From positions 1-64,000 of the forward strand of contig JAFCMP010000543.1 in NCBI GenBank assembly GCA_017506865.1: a DNA stretch of 64,000 nucleotides, in the 5' to 3' direction. The stretch is from Tribonema minus. Taxonomy: Eukaryota; Sar; Xanthophyceae; Tribonematales; Tribonemataceae. A program made the position numbers and the translations under genes. Each line of letters opens with the position of its first letter. The first letter of the stretch is position 1. Under the pieces are notes generated by a model. That model had not been told where the DNA came from. It did no database searches and saw only the letters and a list, made by a program, of their open reading frames with translations. Below are positions 1 to 64,000 of the stretch, one piece after another.

Positions 1-845
1 CAGCAGGCGTGCCAAGATATTCAATGCTAAGCACACCCTGTTGGCAATTGTTGAAGCCTGTCCTCCATGGTTGCGCTGAGTAGCTGAGGCTCAACGCACA
101 GCGACTTGACATGTGCTCCCTGGGCCAGCAGCTGACAAGAATGAGGTGTGGTCCGCTGATGCAGTATGCGTCGGACGCTGACGTAGTGCCAGCATGCCCT
201 TGACAATTGAAGCTGCTGATTGTGGCTCATGTACTGGCAGAACCTGCAATTACGGTAGGGACAGAACCAGCTGAGCGGCTGCAGGCAGCAGCAGCAGCAG
301 CAGCCGCTGCAGCAGCCGCTGCAGCAGCTGCTGCAGCAGCCTGAGCTTGTACCGTAACGGCCCGTGGCATGCGATCAAATTCAAAGTCTACGCTGTGCTT
401 GAAGTTCGCTTGCATCAACTGAACTTTGAAATTCGATTATGAGCCTCTGAGTGCAACGACGCTGTGCCTACACGTACTCATAAATGATGTAATTTTTTTA
501 AGTGAGTTTCCTCGTCCATGCTCAGGCTGTTGTGCATATCATGGGGACTTGCCAATGAGCCCTACTTGAGGGCGACACGTGCACTAATACATAGCTTTCA
601 AACTGTCAGTTATCTCAGGGCCTGGCCGACCGTGACGGCCATCCATCTTCAACATGAGTTGACATGCTGTGCACAATACGCTGCACAATCATTGCAGGCT
701 GATGCATCAATTACATTGCCAACATTGAATGACAATCATAATAATTGCAACATGTCAACAAGTTGCTTCACTTGCACCTGCCAGGTGATGTACTTCATTA
801 ATTTTCGCTTACTATTAGTAGACCCATAGGCCTTGGAGTCCGGAC
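1..845. other. no recognisable gene
   Basis: I see no supported gene here. The open frames are short, overlap on both strands and lack domains. The only distinct structure is a CAG/CTG-rich microsatellite near 283-345, which makes long runs of alanine or glutamine in several frames. Confidence 0.5.
283..345. repeat. CAG/CTG-rich microsatellite
   Basis: About 60 bases of CAG, CCG and CTG triplets, partly palindromic (GCAGCAGCTGCTGC). Confidence 0.7.
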
Positions 846-1460
846 GCAAATGTACTTTTTATTAATTCTCGCAAATGTACTTTTTATTAATTCTCGCTCA
901 GGGCGCGAAAGCCCAGATGATTGGCATCTAGCTGTAAGGAATCTACATGTCGTATGACAGTCTGAAAGTGTCGCAACGACAACCCTCAAACGCCGCCGCC
1001 GCCAAATGGCATCTCGGGGTCCTCCCTACGTCTCCTCCATGTGCCCCCCCCCCTGGATTCTGCCATGTGTGCATGACACGGCCAAGTACGCCATGTGGAG
1101 CGCTGCCCGACAGTGCCGAGCGTAAGCGCTCCAGGGCGATGCCCTTGAGAGCTTTAGGGCGCGCTCCTCCGGGCACTGACTCCTGCTGGCATACTCCGTC
1201 GCCACAGCCTCCAGCAGCTTCCGCCCCTGCTCCCCGATCTGCCAAATGACCCTATTGCCAATGTGGCAAGTTTGTAGCAATTCTGATCATAATGACCAGA
1301 ATAGTGGGTAGTCTTGGCGGCCTCTTGGTCGCGGCAGCATCGCTCGGGGTCTGCTGCAGTCTTCGCCGCCCGCGACGCCACCTGTGCCTCGAAGCGGTAA
1401 CGTCCACCATGAGCGGTAGGTGGCGTGTCGGGTCGTCGTAGCCGGTCACCGGGAAGGCGT
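846..1460 (-). mobile_element. 5'-truncated LINE-A copy (3' end only)
   Basis: This block is the reverse complement of the last ~600 bases of the long LINE-A element at 10.1-15.25 kb. It covers the end of the restriction-like endonuclease domain, the glycine-rich C-terminus and the 3' untranslated region. Homology stops abruptly at about 1460, as expected for 5' truncation during target-primed reverse transcription. The 3' end carries an exact 25-base tandem duplication (846-870 and 871-895), containing the terminal element sequence plus a few target-derived bases. The reading frame is broken by small differences from the long copy. I could not find a clean target-site duplication at the 1460 junction. 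Confidence 0.85.
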
Positions 1461-2318
1461 ACTACTTCAAGTACAATTTTGCAGCACGTTCTTCAAGTTT
1501 AGTGTGACTGGCGCTAAGCCAGCGCCCCTCATTTAATTTACCGCCATGGCTGAGAGCACTGCATGGCTCCTCAGGAGCACTGCATGCATGCAGGCTGAGC
1601 GCACGAGCAGAGCAACTTTGGCCGGCGGAGGCGGCGCTGAATGAGATTATCGCAGTTTCAACGGTTTGCTAGGATTAGGGCTCAGCAGGCTGCGCTTTCC
1701 ACTGCCGCAGCGCCACAAATGGGATTGTCTCTGAGACAGCGATATCTGGCAGCGCCAACTCCGAGTCGTACTAGTTGTAGTTTGACAAGTACACACAGCT
1801 GTCAGCGCTCGCGTAGACGTCGCACGGCACTCGATGATTGGCGGCAGTCCCTGGTCCCGCGTATTGCGCATGAGTGCTGCGCGAACCAGGTGACTGCGCC
1901 GTGTTCGTCTCAGTGCCGAGCCTCAGGGCCCCTGCTGCCACAGTGGCATGAATTATTGCAGGCCGCAGTGTTGTGCATGCCTGGGCCGTGTATGCGGCTG
2001 GTGCCAGTAGCCCCAAAAGCGGCATGCCCGACCGCCTCGTCGCTCCGGCAACCGTGAACGCCCGCAGTGGCACTGCGATGTCCGTGAGTTCTGGCGGGCC
2101 CAAGCGCGCAATACCAGCACGCTGCCACTGCTGCTACCTCATTGTCACCAGCAGTGCAGGCGGCCAGCAGGTGTGACTTCATGACTGCCGCGGTAGCGCA
2201 GGCCGTGCAGGTGCAGCATGCGTTCAAGCGTCATGCACAGAACCCTCAAATGCGTGCAGCCATTTGTCTCACTCAAAGCCGTGTCAGACGACCCGAGCTA
2301 AGAAGCCCATGCGCTTTG

Positions 2319-3480
2319 TCAGTGACCTGCGCAGAATGAATTGTGCTGCCTGTAGGTGATGCCGCGCATCCCAGCTAGCTGGCCACGACAATCGCCAGTC
2401 CCTGCGTCAACAAGATGCTTGCTCATGGCAGCATGCACATAGGCTGGGTGCCCTACCGGTACCCCGACCGACGTAAAGCCCTGACTGGATCTGGCAATGG
2501 TGGCCTCCACAAACGGTATGTCAAGGGCGCGCAGGCGTGCTCTGGCCGCTTCAATCAAACACTGTGCCGGCATGGCAATGGCCAGCGACTTGTCTGGTCG
2601 AACGCTAGGCCCCCTGCCGCAAGCCGACGGATCACCTCTGCCACCCCAGCGGCCGCTGCATCGTCGAAGTAGCAGCTTGCAGCACGTTGAGTCATCCAGG
2701 AAAGCGCAGTGCGGGGGCTGGCGGTTTCCGCGGTGCTGTGGCCGTAGGCCGGCATACTGCCGGCGTCGCACTCACTCCATCAGGGTAGAAGAGTAGGAAT
2801 GCCGCTGCCCACTGCAAAGTACAGCGGCCCTAGAGGGTCCCCTTGCTGGCACCCTAGGTGGGAGCAGATAATGCGAGCTTCACCGTTCACCTCCACTCGC
2901 ATCTCTGGGCATGTGTCACCACAGTATACGGACTCAAAGTGCGGGATCAGCTCCGGCACAGAAGAGCATAAGTCCCCGCACAATGGCGGCGCGATCCACA
3001 CTGTAAATTGCGTTTCTCACAGTCCAGCTGGATTGTGGTGCCATACAGCTCGTGCCACACGCGCGCAGCGCGCTGCCACCTGCTACGCCAGACCGGTATC
3101 CTACGCCAAACTGCGACATGGAGGCCAGCAGCCCCGATATTTTGCCCTTGACACCCCGTGCCGCTGTGGACCGAGGAGTCTGCGCCAGACACTGGAGCAG
3201 GCGATCGACGCCGCTTCTGTCCTATGCCTGAGAGGGCCGCGGCGCGGAGAAGCCGTTGCGATTGCTCCGGCAGCAGTTCGGGCCTCACAAGCAGCGTCGT
3301 GAACACCTTGGCCAGGTGATGGCGAATGCCGGTTCCATCACATCCGATTCTGAATCACCAGCTAGTCCTGGCGAGGCACTGCCCCGGGGCGGGTGGCTGC
3401 TTTCACTGGTGCACCAGGGCCAGCGCCATCAAGAGGTGTTCATAGCGTAGGCCGTCCAGCCCTCCTGCCTTCCCCCCCTG
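2319..3480 (-). pseudogene. non-LTR reverse transcriptase remnant
   Basis: Minus-strand frames together hold the ordered blocks of a non-LTR RT. First is a fingers motif, GLDGLRYEHLL (about 3450-3420). Then comes a motif-A-like region with NAIYSVDRAAI (near 3010). Motif B is GCQQGDPLGPLYFAV (about 2860-2815), and downstream is GVPVGHPAYVHA (about 2460), which resembles GVPVGHSSFVDA in the LINE-A protein. The blocks are in the right order and spacing (about 200 residues from fingers to motif B) but fall in different frames with stops between them. It cannot be translated as one protein. Confidence 0.75.
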
Positions 3481-5339
3481 CTGCGGACAAGGTCGACAGT
3501 ATGTCTGTCGCCTCCACCTCGAGGCGCCGTCCGGCTGCGCTGGCAGCATCCTCAGGCCTATCGCTGCGATCATGCGCCTGACCCGATTCGAAGACGGGAC
3601 TGCCGCTGCCAGCGGGCCCGGCGGTCGTTGCCACCCCTGCGCCGTGCAAGCAGTGCCGCCGGGCGTCGCGTACCAGGCCGCGCACTTTGCTCCATTGGCG
3701 TATCGACTACCCCGGGCCGGGTGCCAGTTTCAGGGTGCTTTGCTGCCAGCACCTGTGCCGTGACCTCGTCTGCTGGGGCGCATGCTTTCACGCGCCTCTA
3801 GTCGTGCGGCAGCCAGGCCTACCCCCGTCGCTTGCCTGAGAGGGCAGCGCATGCTGTTTGCTGCCTGGAGTCAGCCTCCGTCCAGTCGGCATCGAAGTTC
3901 GTTTGTGCCGACGCCGTAGCTCGTGTTTGGTTTGGGGGGCCCGCAGCGCGCTGCTGCTGACAGCGTCTTTCTCAGTAGCCCGCAAAGTCCGCCAGACAGC
4001 AACGCTGCCAGCCGGGCCGCAGGCGGCATACCGTTTCCCTCCGGTTGCCTACCAAAGGCCATTGCTGCGAGCAGGTGCAGCAGCCTGTACCCGCGCTGCA
4101 CTAGAGTCTGAGAAACCTGATGAGCAACGCCCCGGCACGCAGGTGGAGCGCCACCCGTGCCGCCTCACGTGCACTGTCTGTGGCGTCCGCCAGTAGTCGT
4201 GTGGCGTGCTCCACTAGCCGTGCCCACTGGGTGCACTGCAGCTGAGTGCGGAAGGGGTTGGCAGTCGTGGTGAACCGTTAGCAGCAAGTAGATCCGCCTC
4301 TTGGTCTGGTCAAGTGCGGTGGACGACCGAGGGCGTCGAGAGGTCCCAAGCCAGGGATGCTCGTGACTGGGGCTTTGAGGGCCTGCCACTGGTGGTGGGG
4401 TCGGGGGGGGCGGTGACGCGGCATCGTCCGGCGGTCCAAGTCCATGTCCGCCCATCCCACGGCCGTCCCGTGGGGGGGCTGCTGTCCTGCAGCCTAGGCT
4501 GTTAGACTGAGTGGCGGCTGCCGGCGCTGCCAGGCGGTGCTGCAGCAGCTGCCGTTCGGCGCCGGCGTTGCGCGCCGGTTGCCGTGGCCGCCGGGCGTTT
4601 CTTGCTGGCTTTGAGTTGGCAGCGCCACTAGCCGGCACCGCCGGTGCTTTGGAGGTGTCGCTGCGGCAGCCCCCGCCGCCGCGGCCGCGCCGTCGCTACC
4701 CGAACCCCCGCCCTCGGACTGGCCCGGGGGTACTGCCGGGCGTGGCGCGCTTGGGGGCGCTTCCATTCCGTCGACACGGTGGCATGGCGAGGTCAGCGCG
4801 CATTGCCTCTGCCCCGCGCTGGCTGACATATGGACCCAGACCGCAGCCGCTGTGCATGCACTTCAGCTTCCTTACCGCCCGTAGGAAGTCTTCTGCCGTG
4901 CAACCATACATGGTGCTCATCTCCTGCACACGCTTGGCATGGTGTGCCCCGTGTTGCAGGTACTGCTGCCTGAAGGGGCACGGTCACCGGATGGGTCGTG
5001 ATCAACCTGCTGCCGGATGCCCTTGGCGTATGCTGCCGCCAGATTTTGCTGACAGTGTGATGTGCTCGCCTCAGGGTTCAGCATCGACCTCGTGCAGCTA
5101 CCACCGTTGAAGTGGGCCACTACCGTGCCATGGCGGCTCGCAGCTGACAGTTTGCCTCGCTGTTTGCTGTCCTCTTTCTGACCAAGCTGCCAAAATGCCA
5201 GTGTGCATAAAGGACACCTCAGTGGCTCAGGCTGCTGTGGCAACTGCAGCGCAGTACGGGCTGTGTCCGACTCGGAGCCGTGATGTGGGTGCTGTTAGCT
5301 TGAGTGGTCGCCGACGCTGTCATAGTGGTTGGCAAGGGC

Positions 5340-5950
5340 GGAGCTGCCGCAGGGCCAAAGCAGTCAAAGTGTCCACATTTGTATATAGCCCAGGCGCGTC
5401 CACAGCACATCCAGATGGCAGTCAGGCTGAGCTGGAGTTGCCGGTGCGAATACCGCTGGCAGCCCCATCAGTTGTGCCAGCACCAGCCCTGTTGATTTTT
5501 TGCGTGCTGCCAGTGGCCTGAGGCTCGGCCTGCCACACCGTCACCGAGAGACCGCGTAGACCGCTGCAACAATGCCCACACAGACAAACCGAGGGGCCGT
5601 CCCCCACACGCCCTCTTCCTGTAGGCGTTGCAGCAGGAGCGTGTGCCCGCTGTCCGCGCTGTCCGTTTCATTGTGCCGTACTCGATTGCGAGGCAGCGAG
5701 CGCGTGTCCCGTACGTGTCGAATGTTCACGTGTACACGCAGGTTGGGCTGCTGCATGCGCGGTCAGTTGACGCATCGATGACATGCTGGCCCCTTGTTTG
5801 CCCCCCCCTGCGTGACGTATGCCACCATCCCGTCCAGCAGTGCCTCTCGCATGGCAATCACCAGTGCTGGGGCCGGCAGTCCGTGCTCAACTGCGACGCT
5901 GTCTATGCCGTGTAGAGCTGTATGAATCAGGCAGTTGCCGTTGCCCACGT
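5340..5950 (-). pseudogene. OTU-type cysteine protease remnant in a retroelement
   Basis: Three OTU-like blocks occur in order on the minus strand. The catalytic-cysteine region is GNGNCLIHTALHGID followed by MREALLDGMVAYV (about 5948-5810). The middle block is LQEEGVWGTAPRFVCVGIV (about 5640-5580). The catalytic-histidine block is YKCGHFDCFGP (about 5385-5350). OTU proteases normally have a Cys in D-G-N-C and a late His; here the acidic residue before GNC reads as Asn/Gly, so the site may be damaged. The blocks lie in different frames. It sits about 1.9 kb upstream (in minus orientation) of the RT remnant. Confidence 0.65.
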
Positions 5951-7629
5951 TTGCTCACGGGCGAAGCTCCCCACCACGTGCTAGCGTCGCTGTGTTTTCC
6001 CAAGCGCCTGTTTGTGGAGTCCTGCGGGCCCGTGTGCCAAGTGGAAAACCATAGTTGGTGGCTTTTGCCAGCGCGTCTTGCTGCTCCTCCACGGTGACTG
6101 TATGGCACACGGTTGAGGGTATCCGGGTCGCCACCGTCACGGTGGTGACCTTCGCCGGCCCGGATATTGGTGCTGAGGGGGCAGAGGCACCGCCCCTCGC
6201 GGTGTGGTGGCTGGTGCCAGGGGTGCACGAGAATTGTCGCACTGGGCTGTCGCTCCGCGTCCGCCGTCTGTGTTTACCTCTGCGTCGACTGCGCTTTCCA
6301 CTGGCAACATAGCCGTGACAGGTGCTGTCTCGGTCATTGTTGCGTGGGTGCTGTTATCACCAGCCTGCGTTACGTCTGACTCACCACGTTTCCCGGCTGG
6401 CTGGCGAGGCGACCTGGCAACGACCGTTTCCCTAAGGGAAGTTGGTCAAACACCGTTGCCAGGTCATTACTTCTTCTCGGAGGGAGAGCAAGCTGAACGT
6501 GACCGTCAGGTCATGCATCTGACTCACCAGCGGTGCGCAAGGAAGTCCGGCCCAGCAGGGTCTGTGTTGCTGGCGCGTCGCTGGGCGCCGGCCGCATATG
6601 CAGTCCGGCGTGACGTGCGGCAGGGTCCAAGCTTGGTACCCTGTCGGCCAAGCGCAAAGCACCGTGACGCGTGCCCGATTGGGGGCAAGGGCCAGTGCAC
6701 GTACCCTGCGCGCGAGTGCGCCAGCCGCCCCCAGCAGGCCTTGCCAGTGGATCCCGTCGGGTCCTGGGCATTCGCTAGACTGAGCGCCCGCTGCGACAGC
6801 AGCTGCGGCACTGCCAGGTGTGCTGGGCACACGATCGTTGCTTGACATCGTTGCGCCGCTATCGCTAGCACGACTTTCGCCAGGCAGCACACCCCATTGT
6901 GCTGCTCCGGGTCAGTCTCGGCAGCGGCGCATCTGCCACACCGTCCAACGTAGATGCATGGGCTTGCCTGGGTCTACCCCCAGGTGCTCGCATCCGAGGA
7001 ATTTGCGTATGGGACCACATTTGCTAGCGGCGGCGAGCAGCGCGGCTGTTGGCTTCAGGCTATTCCCCCCACCAACAGCTGCACCACCCGCTGCCGCCGC
7101 GCATGTCGTTGTCGGGTGTGTATGTCAGCAATGTGATCATGGCCTGATGTACGGTCACAGCCTGACAGTGTGCATGCTGTCGCGGCGACCGGGCCTGCGA
7201 GGCAGTCGGCGCAGCGCCACACGTCGCCACTGGTCCAGGGCCCCTAGATCACCAGATGGTGTCGTGGCGCTTGCTGCTGTGCGTCTGATGAAGAGGTTGC
7301 CGCACCCGTCGCAGACCTGCTCTAGGCCGCCGTATATTGGTCGGGGTCTAGGAAAAGCTGAACATGCAGTTCTGCAAATTGCTTCCCTTTCCCTGTGTGG
7401 CGCGGCGCTGGTGTGCACATGCGTGTGCCGCTGGGCAATTCTTTCCGGGCCGAGGATTTGCTCGCACTATGAACTTGTCGCACATGCGGCAGTCCAGCCC
7501 CGGGATATTGACCTTCCGGTTGCAGCGGGTGTCTTGGCGGGCGCCAAAACTGTCATAGCGGTGATGCCGGATATGGGTGCCCGTTGCGACTGTTACCGTC
7601 AGAGGTGACGCTGCCGCCTGACAGAGAGG

Positions 7630-8270
7630 CGCCGCTGCCAGCTGGCTGCAAAGACCGGGACGTGATTCGTCTCTGGTGACCCGCCGGCCCAGGTTCGCCA
7701 ACTTCCATCGGTACAGGCATGGTCACGGTGACCGGCTTTGCCAGCGCACCGCCAGACTGTGGCTCTGGACGGGTGACGCTGCCAGTGCTTTGGGCGCTGG
7801 CGGCGCGACGCCCGCCGGGGTGCAGCCGCCCCACGTTCGCCGCCGGTGCAGCAGCCGCTGCGGCCGCTGGTGCTGTTGTCACCATGTCTGCAGTACATGG
7901 GTTTCCGCCTGCGGTGACCTCCATCGGCTGAGGACCGGGATGCCACTGGGAGAGGCGCCGCTGCTAGCTGCTGCGAAGGCCGCGACGTGATCCGTCTCTG
8001 GTGACCCGCTGGCCACTGGTAGGTTCGCCAACTTCCATCGGTACGGGCACGGTCGTGGTGACCGCCTTTGCCAGCGCACTCAGTTTGCCAGACGGCGACT
8101 CTGGGCGGTTGATGCTGCCAATGCTTCCGAGGCGTCCCAGGGCGGCCCGGCGCTGGCGCCGCGACGCCGACCCCGCCGGGATGCAGCTGCCCCGCGTTGG
8201 CCATCCTGATGCGGGCAGCGCCTGCCGGCGGTTTTGGCACCATGTCTGCCGCACGTGGCGTTGCCGCCGC
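7630..8270 (-). repeat. two ~320-bp tandem coding repeats
   Basis: Two diverged units, roughly 7630-7950 and 7950-8270, repeat the same order of blocks. These include TTCGCCAACTTCCATCGGTA at about 7694 and again at about 8024, each followed by a GACCGCCTTTGCCAGCGCA-like stretch. On the minus strand both encode a motif like PMEVGEP. They lie in the N-terminal part of the decayed element. Confidence 0.7.
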
Positions 8271-8824
8271 CGTTAAGTCGGAGGTAACCTTGCGACCGCA
8301 TGCCGCGGCGCTGTGACAGTCGTCCGTGGCTGTGCAACCACCGGTTGGCCGGTGCGGGCCCCGCCGCTGGTGCGGCAGTGGCAGCCGTCCTAAAGGCGTT
8401 TTCCCGCCGCGAACGTCGTTTTGGCATTGGCGTTGTCGCTACTGGTGAATCCGGCGGCAGTGTCGCCCGACGGCGTTTATTTGCCGCTGGTGCGGTAGTA
8501 CCACCAAGCTCAGTACAATCATCGCTGCTGGCGGCAGTGCCTCCCGTAAACTCGCCGCTTGAGACTCCGAGTCACTGGCAGGCTGATGCCGCGGGCGCTT
8601 CGCTGTGAGCATCCCCTGTCACAGTGATTAGCGGCACCTGGGCTAGACAGATGGCGGCGGCGCTTCTTGACGTGCGCGTGGCTGCCACTGCCCTGAGGCT
8701 CGTCCGAGTCGGCTGACGACAAGTGTAGTCTGCGCATGCTTCTGCACAGCTCTCGCAACCTGACTGCACACTGGCACCTCTGGCATCGGCCCGCGTCTAG
8801 AGCTCTGGGCCATCAGCTGAGGTG

Positions 8825-9012
8825 GTGGCGGGCGGGTATCGGTGGCGGGTCCGGTATCGGCGGCGGGCCGGTATCGGCGGTGGGCCCGGTATCGGCGGCG
8901 GGCCCGGTATCGGCGGGGGGCCCGGTATCGGCGGCGGGGCCCGGGATCGGCGGCGGGCCCGGGATCGGCGCGGCCCGGATTGGCGGCGGGCCCGGATCGG
9001 TGGCGGCGGCGG
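8825..9012. repeat. GC-rich minisatellite, ~18-bp unit
   Basis: About ten imperfect units of GGTATCGGCGGCGGGCCC. They give Gly/Ile or Pro/Ala-rich peptides in every frame, so the open frames here are composition artefacts. Confidence 0.85.
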
Positions 9013-9228
9013 TATCACTAGGCGTACCCAACGGCCAACACCATGGCGGCGTCTGCGGCGTGTGTCAGATTGGCGTGCAGCTTTTGACCTGCCACCACCA
9101 CAAGCCAGTATTCAGCCCGTGGTTGCGCTGTTCCCGTTTGCGTTTCAGAGGTGACCCCTCCCCACGTGAGGCAGGGCTGGTAAGCCAGTGGAGAGCCATA
9201 GCTTTGAAAGGCGACTTTGAGGCGCGAG

Positions 9229-9260
<32 letters not shown>

Positions 9261-9321
9261 CAGGCTCGGTCTCGAATGCGCGGCTGCCAACCGCGAATAC
9301 TCCCCTGCACAACTATACCAC
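9229..9321 (-). other. tRNA-like, SINE-like fragment followed by a long T run
   Basis: On the minus strand, an A-box-like TGGTATAGTTGTG (about 9320) is followed by a perfect 5-bp stem CGCGG/CCGCG closing a 7-base loop TTGGCAG. In tRNA numbering this would read anticodon GGC (Ala). A B-box-like GCATTCGAGACC comes next, and then about 27 T residues (A run on the plus strand, 9229-9255). No acceptor stem or proper T stem forms, so it is not a functional tRNA. It may be a tRNA-derived SINE piece with a Pol III terminator, or chance. Confidence 0.25.
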
Positions 9322-9329
9322 TTTTCAGT

Positions 9330-10108
9330 TTCAAGATCCGTCCTGCTCTGGTGTATCTGTTGAGGTGCTTCTCCCGCCGTCGTGAAACGAGCGGTGGTGG
9401 AACGAGTCGGTGTGCTCAAGCTCTCTGCCTCTGACCAACACAAGGCAGCTGGGCTGAATGCAATGCTGTGCAATTCGTGTCCTTGCCGCTGCAGTGTCGT
9501 GGTCCTGTCGTGTCTGTGCGTGTGCTGAATGCAGTCAGTCTCTGCCAGGCGAGGTCCCTTGTGCGGCTGCAAATCAAGCTGGTCAGCAAGCGTTCAAACC
9601 TTAATCTGGTGAACTGCTATCTACTGCCCTGCGATCCAGTGTGCCCTAGGTTCCCCCTTCCCGATCCGTCCGACGCGATATCGTCTGATGTTTTGTTTTT
9701 TTTTGTTTGTTTTTTTTTTAGTTTGCCCTTCTTGTGCTTCGGCCGATGTCGCTGTGTGCGTAGGTAGCTTTAGCAATATCAATGCGAGGCTTACTTGCTT
9801 ACACCGGCGACCCACGCTGCGTGTCTGGCCTTGTTCGCCTCAGGCCGCGGTGGAGCGAAAATCCGCTCTCTAGTCCTCGGCTGTAGCCAGGCCGACAGGT
9901 TGAGCGTGCGGTGCTGCTGTGCCCTCAGTGTCCCCTGTGCATCCTCGCCTTCCGCGCCGCCGCTCCGCCAGCGGCTCCTCCTTCGCTGCCTCCTCCTGCC
10001 GCTCGCCCGAGCAGCAGGGCGCTAAGCACGGAGAATAAGAAATCATTGACAAGTACTTGCGGATAGGTATGTAGCTGTAGCATGTAGCACCATGGCGTAG
10101 CAGAGATC
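9330..10108. other. no recognisable gene; possible 5' region of LINE-A
   Basis: No coding region can be supported. It contains a T-rich tract at about 9690-9720. Part may be the 5' untranslated region or promoter of the LINE-A copy that follows, whose 5' boundary I could not fix. Confidence 0.4.
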
Positions 10109-11424
10109 ATGAAAAGAATATCATGGCGGCGGCGGGAGGCCCGTATTGCCAACTCTGAATCAGCGCAGAAATGCAAGGAATCCGATCTAGCGTGCGCACA
10201 AGCGCAGGATATTAGCACCAGTGCTGCAGATGGCAATGGCGCTTGTCAACAGGACGATGGCACGAGTGGCAGCAGCAGAGCAACTGGAGACGGACGCGCA
10301 GCGCACAAACGCAAGAGGTACAGAATGACGGTTGGTCAATTTCCGATCAAACAGGCGAAGGGGAGCACACGGGCGGGCAAAGTGCAGTCAAGCGCTCTAG
10401 AACAGGTCATAACAGTCTGGAACAGCAACCTCTGATGCTAGACGACGAAGCTGGAGGTGGAGGCAGTGCGGACCCGGAGTACAAGTGCAACTTATGCGAC
10501 CTCGTGGTGAAGAAGGGCATGTCGCTGCTCTCGTTACAGCAGAGGTTAAACGCCCACATCGCGGCGAAGCACCAGCGCAAACACCACAGTGGGACAGCAA
10601 CAACGTTCCTGGAGCGCTCCGACCTCAGCACGTCGCACTTGCAAACCATCTACACCGAGTGTGCCTTGTGCAAAAACCTGTTTCATGCCAACAAGACATT
10701 CAGAGTGGACAGCAGCGATGCCAGCGCGGGCAAGCACTGCCGCAAATGCAGGCCTATCACTTCACCCGCTGCAGTGGCGGCAACATTGTCAACAACAGCA
10801 TCAGCAGCACCGCTAGCACCTGATGCATCGACGGCAACAGCTACCACGTCGCTGCCACAGCAGCAACCGGCGTGCACACCCATCGGCAACCCCTACGCAA
10901 AGGGACCAGCGCACGCGCAGCAGGCACCTGCTGCTCAGGCTGGTGGCAGCAGCTCCTCCGGCAGCTCGAAGAGGCCGGAACGTGGGGGCAGCAGTGCTAC
11001 ACGAGGGGGTCGGGGTCGCAGTGGAGGGCGCGGACGTGGCAATGGAGGACGCGTTCGCAGCGGCAGCAATGATGCAGACATCAGCAGTAGCAGAGCGACT
11101 AGCGGCAGCAGAACCGGAGGCGGCAGCAGCAGCGGTGCCGGCGGCGGCAGTGCAGCCGGTACTAAGGACAGCGGCGCTGGCAACGGCCGCAGCAGTGATG
11201 CCAGCAGCCGCAGCGGCGGTGCTAGCAACAGCGGCAGTGGCGCGCGAACTCAAAACGGCCGCGGTGGCCGTGGCAGCGGTCGCAGCAGCGACAGCGGCGG
11301 ACGAGGCTGTGGTCGTGGCGGCCGCGGCGGCGGCGGAGGGGGCCCAGAGCGGCAGGTGCGGCGACAGCAGCGGCAGCGCCAGGCCCTGCAGGCGCAGCAG
11401 AATCAGAATGTTGGCACGCGGTGA
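10109..11424 (+). CDS. LINE-A ORF1, zinc-finger and RGG-rich nucleic-acid-binding protein
   Basis: The frame that ends at 11424 carries a C2H2-like finger (CNLCDLV, then HIAAKH, about 10485-10570) and a second Cys-rich module (CALCKNLF to HCRKC, about 10660-10750). A long Gly/Ser/Arg stretch with RGG repeats follows (about 10980-11400). This fits a retroelement ORF1 or Gag-like RNA chaperone. That frame has no ATG near its start. The ATG at 10109 opens a basic N-terminal stretch in the neighbouring frame, which closes at 10435, so the true ORF1 may start at 10109 with one frameshift between about 10300 and 10420. Its TGA lies 14 bases beyond the ATG of ORF2, suggesting translational coupling. 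Confidence 0.6.
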
Positions 11425-14400
11425 GCTTGACCGGTTGGTGCCAGCGCTCCTCGCACACGCGCGTGCGCACCGGCGCTGGCGCGCGCGCCAGCAAACGGAG
11501 GCAGCGATCAACGCCTACGTCCTACAGTGCATGGGCACACGGGGGGGGCTACAGCAGGCAGCGCGTTTCCTTCAGCCCAAAACGGTGGCGATACCTGATG
11601 ATGACTGCTTTGCCGCCATGCAGTCCAAACACCCCCCCGCTGCGCCAGGGGAACAACTCCATGAGCTATCCGGCATGGTTGATCAGCTTGTGGCGAAAGC
11701 AGCCGACATGCCAGCAGAACTCAGCCTGTTACAGGGGGAGGGAATTGAGCCAGAGACGGTTGCCAAGCTCATCCAGCGAGCAAGCCCTTACAGTGGAGCA
11801 GGCCCATCGGGGCTGCGCTACAGCCACCTGCAGGATGCGCTACGCACAAGCTGGGGACGGCATGAGTTTGCTGCTGTCCTCACACGGTGGCTTCAGACCG
11901 TTATGCGGGAGGCTGCGCGGCTGCCGGATGCCTTCTGGCAGTTGCATGGCGCGGGGCGCCTGACGCCACTTGCAGAACAACAGGAAGATGGTACAGCTAA
12001 GCAGCGGCCCATCGTTTGCGGCGAGGTGCTGCAGCGACTATGCACTTCGGTGTACGTGGCAGACCGCAAAGACTTCCTGGCGGAGCTCCTTGAGCCAGAC
12101 GGGCAGTATGGGGTAGCCGTCTCAGCAGGAGCGGAGAAAGCGGCCATGGCCGGCAAACTCGCGTATGAGCTCGGTCACTGGCAGTTCATGCTGGACCTCA
12201 AGAATGCCTTCAACATGGTGTTCGTCCTGGCGGCAGCGGAATGGGTAGCAGCACAGCTGCCGGACTTCCTCGACTACTTCATCGGCACATACGTTCGCAC
12301 TCGGCCACGCCTGCTGTTCCAGCACGTTGACGGCTCCACGCGCATCATCATGTCTCAGCGCGGGTTTAAGCAGGGGGACCCCGCGGCACCGATGCTCTTC
12401 TGCGGCGCCATTGCTCAGTGCTTGAAACGGTTCAATGAGGCGGCGGCTGCGCAGCGCGCGCGGAGGCGGATGGGCGCCTACATGGACGATGCCAACGTCC
12501 GAACAGGCGCTTGCACGCTGACTCAGGATGACATACAGGCGGTGGCGCAGCTCAAACAACACTTTGCGGAGGTGGGGCTGGAGCTAAACCTCACCAAGTC
12601 ACGCGCGCTGCCTGGCAGGGGGCATGTGGTGACAGACCACGAGCGGCAACTGCTGCAGCAGCTGGGCGTTCAGCTAGTGGGGGATACGGATGAAAATCAG
12701 AACCGTGGAGCTGTGTTGCTGGGGGTGCCGGTGGGCCACAGCAGCTTTGTGGACGCATGGCTGCGCAGGGAAGCGGGTGCAGGCGGGGCAGGGGCTCGAT
12801 TTGCAGAGCGATGCGCGCGCCTGACATCTCCGAGGGCTATGTTCAGGTTACTGCGCTACTGCGTGGTGCCTCGCATGACGTACTGCCTGCGCACCATTCC
12901 CACTACGCAGACAGCGCCAGCCGCCAAGGAGTGGGATCGGGTCACGCAGTGGGTGCTTGAGCACTCAATGGGCCTGCAGCCACCAGGCCAGACCTGGCGC
13001 CAGTTTGAGCAAAGTGGGGCCCACTTCCATCTGGCAGCGCACGGCCCAGCCTTACAGCAAGCGCGACTCCCAACACGGCATGGCGGCCTTGGCATTACCA
13101 GCGCCTGCGACATCGCTGATGCTGCGTATGTGGCGGGCACGTTGCAAGCGCTGCAACCAGCACTCTCTGGATGGGCGGGGGTGCTGCAGCAGGCGGCTCC
13201 TCAAGCGGCTGCAGACAACGCTGCTGAGGATGCGGCAACACAAGCGGCACCGGCAGCAGCGGCAGCAGCACCAGCACCAGCAGCATCAGCAGCGGCAACT
13301 GTTACAGCGGCAGCGGCGGTTGCCAGTGGAGGCGCGACCGCCCCGGCAGCGGCAACTGCATCAGCGGCTGGCCGCGCTTATGGCGCAGCCATTCCGGCAA
13401 CACACGACGCAGCTGCCGCTGGATCAGGGGCCGCGGCGGCAGCACAGGCGGCACCAGCGGCAGCAGCAGCAGCGGCGGCGCACGGCGCAACTACTCCGGC
13501 GGCAGCAGCAGCGGCGGCAGCAGCAGCTGCTCCAGCATCAGAGGCTGCTGCAGCAGCGGCAGCACATGTTGCACCTCAAGTGGCCTCGGCGGCATCACTA
13601 ACTGCAGCATCAACAGCAGCGGCTGCGGGCATAGGCAATACAGCTGCTACAGGCCCTACTAGCCTAAGGGCTGCTGCAGCACCTGCAACAGGAGCAGCGT
13701 CGGCAGGCGGCGCCGCAACCGTGCCGGCTGCGACAGCGGCAATGGCGGTGGCAGCGGCCAATGCGGCAGGTGCTGCACCAACACCTGCGGCAGCAGCAAC
13801 ACCACTGGCAGCAGCAGCAACGGCAGGCGGCACAGCTGCAGCACCAGCGCACGCAGCAGCGGCAGCCGTCAATTCAGGCGCTGCGCGTTCCACACCAGCA
13901 ATGCTACAAGGCGCAGCAGCAGCAGAGGTGGCGCGCCTGCCCCTCATGCAGACGATCGCCACAGCTGCCACATCTCTACGTGCAGCAACAGGTGACAAGC
14001 TGGAACATATACTGCCACCAGCGCTAACGCCACTGCAGCAGCAACCACCTACGCAGCAGCCGCCGCTGCGGCCGACAGCAGGTGGTGGCACTGGTGCGGA
14101 TGCTGCTTGCGTACTTGACGCCAGTGCTCTGCAGTTGCAGTGTAGCCTGAAGCGCCCCAATCAGAGTGCGCTTGCAGATGCCGTCGCTACCGAGCTTGCA
14201 GATAAGGTGGAGGCGGACCTGCAACAGCTGCCGCAGGGCACGCAACGCACGCAAGCACTTGCTCGATTCCGGTCGCAGCGCCACATGCACTCGATCGGCA
14301 TGGCATTCCTCAACGAGCCCATGTACTCCACAACGGCTTCGTTCGATGGCCTATCCTGGCAGCTGGCCGTCAAACGCGCCATCGGAGTAGAGGAGCAGAC

Positions 14401-15115
14401 GGCAGGCTGCAAGCTGTGCGGGAAGTCGCCGGGCGGCACCCTGCATGCACGGCTGTGTCAAGCGCCACGCGTCAAGGCGCACGACACCATTGTCCACAAT
14501 AGCGTCAAGAGGGCCACGCAGCGCCTCCTGCGGCAATACCTCAAAACGGGACTGGTGGACGAGGACTACACGCCGTTTCTGGGGTCCGCCGGGCCGCCGG
14601 GGAGTCGCAGGATGGACATCGTGCTGCCTGCCGACGCCTTCCCGGTGACCGGCTACGACGACCCGACACGCCACCTACCGCTCATGGTGGACGTTACCTG
14701 CTTCGAGGCACAGGTGGCGTCGCGGGCGGCGAAGACTGCAGCAGACCCCGAGCGATGCTGCCGCGACCAAGAGGCCGCCAAAACTACCCACTATTCTGGT
14801 CATTATGATCAGAATTGCTACAAACTTGCCACATTGGCAATAGGGTCATTTGGCAGCATCGGGGAGCAGGGGCGGAAGCTGCTGGAGGCTGTGGCGACGG
14901 AGTATGCCAGCAGGATGTCAGTGCCCGGAGGAGCGCGCCCTAAAGCTCTCAAGGGCATCGCCCTGGCGCGCTTACGCTCGGCACTGTCGGCAGCGCTCCA
15001 CATGGCGTACTCTGGCCGTGTCATGACACACATGGCAGAATCCAGGGGGGGGGGGCACATGGAGGAGGACGTAGGGGAGGACCCCGAGATGCCATTTGGC
15101 GGCGGCGGCGTTTGA
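11408..15115 (+). CDS. LINE-A ORF2, reverse transcriptase with CCHC and restriction-like endonuclease
   Basis: Open for 1,235 codons from the ATG at 11408; the frame is also open upstream, but there it overlaps the ORF1 repeats. RT blocks in order: GAGPSGLRYSHLQ (about 11797), DLKNAFNMV with the motif-A Asp at 12194, FKQGDPAAPMLFC (about 12365), YMDD (12479-12490), LELNLTKSRAL, LLGVPVGHSSFVDAW and HGGLGI. Next is a very alanine-rich linker (about 13200-14060, GCA/GCG repeats). The C-terminal part has a knuckle CKLCGK...HARLC (about 14410-14460) and an endonuclease-like RRMDIV...LMVDVT pair (Asp codons near 14614 and 14690). These match the restriction-like endonucleases of early-branching LINEs, which nick DNA to prime reverse transcription. 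No in-frame stop interrupts it, so it could be a recently active copy. Confidence 0.88.
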   Translation: MLARGELDRLVPALLAHARAHRRWRARQQTEAAINAYVLQCMGTRGGLQQAARFLQPKTVAIPDDDCFAAMQSKHPPAAPGEQLHELSGMVDQLVAKAADMPAELSLLQGEGIEPETVAKLIQRASPYSGAGPSGLRYSHLQDALRTSWGRHEFAAVLTRWLQTVMREAARLPDAFWQLHGAGRLTPLAEQQEDGTAKQRPIVCGEVLQRLCTSVYVADRKDFLAELLEPDGQYGVAVSAGAEKAAMAGKLAYELGHWQFMLDLKNAFNMVFVLAAAEWVAAQLPDFLDYFIGTYVRTRPRLLFQHVDGSTRIIMSQRGFKQGDPAAPMLFCGAIAQCLKRFNEAAAAQRARRRMGAYMDDANVRTGACTLTQDDIQAVAQLKQHFAEVGLELNLTKSRALPGRGHVVTDHERQLLQQLGVQLVGDTDENQNRGAVLLGVPVGHSSFVDAWLRREAGAGGAGARFAERCARLTSPRAMFRLLRYCVVPRMTYCLRTIPTTQTAPAAKEWDRVTQWVLEHSMGLQPPGQTWRQFEQSGAHFHLAAHGPALQQARLPTRHGGLGITSACDIADAAYVAGTLQALQPALSGWAGVLQQAAPQAAADNAAEDAATQAAPAAAAAAPAPAASAAATVTAAAAVASGGATAPAAATASAAGRAYGAAIPATHDAAAAGSGAAAAAQAAPAAAAAAAAHGATTPAAAAAAAAAAAPASEAAAAAAAHVAPQVASAASLTAASTAAAAGIGNTAATGPTSLRAAAAPATGAASAGGAATVPAATAAMAVAAANAAGAAPTPAAAATPLAAAATAGGTAAAPAHAAAAAVNSGAARSTPAMLQGAAAAEVARLPLMQTIATAATSLRAATGDKLEHILPPALTPLQQQPPTQQPPLRPTAGGGTGADAACVLDASALQLQCSLKRPNQSALADAVATELADKVEADLQQLPQGTQRTQALARFRSQRHMHSIGMAFLNEPMYSTTASFDGLSWQLAVKRAIGVEEQTAGCKLCGKSPGGTLHARLCQAPRVKAHDTIVHNSVKRATQRLLRQYLKTGLVDEDYTPFLGSAGPPGSRRMDIVLPADAFPVTGYDDPTRHLPLMVDVTCFEAQVASRAAKTAADPERCCRDQEAAKTTHYSGHYDQNCYKLATLAIGSFGSIGEQGRKLLEAVATEYASRMSVPGGARPKALKGIALARLRSALSAALHMAYSGRVMTHMAESRGGGHMEEDVGEDPEMPFGGGGV

Positions 15116-15258
15116 GTGGTTGTCGTTGCGACACTTTCAGACTGTCATACGACATGTAGATTCCTTACAGCTAGATGCCAATCATCTGGGCTTTTTCGCG
15201 CCCTGAGCGAGAATTAATAAAAAGTACAATGTGTGAATTAATAAAAAGTACAATGTGT
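15116..15258 (+). other. LINE-A 3' untranslated region and tandem tail
   Basis: After the ORF2 stop come a conserved stretch shared with the truncated copies, a small hairpin GGGCTTTTTCGCGCCC, and GAGCGAGAATTAATAAAAAG. The terminal 24 bases occur twice. The conserved hairpin-plus-tail is probably what the RT recognises (inference). The last bases overlap the first bases of repeat A1 of the next element. Confidence 0.75.
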
Positions 15259-15531
15259 GGTGAGGCGACCCTAGGTGGAGCCGTTGTTGAAGTAGGGTTG
15301 TGTAACCGCTTGGTACACGACATGCCTTTTGTGCTCTATACAAGATACCCAACACCATGACTTCCTGACAGGACTTCTCTCCACTGCCTTTGGCCGCTGG
15401 CTATGCTCTCATTTGATATGGGTTTGCACACAGCACATGGGCATGTGGAACTGAGGTCTCAGGAGTCGTAAGGTGTGTAGTTTCTAGCGTAGTTCATAAA
15501 CACAGCAGTGAGGCAACTCATGCTTATGATG
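15254..15531 (+). repeat. split repeat A1
   Basis: 278 bp, identical by eye to 18357-18634. It begins TGTGTGGTGAGG and ends CATGCTTATGATG. Its first bases coincide with the end of the LINE-A tail. Confidence 0.95.
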
Positions 15532-15837
15532 GCAGATCTCGGCAGTCTTTAGCCAGCCAGGAGACACTCTGGGAAGGCTTAGCGCAGCAGTACGCGGCGC
15601 CAAGCTCCGTTGAGCTCGTGCTGCAGCATCAAGCAGGGGCAGTCGGCGGAGCTTCGGGATTTCAACAGCTGGGGGCGTGTGCTAGTTGTGGCGAGCTACA
15701 GCGACACTACTGCGCCACCTTCAGTTCAGCAACAGCAGCAGCAACGCTGCTTTGGCGTGCAGCGACGTGCCTAACCGTAGGTGCACGCCGGCATCGGTTC
15801 AACAACAGCACGTGCACGCCTTCTTGCTTGCAGCAAA

Positions 15838-17640
15838 ATGGTGTGGGGGGAGGAACGTGCTGCTATAAGTCGTGAGGAGGCATTGGAAATTCACAACTGG
15901 CTTGTCACAGTTGGACGAAATCCATACAGCAGCTGGCAGCGAATGGAGGAAATGAAGGGATCGCAGATTGAGCCGCAGTTCTGGAGTGTATGCGATGCAT
16001 TGGAGCACTTCTATACAGACAGCGAGCGCCTAATTGGTGTTCAGCGACGACTCAAAACGCGTCTAGCGGAGACAGAAGAAAGGGTCGCTGAGGAAAACCT
16101 GAGGGTATTGCAGCTGCAAGATCGTACAGTGAGCAGCCAGGAGGCAGCGGTAGCGGCAAGGCTGGCGGAGCTACACATGCAGCAGCAGATGCAAGAGCGG
16201 CTACAGCAACAGCAGCAGTTACACCAGCAGCAACAGCAACAACTGCAGCAGCAGCTTACAGGCGTAAACGAGCGCCTAGAGCAGCGGATGGAGGAGGCGG
16301 ACGGGCGAGAGGGCCGACTGTGGGCTCGCATCAAGGCGCTAGAGCAGGGGGAAGCGCACTTGGAGCAGGAGCTAGCAGAGGGCTCAGCGCGTCGAGGTAC
16401 GCTGGAGGCGCGAGTGCTGGAGCTGGAGTCGTCTGCAGCAGCTATGCTTGCAGTGGAGCTGCAGCAGCAGGTTCAGCGTTTGGAAGCGCAGAATGCTGGC
16501 CTGCGTGCTGCAGTGCAGGCTGCGTCGCTTACCACTTCATCAGCCAGCACCGTGACACCAGCGGCCAGCAGCATCCCAGCACCCGCTCGTCAGCGTGAGC
16601 AACAGGGTGCAGCAGCTGACGATTCAGCATTGCTTTCGCAAATGCGGAGGCGGGTGTCGGAGCTGGAGCAGGATGCTGCTAGCAGCAGAGCGTTTGCGGA
16701 AGGTCTGCAGCAGCGGCTTGCTGCAGCTGACGCTCAAAGCGTGCACCTACACATGGTGTGCGATGCGGGAGCGCGTGCGAGCGCGGCGTTGCGTGAGCAG
16801 CTTGCTTGTGCGCAGGCGGCCGCTGCGGCAGCGCGTGTGCCCACAAACACGGGTGCTAACGGTGGAGATGCTATCAGCGGTGTTGATATCGCTGCAACAT
16901 CAGCGCCCACGGCGGCGCTAACATTAGCGCCCATGGCGGCGCTTACATCAGTCATGTGCGGGGGCAGCGGCGACACTCCCAGCAGCAGCGGCGCATGCAA
17001 CAGCAGCGACGGCGCGCGCAGCAATAGCAGCCACAGCGATGCTCGCTGCAACGACGCGCGCGGCGATGCACACGGCAGCGGTGCTAGCGGCGGAAGCGTG
17101 TGCGGCAGCGGCGGGCACGGCGGTACTGGCGGCAGCACGCGCGGCGGCAGCGGCAGCAGCGGCAGCGGCGGCGGCGCGATCGGCAACAGCAGCAGCAGCT
17201 GCATGCGCGGTAGCAGCGCTCCGCGCAACAGCGGCACGCCAGCGCTGCACGTTCCGGCGCACGCGGGAGGACGCGGCATCAGGCGGGCGTACAGCGCGGC
17301 GGCCGGCGGCAGTGTCGGGCGGCCGCTCACACGGCGGCAGCAGAAAAGGAGGGAGTATTGGGCGGCTTACACGCCTGAGGAGCAGCAGCATCTGCGCGAT
17401 CGCCAGGCGAGGCGCAAGGTGATGCTCACGCGCTGCGTCAGCAAGGCGGGAGGCAGCGATGGCGCGCAGCTGCCGCCAGACTTGGCAGCAGCAGGTGCGC
17501 ACAGCGGCGCACACTCAAGCGCAGCTGTGGCGCTCCGCAGCAATCAGGCTCCTCATCATAGCGCATATTGCGCTGATGTTTGTGAGACACACACAGCAGC
17601 AGCTCTTCTCTGTGCTATGTGTCTTACAGATACACCTTGA
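15838..17640 (+). CDS. coiled-coil, Ser/Gly-rich protein of the split-repeat element
   Basis: 600 residues from the ATG at 15838; upstream in-frame codons include no other ATG. Residues about 1-60 form a compact N-terminal segment (MVWGEER..., EEMKGSQIEP). About 65-210 is a strong heptad-rich coiled coil with a glutamine-rich centre. About 210-330 is mixed coiled coil and Ala/Ser linker, and about 370-490 is Gly/Ser/Asn/Ala-rich low complexity. The C-terminus has a basic stretch (RPLTRRQQKRREYWAAY, then RDRQARRKV). I recognise no enzyme domain. It is the only gene between the A repeats, so a Gag-like structural role is possible, but that is inference. The neighbouring antisense frames are composition shadows. 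Confidence 0.65.
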   Translation: MVWGEERAAISREEALEIHNWLVTVGRNPYSSWQRMEEMKGSQIEPQFWSVCDALEHFYTDSERLIGVQRRLKTRLAETEERVAEENLRVLQLQDRTVSSQEAAVAARLAELHMQQQMQERLQQQQQLHQQQQQQLQQQLTGVNERLEQRMEEADGREGRLWARIKALEQGEAHLEQELAEGSARRGTLEARVLELESSAAAMLAVELQQQVQRLEAQNAGLRAAVQAASLTTSSASTVTPAASSIPAPARQREQQGAAADDSALLSQMRRRVSELEQDAASSRAFAEGLQQRLAAADAQSVHLHMVCDAGARASAALREQLACAQAAAAAARVPTNTGANGGDAISGVDIAATSAPTAALTLAPMAALTSVMCGGSGDTPSSSGACNSSDGARSNSSHSDARCNDARGDAHGSGASGGSVCGSGGHGGTGGSTRGGSGSSGSGGGAIGNSSSSCMRGSSAPRNSGTPALHVPAHAGGRGIRRAYSAAAGGSVGRPLTRRQQKRREYWAAYTPEEQQHLRDRQARRKVMLTRCVSKAGGSDGAQLPPDLAAAGAHSGAHSSAAVALRSNQAPHHSAYCADVCETHTAAALLCAMCLTDTP

Positions 17641-17818
17641 GTACTACTCGGAGTAGCTAGGCCTGCTCAGCTCGGTCAGTTACACATGACAGCGCTTGGC
17701 ATATTGCACGTTAGCAATGACGTGACAGGAGGCGTTTTGCAGGTCTATCTCTGGGCCTGTACGTTTTAGACACCACACTACTTCGGTATAGGCTCAGCAG
17801 TGTAGTGTCTGGGGGCGA

Positions 17819-17879
17819 TGTCGTACAGGTACCGAGACACGTGCATGGCACAAGTGTCGACAACACCTGGACGCACAAA
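17819..17879 (+). repeat. split repeat B1
   Basis: 61 bp, identical to 18635-18695. Starts TGTCGTACAGGTACCGAGAC and ends ACCTGGACGCACAAA. A related sequence forms both ends of the palindrome at 35348-35627. Confidence 0.95.
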
Positions 17880-17961
17880 CCCACCCGCCCACCCTAAAGA
17901 TTGTTTCGGCCACCGCGCACTTGTTTTGCGCGTGTGTTCGACACAAACGCTGGGGGGGGAT

Positions 17962-18056
17962 TAGTGCGCAGTGCCAACATGTCGGGGGCGTACGTTGAAG
18001 TAGAATGGTGGTGTGTTTGCTTGCGTTGATTGCGCAGTGCCAACATGTCGGGGGCG
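17962..18056 (+). repeat. short direct repeat in the B1-A2 spacer
   Basis: GCGCAGTGCCAACATGTCGG and its continuation occur twice (about 17969 and 18031) between B1 and A2. Confidence 0.8.
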
Positions 18057-18356
18057 CATACAGCAGCGGAGCAAGTTGCTTGCTCAAACTTGTTTTTGTG
18101 CTGCAGCAGTAAGATTGTATTGTTTGCAGCAACGCAGGTACTACTCCGGCCAGACGCGCTGCAGTCTTTCTGAGACTTGGTGGTAGCGGAGGGTTAGTGG
18201 TATATGCCAGACGCCCGCGTTCTCTTCGAGAGTTTCGGCGGTAGCGGAGGGCTGCTGTTCTTGCATTCGTAGAGATACTGAGTGTGTAGCACCTAGGGCA
18301 CCTCACATGTGTGCATGTCTTTCCACTTGCGGAGCAGAAGCGCCATGCAGGGGGCG

Positions 18357-18634
18357 TGTGTGGTGAGGCGACCCTAGGTGGAGCCGTTGTTGAAGTAGGG
18401 TTGTGTAACCGCTTGGTACACGACATGCCTTTTGTGCTCTATACAAGATACCCAACACCATGACTTCCTGACAGGACTTCTCTCCACTGCCTTTGGCCGC
18501 TGGCTATGCTCTCATTTGATATGGGTTTGCACACAGCACATGGGCATGTGGAACTGAGGTCTCAGGAGTCGTAAGGTGTGTAGTTTCTAGCGTAGTTCAT
18601 AAACACAGCAGTGAGGCAACTCATGCTTATGATG
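18357..18634 (+). repeat. split repeat A2
   Basis: 278 bp, identical to A1 and directly joined to B2. Confidence 0.95.
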
Positions 18635-18695
18635 TGTCGTACAGGTACCGAGACACGTGCATGGCACAAGTGTCGACAACACCTGGACGCACAAA
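18635..18695 (+). repeat. split repeat B2, right end of element
   Basis: 61 bp, identical to B1. Unique sequence starts at 18696. Confidence 0.95.
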
Positions 18696-19980
18696 TGTAC
18701 TACTAGCCTAAGCGTAAGGGGACCGTTACAGTAGCGGAAGTGAACGGTTCTGGACCAAAAACATACTAGTAGCAGCCATATAAGTATGCCAGACTGAGTC
18801 CAAAATAAAGGCCCTGCTACTAGCAGGGATGCTCACCTTTGTGCCACATTCAATTGCCCCTTATTGAATACCGCATACTTCTAAATTAGTAAGTCTTGGA
18901 GCAGACTGAGTCTTCGTGCGCCCGCTGGCAGCCTCAGGCTGCCAGTGAGTGGGGCATTCGATTTGATAACCACGCTCAGGCTGTCGTGCGAAAAAACATT
19001 TTTGCTGCTGATACCACGCGACACGATCCTCCTGTCAGTGACAACTCGGCAGATTGGAACTGCACGAACTTCAAGTTTGCGTCCCGGCGGGCTTCACACA
19101 TTGGGCCTCACTGACAGGCCGTCAGCCTGGTGGCGGGCAAAAAAGGGTGCGATCGTTCTTGATTTCGGCAGCAGAGGGCCTCACTGGCACTGCAGGCTGG
19201 TAATGAAGTTAACCTGAGCGATGTCTGCAGGCTGCCGCAGCGGTCGTTCAACAACAACAACAAGTTGCTGTGGCACCAGTACGCGCACTATCTGACTCAA
19301 AGATTTCCTCAACATGCCACCCACTGGCAGCGTTAAATTGTTGTTCACTCAGGCTGATGCATATTATTAATCATTAATCATGATGATATTTGCTACTGTA
19401 TGCAACTTCAAGTTGTTGAACATGCTGCGGCAGTACCTAGATAGCTGCAGCCGAAACTTGGCTTTCAGATCAAGTTGATGTGGTCACCGATCATCTGGCA
19501 GTCACTGTGGCTTTGACTGTATACTTTAAACTACTAGTTTTGGTGGTAAGCATTGAATTGCGAAAAACAGGACCTGAATTGGAAAACGGGACCCAGCATC
19601 AAACCACTTTGGCGAAGTCTGGTTGAACCCTGCCAGCGTTCGTTGCTGAATTTCAACATGATGTTGAAGTTATTAGGTGGAGGTACCAGTGTTGAAGTTG
19701 GTTAGGATACCATGATGAACACTGAGCACTTTTCAAACTTCAATTTGGAGTTGAACTTCCGTACTTAGCCAAACTTCACAGTTGAAGTCAAAGTTCAAGT
19801 ACAAGTTCAGCATGGTGCATCTCAAGATCCTGAGCGAAAAAAAAACTTTCTTCCATTTATTTACTTCTAGGCGTGACTATTACACCCATGTCATCACAAC
19901 TGCCAGTGAGAGAAGTCCATTTGCAGAGTTCACCCCTGTGGGTCCTGTTTTGAATTCGGGTCCCGTTTTTCGCAATTCAA
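18696..19980. other. no recognisable gene
   Basis: AT-richer sequence with scattered TTGAAGTT/CAACTTCAA-type short words and no supported coding region, RNA gene or terminal repeats. Confidence 0.5.
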
Positions 19981-20132
19981 ACCTTGTATTATACGTATCA
20001 TATGATTGCATGCGCATGCTCAGCTACAGGCTGAGCCCCAGGGCGCCAAGCACTGCGTGGCACTCAGTCTACACCTCTGGTCAACTTGGTTCAGAAGACA
20101 GTCTTAGTGTTACTAATAGCAGCAGCCTGCTG

Positions 20133-20232
20133 AGCGGTAACCTCAGTTATTGGTGGAAGGCACTTGCGGCTAACCATTCTTTGTCAGTGGCACCTAGTCT
20201 TAGAGCTCTACTGTACGATCTTTTGATTTGAT
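20133..20232 (+). repeat. short dispersed repeat (inverted match at 39828-39903)
   Basis: A ~95-bp block from GTTATTGG through CTTGCGGCTAACCAT to GATCTTTTGATT is found inverted at about 39828-39903. An 18-base part recurs near 42178. Confidence 0.75.
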
Positions 20233-21439
20233 TTGATCGTTTTCACTAATTATAGTGTGGCAGCGGCGAAGTTTTGGTGTACTGGGGTAGTGGCAGCACT
20301 GCAACTCGCAAACCAGCTCTTGCCAGCTCTTGCAGTACCTCAGAGTCTGAGTCAGCAAACCATGCATTATGTGTCAAAAGTTAATGTACGTTAAACTTTG
20401 CATGCTTTCAAGTCGCAGTCATGAGAATGGCACTGCAACACAACGTTGTGCTCACTGAGCGTACAGCATACTAACCTAAGGCTAGTAGAGCTTCAGCATC
20501 TTGATTTGATAAATCGTAGTTAGATGTCTACGTGCTATGTAGATGTCTACGTGCTGTTATTGATCATGCCATTGGCTAGGCATCATAATGCTTTGCTGCG
20601 CTTGTTGTTCTCTATCCACTACCAGCTCTTCGTAGTGCATCAGTGCTGATTACCTTGAGAGCTGCTGGTTCTGACCAGGTTTTGCCACAATGTAGCCTTA
20701 TGTAGCACCACCCATTCGGCAGCCCCCTCCTTTCCTGTCCACGCGAGCAGTAGCTGCAGCAGCGCTCCAGGACCCTCTCTCCTGACGCCGGACTCTTCGC
20801 ACCAGCAGAGGCAGCAAATGTTGTGTCCTGCGATCCGTCTACGAATAGCCGCGCCGTGAGCTAGCCGCACCGTGAGCTGCCAGAGCCCAGTGATCCGCGT
20901 CAAGTGGTTGTGCTTCACTCAGCCTTGGGGATAAGAAAGACTCAGCCATGGGCGTGGGAGAAAGAATCATGCATCTGGAGAAAGTGTAGTGGCTTATGCT
21001 GCTGTGTGGCTGAAAGGGATTGTGAATCGACTCCTGCACACAGTTGATTAAGTAGTGTGCCTCGCATGGTGTAGATGGTGTAGATGCATGGACCCTGAAT
21101 ATATTATCACACACCGGGACATTTTCAACGTCCCAACATCCGGGATGATTAATCCGCAACGGTTGTTGATCTTGGGGGGGGCTGGCGAAGCTGCTCTTGT
21201 GCGTCCTCTTGTACAGTTAGTGGTGTCCCGACCCGCTGCACTCTCGAGGCCTGGAACACTTTTCTAGTTTCGCGCAGTGCAGCAGTCGGTCGGGTTGCCA
21301 TACGAGGTCCTACACGCAACGTTTGTTACCTTTCCGCGACTGGTCAGCGGCAGGGCGGCGAAAGGTGCGTAAGATTGCGGTGGGCTGTGTGTGGCTGTCT
21401 CATTCCATTGCCTCATTCCAGCCAGCGTCCTGCGACATC

Positions 21440-23293
21440 ATGGTCTCCCTGAGCAGATGCGCCGGCTTGCTCAGCCTCTTGCTGTGCACAGTGTCATCAA
21501 GCAGCGCCGCCGAGCCCACTGACAACGGCGGTAGCGAGGTCCAACCTGGTGCGGGAGCCCGCTTCAACAAGCTTGCAGCGAAGGGTGACTGGTACGTGCA
21601 CTTAAGGATACGGTCCTGAAAGATAATGCTCACGGGGCACTTGTTGGGCAAAGTGCAGGCCGCCGTCGCCCACCTTGTGTCGCCAACCAACGCACCGCAG
21701 CTGTGTGAACCACATTGCGAAGTTGTTTACCGTTCCCGTGTATACAACATGGGGCCTGCCACAGTGGCCATGCCCCTGCTCGCATCACTACCCAGTAGTG
21801 CGCATACTCTCGGGTGCATGCCCAGCTGCTCGGTTACTTTTAGGACTTTGAAATTTGGCTCCGCTTGAACTCGCCGGGGCCCTGTGTATCAAAAAGATTC
21901 ACTTTGTTGCACCATCATTCAGCCTGTCAGTGAGATGCACCAATGAGTTGCCGAGGGTAGCATCATCAGCGAACAATCTGCCGCTTGCCACCAGCCCCGC
22001 ACAGACTATTGTTATTATATCGAACGCTGCTGGTTTCAACTTCGCCCTCAGGCTGTTGCTAACTTATTGAATAGTAATTACCTTAAGGCTTGCATAATGA
22101 TTGTGAAGTTCACCATTACAGTACTTGTACGCCGGCGGCGTGGTGACTGACTCACTTCGGAATTAGCACCATGACGCTATTTCTTTGCACCTAGCAACTT
22201 GAGATACGAAATGTACGTTTTGGTCACATCGCGGTGCAGATTAGCCTGCACTGACACCAGCCTGAGGTCGACATCACATTGCACTACTACTGTACTATTA
22301 TTAAGAGAGCCACGGTGACTCAGTCTGCCCTAAGGCTTGCAGCAGTTTCCACTCAGTCTGACTGCACATGTGGCGTGCCAGTGTCTGGTGGCATAAGGTC
22401 ATGACATTGAGCGCCAAACAGTTGGCATCTCAGAGGCATTTGGCCCTCCTGCAACATGCAGCATTGGACACCCACCTCATCATGGATATTTTGAACTACT
22501 AGTACATGCTATCAGTTTGATCCAAGACTTCAAGCATCAAATTGAATGTCAAAGTATGACTCTGAAATGACCTCCCGCATGCGCCTGCACACGCACTGGC
22601 AGGTACGAGGACAGCTACAAGGAGGTTCACGTGAGCTTTGAAAAAGGCGATGTGAACGGCAGCAACATCTGCAGTGGCAGGTTTGCGTCCATGTACCTTG
22701 GGCTGCATCGTTCCAGCAGCGACAGTTCTGTGGACGGCAAATCCTCGGACAGCTACGTCCACGTAAGATACCACAAGGGGACGTGGCGCGACTGCACACC
22801 CGACGAGACTTCTACCAGCAGCAGTTACTCCGCTTCCGGGAGCTGCTGCAGGGACAGAGTGACCCTCAGCGGGTACGCGACTCTCCCTGAGGCACCGCCA
22901 GGCACTTTCAAGCTCGGCCTGAAGGGCAAGCTCATCACTGCAAAAGTCGACGTTGCGGTGCCACTGGACCAGTCCTCGTCCAGCTCGTCAGACAGCAACG
23001 GCGCGTCGCTGACTGCCACAGCTGTGGTGAAGCTCCAAATGGACTGCGTCAACGTCATCAACAGGTACACCACCCAAGCCGGCGACAGTTGCGTGCGCGG
23101 AGACTGCGTCAGCTTCACCGGCGAGGATGACAAGTACTGGTGCACCACAAAGGCGGACGACGCCACACTCACCGGTACCATTGAGCTGAAGGGCGACATC
23201 GCGCTCACGGTCGACCTGGCTAAGCTGCCTGCAGGCTACACCATGTCTGCGCGCGCGGACTTTGAGGCCGACAATGGCAAGGTGATTAGTTGA
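21440..23293 (+). CDS. secreted Cys-containing protein, two exons (paralogue 1)
   Basis: Exon 1 is 21440-21591 and exon 2 is 22603-23293. The intron (21592-22602) starts GTACGTGC and ends GGCAG, and splicing restores a Trp codon. The product is 280 residues. It begins with a clear signal peptide (MVSLSRCAGLLSLLLCTVSS, cut probably near SSAAEP). The mature part is Ser-rich with CC and several single Cys (GSCCRDRV, DSCVRGDC, KYWC) and alternating beta-strand-like stretches. I recognise no family. The intron is conserved in position and phase in the second copy at 36794-38623, and both copies keep an open frame with matching cysteines, which argues for real selected genes. Possible cell-wall, extracellular-matrix or secreted role; the function is unknown. 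Confidence 0.8.
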
Positions 23294-24759
23294 GCAACAA
23301 GGCCGCAGTGCACAGGGCCGCTCGCAAGCAGGAGGGTCCACGCCTTGCTCACTAGCAGGCCCTTAAGGCTTGCTCACTTGCGGTCCGCACTAGATTCAAT
23401 TTGCTTGCTGCAGCCGCTTCTGACCGCAAGGACGCAAGTTGAAGCTGCAGCAGTGCACACATAGGATGCAGATGCAGAGTTTTTTCTTTTTTCGCGTGGC
23501 TTTTGTTAGCAAGTTGAACGTGCGCTCCTGGGAGCGTACGCCTCATGCAGAACTTGAAGTTGCAGCAGCTACTCGTAGGGTTAATAATGGCTCGAGGTTA
23601 CCTGCACACATGTGATTTCAAAGCGTGCATGCGCCCATAGTGTACAATAGGCACCAGCATGTTAGCTGCTGTTTAATAATATGTAAGCGCCAACCAGGAT
23701 GCAATCGTTGCCAAGTGGCTTTTGCAGTGGCAGTGTGTTTATCCTTTTGTTGCAACAGGCCCATATGCTGCAATAGCGTGCTGAAAGCCTCGCTGACATC
23801 ATTATGATGTCGATGATGTTGTAGGTTGTAGAACAGTGTCAGATGCCTGGTCAGTGACCTTGCACAATTCAACAAAAGCTCCATGCTACCGCACTTTCGG
23901 CATTTTGCTGCCCACGATTTTTTGGCTGCTGTGCTGATTGAATTCCCTCAGTGACCGCTGGCATGTTTGCACCAAAAGTGGCACTGCTCCAGCAGCTTAG
24001 TACCATTGACTGTCTGGCAAGGAGTCCTGCTTCACTGCAGTGTACCAGAGTTCATGGGCTGCTGTTTGAGGCAGGCCTCCAGTCTGAGAGCTTCAAGTCG
24101 TGCGTGCTGTGCTATTTTGCTTGCAAAGCGTATTCCTCTGGCCGCATCTACAATGGTGCACATGCTGACTGTTTGACATGTGCACAGCGTACTTGTACTT
24201 GCATGTATAGCCGCTTGATGCTACAGTAGCACGATGACCTGCCGATTGAGCTTGCATGCTGAGCAGCTGAGTTGCATTGAGTGTGAGAGTAATAAAGAAT
24301 CATTGCAGTGTATGAACAGGAGCCTGACTATACTGATATGCTCAACTGGCAATCTTGCCAATTGGCATTGATGATTTGCAGACAAGCACACTGTGGCACT
24401 TTTCCAGTCGACATCTATATGCTTGTCATAGCCAGCAACATATATGCATATATGCTTCAGGACTCCGGCAGGAGGCTTTGTTTATTTGGTGTTTGTGTTT
24501 CTGCTTTAGAACATCAGGAAGCAGAGCCACATGGCGCCACCGTGACGCATTGTACGCAGGCATTGTGTGGCGTCTCAGTTTGAGCACTTCCATTGTGTTC
24601 ATTTGGGTTTTGTCACACTGTTTGAAAGCTGGAAAAAAATGAGCATTGCATGCACGGCGCTCAATAGGGATGACATTGCATGCACGGCGCTCAATAGGGA
24701 TGACATTCATTGTGGTGGAGCACTGTGTGGTCCAGGTGCGCCGTGTGCCGCGTGATGTT

Positions 24760-25120
24760 GCTAACAGAGTGATGCTTATCTCAAGCGTGGTTGTAGCAAG
24801 CAGCAGGTAAGAGATCCAAAGGTGATCAAGTCCCAGAAAGCCCAAACCGCTATTTCGCCCCCACAGCTAAAGCCCCATGCTGCAGCCCTCTCCAGGCTAC
24901 ACTACTGTCAATGCAATACCAATGCACAGCAAATCCGCTATGCCGCAAGCTACTACCTTGCAAGCCGTCGCTACAGCTCCCCCAAGGCTCTGAACCAAGC
25001 ATTCAAAGCAAGCATTTTGCAGTTTCAGAACCTTCCAGAGCTGGCCTCAGAACTGGCCAAGAATCTTCAGGAACTATCCCTGCTGTCTAGCAATTTACTG
25101 TGTGCAACTTGAAAGCTTCA
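24760..25120 (-). repeat. 3' LTR of the chromovirus
   Basis: 361 bp matching 34621-34968. In minus orientation it starts TGAAGCTTTCAAG and ends CTGTTAGC. It holds a ~21-bp segment near 24803 that the other LTR lacks. Confidence 0.88.
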
Positions 25121-25393
25121 ATCCTACTAGTAACAGTCGCCCCCACTACAACGGTGCTCGTCCCGAGTACCAATGTTAAAGTACACAGTGCAATGCACAA
25201 AGCCCCCCCCACACAGTATCCCCCCCCCCCCCACTGCTCAGTTGAGCTTACTAGTAGGCCAAACGCCCCCTGTGACCTGTGCAGCAGTCTGAGAGTACTA
25301 TGCATTCGCAGGCTAATGCGCAAGAGCAAAGGTGTGGCAAACAACTGCGCCTCGCCATCTGCCTGTCACAACTGCTATGACCCCCCCCTCTGT
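25121..25393. other. 3' untranslated internal region of the chromovirus
   Basis: Between the 3' LTR and the last coding segment. Contains long C runs (about 25203-25233), G-rich on the element's sense strand, where the polypurine tract would be expected. No gene. Confidence 0.5.
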
Positions 25394-25732
25394 TCATGAA
25401 GGCGCCGCCCCCGCCTGCCTGAATCTTCTTGAGAGCGTTGATCCTTTGCTCGCATCAATTGCTAATGTGTGGTTGTTGAGCAAGAGCGGCACTTTGTGCG
25501 CCCGCGGCTCGCCAAAGAAATACACCCGAGTCGTGCCGCGCTTCGTGCGCCGGCTTGGCTGCCCCCCGCGCTCGCCTGAGAGGGCACAAACGCCCCTGCG
25601 TATGATGCCTTCGCACCACTGGAGACGCTGGCCATCCTTGTTGTCCGGGAAGTGCCACCGCATAAGGACGCGCACCTCAATCATATCTGTGCTGCGCATC
25701 ATCTCAAAAGATGGGCAGTCTCTGAGTTGCAA
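25394..25732 (-). pseudogene. chromovirus C-terminal segment, possible Tudor/Agenet-like fold
   Basis: A minus-strand open segment with VRVLMRWHFPDN, LQWCEGII, then RVYFFGEPRAHKVPL. The spacing of W-x-W/G and a V-x-F-x-G-x-x-x-x-H pattern recalls small beta-barrel chromatin readers such as Tudor or Agenet, but no signature is decisive. It follows the chromodomain in another frame. If real, the element would carry two reader modules after its integrase. Confidence 0.35.
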
Positions 25733-25764
25733 TACCCCCGCTGGTAGTCTATACCTACCCCCAG

Positions 25765-26217
25765 CTAAGGTGACAAGTGGGCCGCCCTCATGCGTACGCG
25801 CGCGCGCGCCTGCCTGAGGCGCCCTTGCACCACCCTGGTGCCAGCATCATCAATATCGACCCCCGCTACAGTTGCTGACACTGTATGCCAGTACTCCGCC
25901 GTTGCATGCTCGCATGCATCTAACATATTGGCATCCTCCCAGCTATCTGCAATGTGGTCGCCTTCCCACCGCACCAGGTACTGTAGCGAGCCTGGCCGGC
26001 CTTTGCGATCCCGTAGGACTCTATGCCCCACTACCGCCTCTACACCGTGTCGATCAGATGCCCATGTGACATCATCTGCTGTGGGCAAAGCCGGTGCTGG
26101 CGCCGCGAGTGGATTGCGACTGAGGAGGTACTGGGCATATCCGCCTGGTAAACCTTGCGGCTTACATTTGCTACCACCCGAATCAACGGCACCGCTTTGT
26201 GCCCCACGTGGACACAC
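25765..26217 (-). pseudogene. chromodomain at the integrase C-terminus
   Basis: Residues about 57-110 of this segment read as a chromodomain: VEAVVGHRVLRDRKG, then LQYLVRWEGDHIADSWED, then the final helix region CEHATAEYWHTV. The aromatic cage positions (Y, W, W) are present. Chromoviruses use such domains to steer integration to marked chromatin. It is one frame away from the integrase segment, so it is part of a broken polyprotein. Confidence 0.88.
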
Positions 26218-27400
26218 GCGTTCAACTTGGCCCCGCCCGCCCTGTCAATGAGCAGTACATTAGATTGCACCAGCTCCTTTCCTGCATCATGATAGATAAG
26301 CCCGACCGCTAGAAACCTTGTAGGTCCCCGCCCACAAGTCCAGCAGCTTCTTGCTGAGAACTGCTTTCCACCCCTCGCCAAACACCTCCCGCGATTCCGC
26401 CTTGTGTGTTGATGGTGGAGTAAACCCACACCAAGTCCCCCCGTTCCGCCTCATCGCGCAAGTTGAACCGTGTCGGCTAGCTTGGCGTTGTTGCGCACAA
26501 TGCGCTCACGCTTCAGCTCTGAGCGCCAAGACAGGTGCACCAGTTCGAATGCAGCTCGCTGCCGCGCTTGCATATCATGTACTGTGGCCCTTGCGCTGAG
26601 ACTGGCAGGCTCTGAACCCCTGAGCACTGCCCCCAAAACCGTGTGTAGAGCAGCCACCTTAGGCTCCCACCCCATCACCAACATGAATGGTGAAAATCCC
26701 GTGCACTGATTGACATGAGAGTTGTGAGCAAAAGCAACGTGCTTAAGCCACTTGTCCCAGTCACTATGTGATGCGCTGACTGCCATTGCCAGCATCTGTG
26801 CCAGCGTGCGCATGAAGCGCTCCACCCTGCCGTTGCACTGTGGGTGGTACGCGGTCGTGCAGAGTTTCCTGATGCCCATCGCGCGGTACACCTCCCGCAC
26901 CTCATCCGCCGTGTACTGGCTGCCTCTGCCGCTAAGCAGACTGTAAGGCATGCCGCATAGGAGGCTGAACTCGTCTACTGTAACAAGTAGCTCCGCTGCC
27001 GTGACCGCCGTGTTTTCCCCAGCCCTCACCGCGTACAATGACACGTGGCCTGCAAGTAGGCAGATGAATACGTGTATGTGCACATAAACCCCTCCTTGGA
27101 TAATGGCAGTGGGCCGAAGATGTCCGTTGAGACCGTGTAGAAGGCACAATGGCATGCGGCGGCAGCTCCCTGTAGATGGTGGGCATGCTGCTGCGCTTGC
27201 CGCCCTTGCGTGCTTGACATGGCAGGCAGTGCTCCGCCCAGAATGTGGCAGCGCCTGACCAGCCCAGCCACCAGCCATCATGTCTCCGAGAGTCTGCACT
27301 TTCTCCATTGTGTGTTAAATCCCCTGGTGTCCCGCCCACACCTCATCATGTAGGCAATGCAGAACTTGGTTCCGCAGCGCCTTTGGTATCACCAAAATGG
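26218..27400 (-). pseudogene. chromovirus integrase, catalytic Asp replaced
   Basis: The zinc-binding region starts near 27390 (LHDEVWAGHQGI, then an in-frame stop). The first catalytic Asp is in STDIFGPLP (about 27124). The second should sit in L-L-S-D-R-G-S-Q-Y but reads LLSGRGSQY (about 26930), a single-base Asp-to-Gly change. The Glu is kept in HPQCNGRVERFMRTL (about 26822). After the core comes a GPY-like region with a LLIDRAGGAKLN stretch near 26250. Frameshifts separate the zinc finger, first Asp and rest of the core. It would not be able to integrate DNA. Confidence 0.9.
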
Positions 27401-29181
27401 GTGAACCAGCGCCCCCGAGCGTGCTCATGTCATTGTGACATAGCAGCTTTGCGCCCCCAGCCGACTCCATGCTGCAAGCTGCGCGGTGCTGTTTCACCTG
27501 AGACTGCAGTGCCTTCAAGTTGTCAATTGGCAACTGCTGCGCGTCCGCCAAATGCGCCATCATGGCTGCACAAAATGCGCTCGCGTCTTGTGCTGCCCGC
27601 CAACTTGAATCCGCCGTAGACATGTCGCCGAGCGACTGTGCCCCCGGGCCTATATCCGCCTCCGTGGCAACTTGCGCAGCGCCGGAGCACTGCGCCGCCG
27701 CGCTGTTGGTGCCGCTGAGCTGCGCTGCACCGGAGTGCCGCGCTCAGGCTGCCGAGCCGCCAGTCGTGCTGGTGGGATGCGCTGCGCCAGGGCGCTGCGC
27801 GGCCGTGCCGTCAGTGTCGCCAAGCTGCGCGGCGCGGGAGCGCTGCGCTGCTGCGTCGTTGCTGCTGGGTCTGTCGCTGGCCTGCGCTGTGCCAGAGCGC
27901 CGCGCTGCCATGTCCTGAATGTTGTCAAGCAGCACTGCGCCTGAGCGCTGCGCCGCCAAACTGCCATGGGTGCCGCTGGCTTGCGCATTGCCGAAGCGCC
28001 GCGCCGCCGCGTCGTGAGTGCTGTCAAGCAGCACTGCGCCTGAGCGCTGCGCCACCGAACTGCCAATGGTGCCGCTGGCTTGCGCAGTGCCGAAGCGCCG
28101 CGCTGCTGCGTCATGAAAGCTGTCAAGCGGCACTGCGCCTGAGCGCTGCGCCGCCGAACTGCCAATGGTGCCGCTGGCTTGCGCAGTGCCGAAGCGCCGC
28201 GCTGCTGCTTCATGAATGCTGTCAGGTGGCACTGCGCCTGAGCGCTGCGCCGCCGAATGGTGCCGCTGGCTTGCGCAGCGCCGAAGCGCCGCGCTGCCAC
28301 ATCGTGAATGCTGTCAAGCGGCACTGCGCCTGAGCGCTGCACCGCCGAACTGCCAATGGTGCCGCTGGCTTGCGCAGCGCCGAAGCGCCGCGCCGCCGCG
28401 TCACCTACCGCCTTAAGTTTGGCTACAGCAGCCATGCCCGCCTCTTGTCCCCCCCCCTGCCGCTGCGGAATGCGCTGTAGCTGTCATGGCCGCGGGAGCC
28501 TCAGCCCCCCGTGCTGTATCATACCACCTCACCCTTTTAGTCACAGCGGCAACGTGGCTGCTCGCTGCTGCAGTATAAGGGCGTGCCGCTGTGGCAGTCG
28601 TTGACTTGGCTGCTGCTGCAGCGCTGAGCGCTGCTGCGGTAGCGTTTACTATTTGCTTGGCGGCCACGGCAAGTGCAGCACTTTCATGCCGCGCCGCCGC
28701 ACTCTCCACACCGCAATCACGTGCGCCCTCACTGTGGCACTCGCACCCGCCACTCCCCCCAGCGCTAGTGCCAGGCTGGCTGGCGCCGCAGAAGCACCGC
28801 CGCGAGTCACCACATGCATGTGGGTAACTCCGGGGCGCTCTGCGCCGCCGATGCGCTTGGTGAACCGCGACCAGTCCCCCAGTTGGGATGCCGCTGAGCC
28901 ATGCGCCCCAACATTGCCGTCGCCGTCATCGCTGTCGAGTTCCATGCACGTGTGTATCTTAGTGCACAGATCTTCCAACATGCGTGCCGCCAGTCGGCAC
29001 GTGGCATCGTGTCGTTGTGGGTCCGAGCTGACTCTGACAGTACACGCGTTTGCCTCCAGCAGCTCATCTGCAGCCTCCTCGGCCGCATCTGCTGCTGTAG
29101 ATGGCATATGGTTCCGGCTGAACCCATCTGCATTGCCGTTGCGCTCCCCTGCTTTGTACCTAATGGTGTGTGGGAAAGCCC
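27401..29181 (-). pseudogene. RNase H-integrase linker with 33-residue repeat array
   Basis: Minus-strand frames give Ala-rich linker sequence (29107-28450). A tandem array of 99-bp units follows (about 27700-28420), encoding variants of AAQASGTIGSSAAQRSGAV and PLDSFHDAAARRFG. The integrase approach (27623-27401) comes last. Chromoviruses usually have only a short linker here, so the insertion is unusual. The same repeat style occurs at the N-terminus of the element. Confidence 0.75.
27690..28420 (-). repeat. 99-bp tandem coding repeats, array 2
   Basis: About seven units; the word TGTCAAGC recurs at about 27923, 28022 and 28121, with a diverged unit near 28220 and another at 28312. Units stay in one frame (33 residues each). 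Confidence 0.85.
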
Positions 29182-30460
29182 CTAGGAACTCAAACCAGCG
29201 CGCAAGTCGCGCTGTCTTGTCCTTGCAGCTCTCCAGCCACAGCAGTGCTCTGTGATATGTGTCAATGACGAAGGGGGTGCCCCACGAGATGTGTCTGAAC
29301 TCTTCTTGACCCCGAACACTACCGCCCCCGCCTCCAAATCTGTGGTAACCGTTGTCCAGTTCTTCTGATGCTTAAGCGTTGCCCGGATGGCAAACGCTAT
29401 CGGATGCTCGACCCCGTGCATATCTGACTGCGACACTACTGCGCCAAACCCGAGCTTGGACGCGTCTGTTGCTAGGATGAAAGGACGGTCGCTGCTGGCT
29501 GCGGCTACATGATCTGGGTAGACCACAAGTGCATGAAGTGAAAGTGCCATATGGCCATATGCTGGCCTCCTCGATGGCAGCCAGCTCAGCAATGCTCATC
29601 ACAAGCGGCACGTCTTTTGACATGAGCGCCGTCAGCGGCGCTATCACCTCCGCCATGTTCTTCACAAACTGCCGATAGCAGTTGGCCAGCCCTAGCCAGC
29701 TCCGAAGCGCCGACAAGTCCTCGGGTATGGGCATGTCCAACAATGCTGAAACCTTTTCTGGTTCAGGCCGAATGCCGTTGGTCTCCACTATGTGACCCAG
29801 GAATTTGATGCGTGTGCATCCGATGTACATCTTTGCCGGAGCCAGCTTGATGCCGTGCTTGCGCATTCACTCCATCAGCGCTTGGAGGTCTGCTATGTGG
29901 GTGTCGACGTCCGGGGAGTGCACTATGACGTCATCAATGAACGACTGCACTCTGTCTAGCCCCTGTAGCACTATCTCCATGAGCCGCGTGAAGTGCCGAG
30001 GAGCGCCAGGTGCGCCCTGCGGGCAACTTGTCCACTCGTATAAGCCGAATGATGTTGCCATGGCGGTCAGCGGAATTGTTGACTGATCGATTGCCGACAC
30101 AAAGAAGGCTCCGCTGATGTCTATGCCCAAAAACTCCTGGGCGCCGCCTAGCGCGTTGAAGATGTCCTCAATCATGGGAATCGGGACCTTTGGAATCATG
30201 CTCGTTGCGTTGAGCCGCCTGTAGTTGGCTGTTATGCGGGCCGTGCCGTCAGGTTTCATCACCCCGACAACCGATGAGCTCCATTCTGACTGTGACGGTC
30301 TGATGATGCCCGCCGCAAGCAGCTTGCCCAGCTCAACCCGGACGAGCGCTGTCAGTGTGGGCTGTAACGGTATGGCCGATCTGCTACGGGGTGAGCACCG
30401 TCTTGTAATATTATGCGGAATGGGAGGGTTTTGCAGTACCCTAGGTCCCAATTGTCCTTG
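29182..30460 (-). pseudogene. Ty3/gypsy reverse transcriptase and RNase H
   Basis: The RT entry is CKTLPFRIILQDGAHPV (about 30440), followed after a frameshift by LGKLLAAGIIRPSQSEWSS, then KPDGTARITANYRRLN, then motif A FLGIDISGAFF, then motif C SFIDDVIVHS (about 29938, the FIDD form of the Y-x-D-D box). An in-frame TGA at about 29867 breaks the thumb (next ATG-started stretch RKHGIKLAPAKMYIG). RNase H follows in another frame with FILATDASKLGFGAVVSQ (Asp near 29466) and TTDLEAGAVVFGVKK. Order and motifs are those of metavirus pol. The stops and two frame changes make this copy inactive. Confidence 0.92.
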
Positions 30461-31535
30461 CTGAAGTCTGCTGCATAGTGCTGCAGTGAGATGATTAGGC
30501 GGGCGACCTGATCTGCCGTCCAGCCCTCGATCTCCACATTGACCTTGAGCAGGTGTGGCAGCAGCACCCGCTGTGCATGCTCCAAGACCTCCTGCACCGC
30601 AGGATCCCCGCTCACTGCCTCCCGCAGAGGAGCTTCTAACTTTTCTGCAGGCGGCGCTTGGCCAAACAGGCCGAACGACCACCCACAGTGCAATAGCGTT
30701 GCTGCCTGAGCAGCGTCCCCGTGACCTCCACCCCCAGGGCTGCCGCTGCGGTAGCTATCATCGCGATGCAAGCCTGTTTCCGCACCGCCGGCGTGAGTAC
30801 TGGCGCCAGCTTGGCGCGCAGCCGCCGCCGGAGCGTCGCGCGCGCAGCCTCTGCCTCCGCCTCCGTGCGTTTGCGCTTGCCGTTTGTTGCTATATCTGGT
30901 TGATCCGTTGAAGTTGCGGTGGCCCCTGCTGCTGAGTCGTCGAGCGCTCGGTTGCCCCTGCTGCTGACTCGTCGAGCGCTCGAAGCTCTTTCTGCCAGCG
31001 TGAGGCAGTTGAAAGTGAAGTTGAGGTTGAGCTAGTTGTGGCTGTGCGCGCTTTGTGAGTTGCACGCATCTGCCCAATGTCTGCCAGAGCCAATCGCTCC
31101 AGCCGTTCAGCTGTATCTGCAGCCGTGACATTCATGTTGAACCCTCGGCGCTGTTGAATGTGCGCTCTGAATCTGCTACTGGCTCCACCATGCCTGCAGC
31201 AGCGTTGTTGCTGGCAGCTCGCTCGTCGATGTAACGTTGCTGCTGTGTTAAGAGCAAAGTGCCCCAGCAAGTGCTGTAAGCTGCCGCCCATTCAAAATAA
31301 GTTCGGACAGTGCTCAGCTAGGGCCGCTAATGCGAGCTTCACATCCACTGCCGCCTCCACCACCGCTGGTGACTGCTGTAACTCGCGCGCTGCAGCAATG
31401 CGCCGCACCTGCACCGCCTGCAGTTGCGCGTTCTGCGCATCTAACCCTGCCGCTATGTCAGTGTGCGAGGTTGATGCCGTTGAGCCTGTGCGCTTCTGCT
31501 GCGACCCCACCAGGTGCAGAGCGCCCGCTCTAAAT
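30461..31535 (-). pseudogene. linker between methyltransferase and RT
   Basis: Minus-strand segments with Ala/Gln/Arg-rich sequence, a helical Ala-rich stretch right after the methyltransferase (AAVDVKLALAALAEHC), an in-frame TGA near 31292, and a 32-bp tandem duplication near 30925-30988. The last part (EIEGWTADQVARLIISLQHY) leads into RT. No enzyme motif seen. Confidence 0.6.
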
Positions 31536-32560
31536 AGAGCTTCCCAGACATAGTGAGCCATGCGCGGCGGTACCGCATTTGCCGGCACTTGCATATTGAC
31601 TTCCCGATCGCCGCGCTGTGGCTGGCCAGTTGTACGTCATGAACTTTGTGCTGACCGCCAGTAACTCCCCCCATGTGAGGTGCGTTGCCGCCGCCACCTC
31701 ATGTGGGTCCTCCGTTGCGTTTGCAAGGTTGTGCCGTAAGGAGCCGGTTTTGCTGTCTGACCGTGCATGTGGTTGCCGCCATACTGATCCCCTCAGCGTG
31801 GGGCATGGTTGTGTTGTATCTAAAATCTCTGGCGCTTTGGTGTTGCGCACGCAACAATGGAAATATGGGCGGTCATGCGTGCTGATGGCGTCAGCAACGC
31901 TCTGATATCCCTCCACCCCTTTTTCCGCAGCAAGAAGTGCTCTCAGCTGCTCGTGCACCCCCCGCCAATCCGCTTTCTCATCACGCGCAAGCTCGCCGCC
32001 ACCCTGGCGGCCACGCGTGAACATGATGAATACACGGCGCCGCTTTGTAGGCAGGCCGCAGTCGTTGCCACTGATGACGTTGTGGCTGTAGTCGAACCCT
32101 AAGCCCTGAGCTAGGTCTAGAGTCTGCTGGAACTCAGGTGTGCTCAGGAATCCCACCACGTTCTCCAATAGCACCATGCGCACTGTGCTGATCGCCGCTG
32201 AGACCTGCAGCATGCTGATGATGCACTGTATGCCCTTCTGAGAGCAGCGTTTGCCTGACATGCTGAAGTCAGTGCATGGGGGTCCACCGCTGGACTTCAA
32301 CCCCAAGTCGGCGTGCCTCCGCACTGATGTGCAGTCGAGCGCTGCGGTCGTTGATGTTAGCAGGCATTACTGTAGTGCCGCAGTGGTTGCTGGCAACTTG
32401 AAACAGGTTGCACGCCCGCTCGCTGATGTCTGACGCCAGCACTGTGTCCACAATTTGAAACGGTGTTGCGCCCTCGCTAAGCCCCCCTGCACCACAGAAG
32501 AGTTCCATGGCTTTGGGCTTGCGTAGGTTGCTGAGCAGTGGACTGCCGAACTCGTCGCAG
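31535..32560 (-). pseudogene. C5-cytosine DNA methyltransferase domain inside the retrotransposon
   Basis: All key motifs of a C5-cytosine DNA methyltransferase are present in order on the minus strand. Motif I (AdoMet binding) is ELFCGAGGLSEG at about 32505-32470. Motif II-like is VLASDISERACNLF. Motif IV is GGPPCTDFSMSGKR with the catalytic Cys near 32275. Motif VI is LLENVVGF (about 32165). Motif VIII is LPTKRRRVFIM (about 32055). Motif IX is QPCPTLRGS, and motif X is NAVPPRMAHYVWEAL (about 31579-31535). The span of about 325 residues fits a compact enzyme without N-terminal regulatory domains; the target-recognition region is short. Two frame changes (near 32300 and 31600) break it in this copy. 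It lies between the protease-like segment and RT, both on the same strand and inside the LTRs, so it belongs to the element. A methylating role in the element's life cycle is inference. Confidence 0.93.
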
Positions 32561-33128
32561 CTGCGCTCAGAAATTGGCGTGTCCTCCATCGCGAGCGCAC
32601 GGCCAATGGAGTGGCCGGGCCGCAAATCAATGTCCCCGCCTAGGGAACGTAGCACCACTGGCACCGCCCCCGTAGGCGTAAGCCCCACTGTGATGCGGTC
32701 CGCCTGCAGACCACCATGGTCCACGCGAACCTCTACTGACATGTCTTTCACTGTGCCAGGATCGTCTGCCAGTGGTTGAACTGGTGTTTTGCCATCTTCA
32801 TGGCATATGCGTAGTGAGACCCATCTGGCTTGGTCGCCGTTGACATGCGCGGCGCGCGCAACTACTGCGCGCCAGCGCTCCGTCGGGTCGCCGCCGTCCC
32901 TCACGCGCAGCACTGGCACAGTCCAGCCGCCGTCGCACTATCACACGGTGCCTGCCACGTTTTGGGCCCCGGTAGAAACTCTATGTCGATGATGTGGGGC
33001 TTGTCGCCGAGCCGTTGGTTGATGTTGTGTAAGCCAATCACATCACCCCCAAGCAGCATGGATGCCCCAAGATTGGGCACCACTAGAAAAATCCATGCCA
33101 GCTTCTGGTGTGCGGCCCACCGCCACAA
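32561..33128 (-). pseudogene. retropepsin-like end and leader to the methyltransferase
   Basis: After a frame change at a T run near 33085, the sequence continues FLVVPNLGASMLLGGDVIGL, like the C-terminal L-L-G-x-D motif of retroviral-type aspartic proteases. The active-site D-T/S-G itself is not convincing; FDTSRQ upstream at about 33180 is a weak candidate. Another frame change near 32935 leads to about 130 residues rich in V, D and R before methyltransferase motif I. Those residues match nothing I recognise. Confidence 0.5.
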
Positions 33129-33900
33129 ACGTGATGTGAAGTAGCACTGCCTTGTGCACCTTTGTGCACTGCCTTGATGTGTCGAATACCGCTAATATGC
33201 GCGGGTGCTCCTTTTCGAAGACTGCATCTGCGTGAATGGCGCGCTCATGCAGGAGCCGCTTGATCCGCGCCTCATCAATGCATGACGCTCCACGCCCTGA
33301 GTCGTACGACGCATCCTTAATCTGTACAGGTGGCTCTATACCGCCGCGCCGCCTGTCAACCGAACAGTTGAAAAGCATTTTAATGCCGCCATGGCATGTG
33401 AGGTGCCCCGGCTGCAGTCCACGTTGCTGCCACTGTGATGAGCCTATGCGCTGCTCGCGCATGCTCTGCATTTCTGCCGCGTGCAGGCAGTTGAAGTTGC
33501 GCTCAGCATCCGTTAACAGGTCGTCCCTGCTGTAGTCGCTGTTGAGCGCTGCAATAACTGAAAACTGAATGGCGTCTGCCACCGGTGATTCCGGTTCCTC
33601 AGGAGTGTAGCCCTTCCAGAAGTCAACACGCGCCGCCCGCGTAACTTCCCCGCCATCACCACAGTCTGAGTCGCCATGATCGCTGTCGCTCTCATCCCCG
33701 CTGTTGACATCTGTCATAGTTGTGTCGGCGGTGATGTAGCCCTTTGCTGCGTACTCTCTGCCCCCTAAGCAAGGAGAAGTGCTGCACTCCTGTGCAGCTG
33801 TGTCGGAACGCCGCCAGTTGAAGTTCAAGTCCTGGCAGCCAGTTGCTGTATTCACCGCAGCATCCTCTATACAGCCGTACGGCAGGGGGGATGTGATGTC
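33043..33900 (-). pseudogene. acidic Gag-like segment
   Basis: About 280 open codons on the minus strand. It has an Asp/Ser-rich acidic stretch (SGDESDSDHGDSDCGDGG), then DFWKGYTPEEPESPVADA and helical sequence. No CCHC knuckle is seen. The frame is open upstream through a C run at 33885-33890, where the preceding repeat frame could pass into it by a one-base shift; indel or programmed frameshift cannot be told apart. Confidence 0.5.
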
Positions 33901-34595
33901 AGGGCCGACAAAACGGCCTCAACATCAATCACGGAGCAGATGGCTCCCATGAACAATGCTGCCGAGGAGCCGCCGAGAGTGCCGTTGGGCTGCGCTGCGC
34001 CTAAGCGCTGCGCTGCCGCCGCATCATTGCTGCTGCTAAGCGGCGCTGCGCCGTGGCACCGCGCTGCTGAGCCGCCGAGAGTGCCGCTTGGCTGCACTGC
34101 GCCTGAGCGTTGCGCTGCCGCCGCGTCATTGCTACTGCCAAGCGGCGCTGCGCCGAAGCGCTGCGCTGCTGAGCCGCCGATATGGTCACGAGGCTGCGCT
34201 GCGCCGAAGCGCTGCGCTGCCGCCGCATCATTGCTACTGCCAAGCGGCGCTGCACTGAAGCGCTGCGCTGCTGAGCCGCCGATGTGGTCATGAGGCTGCG
34301 CTGCGCCGAAGCGCTGCGCTGCCGCATCATTGCTGTTGCCAAGCGGCACTGCGCCGAAATGCTGCGCCACTGAACCGCCGATATTGTCACGAGGCTGCGC
34401 TGCGCCGAAGCGCTGCACTGCAGCATCATCGCTGTTGCCAAGCGGCACTGCGCCAAAACGCTGCGCCGCTGAGCCGCCGATATTGTCACGAGGCTGCGCT
34501 GCGTCGAAGCGATGCGCTGCCGCGTCGTTGCTGCTGCCAAGCGGCGCTGCGTCGAAGCGCTGCACCGCTGAGCTGCCGATAGTGCTCAGCTCCAT
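33867..34595 (-). CDS. N-terminal 33-residue repeat protein of the chromovirus
   Basis: Opens with an ATG 26 bases inside the 5' LTR and runs 242 codons. It is built of 99-102-bp tandem units encoding variants of SAAQRFGAVPLGNSNDAAAQ and RFGAAQPRDHIGG. The final 30 residues are non-repetitive (FMGAICSVIDVEAVLSALT). The function is unknown. Its repeat type recurs between RNase H and integrase (27690-28420), so the element holds two related arrays. Confidence 0.55.
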   Translation of the reverse strand: MELSTIGSSAVQRFDAAPLGSSNDAAAHRFDAAQPRDNIGGSAAQRFGAVPLGNSDDAAVQRFGAAQPRDNIGGSVAQHFGAVPLGNSNDAAAQRFGAAQPHDHIGGSAAQRFSAAPLGSSNDAAAAQRFGAAQPRDHIGGSAAQRFGAAPLGSSNDAAAAQRSGAVQPSGTLGGSAARCHGAAPLSSSNDAAAAQRLGAAQPNGTLGGSSAALFMGAICSVIDVEAVLSALTSHPPCRTAV

Positions 34596-34620
34596 GTTGA
34601 ATTTCCCTCAGACTCCTCCA

Positions 34621-34968
34621 GCTAACAGAGTGATGCTTATCTCAAGCGTGGTGGTAGCAAGCAGATCAAGTCCCAGAAAGCCCAAACCTCTATTTAGCCC
34701 CCACAGCTACAGCCCCCTGCTGCAGCCCTCTCCAAGCTACACCACTCCGTGAGTCAACGCGATACCAATGCACAGCAAATCAGCTATGCCGCAATCTACT
34801 ACCTTGCAAGCTGTCGCTGCAGCTCCCCCAAGGCTCTGAACCAAGCATGCAAAAGCAAGCATTTTGCAGTTTCAGAACCTTTCAGAACTGGCCTCAGAAA
34901 CTGGCCAAGAATCTTCAGGAACTATCCCTGCTGTCTAGCAATTTCCTGTGTGCAACTTGAAAGCTTCA
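34621..34968 (-). repeat. 5' LTR of the chromovirus
   Basis: 348 bp, about 94-95% matched to 24760-25120 outside indels. Downstream on the minus strand the sequence is TGGAGGAGTCTGAGGG, in the primer-binding-site position; the matching tRNA was not identified. Confidence 0.88.
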
Positions 34969-35347
34969 TTTCTAACCATTGCGATAAAAGAGTGCCACAG
35001 TGAAATAACCCATGCCGCACTCTATCTGTGGCCTTTAAACAAGAATACGTACGTCAACCCACTGTCGCACTGTATGTATCATTTGAGCTCTATCACGCCC
35101 TAAGCAAGTCTTAGAGTGCATACAGCAACAAATGCTTAAGCAAGGACCCAAAGCCATCGCCAGTTGGTATCGCTCGCTGCCATCGCAATACCGTCACGTG
35201 AGTGCACCCCATGTTGTCATGCATCTGCGGTCTGAGCTCAGTTGAGCACAGTTTTGGCTCAGCTGTATGTCATTGATAACATTGCATGCGCATGCTACAG
35301 CCCCAGGGCCCCTAAGCACTCAGTCTGCACACCTCTGGTCAATTTGT

Positions 35348-35627
35348 TGAAGTTGTGCGCCCAGGTGTTGTCGATGCAACGCATCTCAGTACCTGTCGTA
35401 CGCATCTCGGTACCTGTACGACATCTCGGTACCTGTACGACAGGTACCGAGATGCGTACGACAGGTACGACAGGTACCGAGATGCGTACGACAGTACGAC
35501 AGGTACCGAGATGCGTACGAGATGTCGTACAGGTACCGAGATGCGTACGACAGGTACCGAGATGCGTCGGTACCTGTACGACAGGTACCGAGATGCGTTG
35601 CATCGACAACACCTGGGCGCACAAAGT
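35348..35627. repeat. palindromic array with ends like repeat B
   Basis: About 48-bp inverted ends (TTGTGCGCCCAGGTGTTGTC on the left, its complement on the right) flank several copies, in both orientations, of a ~21-bp unit GTACGACAGGTACCGAGATG. The same core and the same outer end (GACAACACCTGGRCGCACAAA, split here as GACAACACC and TGGRCGCACAAA) form repeat B of the element at 15254-18695. It could fold into a long hairpin or cruciform. Absent from duplication copy 1. Confidence 0.9.
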
Positions 35628-35699
35628 GTTAGTGTGTCAGCAGGCTGCAACACGCATTGGCAACATTGCAGCTCTAAGAGACTTCAAGCCTTAGGCTTG

Positions 35700-35735
35700 C
35701 CAAGTGCATCTTAGACTATATATATATATATATAG
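35700..35735. repeat. TA dinucleotide microsatellite
   Basis: A short run of alternating TATATA (about 35715-35733) in non-coding sequence. Confidence 0.8.
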
Positions 35736-36793
35736 TAGCCTAGTACTAGACGTCTGAGACTATTGGTAAGTTACTGCATTTCTGACTCACTGACAGAGTC
35801 AGCAAGCAAAGTGCAAATTGAATGTCAAGAGTTCATGTGCGTGTGCATGGCATTGCTCCAAGTTGCAGTCATGACAATGGCACTGCAACACAACTGCTGT
35901 GACACTGAATTTCTGAAAGTCCTAGACATAGTGTAGTAGAGCCTCTGAGCTTCAGCATCAGATTCTTCATTTTATCGGATCCGATCGAATCGATGTCAAC
36001 TTGGCAATGATAATCATTGTTAACGTGCTATTGTTGACTATGGCTAGGCATCAGGACTGCGATAGTTGTCATCTTTTCCACTACCAGCTTTGAGTTATAC
36101 TTACATCATGATGTTGATTACCTTGAGAGCTGGGTCGGCAAGAGCACTTTATCATATGATGTAGCACCGCCCATCGGCAGCCCCTCTTCAGCTTTCTGTG
36201 CAGCAGCGCTCCTGCGAACTCTTCAGCATCCGCACTAGCAGAGGAGGCAGCAAATGTTGTGTCCTGCAATCACTGTCTCCGAATAGCCGTGAGCTGCCAA
36301 AGTCCAGTGATCGGCGTCAAGTGGTTCAAATATGCGTGTACTCAGCCCATGGGCGATGCATCTGGAGAAAACAGTGGCTGATACTATGTGGCTGGAAGGG
36401 ATTGTGAACTGACTCCTGCACACATTGACTAGTGTGCCTTGCATTGCCGGTGGTGGGCGATGATGGTGTTGGAATCCTGACACCGGGTAATCCGCTGTTA
36501 CGGGTGGTGATCTTCAAGTTTTGGATGTTGCTTTTTGTACAAAAGCCGGCAATGCAATGAAAATTTTGCGATGGTTGGTGGTGGTCCCGACCCGCGCTGC
36601 ACTCTCGAGGCCTGGGATACTTTTCTTGCGCGCAGTCAGGTTGCGTTGCCACACCATTTATGATATTCACCTGTAGACCTCCCCAACGGTTAACGTTCCG
36701 CGAGTGGTCAGCGGCAGGGCGGCGAAATGGCCATCAGCATGTGTGTGTCTGTCTCATTCCATCGCCTCATTCCAGCCAGCGTCCTACGACATC

Positions 36794-38623
36794 ATGGTCT
36801 CCCTCAGCAGATGCGCCGGCTTGCTCAGCCTCTTGATGTGCACAATGTCATCAAGCAGCGCCGCCGAGCCCACTGGCAACGGCGGCAGCGAGGTCCAACC
36901 TGGCGCGGGAGATCGCTTCAACAAGCTTGCAGCGAAGGGTGACTGGTACGTGAATACGGTCCTGAAAGATCATGCTCACGGGGCACTTGTTGGCAAAGCG
37001 CAGGCCGCCTTCGCGCACCTTGTGTCGCGTCGCCAACCAACGCACCGCAGCTGTGTGAACCACATTGCGAAGTTGTGTAGTACCGTACTTGCGTTTACAA
37101 TATGAGGCCTGCCACAAGTGGCCATGCTCCTGCTAGCATCACTACTCAGCAGTGCGCATACTCTCAGGTACATGCCCTGCTGCTCGTCTACTTTTTAGAA
37201 CTTTGAAATTTGGCTCCGCTTGAAAGCGCCGGGGCCCTTTTGTATCAAAAAGATTCACATTGTTGCACCATCGTTCAGCCTGCCAGTGAGATGCGCAAAT
37301 GCGTTGCCGAGGATAGCATCATCAGCGAACAATCTGCCCCTTGTCACCAGCGTCACACCGTGTGACACTCACTGACAGTCTGTCAGAATGGTATTGTACT
37401 ACAGCGCAATACCGGATACGCTGCTGAGTTCAACTTTACTCTTGCAGAATGATTGTGAAGTTCACCGTACTACAGCGTGGTGAATGAATTAGCAACGCGG
37501 TGACGCTATTTCTTTGCATCTAGCAACTTGAGATATCTGTATATACAACATGTACGTTTTGGTCACCGGGCCGTCGCGGTGCAGATCAGATTGCACTGAC
37601 TTGCACCAGGTCGACATCACATTGCACTAAGAGGGCCACTGTGACGGTGACTGCCCTAAGGCTGACAGCAACTTCCACTCAGTCTGACCGCCAGACTGAG
37701 TGTCTGGTGGCATAATGTCATGACATTGAGCGCCAAACAGTTGGCATCTCAGAGGCGGGCTCCTGCAAGCTGAACTTGAAGTTGAACATGCAGCATTGAA
37801 CAACAACTCTCGTCATGGGTACTTTGAACCACATCCTATCACCTTCAACTTCAGGCATCTTGAAATCGATTGTCAAGGTCCAAAATGACCCCCCGCATGC
37901 GCCTGCACACACACTGGCAGGTACAAGGACAGCAACAAGACGGTGCGCATGAGCATTGAAAAAGGCGATGTGAACGGCAGCAACATCTGCAGTGGCAAGT
38001 TTGCGTCCATGAACATTCGGCTGACTCGTTACAGCAGCGACCGTTCTGACAGCGATAAATGTTCGGAAAGCTCCGTCAGCATATCCTACCGCAGGGGGAT
38101 GTGGCGCGACTGCGAACCCGACGAGACTTCTACCAGCACCTATGGTGGTGGTTACTACGGCTTCGACAAGAGCTGCTGCAGCGACACCTTGCACCTCACC
38201 GGGTACACGAGTGTCCCTGAGGTGGGCATTTTCAGGCTTGGCTTGAAGGACAAGCTCATCACTGCGGTAGCCAACATTGAAGTGCCACTGGACCAGACCT
38301 CGTCCAGCTCATCGGGCGACAACACCGGCGGGACGATCGTCACAGCTAAAGTGTCGCTCCAAATGGACTGCGTCAACGTCATTAACAGGCACAACATCTT
38401 TGCCGGCGACTTCTGCTTGCGCGGGGATTGCGTCAGCAGCACCGGCGAGCAGGACATCAACTGGTGCGCTACCGCGGCAAACACGGACGACGCCGTACTC
38501 ACCGGTACCATTGAGCTGACGGGCGATGTCAAGCTCAAGGTAGACCTGGCCGCGCCGCCTACCGGCTACACCGTGTCTGCGCGTGCGGACTTTGAGGCCG
38601 ACAAGGGCAAGGTGGTTGGTTGA
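36794..38623 (+). CDS. secreted Cys-containing protein, two exons (paralogue 2)
   Basis: Exon 1 is 36794-36945 and exon 2 is 37921-38623. The 975-base intron begins GTACGTGA and ends TGGCAG, at the same position and phase as in paralogue 1. The product is 284 residues, with the same signal peptide (MVSLSRCAGLLSLLMCTMSS) and the same order of motifs: EKGDVNGSNICSG, RDCEPDETSTS, a CC pair, LQMDCVNVIN, CLRGDC, and the end SARADFEADKGKV. Roughly two thirds of residues match paralogue 1. The differences cluster in the Ser-rich and Tyr/Gly-rich (YGGGYYGF) loops, while Cys positions are kept. Unknown family. The pair arose from the direct duplication described separately. Confidence 0.8.
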
Positions 38624-39329
38624 GCAACAAGGCCGCAGTGCACAGGGCCGCTCGCAAGCAGGAGGGTCCATGCCTTGCTCACTAGCAGTCCCGTAAGGCT
38701 TGCTCACTTGCGGTCCGCACTAGATTCAATTTGCTTGCTGCAGCCGCTTTTGACCGCAAGAGCGCAAGTTGAAGCTGCAGCAGTGCACACATAGGATGCA
38801 GATTCATTTGTTTTTTCGAATGGCTTTTGTTAGCAAGTTGAACGTGCGCTCCTGGGAGCGTACCCCTCATGCAGAAGTTGAAGTTGCAGCAGCTACTGGT
38901 AGGGTACGGCTCGAGGTTACTTGCACACATGTTATTTCAAAGCGCGCATGCGCCCATTGTGTACTTCAAAAGGCACCAGCATGTTAGCTGGTGTTTATGG
39001 CGATCCGCCACCAGGAATCGGCGATGCAATCAATTGGCAAGTGGCTTTCTTTTGCGTTTATTCTTTGTCTGTGCAAGTTGCAACAGGCCGATCTGCTGCG
39101 ATGCCGCTGAAAGCCTCGCTGACATCATTCTGATGTCGATGATGTTGTAGGCTGTTGTAGGTTGTAGAACAGTGTCAGAGACCTGGTCACTGACCTTCCA
39201 CAATTCAACAAAGCTTCACGCCAAAGCACTTCAACATTGTACTGCCCACAATTTTCTGCTGCTGTGCTGATCGAATTTATTCCCTCAGTCACTGCTGGCA
39301 TGTTCGCATTATAAGTGACATTGCTCCAG

Positions 39330-39368
39330 CAGCTTGTACTTTTTATTAATTCTCGCTCAGCTTGTACT
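39330..39368 (-). mobile_element. ultra-short LINE-A tail insertion with target duplication
   Basis: CAGCTTGTACT occurs at 39330-39340 and 39358-39368, with 17 bases (TTTTATTAATTCTCGCT) between. Those bases plus the adjoining TGTACT equal the last ~24 bases of LINE-A. Confidence 0.8.
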
Positions 39369-39544
39369 AGTCTCCCTGCCTTCCTGCACTGTGACCAGAT
39401 TTCATAGGCTAGCTGCTGTCTGATGCACTATTGTCAAGTCATGCGTGCTATTCTGCTTGCAAAGCATACGATATTTATGTGGGGCGTCTACGATGATATG
39501 GTGCACTGCACATGCTGACTGTTTGGCACGTGCACAGCGTAGTA

Positions 39545-39745
39545 CATGCATGTACTTTTTAGTTAATTCTCGCTCAGGGCGCGAAAAAGCCCAGATGATT
39601 GGCATTTAGCTGTATGGAATTTACATGTCAAATGACAGTCTGAAAGTGTCGTAACGACAACCACTCAAACGCCGCCGCCGCCAAATGGCATCTTGGGATC
39701 CTCCCCTACGTCCTCCTCCATGTGCCCCCCCCCCCATGCATGTAC
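39545..39745 (-). mobile_element. 5'-truncated LINE-A insertion with 11-bp target duplication
   Basis: About 180 bases of the LINE-A 3' end (glycine-rich C-terminus GGGHMEEDVGEDPKMPF, 3' UTR, hairpin, tail), flanked by CATGCATGTAC at 39545-39555 and 39735-39745. Junctions are clean. The tail has TTAGTTAATTC rather than TTATTAATTC. Confidence 0.92.
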
Positions 39746-40335
39746 ATATAGCCGCTTGATGCGCATCAAATATGTACTTTTATTATATTCCACTTGTGGC
39801 TGTGGACAAATATGTACATATGAAAACGAATCAAAAGATCGTAGAGCTCTGGGTGACAAGGGATGGTTAGCCGCAAGTGCCTGTGCCTTCAACCAATAAC
39901 CGTGGTCGCCGCTGCTGCAGCAATTGGTCACCAGTCAAACAGTACATATATGACGACTTGCAGACTGAGCCTGCATGCTGAGGAGCTGAGTTGCATTGCA
40001 ATGCATTAAGTGTGAGCTGTAGAGCAACTTGTAATATAAATAAAGATGCATCGGTTGGGCAGGGGCCTGACTTTAGCATATACTATAGTAGTACTGAGAT
40101 GCTCAATCATGCACTGCCAATGATTTGCAGAGAAGCACACATTTCCAGCTAGTAATACGCTTGTCATACCCAGCAAGCCAACGTGAAGTGACTTGCCATA
40201 TGTGGGGGCTTCGTGTAATACTATGTGTTTTTTTCTGAACACAGGATACGCAGCCACGCATTGCATGCAGGCATTGTGCGGCAACTCAGGTTGAGCACTT
40301 CCATTGTGATCATTATGAGGGCATGCTGAATGAAC

Positions 40336-41106
40336 AGCAGAGTGTCACCACTCTTGAGGCAAAAGCCTGTAGTAGCTTCACCAGTATACTTGACCATTCA
40401 TGCAACAAAGGCGACACGCAGTCGTATACTATAGCAAGCACTTCACGAGTGGCTGCAGTAGTACGCTTGGGCAGACTGAGTGCTTCACGTCAAGCCTACC
40501 TGCAAATGCAAGAGGAGAGAGGTTGTAACAAACTGTGCTTAAAATAGGTGATGGTGGGCCATTGCTGCTAAGGTCTTGAGCTGTCCATCAAGCATGACAT
40601 GATGCAACAACGGTGCTGTTGCTTAGTATCAGTCGAACACAATAAAACTCATAATGCGCTCACCCTAACATGAGATCGGCAGCCAGCAGTACAAAACAAC
40701 AGACTCACACGACAAAGAAAGGGAGTTCTCTGCAGGGTGCTGCAGAACAGCATGGGGATTATGGTCTGTTTATGAAATACATGTACTGCAAGCACGCGAC
40801 TCAAATGATTCCGCCATATAGACAGCAACCGTGAGAGCAGCAGCCGCTGGTCGCCTGCGTTCAATTTGCCTGAACACAGGGTGCACTTCAAGTGCTGACG
40901 CAGTACGCATGTACTGTAGCAGCCTCAGATGGCGCAATCACTGCGGTCATTGCCCGAACTTCAACTACTGCGCTTGATGCACAATACTAATTGCTGACAT
41001 TGAAAGCGCCGCCGCAGGTTGAACGACCACCTGACGGTCATGCGCGCAGGTGCACTCTTACGGTCAACACGCACACGCGCACGCAGCGCCCCCCCACACA
41101 CAACTG
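40336..41106. other. no recognisable gene
   Basis: Non-coding by all signs I can see. It lies between the duplication and the 3' end of CENH3; the right part may belong to the 3' region of CENH3. Confidence 0.5.
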
Positions 41107-41111
41107 TTACA
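41107..41111 (-). promoter_or_regulatory. TGTAA poly(A) signal of CENH3
   Basis: TGTAA on the minus strand about 70 bases after the CENH3 stop. This is the usual polyadenylation signal of volvocine algae. Confidence 0.55.
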
Positions 41112-41181
41112 GACGCGCGCCGCGCACTGCGCCCATGTGCACACGCACTCGCAAGCGACGCGGTGACCGCATGCATATGCG

Positions 41182-44100
41182 CTATTCGCGCAGACGCCCG
41201 CGGATGCGCCTTGCCAGCTGCATGTCCTTGGGCATGATGGTGACGCGCTTGGCATGTATGCACGCCAGGTTGGCGTCCTCAAAGAGGCCCACCAGGTGCG
41301 CCTCTGCCGCCTCCTGTAAAGCGTGTTGCAGTAGCAAAGCGGAGAAGTGTCAGATCCGGCTGCAAAGAAGCATCGAAAGTGCGACTGCGCGAGTGACAGT
41401 TTGGGCGCGCGCATCTGTGGTATTGAGCCTGAACCACACAGACATAGAAGTACCCATTAAAAAGCCTGAAACAGAAAAAGTCCTTCAAGGACTGCTTCCC
41501 ACACTTTCCTATGAGGTGCCGCAGTCGGACACTGACCTAGGGTAAGGGTAACGCTCGGCACCACACGCATGATGCAAGCCGCATTGTGGGCAGTGACACC
41601 AGAGAGATCGGTGTTTGTGCACGTACAAGCATGCACGGCTATGTAAGACACCTCGCTATTAGTGCTGCGCTTGGTGGAGCATTGACCGCTGCCGCATTAC
41701 AGCTACAGTAGTGGGGTTTGCCAAAGCATTGTGTGTGTCATACAGCGGTGCGCTTCAAGAGTACCCTTACTCTACATGTCTGCTTTGAGAGCATGGCACA
41801 TCTGACTTAAGATAACGAATGGGGTAGGTGAGAGCCACCAACAAATGCATGTTGGGATGCGGAATTTTGATGCAAGGGATTAAATAATGTTATCTCTTCT
41901 AGTAAAGGTTATTGTACAGTTAGAGTAACCTTCCAATTTGTTCGTGTCTGCACTGTTGCAAATCATGCTGAGCAAAATGACGCTGCCCTGTGCTTGGGAT
42001 TCAACGCACTCTTGGCGCGGTGAATCTCCCGCTGCAGCTGTCGTGTGGTTTAATTCACATCTGTTCGCCAGCAGTGGTACAGCCATGGGTTCGGGTTAAG
42101 AGTAGCTTTGTTGCGAAATGACGCTGCTCTACATTTGGGGGTTAGGAATATGTACCTTGGAGGGTGTGAATGGAAACAAATCAAAAGATCGTAGTGAATA
42201 TCGAAGTGAATACTAGGTGCACTTGGTTGTGGTTTTATTCAGACCTGTTGGCAAGCAGATTGACAAACTTGACTTAGGGTTAGTGTCGAGAGCCGATTCA
42301 GCAGTTCTCGGCTGGTACCTCCAGGCCTGCGCCCGGCTTACACCATGTAGCAATCATGGGGGAATCGGGGCCTGATATGGTCTTCAGCAGCTGAGCTGAC
42401 TTGCATCCAGACCAACTGTAAATAATTAGTGGATGTGAATGCTGCAACCAACTTTGTTGTCTGCAAAAGCAACGTGCTCACCTGCAGTGCGAGCACTGCG
42501 GTTGCTGCCCAGCGGTACTGCAAGCCACCCGGTGTGAAGCTCGTCTGCACCTCCTTGACCTGCGCAGCACAGTTCATGAAAATGAATGAATGATTCACGG
42601 ACATGATCGAAGGTGAGTACTGATCACAGCGCGCAAGGCGGCTTGCGAAGCTGTATCGGAGCAGTGTCTCAGAGGCTTCTACAAGCCATGCTTACCGTCG
42701 CCATCTAAAGTCAATGCCTGTCATTTGCGTGAAATGCAATGAACTTTGGTCTGCCAGACATTATCATACGCGGTGTAAGAGATGCATGATAGGTAGATTT
42801 GTGCTGACAGCGAGCATGCAAGACGCCGAATGAGCAGTTGTTTCAACATCAACAAATGTGACACAGGACGTGGTTGGTGCCGACGATGGCTGACACCATG
42901 TTCTGTTAGCCATCTGGTGATGGCACAGGCCCCTCAGCATGATGGATACCTACCTATGCATCATTGATGATCTTTGAGCTGGAAGCCCGCGTTGCAAAAC
43001 CATATGTTGTAATGAAAAAATGTCGTTGAAAAGTAGGCATCGGCATTTCGTCAAGGCAGCATCAATGTCGTGCATGTGAGAACTGACACTAAGAGAGCGC
43101 AGAGTGCGATGGTCGCGCTGACTTGGATGAAATTTGGTGCGGACTTGGTTAATGGTGGAGTGCCAAGCTGCTAATAAGGACATTGCCATTGTTCGGACTG
43201 ATATGGTTGCTGCCGGCAACACTGCACCAGACTGCTTTGCATCAAAGCTGCGGAGACGTTGCTTCAAATGTGTTTGATGCCATGTAGATCCTCCCAGTAT
43301 TTCAGGAGTAATCACATGTTTGACAAAATGCTTGTGATGAGAATGTAACTGCTGAGAGTGAGGGTAGGGATATATCAGGTGTCAATACCTCAAGGCAACT
43401 GCCTGCACTCAGAGCTCAGTTCCCTGATACAGAGCTGCTGTTTCCATGCCTGTCGATTGTTGGCATTCAAGTTCTACATGGGGGTTGAAGAGAATTGCCG
43501 TCATCCTGCCAATGATGTGGAGGAAGTAGGCACCTACATTTGCGGGCAGTTCCCATTGAAGCAACTGCTGTCCCACAAGATTTGTTTTTTGACTACTTCA
43601 CATGTTTTTTACTACTTCTGCAGTCAGCATAACAGTTTGCATCTGCAGCAGTGACACCGAGGCAGATTACAAGTCTTGTGCCAGGTTGCTGGTGAGGCGG
43701 GTTCTTTTTGAGTGACAGGCAAGGGCATATCAGAGTGATTGTGGGCTTGTTTCACCATTATGTATACCGCATACATTGTCACATGTGAGTGCTGCTACAT
43801 TTTCTTGATCACCGTGAGTACTGTCTTGACAGAAGGCTCGTTGAGTACGTGCGACAGCAGCTGTCACAAGATATCTGAAGCATGCCATCGAAACAGAAGC
43901 TGACTGACCTTGGTTCCTGTATTGTACAGGCTATACGAAAGCAGCACTGCTTGCACGTAAACGCAGGATCTCAACGCTCTGGGATCTCGACGATGGTCCG
44001 GCATTGAGGAGCCTGCCAAAACCAGCCGTGTATGTATGTCTGTATATCTGTATACATGATGCAGCGGCAGTTTCGCTGCCATGTTGCGCAGCAAGGTCGT

Positions 44101-45204
44101 GCAGAGCACATCAGCTCTTGGGTGTTCCAGATACACGCCTGCTGCACCGCGTCAAGTGCACGGTGGCCAGCACGCCACACCGCACCTGTATCTGGCCCTG
44201 AATCCTGCGCAACGCTGCGTGCAAGCTCACCAACAACTTTGCCCAGCCAATGTGCCAGGTTGAGGTTTACCAAACGCGCAGCACATTTTGCTGGAAAAGC
44301 ATAAGTTGAAGTTATCGTCTCGTTTGGGTGTTACAGACCCCCGCCCCCCCGCCGCACCTCCAGCAGTGCACCTGTTGCAAGAGGATCAGGTCAGTGTCCT
44401 GTTCATCAGGGCTGTTCCAACAAAGCCTGCAGTGTAAACATGTCCAGAACAGACGGCTTCGAGAGCGGCAGTGCCCACAGATCACTCACCAGCCGCGCGA
44501 ATGGCAACTTCCTGATCAGCAGCTCAGTGCTCCGCTGGTACGCGCGGATCTCCTTCAAGGCCTTCTCCCCAGGCTTGTGCCGGCGTTTCCTCGGTTTAAG
44601 CTGCTCTGCCCCACCCTTGCTGCAACGCAAGTGTACACAAATATTATTGGCTGAGGTCAGTGTATATGACAACGTATCTGTTGCTGCGCATATGTATGCT
44701 GACGGTCGTGCTGATGGTCAACACTGAGATGAGATCAGCAATAAGCACATTGAAGCCTGAGAGTGAGCCACACTCTCGACAGCGTAATGTGGGTGACAAA
44801 CATTGCACAGTGAGTGTCGCGGGAGCACTTGCCAATGCATTAATCAGAGCAAAGTGAGCTACACAGATGCGCTTGAGTTTGCCAAAGCGCTGCGCGCCAG
44901 CTGATGTGAAGACATCAAGGGCAAACTGGTGATGGCGGACCCTTGCAATGCGTGCAGGAACCAATGCACACTGCTGCCAACAGGTTGCGTCCATAGCATG
45001 TGTACGTGTATGCATTGCATGCGAATACTGAGCGACACAAACCAGGTTGATGATGCAGCTATTTTCTCTATATGAGGGAGCAATGAGGGCACATAATACA
45101 TGCACTTACGCTTGGGCGCGAGCAGCAGTCTTCTTGGCGCCTGGCGACTTAGGCCCGCCAATCATCGGGCTCTTTCGGAACGGTGTGCTTTTGCTGCGCG
45201 CCAT
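41182..45204 (-). CDS. CENH3: centromeric histone H3 variant, four exons
   Basis: Exons on the minus strand: 45204-45110, 44619-44490, 42559-42482, 41313-41182; product 144 residues. All introns are GT-AG (donors GTAAGT, GTGAGT, GTGAGC) and all phases match. The tail [17 protein letters not shown] lacks the normal H3 tail. The fold reads [19 protein letters not shown], then [19 protein letters not shown], then [19 protein letters not shown], and ends [18 protein letters not shown] plus RLRE. Loop 1 is three residues longer than in H3 and has Trp where H3 has Phe-Gln, both marks of CENP-A/CENH3. It replaces H3 in centromeric nucleosomes and directs kinetochore assembly. It is divergent from the KH-protein gene, with about 510 bp between starts. 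A non-centromeric H3 variant is the alternative but is less likely. Confidence 0.9.
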
Positions 45205-45715
45205 GGGGCCAGCCAAGGCTGGTATTGCGAGCAATAACGCAAAAGCGTTCGGAATACGTGAGTTGGGTCGGCACGCAAAAGATGCTGGTTACTTGAAATT
45301 GAAGAAGTCTGCCCCCTTATGTTGCTGCAGCATAAGTGTGAATGATGCTATGTTGATGGCCGACGGACACGTATGAAACCGATCAAACGTCACATTCTAA
45401 AAGCATAGTCAGGCCTTTCATTACCACCCTGCGTGCAAAGCTTTTTGGCACTCTTACCTTCACGCCCAAAGCAGCACGCACGTCAGTGACGCCAACACCG
45501 AGGCGGTCACCGCCAACAGGTGCAAGAGGCTGTTGCAGATCGTCTCACACCGTGTTTACACACAACCGTCGTGCTGCACACCTGGTGTTCCCTAATATTG
45601 CAGGAGATGGACGCTGGAAATTTAACAAGGTACTTCGAGAAGGTTCAATCTTATTGGGACTTTTTTTTTTTCTTAACCTTGCTTCACACCGTGGTTTTGG
45701 AGGAGAATCAGGAGG
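45205..45715. promoter_or_regulatory. shared intergenic region of two divergent genes
   Basis: About 510 bp between the CENH3 start (minus) and the start chosen for the KH protein (plus). No TATA box stands out. A T run lies at about 45660-45671. A bidirectional promoter is inferred from gene order only; a short upstream exon of the KH gene cannot be excluded. Confidence 0.45.
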
Positions 45716-48700
45716 ATGACCAGCGCGCCTGCTCCCCAGCAGCAACCGCAGGCGCCAGCAGCGCCTGAGCGACAGGCTCCAGCACCCAGAAGAGTCATTG
45801 ACCATCCCAATCTGAAAGCCAAGTTTCGGCTGCAGATATGGGTACCGCCGGAGCAGGTAGCGAAGATCATGAACAAGAATGGACCGCTGGGTGGCATGTT
45901 CAGGGATCCTCAGATTATGCGCGTACTGGTGCCACAGCAGCAACCGCAGCCTGCGGACAACGCTCAGGTAAAGTTCAGCTGTTTCACGAAAGATCATCGC
46001 GCCTTGTTTTGCCGGAAGCTGAGTAAAACTTTACTAAAGACCGGACACCCCAAGCTCCTGCACTTCCAATCTGCCGACTTGCCAGGAACGAATCGGGATG
46101 GTGATTGTGTGATGTCAGCAGCAATCACGTTTCGCGTGTGGATCAGCTGATTGTGGTTCTCCGAGTCTGACGCCTCGCAAAAGCCAAGAGCATCAGTGGT
46201 TGGTCAACAAGCACAAATCACATGCCAACATTATCGCGTCTTCGTTCCTAGTGCTGTCCTGCATTGCGCAGTTTTCATGTGTGCCTCTTCCGATCTTGTT
46301 TGGCTGCCTGCCGCCCTGGAGCAGCGGCTGTGGGCGCCTATATCCATACTGGGGGACCCTTCTGGTGTGCACAGAGCCGTCTGTGCCATCACAGATCTGG
46401 TCCATGGGGAGGTGGACGACTGTGTGGCAGACTTCTTCTTGCACCCACGCAGGTACAGTAGAAATGCTGCAGATTTTCACGATGCCTGTTGTCATCAGAT
46501 GCGGCAAATGCAGTAGTTACCGTTCCTGCTGAGTTGAGAGGAGGGGCTCATGTGCTTCCAGCTGCAAACAATGACGACAACTTCTGTGAGCGATGCTGCA
46601 CTCGCATGCATGATACTGTTGTTCAGCAATCATGACTTGTCCCCGAGAGATTATGTGCCCTCCCCGCTGCCATTACTTGCATGCAATATCGGTTACATGG
46701 CTTTTGTGCCATGAATTGCCTAAATATTGATTGTGCCAGCCAATGCACTAGACACTGACATTGTGCCAAGGCGGGTGCCTTCTGAACGCAACTGTGTGCC
46801 GTTTTTTCTGGACTGGGCTGCAGAGCTCAGCGTTTGCGGTTGGTTGCCTGCTTACCTGCCCACTGATTGTGACAGGCTGGCTGCGGTTGTGGGGCCTGAT
46901 GGACAGACAGTGCGGCGTATCAGTGCAGAGACAAATGTGCGCATCTACATACCCGGCATGGTGAGCCCACTCTTGAAGTACGCCATGTTTAGTGTACTTT
47001 CGTTCTCATTCAGTTGGCATGCAACAGAGTCCGTAACTCAAACATATGCTGATAGCAACGCACCTCGCGCGTTGCGGACATCCTTCAAGAGCCCATCACT
47101 GGTTACCTAGCACACTCGACGACAGGCACAAGCTTTGTGGAGGGGTGCTGTGCTGAGTTGTGTTTTTGGACATCTATCACTGATGGTTGACGCATGTGCA
47201 GGCGCTACCAGCCAATCACGCTACATCAGTGACATGTTACATGCCGTTGCTTGAGTCCACCTGGCAGCAGATGGCTGCCATGCATGCTAAGGTCACAGCG
47301 ACCATATGCCCTTTCTCAACGTCACGCCATGTTACCTGTTGCAGCTGAAACAGGAAGGCAAGCACCCTGTTGGCAGCGGCAAGTACCCGGCGCCCCCTGC
47401 CAACATACAGCTGGAGGGCGAAGCTGATGGCGTATTTACTGCGGTGGACCTGATAATGGCTGCTGTGGACCGCTTTCCTGTGCACACTACCAGTGCGCCT
47501 GCTGCAAGGGTACATGCAGCAATTGCGCTATTGCAGTTGAAGTGTTGTGAACTTAAAGAACACATTTGGCACTTTGTTCATGTTCAGCAGCGTGTGATAA
47601 CTCATCACTCATGATCATGTGTCATCCATGCATCTGTGGCCGTCCCCGTGCTTCGTGAATGCAGTTTTGCCAGTCGTGGTTGCAGCTCAGGCAGTGGCTG
47701 GTGCAAGTGTGCTCCCTGTGCATGCACTTGCATGCCTTCCAACCACTCACTCTGTGCCTCTGCGCGCAACTCTGGGTCGTGGCAGGGATCGTCAACACCT
47801 TCGGGCGCGGGGCAAGCTGCGTCGCAATCTCACTCCAAGGCAGCACCACCTGCTGCAGCATCAGTTCCTTCTGAAGGGAAAGAGGGGGCTCAGAAGGAGG
47901 CAAAGGAGGGGGGTGGAAAGGCGGGGGGGGAGGGGGGCGGGAAGGGGGGAGCAGATGGGGCCGAGAAGGGCGCAAATGCACCTGCAGCGCAAGCGCCACC
48001 AGCGGTAAAGGAGCCAACAGTGGAGGAGACTGTTGTGGTGCCTGGTCACAAGGTGAGACCATCAGCTATTGACTGGGTGACTATCACTTTTGAATTGAAG
48101 TTGCCATATCTGTTATATGGTATGTGGCTGTGATTTTAAGACAGCAGAGGCTTTTGGGTGCTTAGTAGAGCAGCACAGGCGTTATTGTTGAGCGCTGCTA
48201 CACACAGGTGTCCTAGTGCGGCTCATCACGATTACAGCATCACTTCATATTTTAACTTCAACTGGCTCTACAGGTGTCCTGGTGCAGCTCATCACGTTAC
48301 AGCATAACTTCGTATTTCAACTTCAACTTCAACTGGCTCCCACGCAGGATGCATGCACCGCACACTTTCTGCGGAATTCCATGAATCACATGTAACATCA
48401 GCTGCAGTCATTGGTAGACTTGACCGGTGAATGTGAAACACAGACATCATGTGCATCACGTGCATCCGTGCCGTCACGGCAGCTTTGTCAATCAGTTACC
48501 TCAATAATCAGGCAACATGGCACGCATGGCACCGCACACTGAAAGTCCTGACGGAGTGTACAGTCTCTCAGCAGCTGCATACTCTTTCCCCATGTAGCAG
48601 GATGCTGGCACTTTGTGTACGGTGCAGGCTTCCATACCGTGCTGATGTCTTCAACAGCATTGCCCTGTAATAGCTGCGGAGCCTCAGCACTGGCGGATCG

Positions 48701-51498
48701 CAAGGCGGACTCTCGGCAGTTGCTAATTGCTTCTTCATGCTGATTGTGCAACCCCACATATGCTCTGATGCCCGCAATATTTCAGGCCCTTAGCCAACCC
48801 CATATTTGTTGTTATTTCAAATGCCAATTTGCAGGTGCGGCCGCTGATGGGGACAACAGGGGGCTCTCAGAACAGGCCATCTGTCCTGCGCGACATCCAG
48901 CGCATTGCGGGCGTAACTGCCAGTACGAAGCGCGCCAACAACATCAGCAGCGATGGCGGGAAAACGGACACGCAGGGCACAGGTGCCACCGACACCCCAG
49001 AGGCAGCTGCGTCAGCAGCAGCAGCAGCAGCGGAGGCATATGCAGCTGCAAAAGACGAGGCTGTGGAGGCAGGGGCAGGAGATGGTGTGGCAGAGGCGGA
49101 AGTGGCCGAGGCACCAGCAGCATCGGAGCAGGCGGAAGCAGATGCTATGGAAGGTCGGTACGCTTCGCTGTAGGTACTTGTGCTGAACATGAAGGTGGAT
49201 AGGCAGTGAGCAGCGTCGCCATTACGGATGGAATGGGATCACAGCCGATGATGCTTGCAGTGGACATGCACATGAGATTCCCCCAGCGACCAGCATCGCC
49301 ACCAGAGATTACGGTAGTCGGCTGATCCAGTTCTCTGCAGCTTGTCTGCTGATGTGGCTTTGCTATGACTGTTGGGCTGATGCTCTACTGCTGCATGACG
49401 TGATTTGATAAATGTTGATTATATACCATACACAGCATTCCTCAAAAGTCTGTTATACTTGTATACTGCAGTACGTCCCTAGCTTCATTCCCATGTGCTT
49501 GTCACACCGTCCATGTGCAGGGGTGCCTATTATCATGACTTCAAAGCTAGCACTTGGTTGCAGGTCAGACATACAGCGAGTGAAGTATACCTTTGTGGTG
49601 ACCGTGTGCTTTATTCACATGCAGCAACGGATGGTGCAGTGGAAGGCCAAGGCACTGAGGACGTCGCCGCTGCTGAGCCAGTGGAGGAATCTTCTGAGGA
49701 AATTTCTGCGGTTCATGAAGAAAGTGCAGACAATGAGCCAGATCAGCAGGAGCAGGAGGCACAGCAGGCAGTTGAGCCGTCAAAGGAGACCAGGGTGGAG
49801 GGTGCAGCAGGAGGCGTAGAGGGCAAGGCCACATCGCAGGAAGAGACAGAAATGTGAGTTTGTATATGCTGGATGAGAAGACTTACGGAGTGTGTGTGCA
49901 GCTGTCGGTCCAATCGTATTGGACGTGGTGAGCATGACTTTAGTCATCAGCAGACAAGGCTGTCACCTCACAAGTACTGCTGTGGCTCACTGTGTCATGC
50001 CATTTCCTCAGTGTGTCATGACATCTGTGGAGACCTGCAGATTGGGACTGTACAGAGCAAGTGCCCATGTGGCAATTTGGCCCACAAGCAGCGAACGCAA
50101 TTGACATGGTATTAGTCGCAGAGAGAGGATTCGCGTTTGTTGATTACATGTAAAGAACACCATGCAGTTGCGCAAAGACCCATGTTGCAATGGGAAAGTC
50201 TGTGAAGTGTCCCGTTTCTTCTGTTTGAAACAAAGCACGCGGCGGCAATTGAGCAATTGTGTGATTGCCACGTGATAGCTGTCACAACAATTTTCAACGA
50301 GTAGGTTGCCCGACTAAGAGAACATCAGACAGCGTATCATGTATGTAGTGGTGAACGTGTGCTTGATTTACAGTTCTGGCTGAACAACGTCATGCTGCAA
50401 ATGGTCTAGCTTATGCGTGTGCGTCCACTTTCAAAGCGAGCAAGGTACTGAGTTTTTCAGGGTCCAATGCCTGACCCCAAACAAACCATCACGTAGTCTG
50501 TACATGTACCTCACCATTTGCACGCCGCACGCGCTATTTGTTGTACAGACCTTCTGAGCCCACAGCTGCTGAAGCTGCAACAGCGGCACCATCACCACCA
50601 TCGCCACCAACTGCAACAGCGGCATCACAGGCTGTTGCCCCACAACCCATCTCTCTGACCATCAGTGGCCCTGCTAGTGCAGTGGCACTGGCTGTGGAGA
50701 CCATCAATGCCATCATTGAGGACAAAAGCACCATCTACGAGGTAATTCGTGATTCAAGAAACGCTTTAGAAATCAACTGGTAGGAAACTGAAGTTGATGT
50801 TGAAGTGAGCATACGTTCACCAGCAGCTTCTGCATGCCAATGCCCCGTAAATGCAGCGCACACAGTTTGTGCACTACATGTACTTCTTTGTCTCTTTGTT
50901 CAGCCACATGCAGCAGTATCACGTGGATGCGTATCTAGCGGCCAGCGTAACTTGTCCATGAGTGTGTGTGTAATCCATGCCCACAATGTATATCGACAGC
51001 CGGACTTCATCACGATGCATCCTTGATTATGTCACGCCGTGCCGATATTCTTGTCATTGGCTGCGTGCAAGCTGGCAGCAAAGCCTTTCTCTGTCTTTGC
51101 GAACCGCAGAGTGAGCAGCAGTGCATGCACCTTTGTGCGAATACAGTATGCAAAACACTGGTAGCATACTTATCCATCACATTAGGAAGCTGCACTGCGT
51201 TCAGTGATTAATTGGGTCTGTCACTATTGTTATATGTGCTGGGACATCAAAGCGGTGATGACCAACAGCTCTCCTCATCAGTTCCTACAACAAACTACTT
51301 TGTGCCGCAATTGTGATTCACAATAACATCAGAAGCATGACTGATGCTGAGGCAAATGCAGATGCTTCTCATGGTAGTGCAGGCCGATGCTCTTCAGAAG
51401 GTTTGATCACACTGCTGACATGCGCTCTTGGCTCTCGTGCTGCAGGTCATGAAGGCTTTGCGCTTGAAAGCGCCCAAGCGCCCCTCGCAGCAACAGCC

Positions 51499-51537
<39 letters not shown>

Positions 51538-51853
51538 CAAGCAGGGCGGGAGGGGCGGGGGGAAGTCATTTGGCAACAAGGGACGGGGGGGAGGTGCGCC
51601 TTCAGCTGCTCCGGCTGCTGCCACAACCACTGCTGCTCCTGCTTCTGCGGATGCAGCGCCACTTGCCGGTGACGCTGCTGGTGCTGCTGCAGCGAGCAAC
51701 GGTGGTGAAGGGGGGCGAGGGGGGGGGGGCAGAGGAGGAGGAAGGGGGTTCAAGGGCAAACCCAGGGGCAAGGGGGGCAGGGGAGGGGGGCGAGGCCGGG
51801 GAGGGGAGTCCAAGGGGGCAAAACCCCCTGCTGGTGCTGACCCCGGTTGGTGA
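45716..51853 (+). CDS. KH-domain and RGG-box RNA-binding protein, nine exons
   Basis: Exons: 45716-45967, 46325-46452, 46876-46960, 47345-47509, 47786-48052, 48835-49153, 49625-49853, 50549-50741, 51446-51853. Phases match at every junction; the product is 681 residues. KH-like unit 1 is FRLQIWVPPEQVAKIM to ISILGDPSGVHRAVCAI (degenerate G-x-x-G). Unit 2 has the loop VVGPDGQTVRRI and ends QLEGEADGVFTAVDLI. Unit 3 starts VRPLMGTTGG, is interrupted by a long acidic, Ala/Glu-rich insert (exons 6-7), and ends ISLTISGPASAVALAVETI. The C-terminus is a poly-Gln tract, then many RGG/GRGG repeats (from about 51541). It probably binds RNA or single-stranded nucleic acid (vigilin/HEN4-like class); the exact orthologue is not known. 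The acceptor of exon 2 is the least certain. Confidence 0.82.
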
Positions 51854-53489
51854 TGTGGTACATGGATGATGTGCATTGTGTGCGTACGTGTATCAGTCAT
51901 GGTGATTGTGTTGGGGAGAACCTAGGGCAACAGAGTGTGTCAATTGGAGGCAAGGGGGGCACAGCAAATGCAAAGAAAAACTGTGAAGGCACCACAGCCA
52001 CCAGTTCCCGTTATTCGTGCGTGGTCTTCAAGCGTGCTGTGTCTTCATGTCACAAGGAGTTGTGTACGTGACGCTGATGACTGCAGGCACCTCATACGCT
52101 TTGTCTCACTCCAAGCAGGATCATACATGACAGAAGCACCTGGCAGAGCTGCCTTACCAGAGCATGATGGGGCTTCTGTTGTTGCAGCAGCGAACTTGTT
52201 CCAGTCTCGCTTCAGCATCCGCACCCGCACACCACTGCAAAACCGACACCACAGTAGGGAACTAACTACATTTACTTATCATTATTACACTTGCAGCGCA
52301 TCCATACGCTTTTGTCATGAGGTGTATGTAACTTCGGGTATGTAGCTGTTTTGTGCCAAAGCTGGAATTAAAACGAAGTGCACAACCAGCTTGTTGATTT
52401 CAGGGCATCACACTTCAAGCATCTTCCGAGTATGGAGTAGTAGGTGCAGAGGTGTGGCGAGACATGCGGGGAGTACGAGGTGCAGAGGTGTGGCGAGACA
52501 TGCGGGCAACATTGAATGGGAAGAGGAAGCACTGAGTGATGGAGCTGGGCTGCCAGTTCCATGGAGGGTCATGGTCTACCTCTGCCCTTGTAGGTCATTG
52601 CCCAATACACCAGCACGTACCAAGTGTAGTGATTGGTGTCAACCTCAGCCGCCCTGGGGGCATTTCAGAGCTCAATATGTCAGTAGTGCAGCACGTGTAT
52701 CAGCCGCTGACATGCGCATCTGTAATGTTCAGGGCGCGAAAAAGCCCCGATGACAGATGTCCAGCTTGCAACCAGAATCTACGTGTGCCTCTGTAAACAC
52801 CTTGAAAGTGTCTCAATGCGCATCGCCGATCACTTCTTGATGACATCGCAATATGGCATTCCTCCCTCCCTCAAGTTGTCATCGATCTGCCCCCATTACA
52901 CTCCGCCATGTGCGTCATTACATGCAAAGAGAACGTCTGTGTGGAGCGCTGCCCTGAGAACTGAACATATCCACGGCAGTGCTATGACTTTTGCTCTAAA
53001 GAAAAGCAAGAGTAGTGGCTGCTCCTGGCACCAACATCCTGCCTGCATTGTCTTTAGCATTATAATTTATGCACAGCCTGCAAGCTAATGCATGCGGCCT
53101 ACACACAAGTAAAATCAACGTACTGTCAACCACAGTCAAGTAGGCCTGTCACAGTGAGCCAGAGCAATTGTGCTCGCAGCGGTCAACGTGCTCAGCATCG
53201 CACCAGCATGCATACCTCCTTAGCATATGGACATCAGGCTGATCAGAGGCAAATATGGCACTGAGAATCAAGATCAATGGAAGGTAGAGACAAGGTGTAA
53301 TTTTACCCAATTGCCCGCACATGTGAACTGCAGCCAGCCAGCTTTTGCATTTACATGTTGCTCCTGCATCATCAACAAGTTCAAAAGGTCAGCTGTGAGA
53401 GGTTGCAATGAGCACTGTTTCAATGTGCAGTCAGGTTGCACTTCAGGTTGTGCGCAAGTGAAGAACCAGCAGTCGGCGGTGGGCAGCTG
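51854..53489. other. 3' flank without recognised gene
   Basis: Contains a TGTAA at 52327-52331 that could end the KH-gene transcript, a 34-bp tandem duplication (about 52444-52509, unit GGTGCAGAGGTGTGGCGAGA plus flank), and the diverged LINE-A piece at 52728-52965. No coding region is supported. Confidence 0.5.
52728..52965 (-). mobile_element. old, diverged LINE-A 3' fragment
   Basis: CAGGGCGCGAAAAAGCCC is kept (about 52731), followed by weakly matching blocks: TTGAAAGTGTC, ATGGCATTCC, and TGTGGAGCGCTGCCC near 52938. These are in the same order as in the 841-1120 copy. The terminal GTACA tail is missing. Confidence 0.65.
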
Positions 53490-55160
53490 CAACGCCCAAA
53501 GACACTCTACCCTGCCACAACTTAGCGTTTCTTGCAAAGTATTGACGCAGAGGAGGTGGGCAAGCACTGCCTTCGGCAACTTGCATCAGGATGCTGCTGC
53601 GGCGGAACTGGCGGCAGCGGTCGCGACAGGAGACAGAGCGTCAGCGCTGCATGCTCCAGTGCACTTAGGCTTGCTGCAAGGGGCGACGTGACAGCAACGC
53701 GCAAGAGTGTCAAGAGGGCGCCGCCGATGTTCGGCGATGACAGCGACGAATAACCTGTTGCCGCTGATGCTGCCACCGCCGCCGCTGCCAAAGTTACTGC
53801 CGCTGCCGGTGTGAACGTCAGCAACGCGGACGAAGTGGCTGCGGAGCGCGTGACGTGCGGCAGCAGCAGCAGCAGCCCTCAGCCCGCGGCACCCTTCAAC
53901 TGCCGTGTCACTGCAGCTACGACGAATGTGATGTCGGCAGTGGAGGACCTTGCGACAGCGGCACGCGGTAACCTCGCCCTGGCAATAGTGGCGCGGACAG
54001 AAGGCGGCCTCGCGCAGATTACTGCCACCATCACATGCAGGGGCGCTGCCGCCGCCGCAGTCCGCGCTGCCGCCGCTCTGCCGGCCTCCAACGCTGATGG
54101 CAGCGGCGCGGCGAAGCTCATGATCGATGGCGCTGAGCTGAGCGTTGCCACGCGCGGCGCGCCGCTGTCGGCAGCGGCTCACTTTACAGCGGTGGGCCAC
54201 ATGGAGCAGCTGAGAATGTGTGCCAGGGAGCTCAACGCTGTGGCGAGTTCGCAGCTCACGCTGCCGAACCACCCATACCCGCGCTGTGTGCTGCGACCAG
54301 TAGCTGCCGCCGAGCAGCGGCGATAACTTCATGTCGCGCGCTGTGGGCGCGTTTGCGGCCAGTGGCGCAAGCGCAGCAGCGACAGCACGCACACAGCGCG
54401 GGTACGGGTGCCTCAGCAGCGCGAGCTGCGAACCTGGCACAGCGCTCAGGTCCGTGGCACACCGTCGGAGAATCTCCATGTGTGCCACCGACGTCAACTG
54501 AGCCCCTGCCTTCGGCGGTGTGCCACGCATGGCAACGCTCAGCTCCGCGCCATTCATCGTGAGCACCGCCAGGCCGCCGCCGTCAGCGCTGGAGGCTAGC
54601 AGCGCGGCGGCAGCATGTGCCGCGGTGGCGGCGGCGCCCCTGCACGTGATGGTGGCAGTACTCTGCAGTGCGCGAGTCCGCCTTCTGTCCGCGCCACTAG
54701 CGCTAGAGATATATCACCGCGTGCTGCTGTTGCGAGGTCCTCCGTCGAGGGCTGCTGCTGCTGCTCATGACGCCCTGCGCAGTTGGCGCCATCCACGTTG
54801 CTCGCATATGCCTGCATGGACGGCACTGAGACAGTGCTCGCAGCGGCAGTCACCTTGCCAGCGTTGGTGGCGACTGCATCAAAGACAACAGCCTCGTCGT
54901 TGCTGTCATTGCCAAACAGCATCGGCGCCCTCTTGCCCCCCTTGCATGTTGCCGCCACGCAGCCCCTGCACGAAGCTTAACCTGCACTGGAGCATGCAGC
55001 GCCGTCGTTGCCAACAGTGTGTCTCCTGCAGCCGCTGCTACCGCTGCCACCGCTGCAGAAGCATGCTGATTGCCACGGGCAGTGCTTGCCCACGCCTCCT
55101 GCGTCAGTATTTCGAGCCTTTGGCAGGGGCGACATCAGAGTGTGTTCGGCGCTGCCCAGC
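53490..55160. repeat. large inverted duplication, ~800-bp arms and ~80-bp loop
   Basis: The left arm is about 53490-54300 and the right arm about 54380-55160, in opposite orientation and clearly similar throughout. Both contain TGGGCAAGCACTGCC, and the words EDLATAARG and VARTEGGLA in translation. Ala-rich open frames run toward the centre from both sides, and the 326-codon minus frame (54566-53586) crosses the centre as a by-product. A transcript through it would form a long hairpin. I recognise no protein family. Confidence 0.85.
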
Positions 55161-56079
55161 GCATTGTCGTCAACCGCCGGTTCGCCAGTTGCGCTGAGTG
55201 TTGACATCGCTTCGCTGTTGACAGCTGCTGGCGGCAGCGGCGGCGAAGGTCGCGCAGCAGCTGCAGCGGCGGCGTCGGCGAGAGCGGCAGCGGCTGCTGC
55301 GTGTATATGCGCATGAGCGCTGCCGTTATGCTGCCACAGGTGCCTCCTTGTGCACGCCAATGTTGCCGCCTCGCTGCTGTCTTGGTCGCTGATGCAGCCA
55401 CCAACGTTGTTTTTGGGAACACAGGCTCGAAGCTGAAACTCTGTAAGATCAAGGTACAAGATACAATCTACTAGCACCTGCACAATGCCTCTGCACAGTG
55501 CCTGTCGAGTGCCTGTGGAACACGTTCAGAGTCACCAGGATGTTAACAGCTCGCGCAAGAAGCCTCTATGCTGCACACGCCAAGCGTGGTCCAGATGCCG
55601 ATCAGCAGGATGCCATGGAGAGGAGTGCCATGCCCTCCATGGCTAGGTGCATGTACACCGCTCGTTTCGTTGAAAGTCAATCTACATGATATGCCTCAGT
55701 GCCAACAGTCTTTGTCAAGTGTCCACATGAAAGATGGTTGCAGCGATGGCAACAGTTGATGTTGTGCGTCATGTACTCCACACTTCATCATGCCATGTTA
55801 TGGGCGGCATACTATTACTTCCCATTCTGAGGTTTGTTTGTGTTGAACAGATCATCATGTGTGTGCGCTGCCTTGCCTCTTGCAGTCGTGAGGTACATCT
55901 ACTACCATAAGTATATATGCTCGTTCGGGACATGAGTCGCATACGGGTACTGTACACCATACTTCTGTCTGCAGATCTGGTCTGATTCTGGTCAGGGCTT
56001 TTCTAATGCTATGATCTTCATCTTGCAGTAAGACCCACACAGCAACCTCTCGCTTTCTACGTGCATGCAGCGTGGGAGG
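55161..56079. other. no recognisable gene
   Basis: Short unsupported frames only, between the two inverted duplications. Confidence 0.5.
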
Positions 56080-56455
56080 TGATCAGGAGGTGGCAGCGGC
56101 CAAGGGTCCCTTCAAGCGCGCTGCTTCGCCAGGCGGTGACAGCAACGCTGTAGCTGACAGCAGCAGCGCCTGCCCTCTACCGAAAAAGCCATGCGTCCAG
56201 CCGGCAATGTCAGACGATGCAGGGGTTGCGAGCGAGGAGGAGCGCGAGGGCGCGGAGTGTCACATGCAGGACGTGGACGCGCTCCGCACCCTCGCGCTCC
56301 TCCTCGCTTGCGATCCCTGCATTCTCTGACATCGCCGGGTGCACGTATGGCTTTTTCAGCGGAGGGGTGCTGCTGCTGCTGCCAGCCATAGCGTTGCTGT
56401 CACCGCCTGGCGAATTGGAGGGCCCCTCGGCCAACGCAGCCTCCTTGTCAACTAC
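56080..56455. repeat. second inverted duplication, ~180-bp arms
   Basis: Arms 56085-56262 and about 56275-56450. Shared blocks are CGCCAGGCGGTGACAGCAAC, AAAAAGCCAT and GAGGAGGAGCGCGAGGG. Both arms read inward as ...KKP(C/Y)V(Q/H)PAMS and SEEEREGAE. The loop is under 30 bases, so it would fold into a tight hairpin. Confidence 0.88.
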
Positions 56456-57926
56456 GTACACGTGGCGCGCAGTGTTACAGTGCAGTCGAGCGTCACGACC
56501 GGCTGATCAGCCAGCGAGTACGCTTTCCTCGGCATCCGCTGCCTTGCGGCCATCGCTCACTCCCTGGGTGTACGCAGCCTCGATGCCCTCGATTCTGCCC
56601 ACTTCGCCCTGTGCATGCGCGCTGTTGTGCGCCAGCTTTGCCGCGCCGCCGCGTGCTCCTTCTTCTATGCGTCTTCTGGGGAAGAGGAATGAGGAAATTC
56701 AAGGTCTAGCGTTGCGTTGTGGTTGTCCTTGAGGCCATGGAGACGGTAACGTTATCACCTACGCTACGCACTGTCGATACTATTGTGCAGTGACACATGC
56801 TAACAGCAGTGATGTCAGCGGCCAATGCAGCCCTGTGCGCCCATACATGTTTCGATGCTGTGTCTCAGTGTCTGTGCGCTGCTGTTGCATTCTGGTGATG
56901 CGTTATTGCCTGGTGTGTCAACTGCATTTGAAATTGTTGGGAGCTAGGTGTCGCCACACTCTTCTGAAATGCGCTTGCTGGCGGCACACCATTGCGGACA
57001 TTGGCTATCATTGCTGACGTTCCGAAGTTGAGCGTTACTTGTGCATGAATGGGTGATGCGTCAATTACGTCTGGACTCAAACTGCACTGCACAGGACTTG
57101 GTGCACATGCGGCAGGTGTTGCTATCAATGACTCGCGTAGCAGCATCCGACATGACTGCAGGCGTCGAGCTTCAGGCGTCGAGCTTTGTGACTGACTTGT
57201 TGAATTGATTGAAGTTGTGTGACACATTTTGAAGGTTTTGGAGGTGCATTGTCTGTGCACATAAGCTGGTGCAGCTGTGGGGTGAGAGGGCCTTGAAAGC
57301 AGTGCCCAGTGAGACTGGCGCCCCACAATACAACAAAAACAATGCGCGTCTTGCTTGTTTACGGCCATGTATGGTCATGCTCATTCAGCATGCATGTTCT
57401 TATCAATGTATGTATGCATACGATCTACTTCCTGCAATATGTGGTTTTGATTGCTGTCCACAGCTAGGTGATGGGCATGTGTAGATGTCAGTTCAGTGCC
57501 TCAATTGCGCTTGACAGGTTTGCTCTGTCCCGCCGCTGTTGGTGGTTTGTTGCTACGCATAATGATGCAGAGCTTGTGAAGCCATGACATTAACCATTGT
57601 GTGTTTTCTTCAAAGCACTACGCAAACTATGGCTGATGTTGTCAGCTTCTGAAGTTGTTGAGCAACACATGCTCTGTGCACTTCGAGTGCATGTGAGGTA
57701 GCAACAGGAACACACCGGACATGCGGCATTCACTTCGAATTTTGGCTGTGGGACATTGGTGGTGTCAAGAACCGGAGGGAGAGGGCTGACAGAGACTTTT
57801 TTATCGCAGAATGAGCATCGCACGTGCAGTGCGCCGAGCAAAAAATGGAGGTTTCTCAAACACGTCATGAAAAGAAACGTACTTTGTGTATGAATCAAAA
57901 GAGTACTGTATTGAAGTACTGTATTG
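56456..57926. other. no recognisable gene
   Basis: A minus-strand stretch near 56690-56480 reads EEGARGGAAKLAHNSAHAQG and could be a coding fragment. Otherwise nothing is supported. Confidence 0.4.
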
Positions 57927-57981
57927 AAGTACATGTGGGCTTTTTCGCGCCCTGAGCGAGAATTAATAAAAAGTACATGTG
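57903..57981 (+). mobile_element. 33-bp LINE-A tail insertion with 11-bp target duplication
   Basis: AAGTACATGTG occurs at 57927-57937 and 57971-57981. Between them lie 33 bases equal to the LINE-A hairpin and tail (GGCTTTTTCGCGCCCTGAGC, then GAGAATTAATAAA). Just upstream GTACTGTATTGAA is tandemly repeated (57903-57928). Confidence 0.88.
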
Positions 57982-58853
57982 CGACCTGCACGCGGACGAT
58001 ACTATTCCTGTTGATATGCAAGCAGGCGCGTCCTCATTCATCCACAGTGACAAAAGGACGTGAATGTATGTGCGCCAGCAACATCAATACCATACACTTC
58101 TGCTGTGTTTGTTTCTTAAGCAGATGATTGGAGCTGCTTGTTTTTGCTGTTGACGTTGTCGCTGGGAGTGGGCATTACTGTAGTAGACTGCCTCTGGGGG
58201 AGGGCATAACTGCAGCATACTAATGCACACTGCCAAGGGAGCAGCAAATTCAGGCACACGACAAATGCGGCGTGCGTTCACAACAAGCCACTCGCAAATT
58301 ACCTGCCGCCTGTTCTTGAGTCTCACACACATAAAGAGCGACCACCATCATGCGGGCACATCAGACCAATGGTCACATGCCTGGCATGTGAACAGGCAAC
58401 ATAATGATCATGCAGCACATGAGATGCGAGCGCTGTATTAGAAGCGCGTGCCAGCACCTGTGCTGCTCTACAATTATGCTCCTGCTGCAATGTTGCATTC
58501 TTGTAGCCAGCACTCAGGGTCCGTTGTGTTGCAGAACAAGACAAAGAGAGCAATCAAACACCAATGCTTGCAACAAAGTGCGACTGAAGAGCTACATACA
58601 GCACCAAAGAACTGAAGAATTCCACATTTACTGGCATCCATCCTTGTGCTGCCACAGGCCGCCGTTGCTGCGCATCACAACACATCATGCAGAACAAGCT
58701 ATAGGTCACCCCCACAAACTCATTCCTTGATGAAAATGAGGTGCGGCGTGACTTGTCACTCCCTCTTATGACAATTCAATTCAATGCAGCAAGTGACTTG
58801 TCTAAAGAAAGTCAGCAGCATGACCTACGAGGCACATGGGTGTGGAAGCGTCA
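57982..58853. other. no recognisable gene; 3' flank of the NYN-LOTUS gene
   Basis: No supported coding region; part is probably the 3' untranslated region of the minus-strand gene. Confidence 0.5.
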
Positions 58854-61800
58854 TCATTCAATGAGCTTCACCATGAGCTCTGGGATGCTCCCAGTAGTAG
58901 ATGTGTACGTCTCAACGTCCTTGTTGTGTTCCAGCAGAAACTGCGAGAGCGAGCCGTGGCGGTGCTTGAGATATGCAAGTGCCGTGGGAGTGTCAATGGA
59001 CCTCCCCATATCTTCAGGCCATCGCATGGCAGTGAGGTGCCTGCCGACATTGCGCCCTGTCGCCTCATGTGCCGGCTGGTTGCTGAGAAACGATGTGATT
59101 GCGTCGCGCAGCAGCGCATCCGCAGCAGCAAAGTCAATTTTCGACTCCACCCTTGCAGACTGCATAGACTCTTTGGCCCGTTTCAGGGCCTCTTCGAGGC
59201 GTCTGCTTTTGCCCGCTGGCTTGCGTGAATTTCCCCTTGCGGCCAGTGCCTCCTCATAGGTATACGGTGTGTAGCGGTGCACCTCTTTCTCGTCGTTCCA
59301 CGCTTCGTCTGCGTCCCCTGCGCGCGTGGAGCTCTCAGCAAGCTGGTCTTCGTCATCGTCGTCGCTGCTGACATCGTCCTGCTGACTGAGTGGTAGTGGT
59401 AGCGACGCCAGGAACTCCTGGAGGCGCTCAACCAGCTCACTCTTGCGCCCCACAACTGGCAGGCCTCGCTCTTTCAGCAAGTCCTTGAGCTCTTGCACCT
59501 GTTTCTCACCATAAGCAGGTCAGGGAGTGCGATCAGGAACGGTCGAAAAGAAGTGAACCACAGAAGGAGCAGAACAACAAGACAGACGGCTTGACACACC
59601 TTCGCGCCACTAATGCCAGGCAAAGACGGCGGCTTGTGTGATGAAAGTATTGAGGGCATGTCGCCGCACACACAGGCACAAGCAGCTATATCAATCCCAT
59701 GACAAAGCAGGTAGTTGAAGGGGAAGGCGCCGATGATGCATAGAGGTCCTTGTGCAAAAGATGAACCTGTCAACACACTGATGCCCACAAAATCCATATG
59801 GCCATGTGCACAGGTGCCACACCAGCTCAAAGGCTAGCGCTTGTACGCTGGCACTCTAACATTACTTGCAAGTAAAACACCAGACAGTAGCATAAACAGA
59901 ATCCGCAAGCCAATTTGCAACACTGTGAACCTAAGGGCTGAAAACACAAACGCGCTCCTGGAGCCATAAGCCAGATCTACTCTGGGTATTTCTGCAGAAA
60001 AAGTGGGGTGAAACAGCTGCAATTGATACTACAATGCATGAGTATATGCTGACTGACCTTCAAGCTCTCCAGATTGTCTGGCAGCGGAGGAGACTGTAGC
60101 AGTTGCTGGCGTTGTTCATGCTGCTCTTCAGATGCGAGGCTTGCTTCTTCATCAGTGCTATCATAGTCATCAACATCTGCTGCTACCGCAGCAGTTGCAG
60201 AGTTGCTGTCCTCAGCTGCGCCCCCCAGTTTGGCTTCGCGGATCTCATGCTGCAAAACGTAAAGCGGCGGATTGGACGTAATTAATGCATCTCACGGACA
60301 GCACTCAGATGGCATCATTCAGCTTGATGCATGGAATACAACAACCACGCCCATCAGAGTTGAGGGAGGGTTAAACATGTACATGCTGGAACATGGGTGA
60401 AAGCACCGTCTGCATGACACTCAAATGGGCAAGCAACATGGCTGACAATGATGTCAACGGTGATCACGGGGGAAGTTGCAGGCCACGAAACGGTCAGTGC
60501 GGCATGTTGCGTTATTAAGGTAAAACAGCTGCCATGCAAAGAGCAACTGTCCACTTTCAAATATGTGCATGCCCAAAGATTTTGTCCTGCTTACTTGTGC
60601 AGTTGCGAGCAACATTTGAAAATTGCAAGCTGCACTAGTAGCACTGCTAACACAGCTGGACGAGCTGTATGCTTGCTCAACACTCTAGGGGCCACTGACC
60701 TACGCTTCTGGTGGTGCTGAGATTTAGGCGTCTATATGCTGTGCGTGTGGCACGCCTTGTTGCAAGTGCTTGCAAGGCAATATTCGCCCAGCATATGCTC
60801 AGCAGGCATCATGCCTATGCAGTGCCATTGGCTGCAAGCCTGTGATACAAGGCTGACTCCCACCCTAGGTTCATGAGGAGGGTATACTCCACCAGAAGAG
60901 GGTAGCCCATCACCGTAACCACTGATGTATCCAACAAATGCGCGACAACAACAGCACTCGTTAGCACCCACACCCCTTTGATGTCACTGATTCAAGATTC
61001 ACACCTACTTGACCTCTCCACAGTAACCTACGCCATACACTCATAATCTCTATACATACCTCTTCCTCCTCGCGGAGCATCACCATGTACTCTGCTTTCT
61101 GACTGGCTGTCAGACCACTGGCATTTGGCAAGCTGCAGATGAAGGAGTCATTGTAGCTCTCCAGAAAGGCGCGCAGATGGCCAAAGTGCTCCTGGGACAG
61201 TCAGGTGCGCAGCGCAATCAACCGGCTGTGAGTGCATACGACGATGACAATTGCAAGCGCTGCGTGGTGTCATAACGACAACTGTGTCAATTCCATGCGG
61301 ACCACACCGCAGGGGGGCACCAGGCCAGTACACGCTGAGCCAGTACACCAGGGAGCGACAGATTTACAGCGCTCCAACTTGCCAGTTTCATACAGCAACT
61401 TCAATCGTGTGCATGTGGCATTGATGCTAGTACGTAGAGCAAGGGCTATCGGAGTGGGGTTCAGCGTCAGTCCGTGCAGTTGCGCTATGTACGCATCACA
61501 CAATTTGGTGGCAATTAGCCATTTTATGGAAGTACTTCTATGTGAAGCTGACCATCAGCACGCTAGTCCTACTTGAATGTCAAGCGTGCATTATGTTTGA
61601 GGTCTGACGCAAGTGTGTTGCCCCATAGCCTTCACGAAACGACTCTGATGGACAGCAAGACCGTACGATCTTGCCTGCCGCAAATGGTGCCGCCCCGCAT
61701 CATGCAGAGTCACACAATGCACTCTTTGAAGCAGTCATGGTGGCAGCATTGCACACGAGTGCGGCGTACCTTGACCAGGTTCAGGATATTCACATTCCCA

Positions 61801-64000
61801 ACCTGCACGCCAGAATAAACATCACCAACAGCGCAGTCAGACATGGAGCAGGCATGGGAACTGTGCAATTCCGTGGCCTTGTTGATCTAGTATTGATCTA
61901 GTATTTCGCAATGTTCAGCATGACTTTGTTGGTGACAAGTCAGTGAGTGCTCTGACCAGAGGGTCCAGCTGAGTGCGAGGCAGAAGCTTTTTAGAACTCA
62001 CCAAAACAGTTCCACATATGGACAGCGTCACAGTTGCCGCGTCATACCCTTCCAACTATTTTGTGCAGTGACAGCAACAACGGACATAAGTGTAACGATC
62101 TTCTACCCTGCTGACAGCACCGCTGACATGACATGGTGACATGGGAGGTCAGGCTCGTGCATTGATATCTATGTACATCAAAGCTATGACACCATGAAGA
62201 AGTCAAGCAAGACATGAGATGCAGCAGACACATGTGCCCTCACGAGCCTGTTCTTACATCAGCAAAGCACCATCAGCCGTCACATGCTGAACGAGTCATG
62301 TACCTTGATCGCCTGCAGCTCTCGACCTAGAAGTCTTGACGACATGGCAGATCCATGCTTCTCTAGGATGCCTGCCACCATCTCACACAGCATATCTGCA
62401 GGCATTGGGCTGTTCTCCATGCGCCCTCTTTGCTTCTCAAACAGCTCCTGCACATAAGATGCGGCATGGCACGACCATGTGTAGCACGCATGTCAGCAGT
62501 GCCAGCAGCACAGGGCTGGCACGTACCCGAATGCGAGATGCTTTGCAGCTTCAATGGCAAACAAAAGAGAATTCAGTGACTGCATTTCTGTTCAGCAGTG
62601 GGCAGTAACAATACGCCCCTGCACCTAGCCCATTCCATGGAAGCCAATTCAAGAGAGCCTTATCCGGTATGTCAAAGTGGTCAAAGGTCCCTTAATGACA
62701 CATACAAAAGGTTCACACACTAATGACATCTTAGAAGCACGTATGTGGCGAAAGTCAGTTTTCACCACCTTGCTCTTCAGTATATATAGCGTGTCCTTCT
62801 ATTCATGCATCCATTGACATGACATACAGCAGCTGCTGGTGCACAATGCGGCTGCGGGCCGATGAGCAGGTATGATACCATGCAAGTGCATGGGCAACAG
62901 TCAATAATCTGGCACCGTCCACAGCAGCAGCCTACATGTGGCACTGTCACTCACGTCAAAGTAATCGTCGAGCCATATAACCCCAAAGTCCATGGTGTGT
63001 GCAGCTGGATCCAGCAAAGCCCTGTTGCACGAGTTGCGCATTGAACAAAGCCCCACCCGCTTCCCCTTCTCACGCGTGCGCAGCATGGCGGGCATGAAGT
63101 CCTTATCGCCTGGTGAAAACACATCCAAGACAGTATACAACATGAATGTTTAGGACTCAAATCAGCACATGGCGTTGGTGGTCGCACAACTTCACAAACG
63201 CGCAGCGCGCGTGCCGGCACACCACAGCTTTGCTATGCCAAATGCACAATGCACAATGCACTTGGAATGCTCATGGGGCTGAGTGGCATTGCAATGACGT
63301 CATTTGCACAATAGCGGGCTACAAACTGCTGCTTCGTTAAAAATGACGAGAAACTGGCGCCAAAACCTTGAGGTACGTAGTGTGTGCAGAACACTCATGC
63401 AAGCGCCCACTGTTTGACTATCAGAGCTCATCAACAGCATGAGCTACTGACAGAGGCAAAACACCACTTCACGTACTCTGTACTGGTAAACAGCAACAGT
63501 GCCACCAACATGAAAGAGCCCCATGTTGTTGTTCGAGCATGACCCAAGTATGCAGTCAGCTGAAGTACTTTCAGTGGAGGTTACCTGATAGTAGCACCGC
63601 CATATCGTAGGCGCCTGCGCAGGATGCAGAGAACGGGGGTGGTTTGGTGTCAGCAGTGACTGGCAGTTTAGCATGACTTGTTGTCGCTCCCCAATCTAAG
63701 CCAAATGGTGCAGTAGTGGCTTGCCAGTAGCAGCTTGCTCTACAACGCATTCATGAGAAGCAATACGTGTTGATGGATACTTCATGTGGTTTGCATGTCT
63801 GAAGTCAGCTGTGAAGTGTGCAGCAATACATGATGACAGACTCCTGCGAGTTTGCAGAGCAAGGATGGTTCGACAAGCATTCCTTCAGCATCAAAACTGG
63901 AGATCAGCACGGTATATGTGTGGAAGTTCATCACATTGGAAATGTACATACGCACCTGGTACAGTGGCATAATGTAGCATATCCACCGCCAGCGCAATGT
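58854..64000 (-). CDS. NYN nuclease with LOTUS and SAP domains (5' end outside window)
   Basis: Exons on the minus strand: beyond 64000 to 63956, 63614-63585 (30-base microexon), 63109-62955, 62447-62304, 61191-61060, 60249-60058, 59498-58854. Phases match at every junction. The first three exons give a NYN/PIN-like nuclease end: IALAVDMLHYATVP, then AYDMAVLLSGDKDFMP, then MDFGVIWLDDYFD, with the usual acidic residues. Next comes a LOTUS/OST-HTH domain (GILEKHGSAMSSRLLG to EHFGHLRAFLESYN). An acidic linker follows (DVDDYDSTDEEAS), then a SAP motif (LKDLLKERGLPVVGRKSELV) and a second LOTUS-like domain (GRNVGRHLTAM to HGSLSQFLLEHN). NYN-LOTUS proteins such as MARF1/limkain-b1 cleave or control RNA; the SAP adds possible nucleic-acid tethering. 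N-terminal part missing. Confidence 0.85.

Follow-up and report, generated by a model that had tools for sequence, protein, structure and literature searches.

The window, a stretch of 64,000 nucleotides from the genome of Tribonema minus, carries on its minus strand a whole, degenerate LTR retrotransposon of 10,217 bp, delimited by an LTR pair and a 4-bp target duplication. The LTR ends were set through an alignment of 14 LTRs of the family; in the sister copies, these LTRs show TGTTA both at their start and at their end. Domains were located by Pfam and by tblastn, using as queries the less decayed sister copy L009 and the database relative P0130. The following features were mapped:

24762..34978, minus strand: whole LTR element (LTR pair and 4-bp target duplication; domains by Pfam and tblastn)
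34979..34982, no strand: target-site duplication GCAA, 5′ side of the element (direct sequence reading; register set by family-LTR alignment)
34623..34978, minus strand: 5′ LTR (family-LTR alignment; K2P distance to the 3′ LTR 0.073)
32997..33351, minus strand: retropepsin-like region with DSGRGAS at 33283-33303 and a frame change inside (tblastn with L009, 90-100% identity)
32545..32993, minus strand: conserved interval between protease and DNA methyltransferase (tblastn with L009)
31484..32529, minus strand: C5-cytosine DNA methyltransferase (DNMT) domain with motifs I, IV, VI, VIII, IX and X and two frame changes (PF00145, E=1.2e-12; tblastn; motif positions)
29771..30441, minus strand: reverse transcriptase (RT), FIDD at 29927-29941 (RVT_1, E=2.1e-12; tblastn)
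29153..29547, minus strand: RNase H (RT_RNaseH, E=2.4e-6; tblastn)
27650..28483 and also 33867-34607, minus strand: array of ~99-bp repeats (repeat search of the window)
26832..27398, minus strand: integrase zinc-binding domain and core (tblastn; both Pfam scores under the curated cut-off)
25873..26067, minus strand: chromodomain, downstream of the integrase (PF00385, E=3e-8; 72% to P0130 by tblastn)
24762..25135, minus strand: 3′ LTR (family-LTR alignment)
24758..24761, no strand: target-site duplication GCAA, 3′ side of the element (family-LTR alignment)

Read along the minus strand, the element consists of the 5′ LTR, a repeat-rich 5′ part, the retropepsin-like region, the DNMT, RT and RNase H, followed by a second repeat array, the integrase, the chromodomain and the 3′ LTR. 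The order protease, RT, RNase H, integrase, together with the LTRs, is that of Ty3/Gypsy elements (Metaviridae). Pfam gave no match in the window ORF holding the retropepsin-like region. Arrays of ~99-bp repeats occupy two places in elements of family A, to which the window copy belongs, upstream and downstream of the enzymes and in open frames; another example lies at L009:6847-7500. Outside the element, two similar stretches (21325-23876 and 36689-39212; 77-95% in pieces) lie ~15.3 kb apart, one on each side. As they would sit ~5.1 kb apart without the 10.2-kb element, this seems to have been inserted between two tandem copies.

The earlier note on this DNA had placed a C5-methyltransferase at 31535-32560, on the coding strand, inside the LTRs and between a retropepsin-like end and a Gypsy RT. 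Both the enzyme and its placement were recovered. The domain, at 31484-32529, contains the six named motifs in order, all on the minus strand: MELFCGAGG (32482-32508), GGPPCTDFS (32262-32288), LLENVVGF (32148-32171), TKRRRVF (32028-32048), PCPTLRGS (31785-31808) and ANAVPPRM (31559-31582), which we take to be motifs I, IV, VI, VIII, IX and X, respectively. PF00145 matches 31533-32366 at E=1.2e-12; on 32272-32937 its score is under the cut-off (16 bits, E=0.0086), yet this match spans motif I. The domain has the class I methyltransferase fold with a target recognition region. In the window copy, frame changes near 32.29 and 31.62 kb spread it over three frames, and the set of motifs I, IV (with PC), VI (ENV), VIII, IX and X is complete only across these. 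Because the DNMT is distributed over three frames and the RT pieces contain stops, the window copy is dead; it is an old, broken copy, with an LTR-LTR distance of 0.073 vs 0.008-0.022 in the sister elements C550, C52 and C515. The annotated T. minus hypothetical protein P0003, the sole entry named after a eukaryote among 120 listed of the 292 database proteins matched by the sister-copy DNMT, contains a 249-residue run equal to part of window ORF 33046-33918 and a 222-residue run equal to the entire window ORF 32272-32937, and is the annotated form of the window copy itself. The chlorophyte host formerly supposed is rejected: P0003 matches window ORFs, and T. minus is a xanthophyte, that is, a stramenopile.

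Other members of the family were checked for a DNMT at the same place, and three sister elements (C550, C52 and C515) have it there, within their own LTR pairs. Their 4-bp duplications (CCAG, TGCT and TTAC, respectively) differ from each other and from the GCAA of the window copy, which makes the four elements independent insertions. No repeats of at least 16 bp were found around the DNMT of the window copy, where flanking duplications had been proposed as the sign of a later insertion. The element is a DNMT-encoding retrotransposon, with the enzyme inside the element ends and common to independent insertions. We then searched the T. minus assembly (158.2 Mb, 554 contigs). The window DNMT gave 143 matches, and PF00145 scored 123 of 378 candidates; 133 of the former and 55 of the latter rows yield at least 180 distinct DNMT places, a lower bound that counts fragments and broken copies not individually checked. 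The window-family RT gave 111 matches at 84 places, and at 68 of these a same-strand DNMT match lies 0.5-2.7 kb upstream; given 180 places in 158 Mb, chance would put a same-strand DNMT within 6 kb upstream of ~0.3 of the 84, far fewer than observed. The other 16 lack a DNMT match in the search lists. For a second RT group with 95 places, these lists contain a DNMT in 64 and none in 31; one of the latter, C545, proved on reading to carry a divergent DNMT, so that the misses of this group partly reflect search sensitivity.

Copies with an intact frame were sought, and relatives of type C hold the DNMT in open Pol frames of more than 2600 codons. In L023, one frame of 2634 codons includes protease, DNMT, RT, RNase H, integrase and chromodomain (Pfam scores of protease, rve and Chromo are under the curated cut-offs, Chromo just under). 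Stop-codon readthrough between Gag and Pol is unusual for Gypsy elements. In type C, a single in-frame TAG with conserved surroundings divides Gag from Pol (L022-L026; for example, L024:1659-1661): at a conserved place, all five loci have TAG followed by GGG TG(C/T), with ACC before the TAG in four. Three of the five (L023, L024 and L026) have no other stop in this frame over at least 552 codons on the 5′ side of the TAG and more than 2600 on its 3′ side; L022 is a broken copy. This conserved TAG points to stop-codon readthrough as the probable mode of Pol expression. The type C copy C66 has 213-bp LTRs that are 97.2% alike and a GCAA duplication. A 1660-bp upstream stretch of the C13 copy has 42 genome matches, of which 24 (the query itself counted) cover its full length with an identity that rounds to 100%, and four others at 100% are partial; such near-identical copies imply that activity is probably recent. 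The fetched copies were chosen partly for their long frames, and their openness is uninformative on the share of intact copies.

The position of the enzyme within Pol is not constant. In types D, E and F, whose representatives L028, L042 and L041 have frames open over 2743 to 3177 codons, the DNMT precedes the protease; the Pfam matches of type D are DNMT at 984-1131, protease (weak) at 1547-1630 and RT from 1974. The protease of types E, F and J was recognized by eye alone. In type I, the DNMT is located between RNase H and integrase. The DNMT occupies three Pol positions in separate Gypsy lineages. Pfam found no chromodomain in types E and F, and the type D frame at hand stops within the integrase.

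To place these elements, the RT-integrase region of L023 was used as a query, which matched 162 database proteins, 120 of them listed; relatives without an organism name are taken to be from metagenomes. An RT tree was built with 59 rows, 49 from the 120 listed proteins and 10 from Tribonema. The window family, types B and C and 12 database proteins form one RT clade (99/94). Five of these proteins (P0122, P0123, P0125, P0128 and P0130) unite PF00145, RVT_1, rve and Chromo in one protein; with P0126 and P0127, detected by our own profile only, seven of the 12 have a DNMT. Four (P0124, P0129, P0133 and P0132) have none up to RT, the P0132 sequence starting at the protease end, and P0121 begins too late to be scored. 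P0133 is the first to diverge, the next fork, which includes P0132, is unresolved, and P0124 and P0129 are nested as sisters of rows with a dead active site (P0122/P0123 and P0126). The simplest story would be that the DNMT was gained after the first split and that active site and domain were later lost in two lineages. The clade adjoins a lineage in which four of nine rows have a NADAR domain (PF08719), the joint branch being 100/99. Other parts of the tree contain types D, E, F and I, the last on a long branch of unsure place; a single RT clade of types A-C with D, E and F was rejected (p-AU 0.0005). The term chromovirus, applied to the window element in the earlier note, holds for the chromodomain at the integrase C-terminus and not for the RT, which lies beside the NADAR Gypsy lineage in a tree without a canonical named chromovirus. 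Joining the RT to the eight-row chromodomain/Tf2-SH3 group (Cercospora, Haematococcus and others; fungal and fish elements) was likewise rejected (p-AU 0.0003).

In sequence searches of the PDB, the best match was DNMT1 for type A, a prophage enzyme, with DNMT2 nearly equal, for type C, and DNMT2 for types F and G. At the thresholds used, no DNMT3 chain was retrieved with these four types. The same search with P0213, a database protein, returned DNMT3B first (DNMT3A/B being its best matches), so that the search is able to detect the DNMT3 class; a DNMT3 class for the Tribonema enzymes was rejected on this absence, in a comparison that included no Klebsormidium Dnmt3. VIA-align with type A ranked M.HaeIII and DNMT1 first and DNMT2 lower; DNMT3 is absent among the 50 entries listed, which we do not count as evidence. 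We then built a DNMT tree of 67 rows, 26 of them from retroelements (18 from Tribonema and eight from the database, including the putative retro row P0001) and 20 from the 161 fetched prokaryote and viral loci (21 had been picked and L160 was dropped for a stop). It omits seven rows of an earlier tree, P0213 included, and holds no Dnmt4, Dnmt5, Klebsormidium or Symbiodinium sequences. A 100/98 branch joins the 26 retro rows to enzymes of bacteria and phages; outside it stand a fragment of mouse DNMT1, one Dnmt2-like row of Tribonema and further bacterial rows. Judged by this tree, the retro-DNMTs are of bacterial type; grouping them with mouse DNMT1, represented by one fragment, was rejected (p-AU 0.0027). 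A single clade of all retro-DNMTs was not rejected (p-AU 0.379 and 0.356 in two trees), and the history may have been either that of one ancestral retro-DNMT passed from element to element or that of repeated captures, the sources being related. The differing Pol positions favor separate insertion events. The C-terminal part of the free-standing database DNMTs P0052 and P0070 resembles, by eye, that of the retro-DNMTs of types D-F (for example, L042), a likeness that may hint at a donor. A search of the protein database with the type C DNMT found none among 3521 candidates at E 0.001, and was insensitive, since such proteins exist there; viral contigs searched with the family A DNMT gave five pattern matches and no relative.

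We determined whether the enzyme is under selection by the Nei-Gojobori method. For the closest informative pair, L023/L026 of type C, dN/dS is 0.064 in the DNMT, 0.069 in RT and 0.59 in the spacer between them. More distant type C pairs give 0.19-0.23, 0.12-0.13 and 0.27-0.30, respectively, RT being more constrained than the DNMT; the four pairs with DNMT values of 0.19-0.23 have dS above 1. In the comparison of type E with type F, the spacer value (0.17) does not exceed that of the DNMT (0.19). Saturation affects two pairs that involve type D, and L023/L025 (0.65), a near-identical pair, is uninformative. The type C DNMT is under purifying selection, which is clear from one pair, the others being consistent but weaker. 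In L023/L026, dS itself differs between DNMT (0.41), RT (0.20) and spacer (0.09), which suggests recombination between subfamilies. An alignment of the active-site motifs of the 26 retro rows shows the catalytic Cys and ENV in all 18 Tribonema rows. Among the eight database rows, the Cys is gone in four (P0122, P0123, P0126 and P0128), and ENV in these and in P0127. All four are polyproteins from the same RT clade in which an in-frame DNMT domain persists without its catalytic Cys. Sequence drift affects motifs IX and X of types D-J, and motif IV reads SSC in type F and SNC in type I.

We searched next for traces of methylation. Between the window copy and three sister copies, transitions affect 37 of 658 CpG positions vs 44 of 1980 other C/G positions (odds 2.6, p 4e-5). 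The excess comes from G-to-A changes (24/328 vs 19/1073); C-to-T changes alone (13/330 at CpG vs 25/907) are not significantly enriched (p 0.35). This pattern would fit methylation of old copies by an agent left unnamed, and host enzymes could also cause the CpG excess. CpG depletion of the elements was not seen, o/e values being 0.80-1.13 in 15 element-bearing loci vs 0.55-0.95 in 4-kb bins of the window. The family A LTRs (window 34623-34978 and 24762-25135) have o/e values of 0.29-0.33, and the whole element 0.87; in type C, the values are 0.72 for the C66 LTR and 0.24 for the partial C13 LTR. An 18-base pattern, our guess at the primer-binding site, occurred only at two element places and matched no tRNA.

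A link between DNMTs and RT was reportedly drawn by Iyer et al. in 2011, a work that de Mendoza et al. cited for it in 2018. It is a known paradox that a transposon, as a parasite, carries its host's silencing enzyme. The precedent invoked in the earlier note, DNMT capture in dinoflagellates and a charophyte, agrees with the portions of de Mendoza et al. (2018; PMC5890265) at hand, which describe such capture by Symbiodinium LINEs and DIRS elements and by a Klebsormidium Gypsy, methylation of CG in yeast by retrotransposon DNMTs, and a proposed methylation of cDNA. Like KnitGypsy-Dnmt3 of Klebsormidium nitens as given there, the Tribonema family has a C5-DNMT inside a Gypsy Pol, several copies and purifying selection (Ka/Ks < 0.2 in that case). 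KnitGypsy-Dnmt3 encodes a Dnmt3 and has a DIRS-like repeat arrangement, whereas the Tribonema family shows no DNMT3 likeness in the searches and has direct LTRs with 4-bp duplications, three Pol positions and a stramenopile host. With SymbioDIRS-Dnmt3 and SymbioLINE-Dnmt, as far as these portions of PMC5890265 describe them, it shares many DNMT copies per algal genome and co-inheritance of DNMT and RT; those elements are DIRS and LINE with a Dnmt3 or an orphan DNMT, whereas the Tribonema elements are Gypsy. P0213 likewise has a DNMT upstream of a Gypsy RT, but its DNMT is DNMT3A/B-like and accompanied by a PHD finger, and its RT stands with Chlamydomonas, Monoraphidium and Haematococcus elements; it is a separate KnitGypsy-like case, perhaps in a chlorophyte. 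Bacterial and phage C5-DNMTs (the M.HaeIII/M.HhaI fold class) share fold and catalytic motifs with the Tribonema domain, the nearest non-retroelement relatives in the tree being DNMTs of Acidimicrobiia, Rhizobiales, Bacteroidia and IMG/VR; these are free-standing genes, whereas the Tribonema DNMT is a polyprotein domain.

Excerpts of PMC12477816 describe, for Ectocarpus, a NADAR Gypsy lineage with NADAR in the N-terminal part of Pol and chromodomain Gypsy lineages that are not chromoviruses, and, for T. minus, a Tudor-domain Gypsy. The NADAR lineage, sister of the DNMT clade by RT, differs in its extra domain, NADAR, from the Tribonema elements with their DNMT; this domain alone connects the lineage to Ectocarpus, as the RT tree has no row of that name. 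Pfam found no NADAR domain in the ORFs scanned, and the genome search returned C7:464959-465360 as the sole NADAR place; the NADAR Gypsy lineage of brown algae seems to be absent or rare in T. minus. For this species, a DNMT5 and a DNMT4-clade protein are listed in an extract of PMC10538959. A passage of PMC6338049 mentions Gypsy and DIRS elements, described as "DAM- and DCM-encoding", from several groups, stramenopiles among them, the pairing of enzyme and group not being given, and a stramenopile DCM case may thus have been noted before. In the parts of the open-licence PMC literature consulted, we found no description of a xanthophyte DNMT retrotransposon, and the sections of PMC12344493, PMC9998398 and PMC3145265 at hand name no such element. 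The principle is that of the published cases; new are the host group, the enzyme type and the several architectures. To the dinoflagellate and single charophyte cases found, our results add a stramenopile with a bacterial-type enzyme, three Pol positions, near-identical copies and a chromodomain in the same polyprotein.

The window element is a dead copy of a Ty3/Gypsy family whose Pol includes a captured bacterial-type DNMT; as an explanation, we put at about an even chance that this enzyme methylates the element's own DNA. In the younger type C relatives, the coding sequence of the DNMT follows the single in-frame UAG, on the Pol side; by this location it would be made together with RT and integrase and would enter the particle. 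It would methylate newly made double-stranded element cDNA, most likely before or at integration. The integrase chromodomain would steer insertion into already silent chromatin, and the new copy would resemble methylated host heterochromatin; that the element hides in silent chromatin, a possibility named in the earlier note, stays conjectural. Counting against this explanation are the weaker constraint on the DNMT than on RT, the low E/F spacer value, the lack of CpG poverty and a transition excess driven by G-to-A. The enzyme is also dispensable, as four of eight database rows lack the Cys, five of eight lack ENV and four RT-clade members lack the domain.

The DNMT2 tRNA methyltransferases matched best by types F and G, and nearly equal to the prophage enzyme for type C, would suit an enzyme that methylates RNA, be it the element's genomic RNA or primer tRNA, and so protects this RNA or tunes reverse transcription; RNA is also suggested, in the available text of PMC5890265, as substrate of a LINE DNMT inactive on DNA. 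We consider this unlikely, as the 100/98 branch unites the retro-DNMTs with enzymes of bacteria and phages and excludes the Tribonema Dnmt2-like row (itself on a long branch of unsure place), and VIA-align puts DNMT2 below M.HaeIII and DNMT1 for type A. It is equally improbable that the enzyme is retained for an action in trans on the host or on rivals, by which it would silence rival elements or dampen the rate of the element itself. The 180 or more DNMT places, many of them broken, could alter the host methylome, as suggested for the DNMT copies of Symbiodinium (PMC5890265, same portions), and CpG-poor family A LTRs would spare the element's own promoter; however, a type C DNMT on the Pol side of the UAG would probably be made in small amounts, along with RT and integrase, and the C66 LTR is less CpG-poor, though the partial C13 LTR is poor.

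That the domain has no enzymatic use, being a passenger, a decaying relic or kept for binding only, we regard as quite unlikely: the Cys and ENV persist in every Tribonema row and the closest informative pair is constrained at the level of RT. For such a role speak the four database relatives with an open-frame domain and no catalytic Cys, the position of the domainless P0124 and P0129 as sisters of dead-site rows, and the broken window copy. A later, unrelated insertion of a DNMT into the window copy alone, or an assembly chimera, is refuted by the same DNMT place in C550, C52, C515 and types B and C and by the five database proteins that join DNMT, RT, integrase and chromodomain; nothing speaks for it, and its probability is practically nil. 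Returning to a captured enzyme that methylates the element's own DNA, a broader picture may be sketched tentatively, as possible rather than probable. Within one lineage of yellow-green algae, Gypsy elements would have taken up bacterial-type DNMTs at least three times (between protease and RT, before the protease, and between RNase H and integrase), and those of the chromodomain clade would combine writer and reader so as to methylate their own cDNA and insert it into matching silent chromatin; with their 180 or more DNMT places, the elements might be the main source of DNMT genes in this alga, and in related elements elsewhere the active site, and then the domain, would have been lost.

Hosts silence such elements with DNA methylation, a mark that these elements may themselves be able to set. 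Relatives with an intact site, a dead site or no domain constitute a natural series on the purpose of the enzyme. Tribonema is culturable and has been sequenced, and the role of a transposon-borne DNMT can be tested there by long-read methylation calling. Besides the retroelement enzymes, the genome contains three stand-alone frames of 367-390 codons (L043, L044 and L045, on C223 and C181) whose PF00145 scores are the three highest of the 123; in the DNMT trees they stand apart on a long branch, and they are possibly viral or host enzymes.
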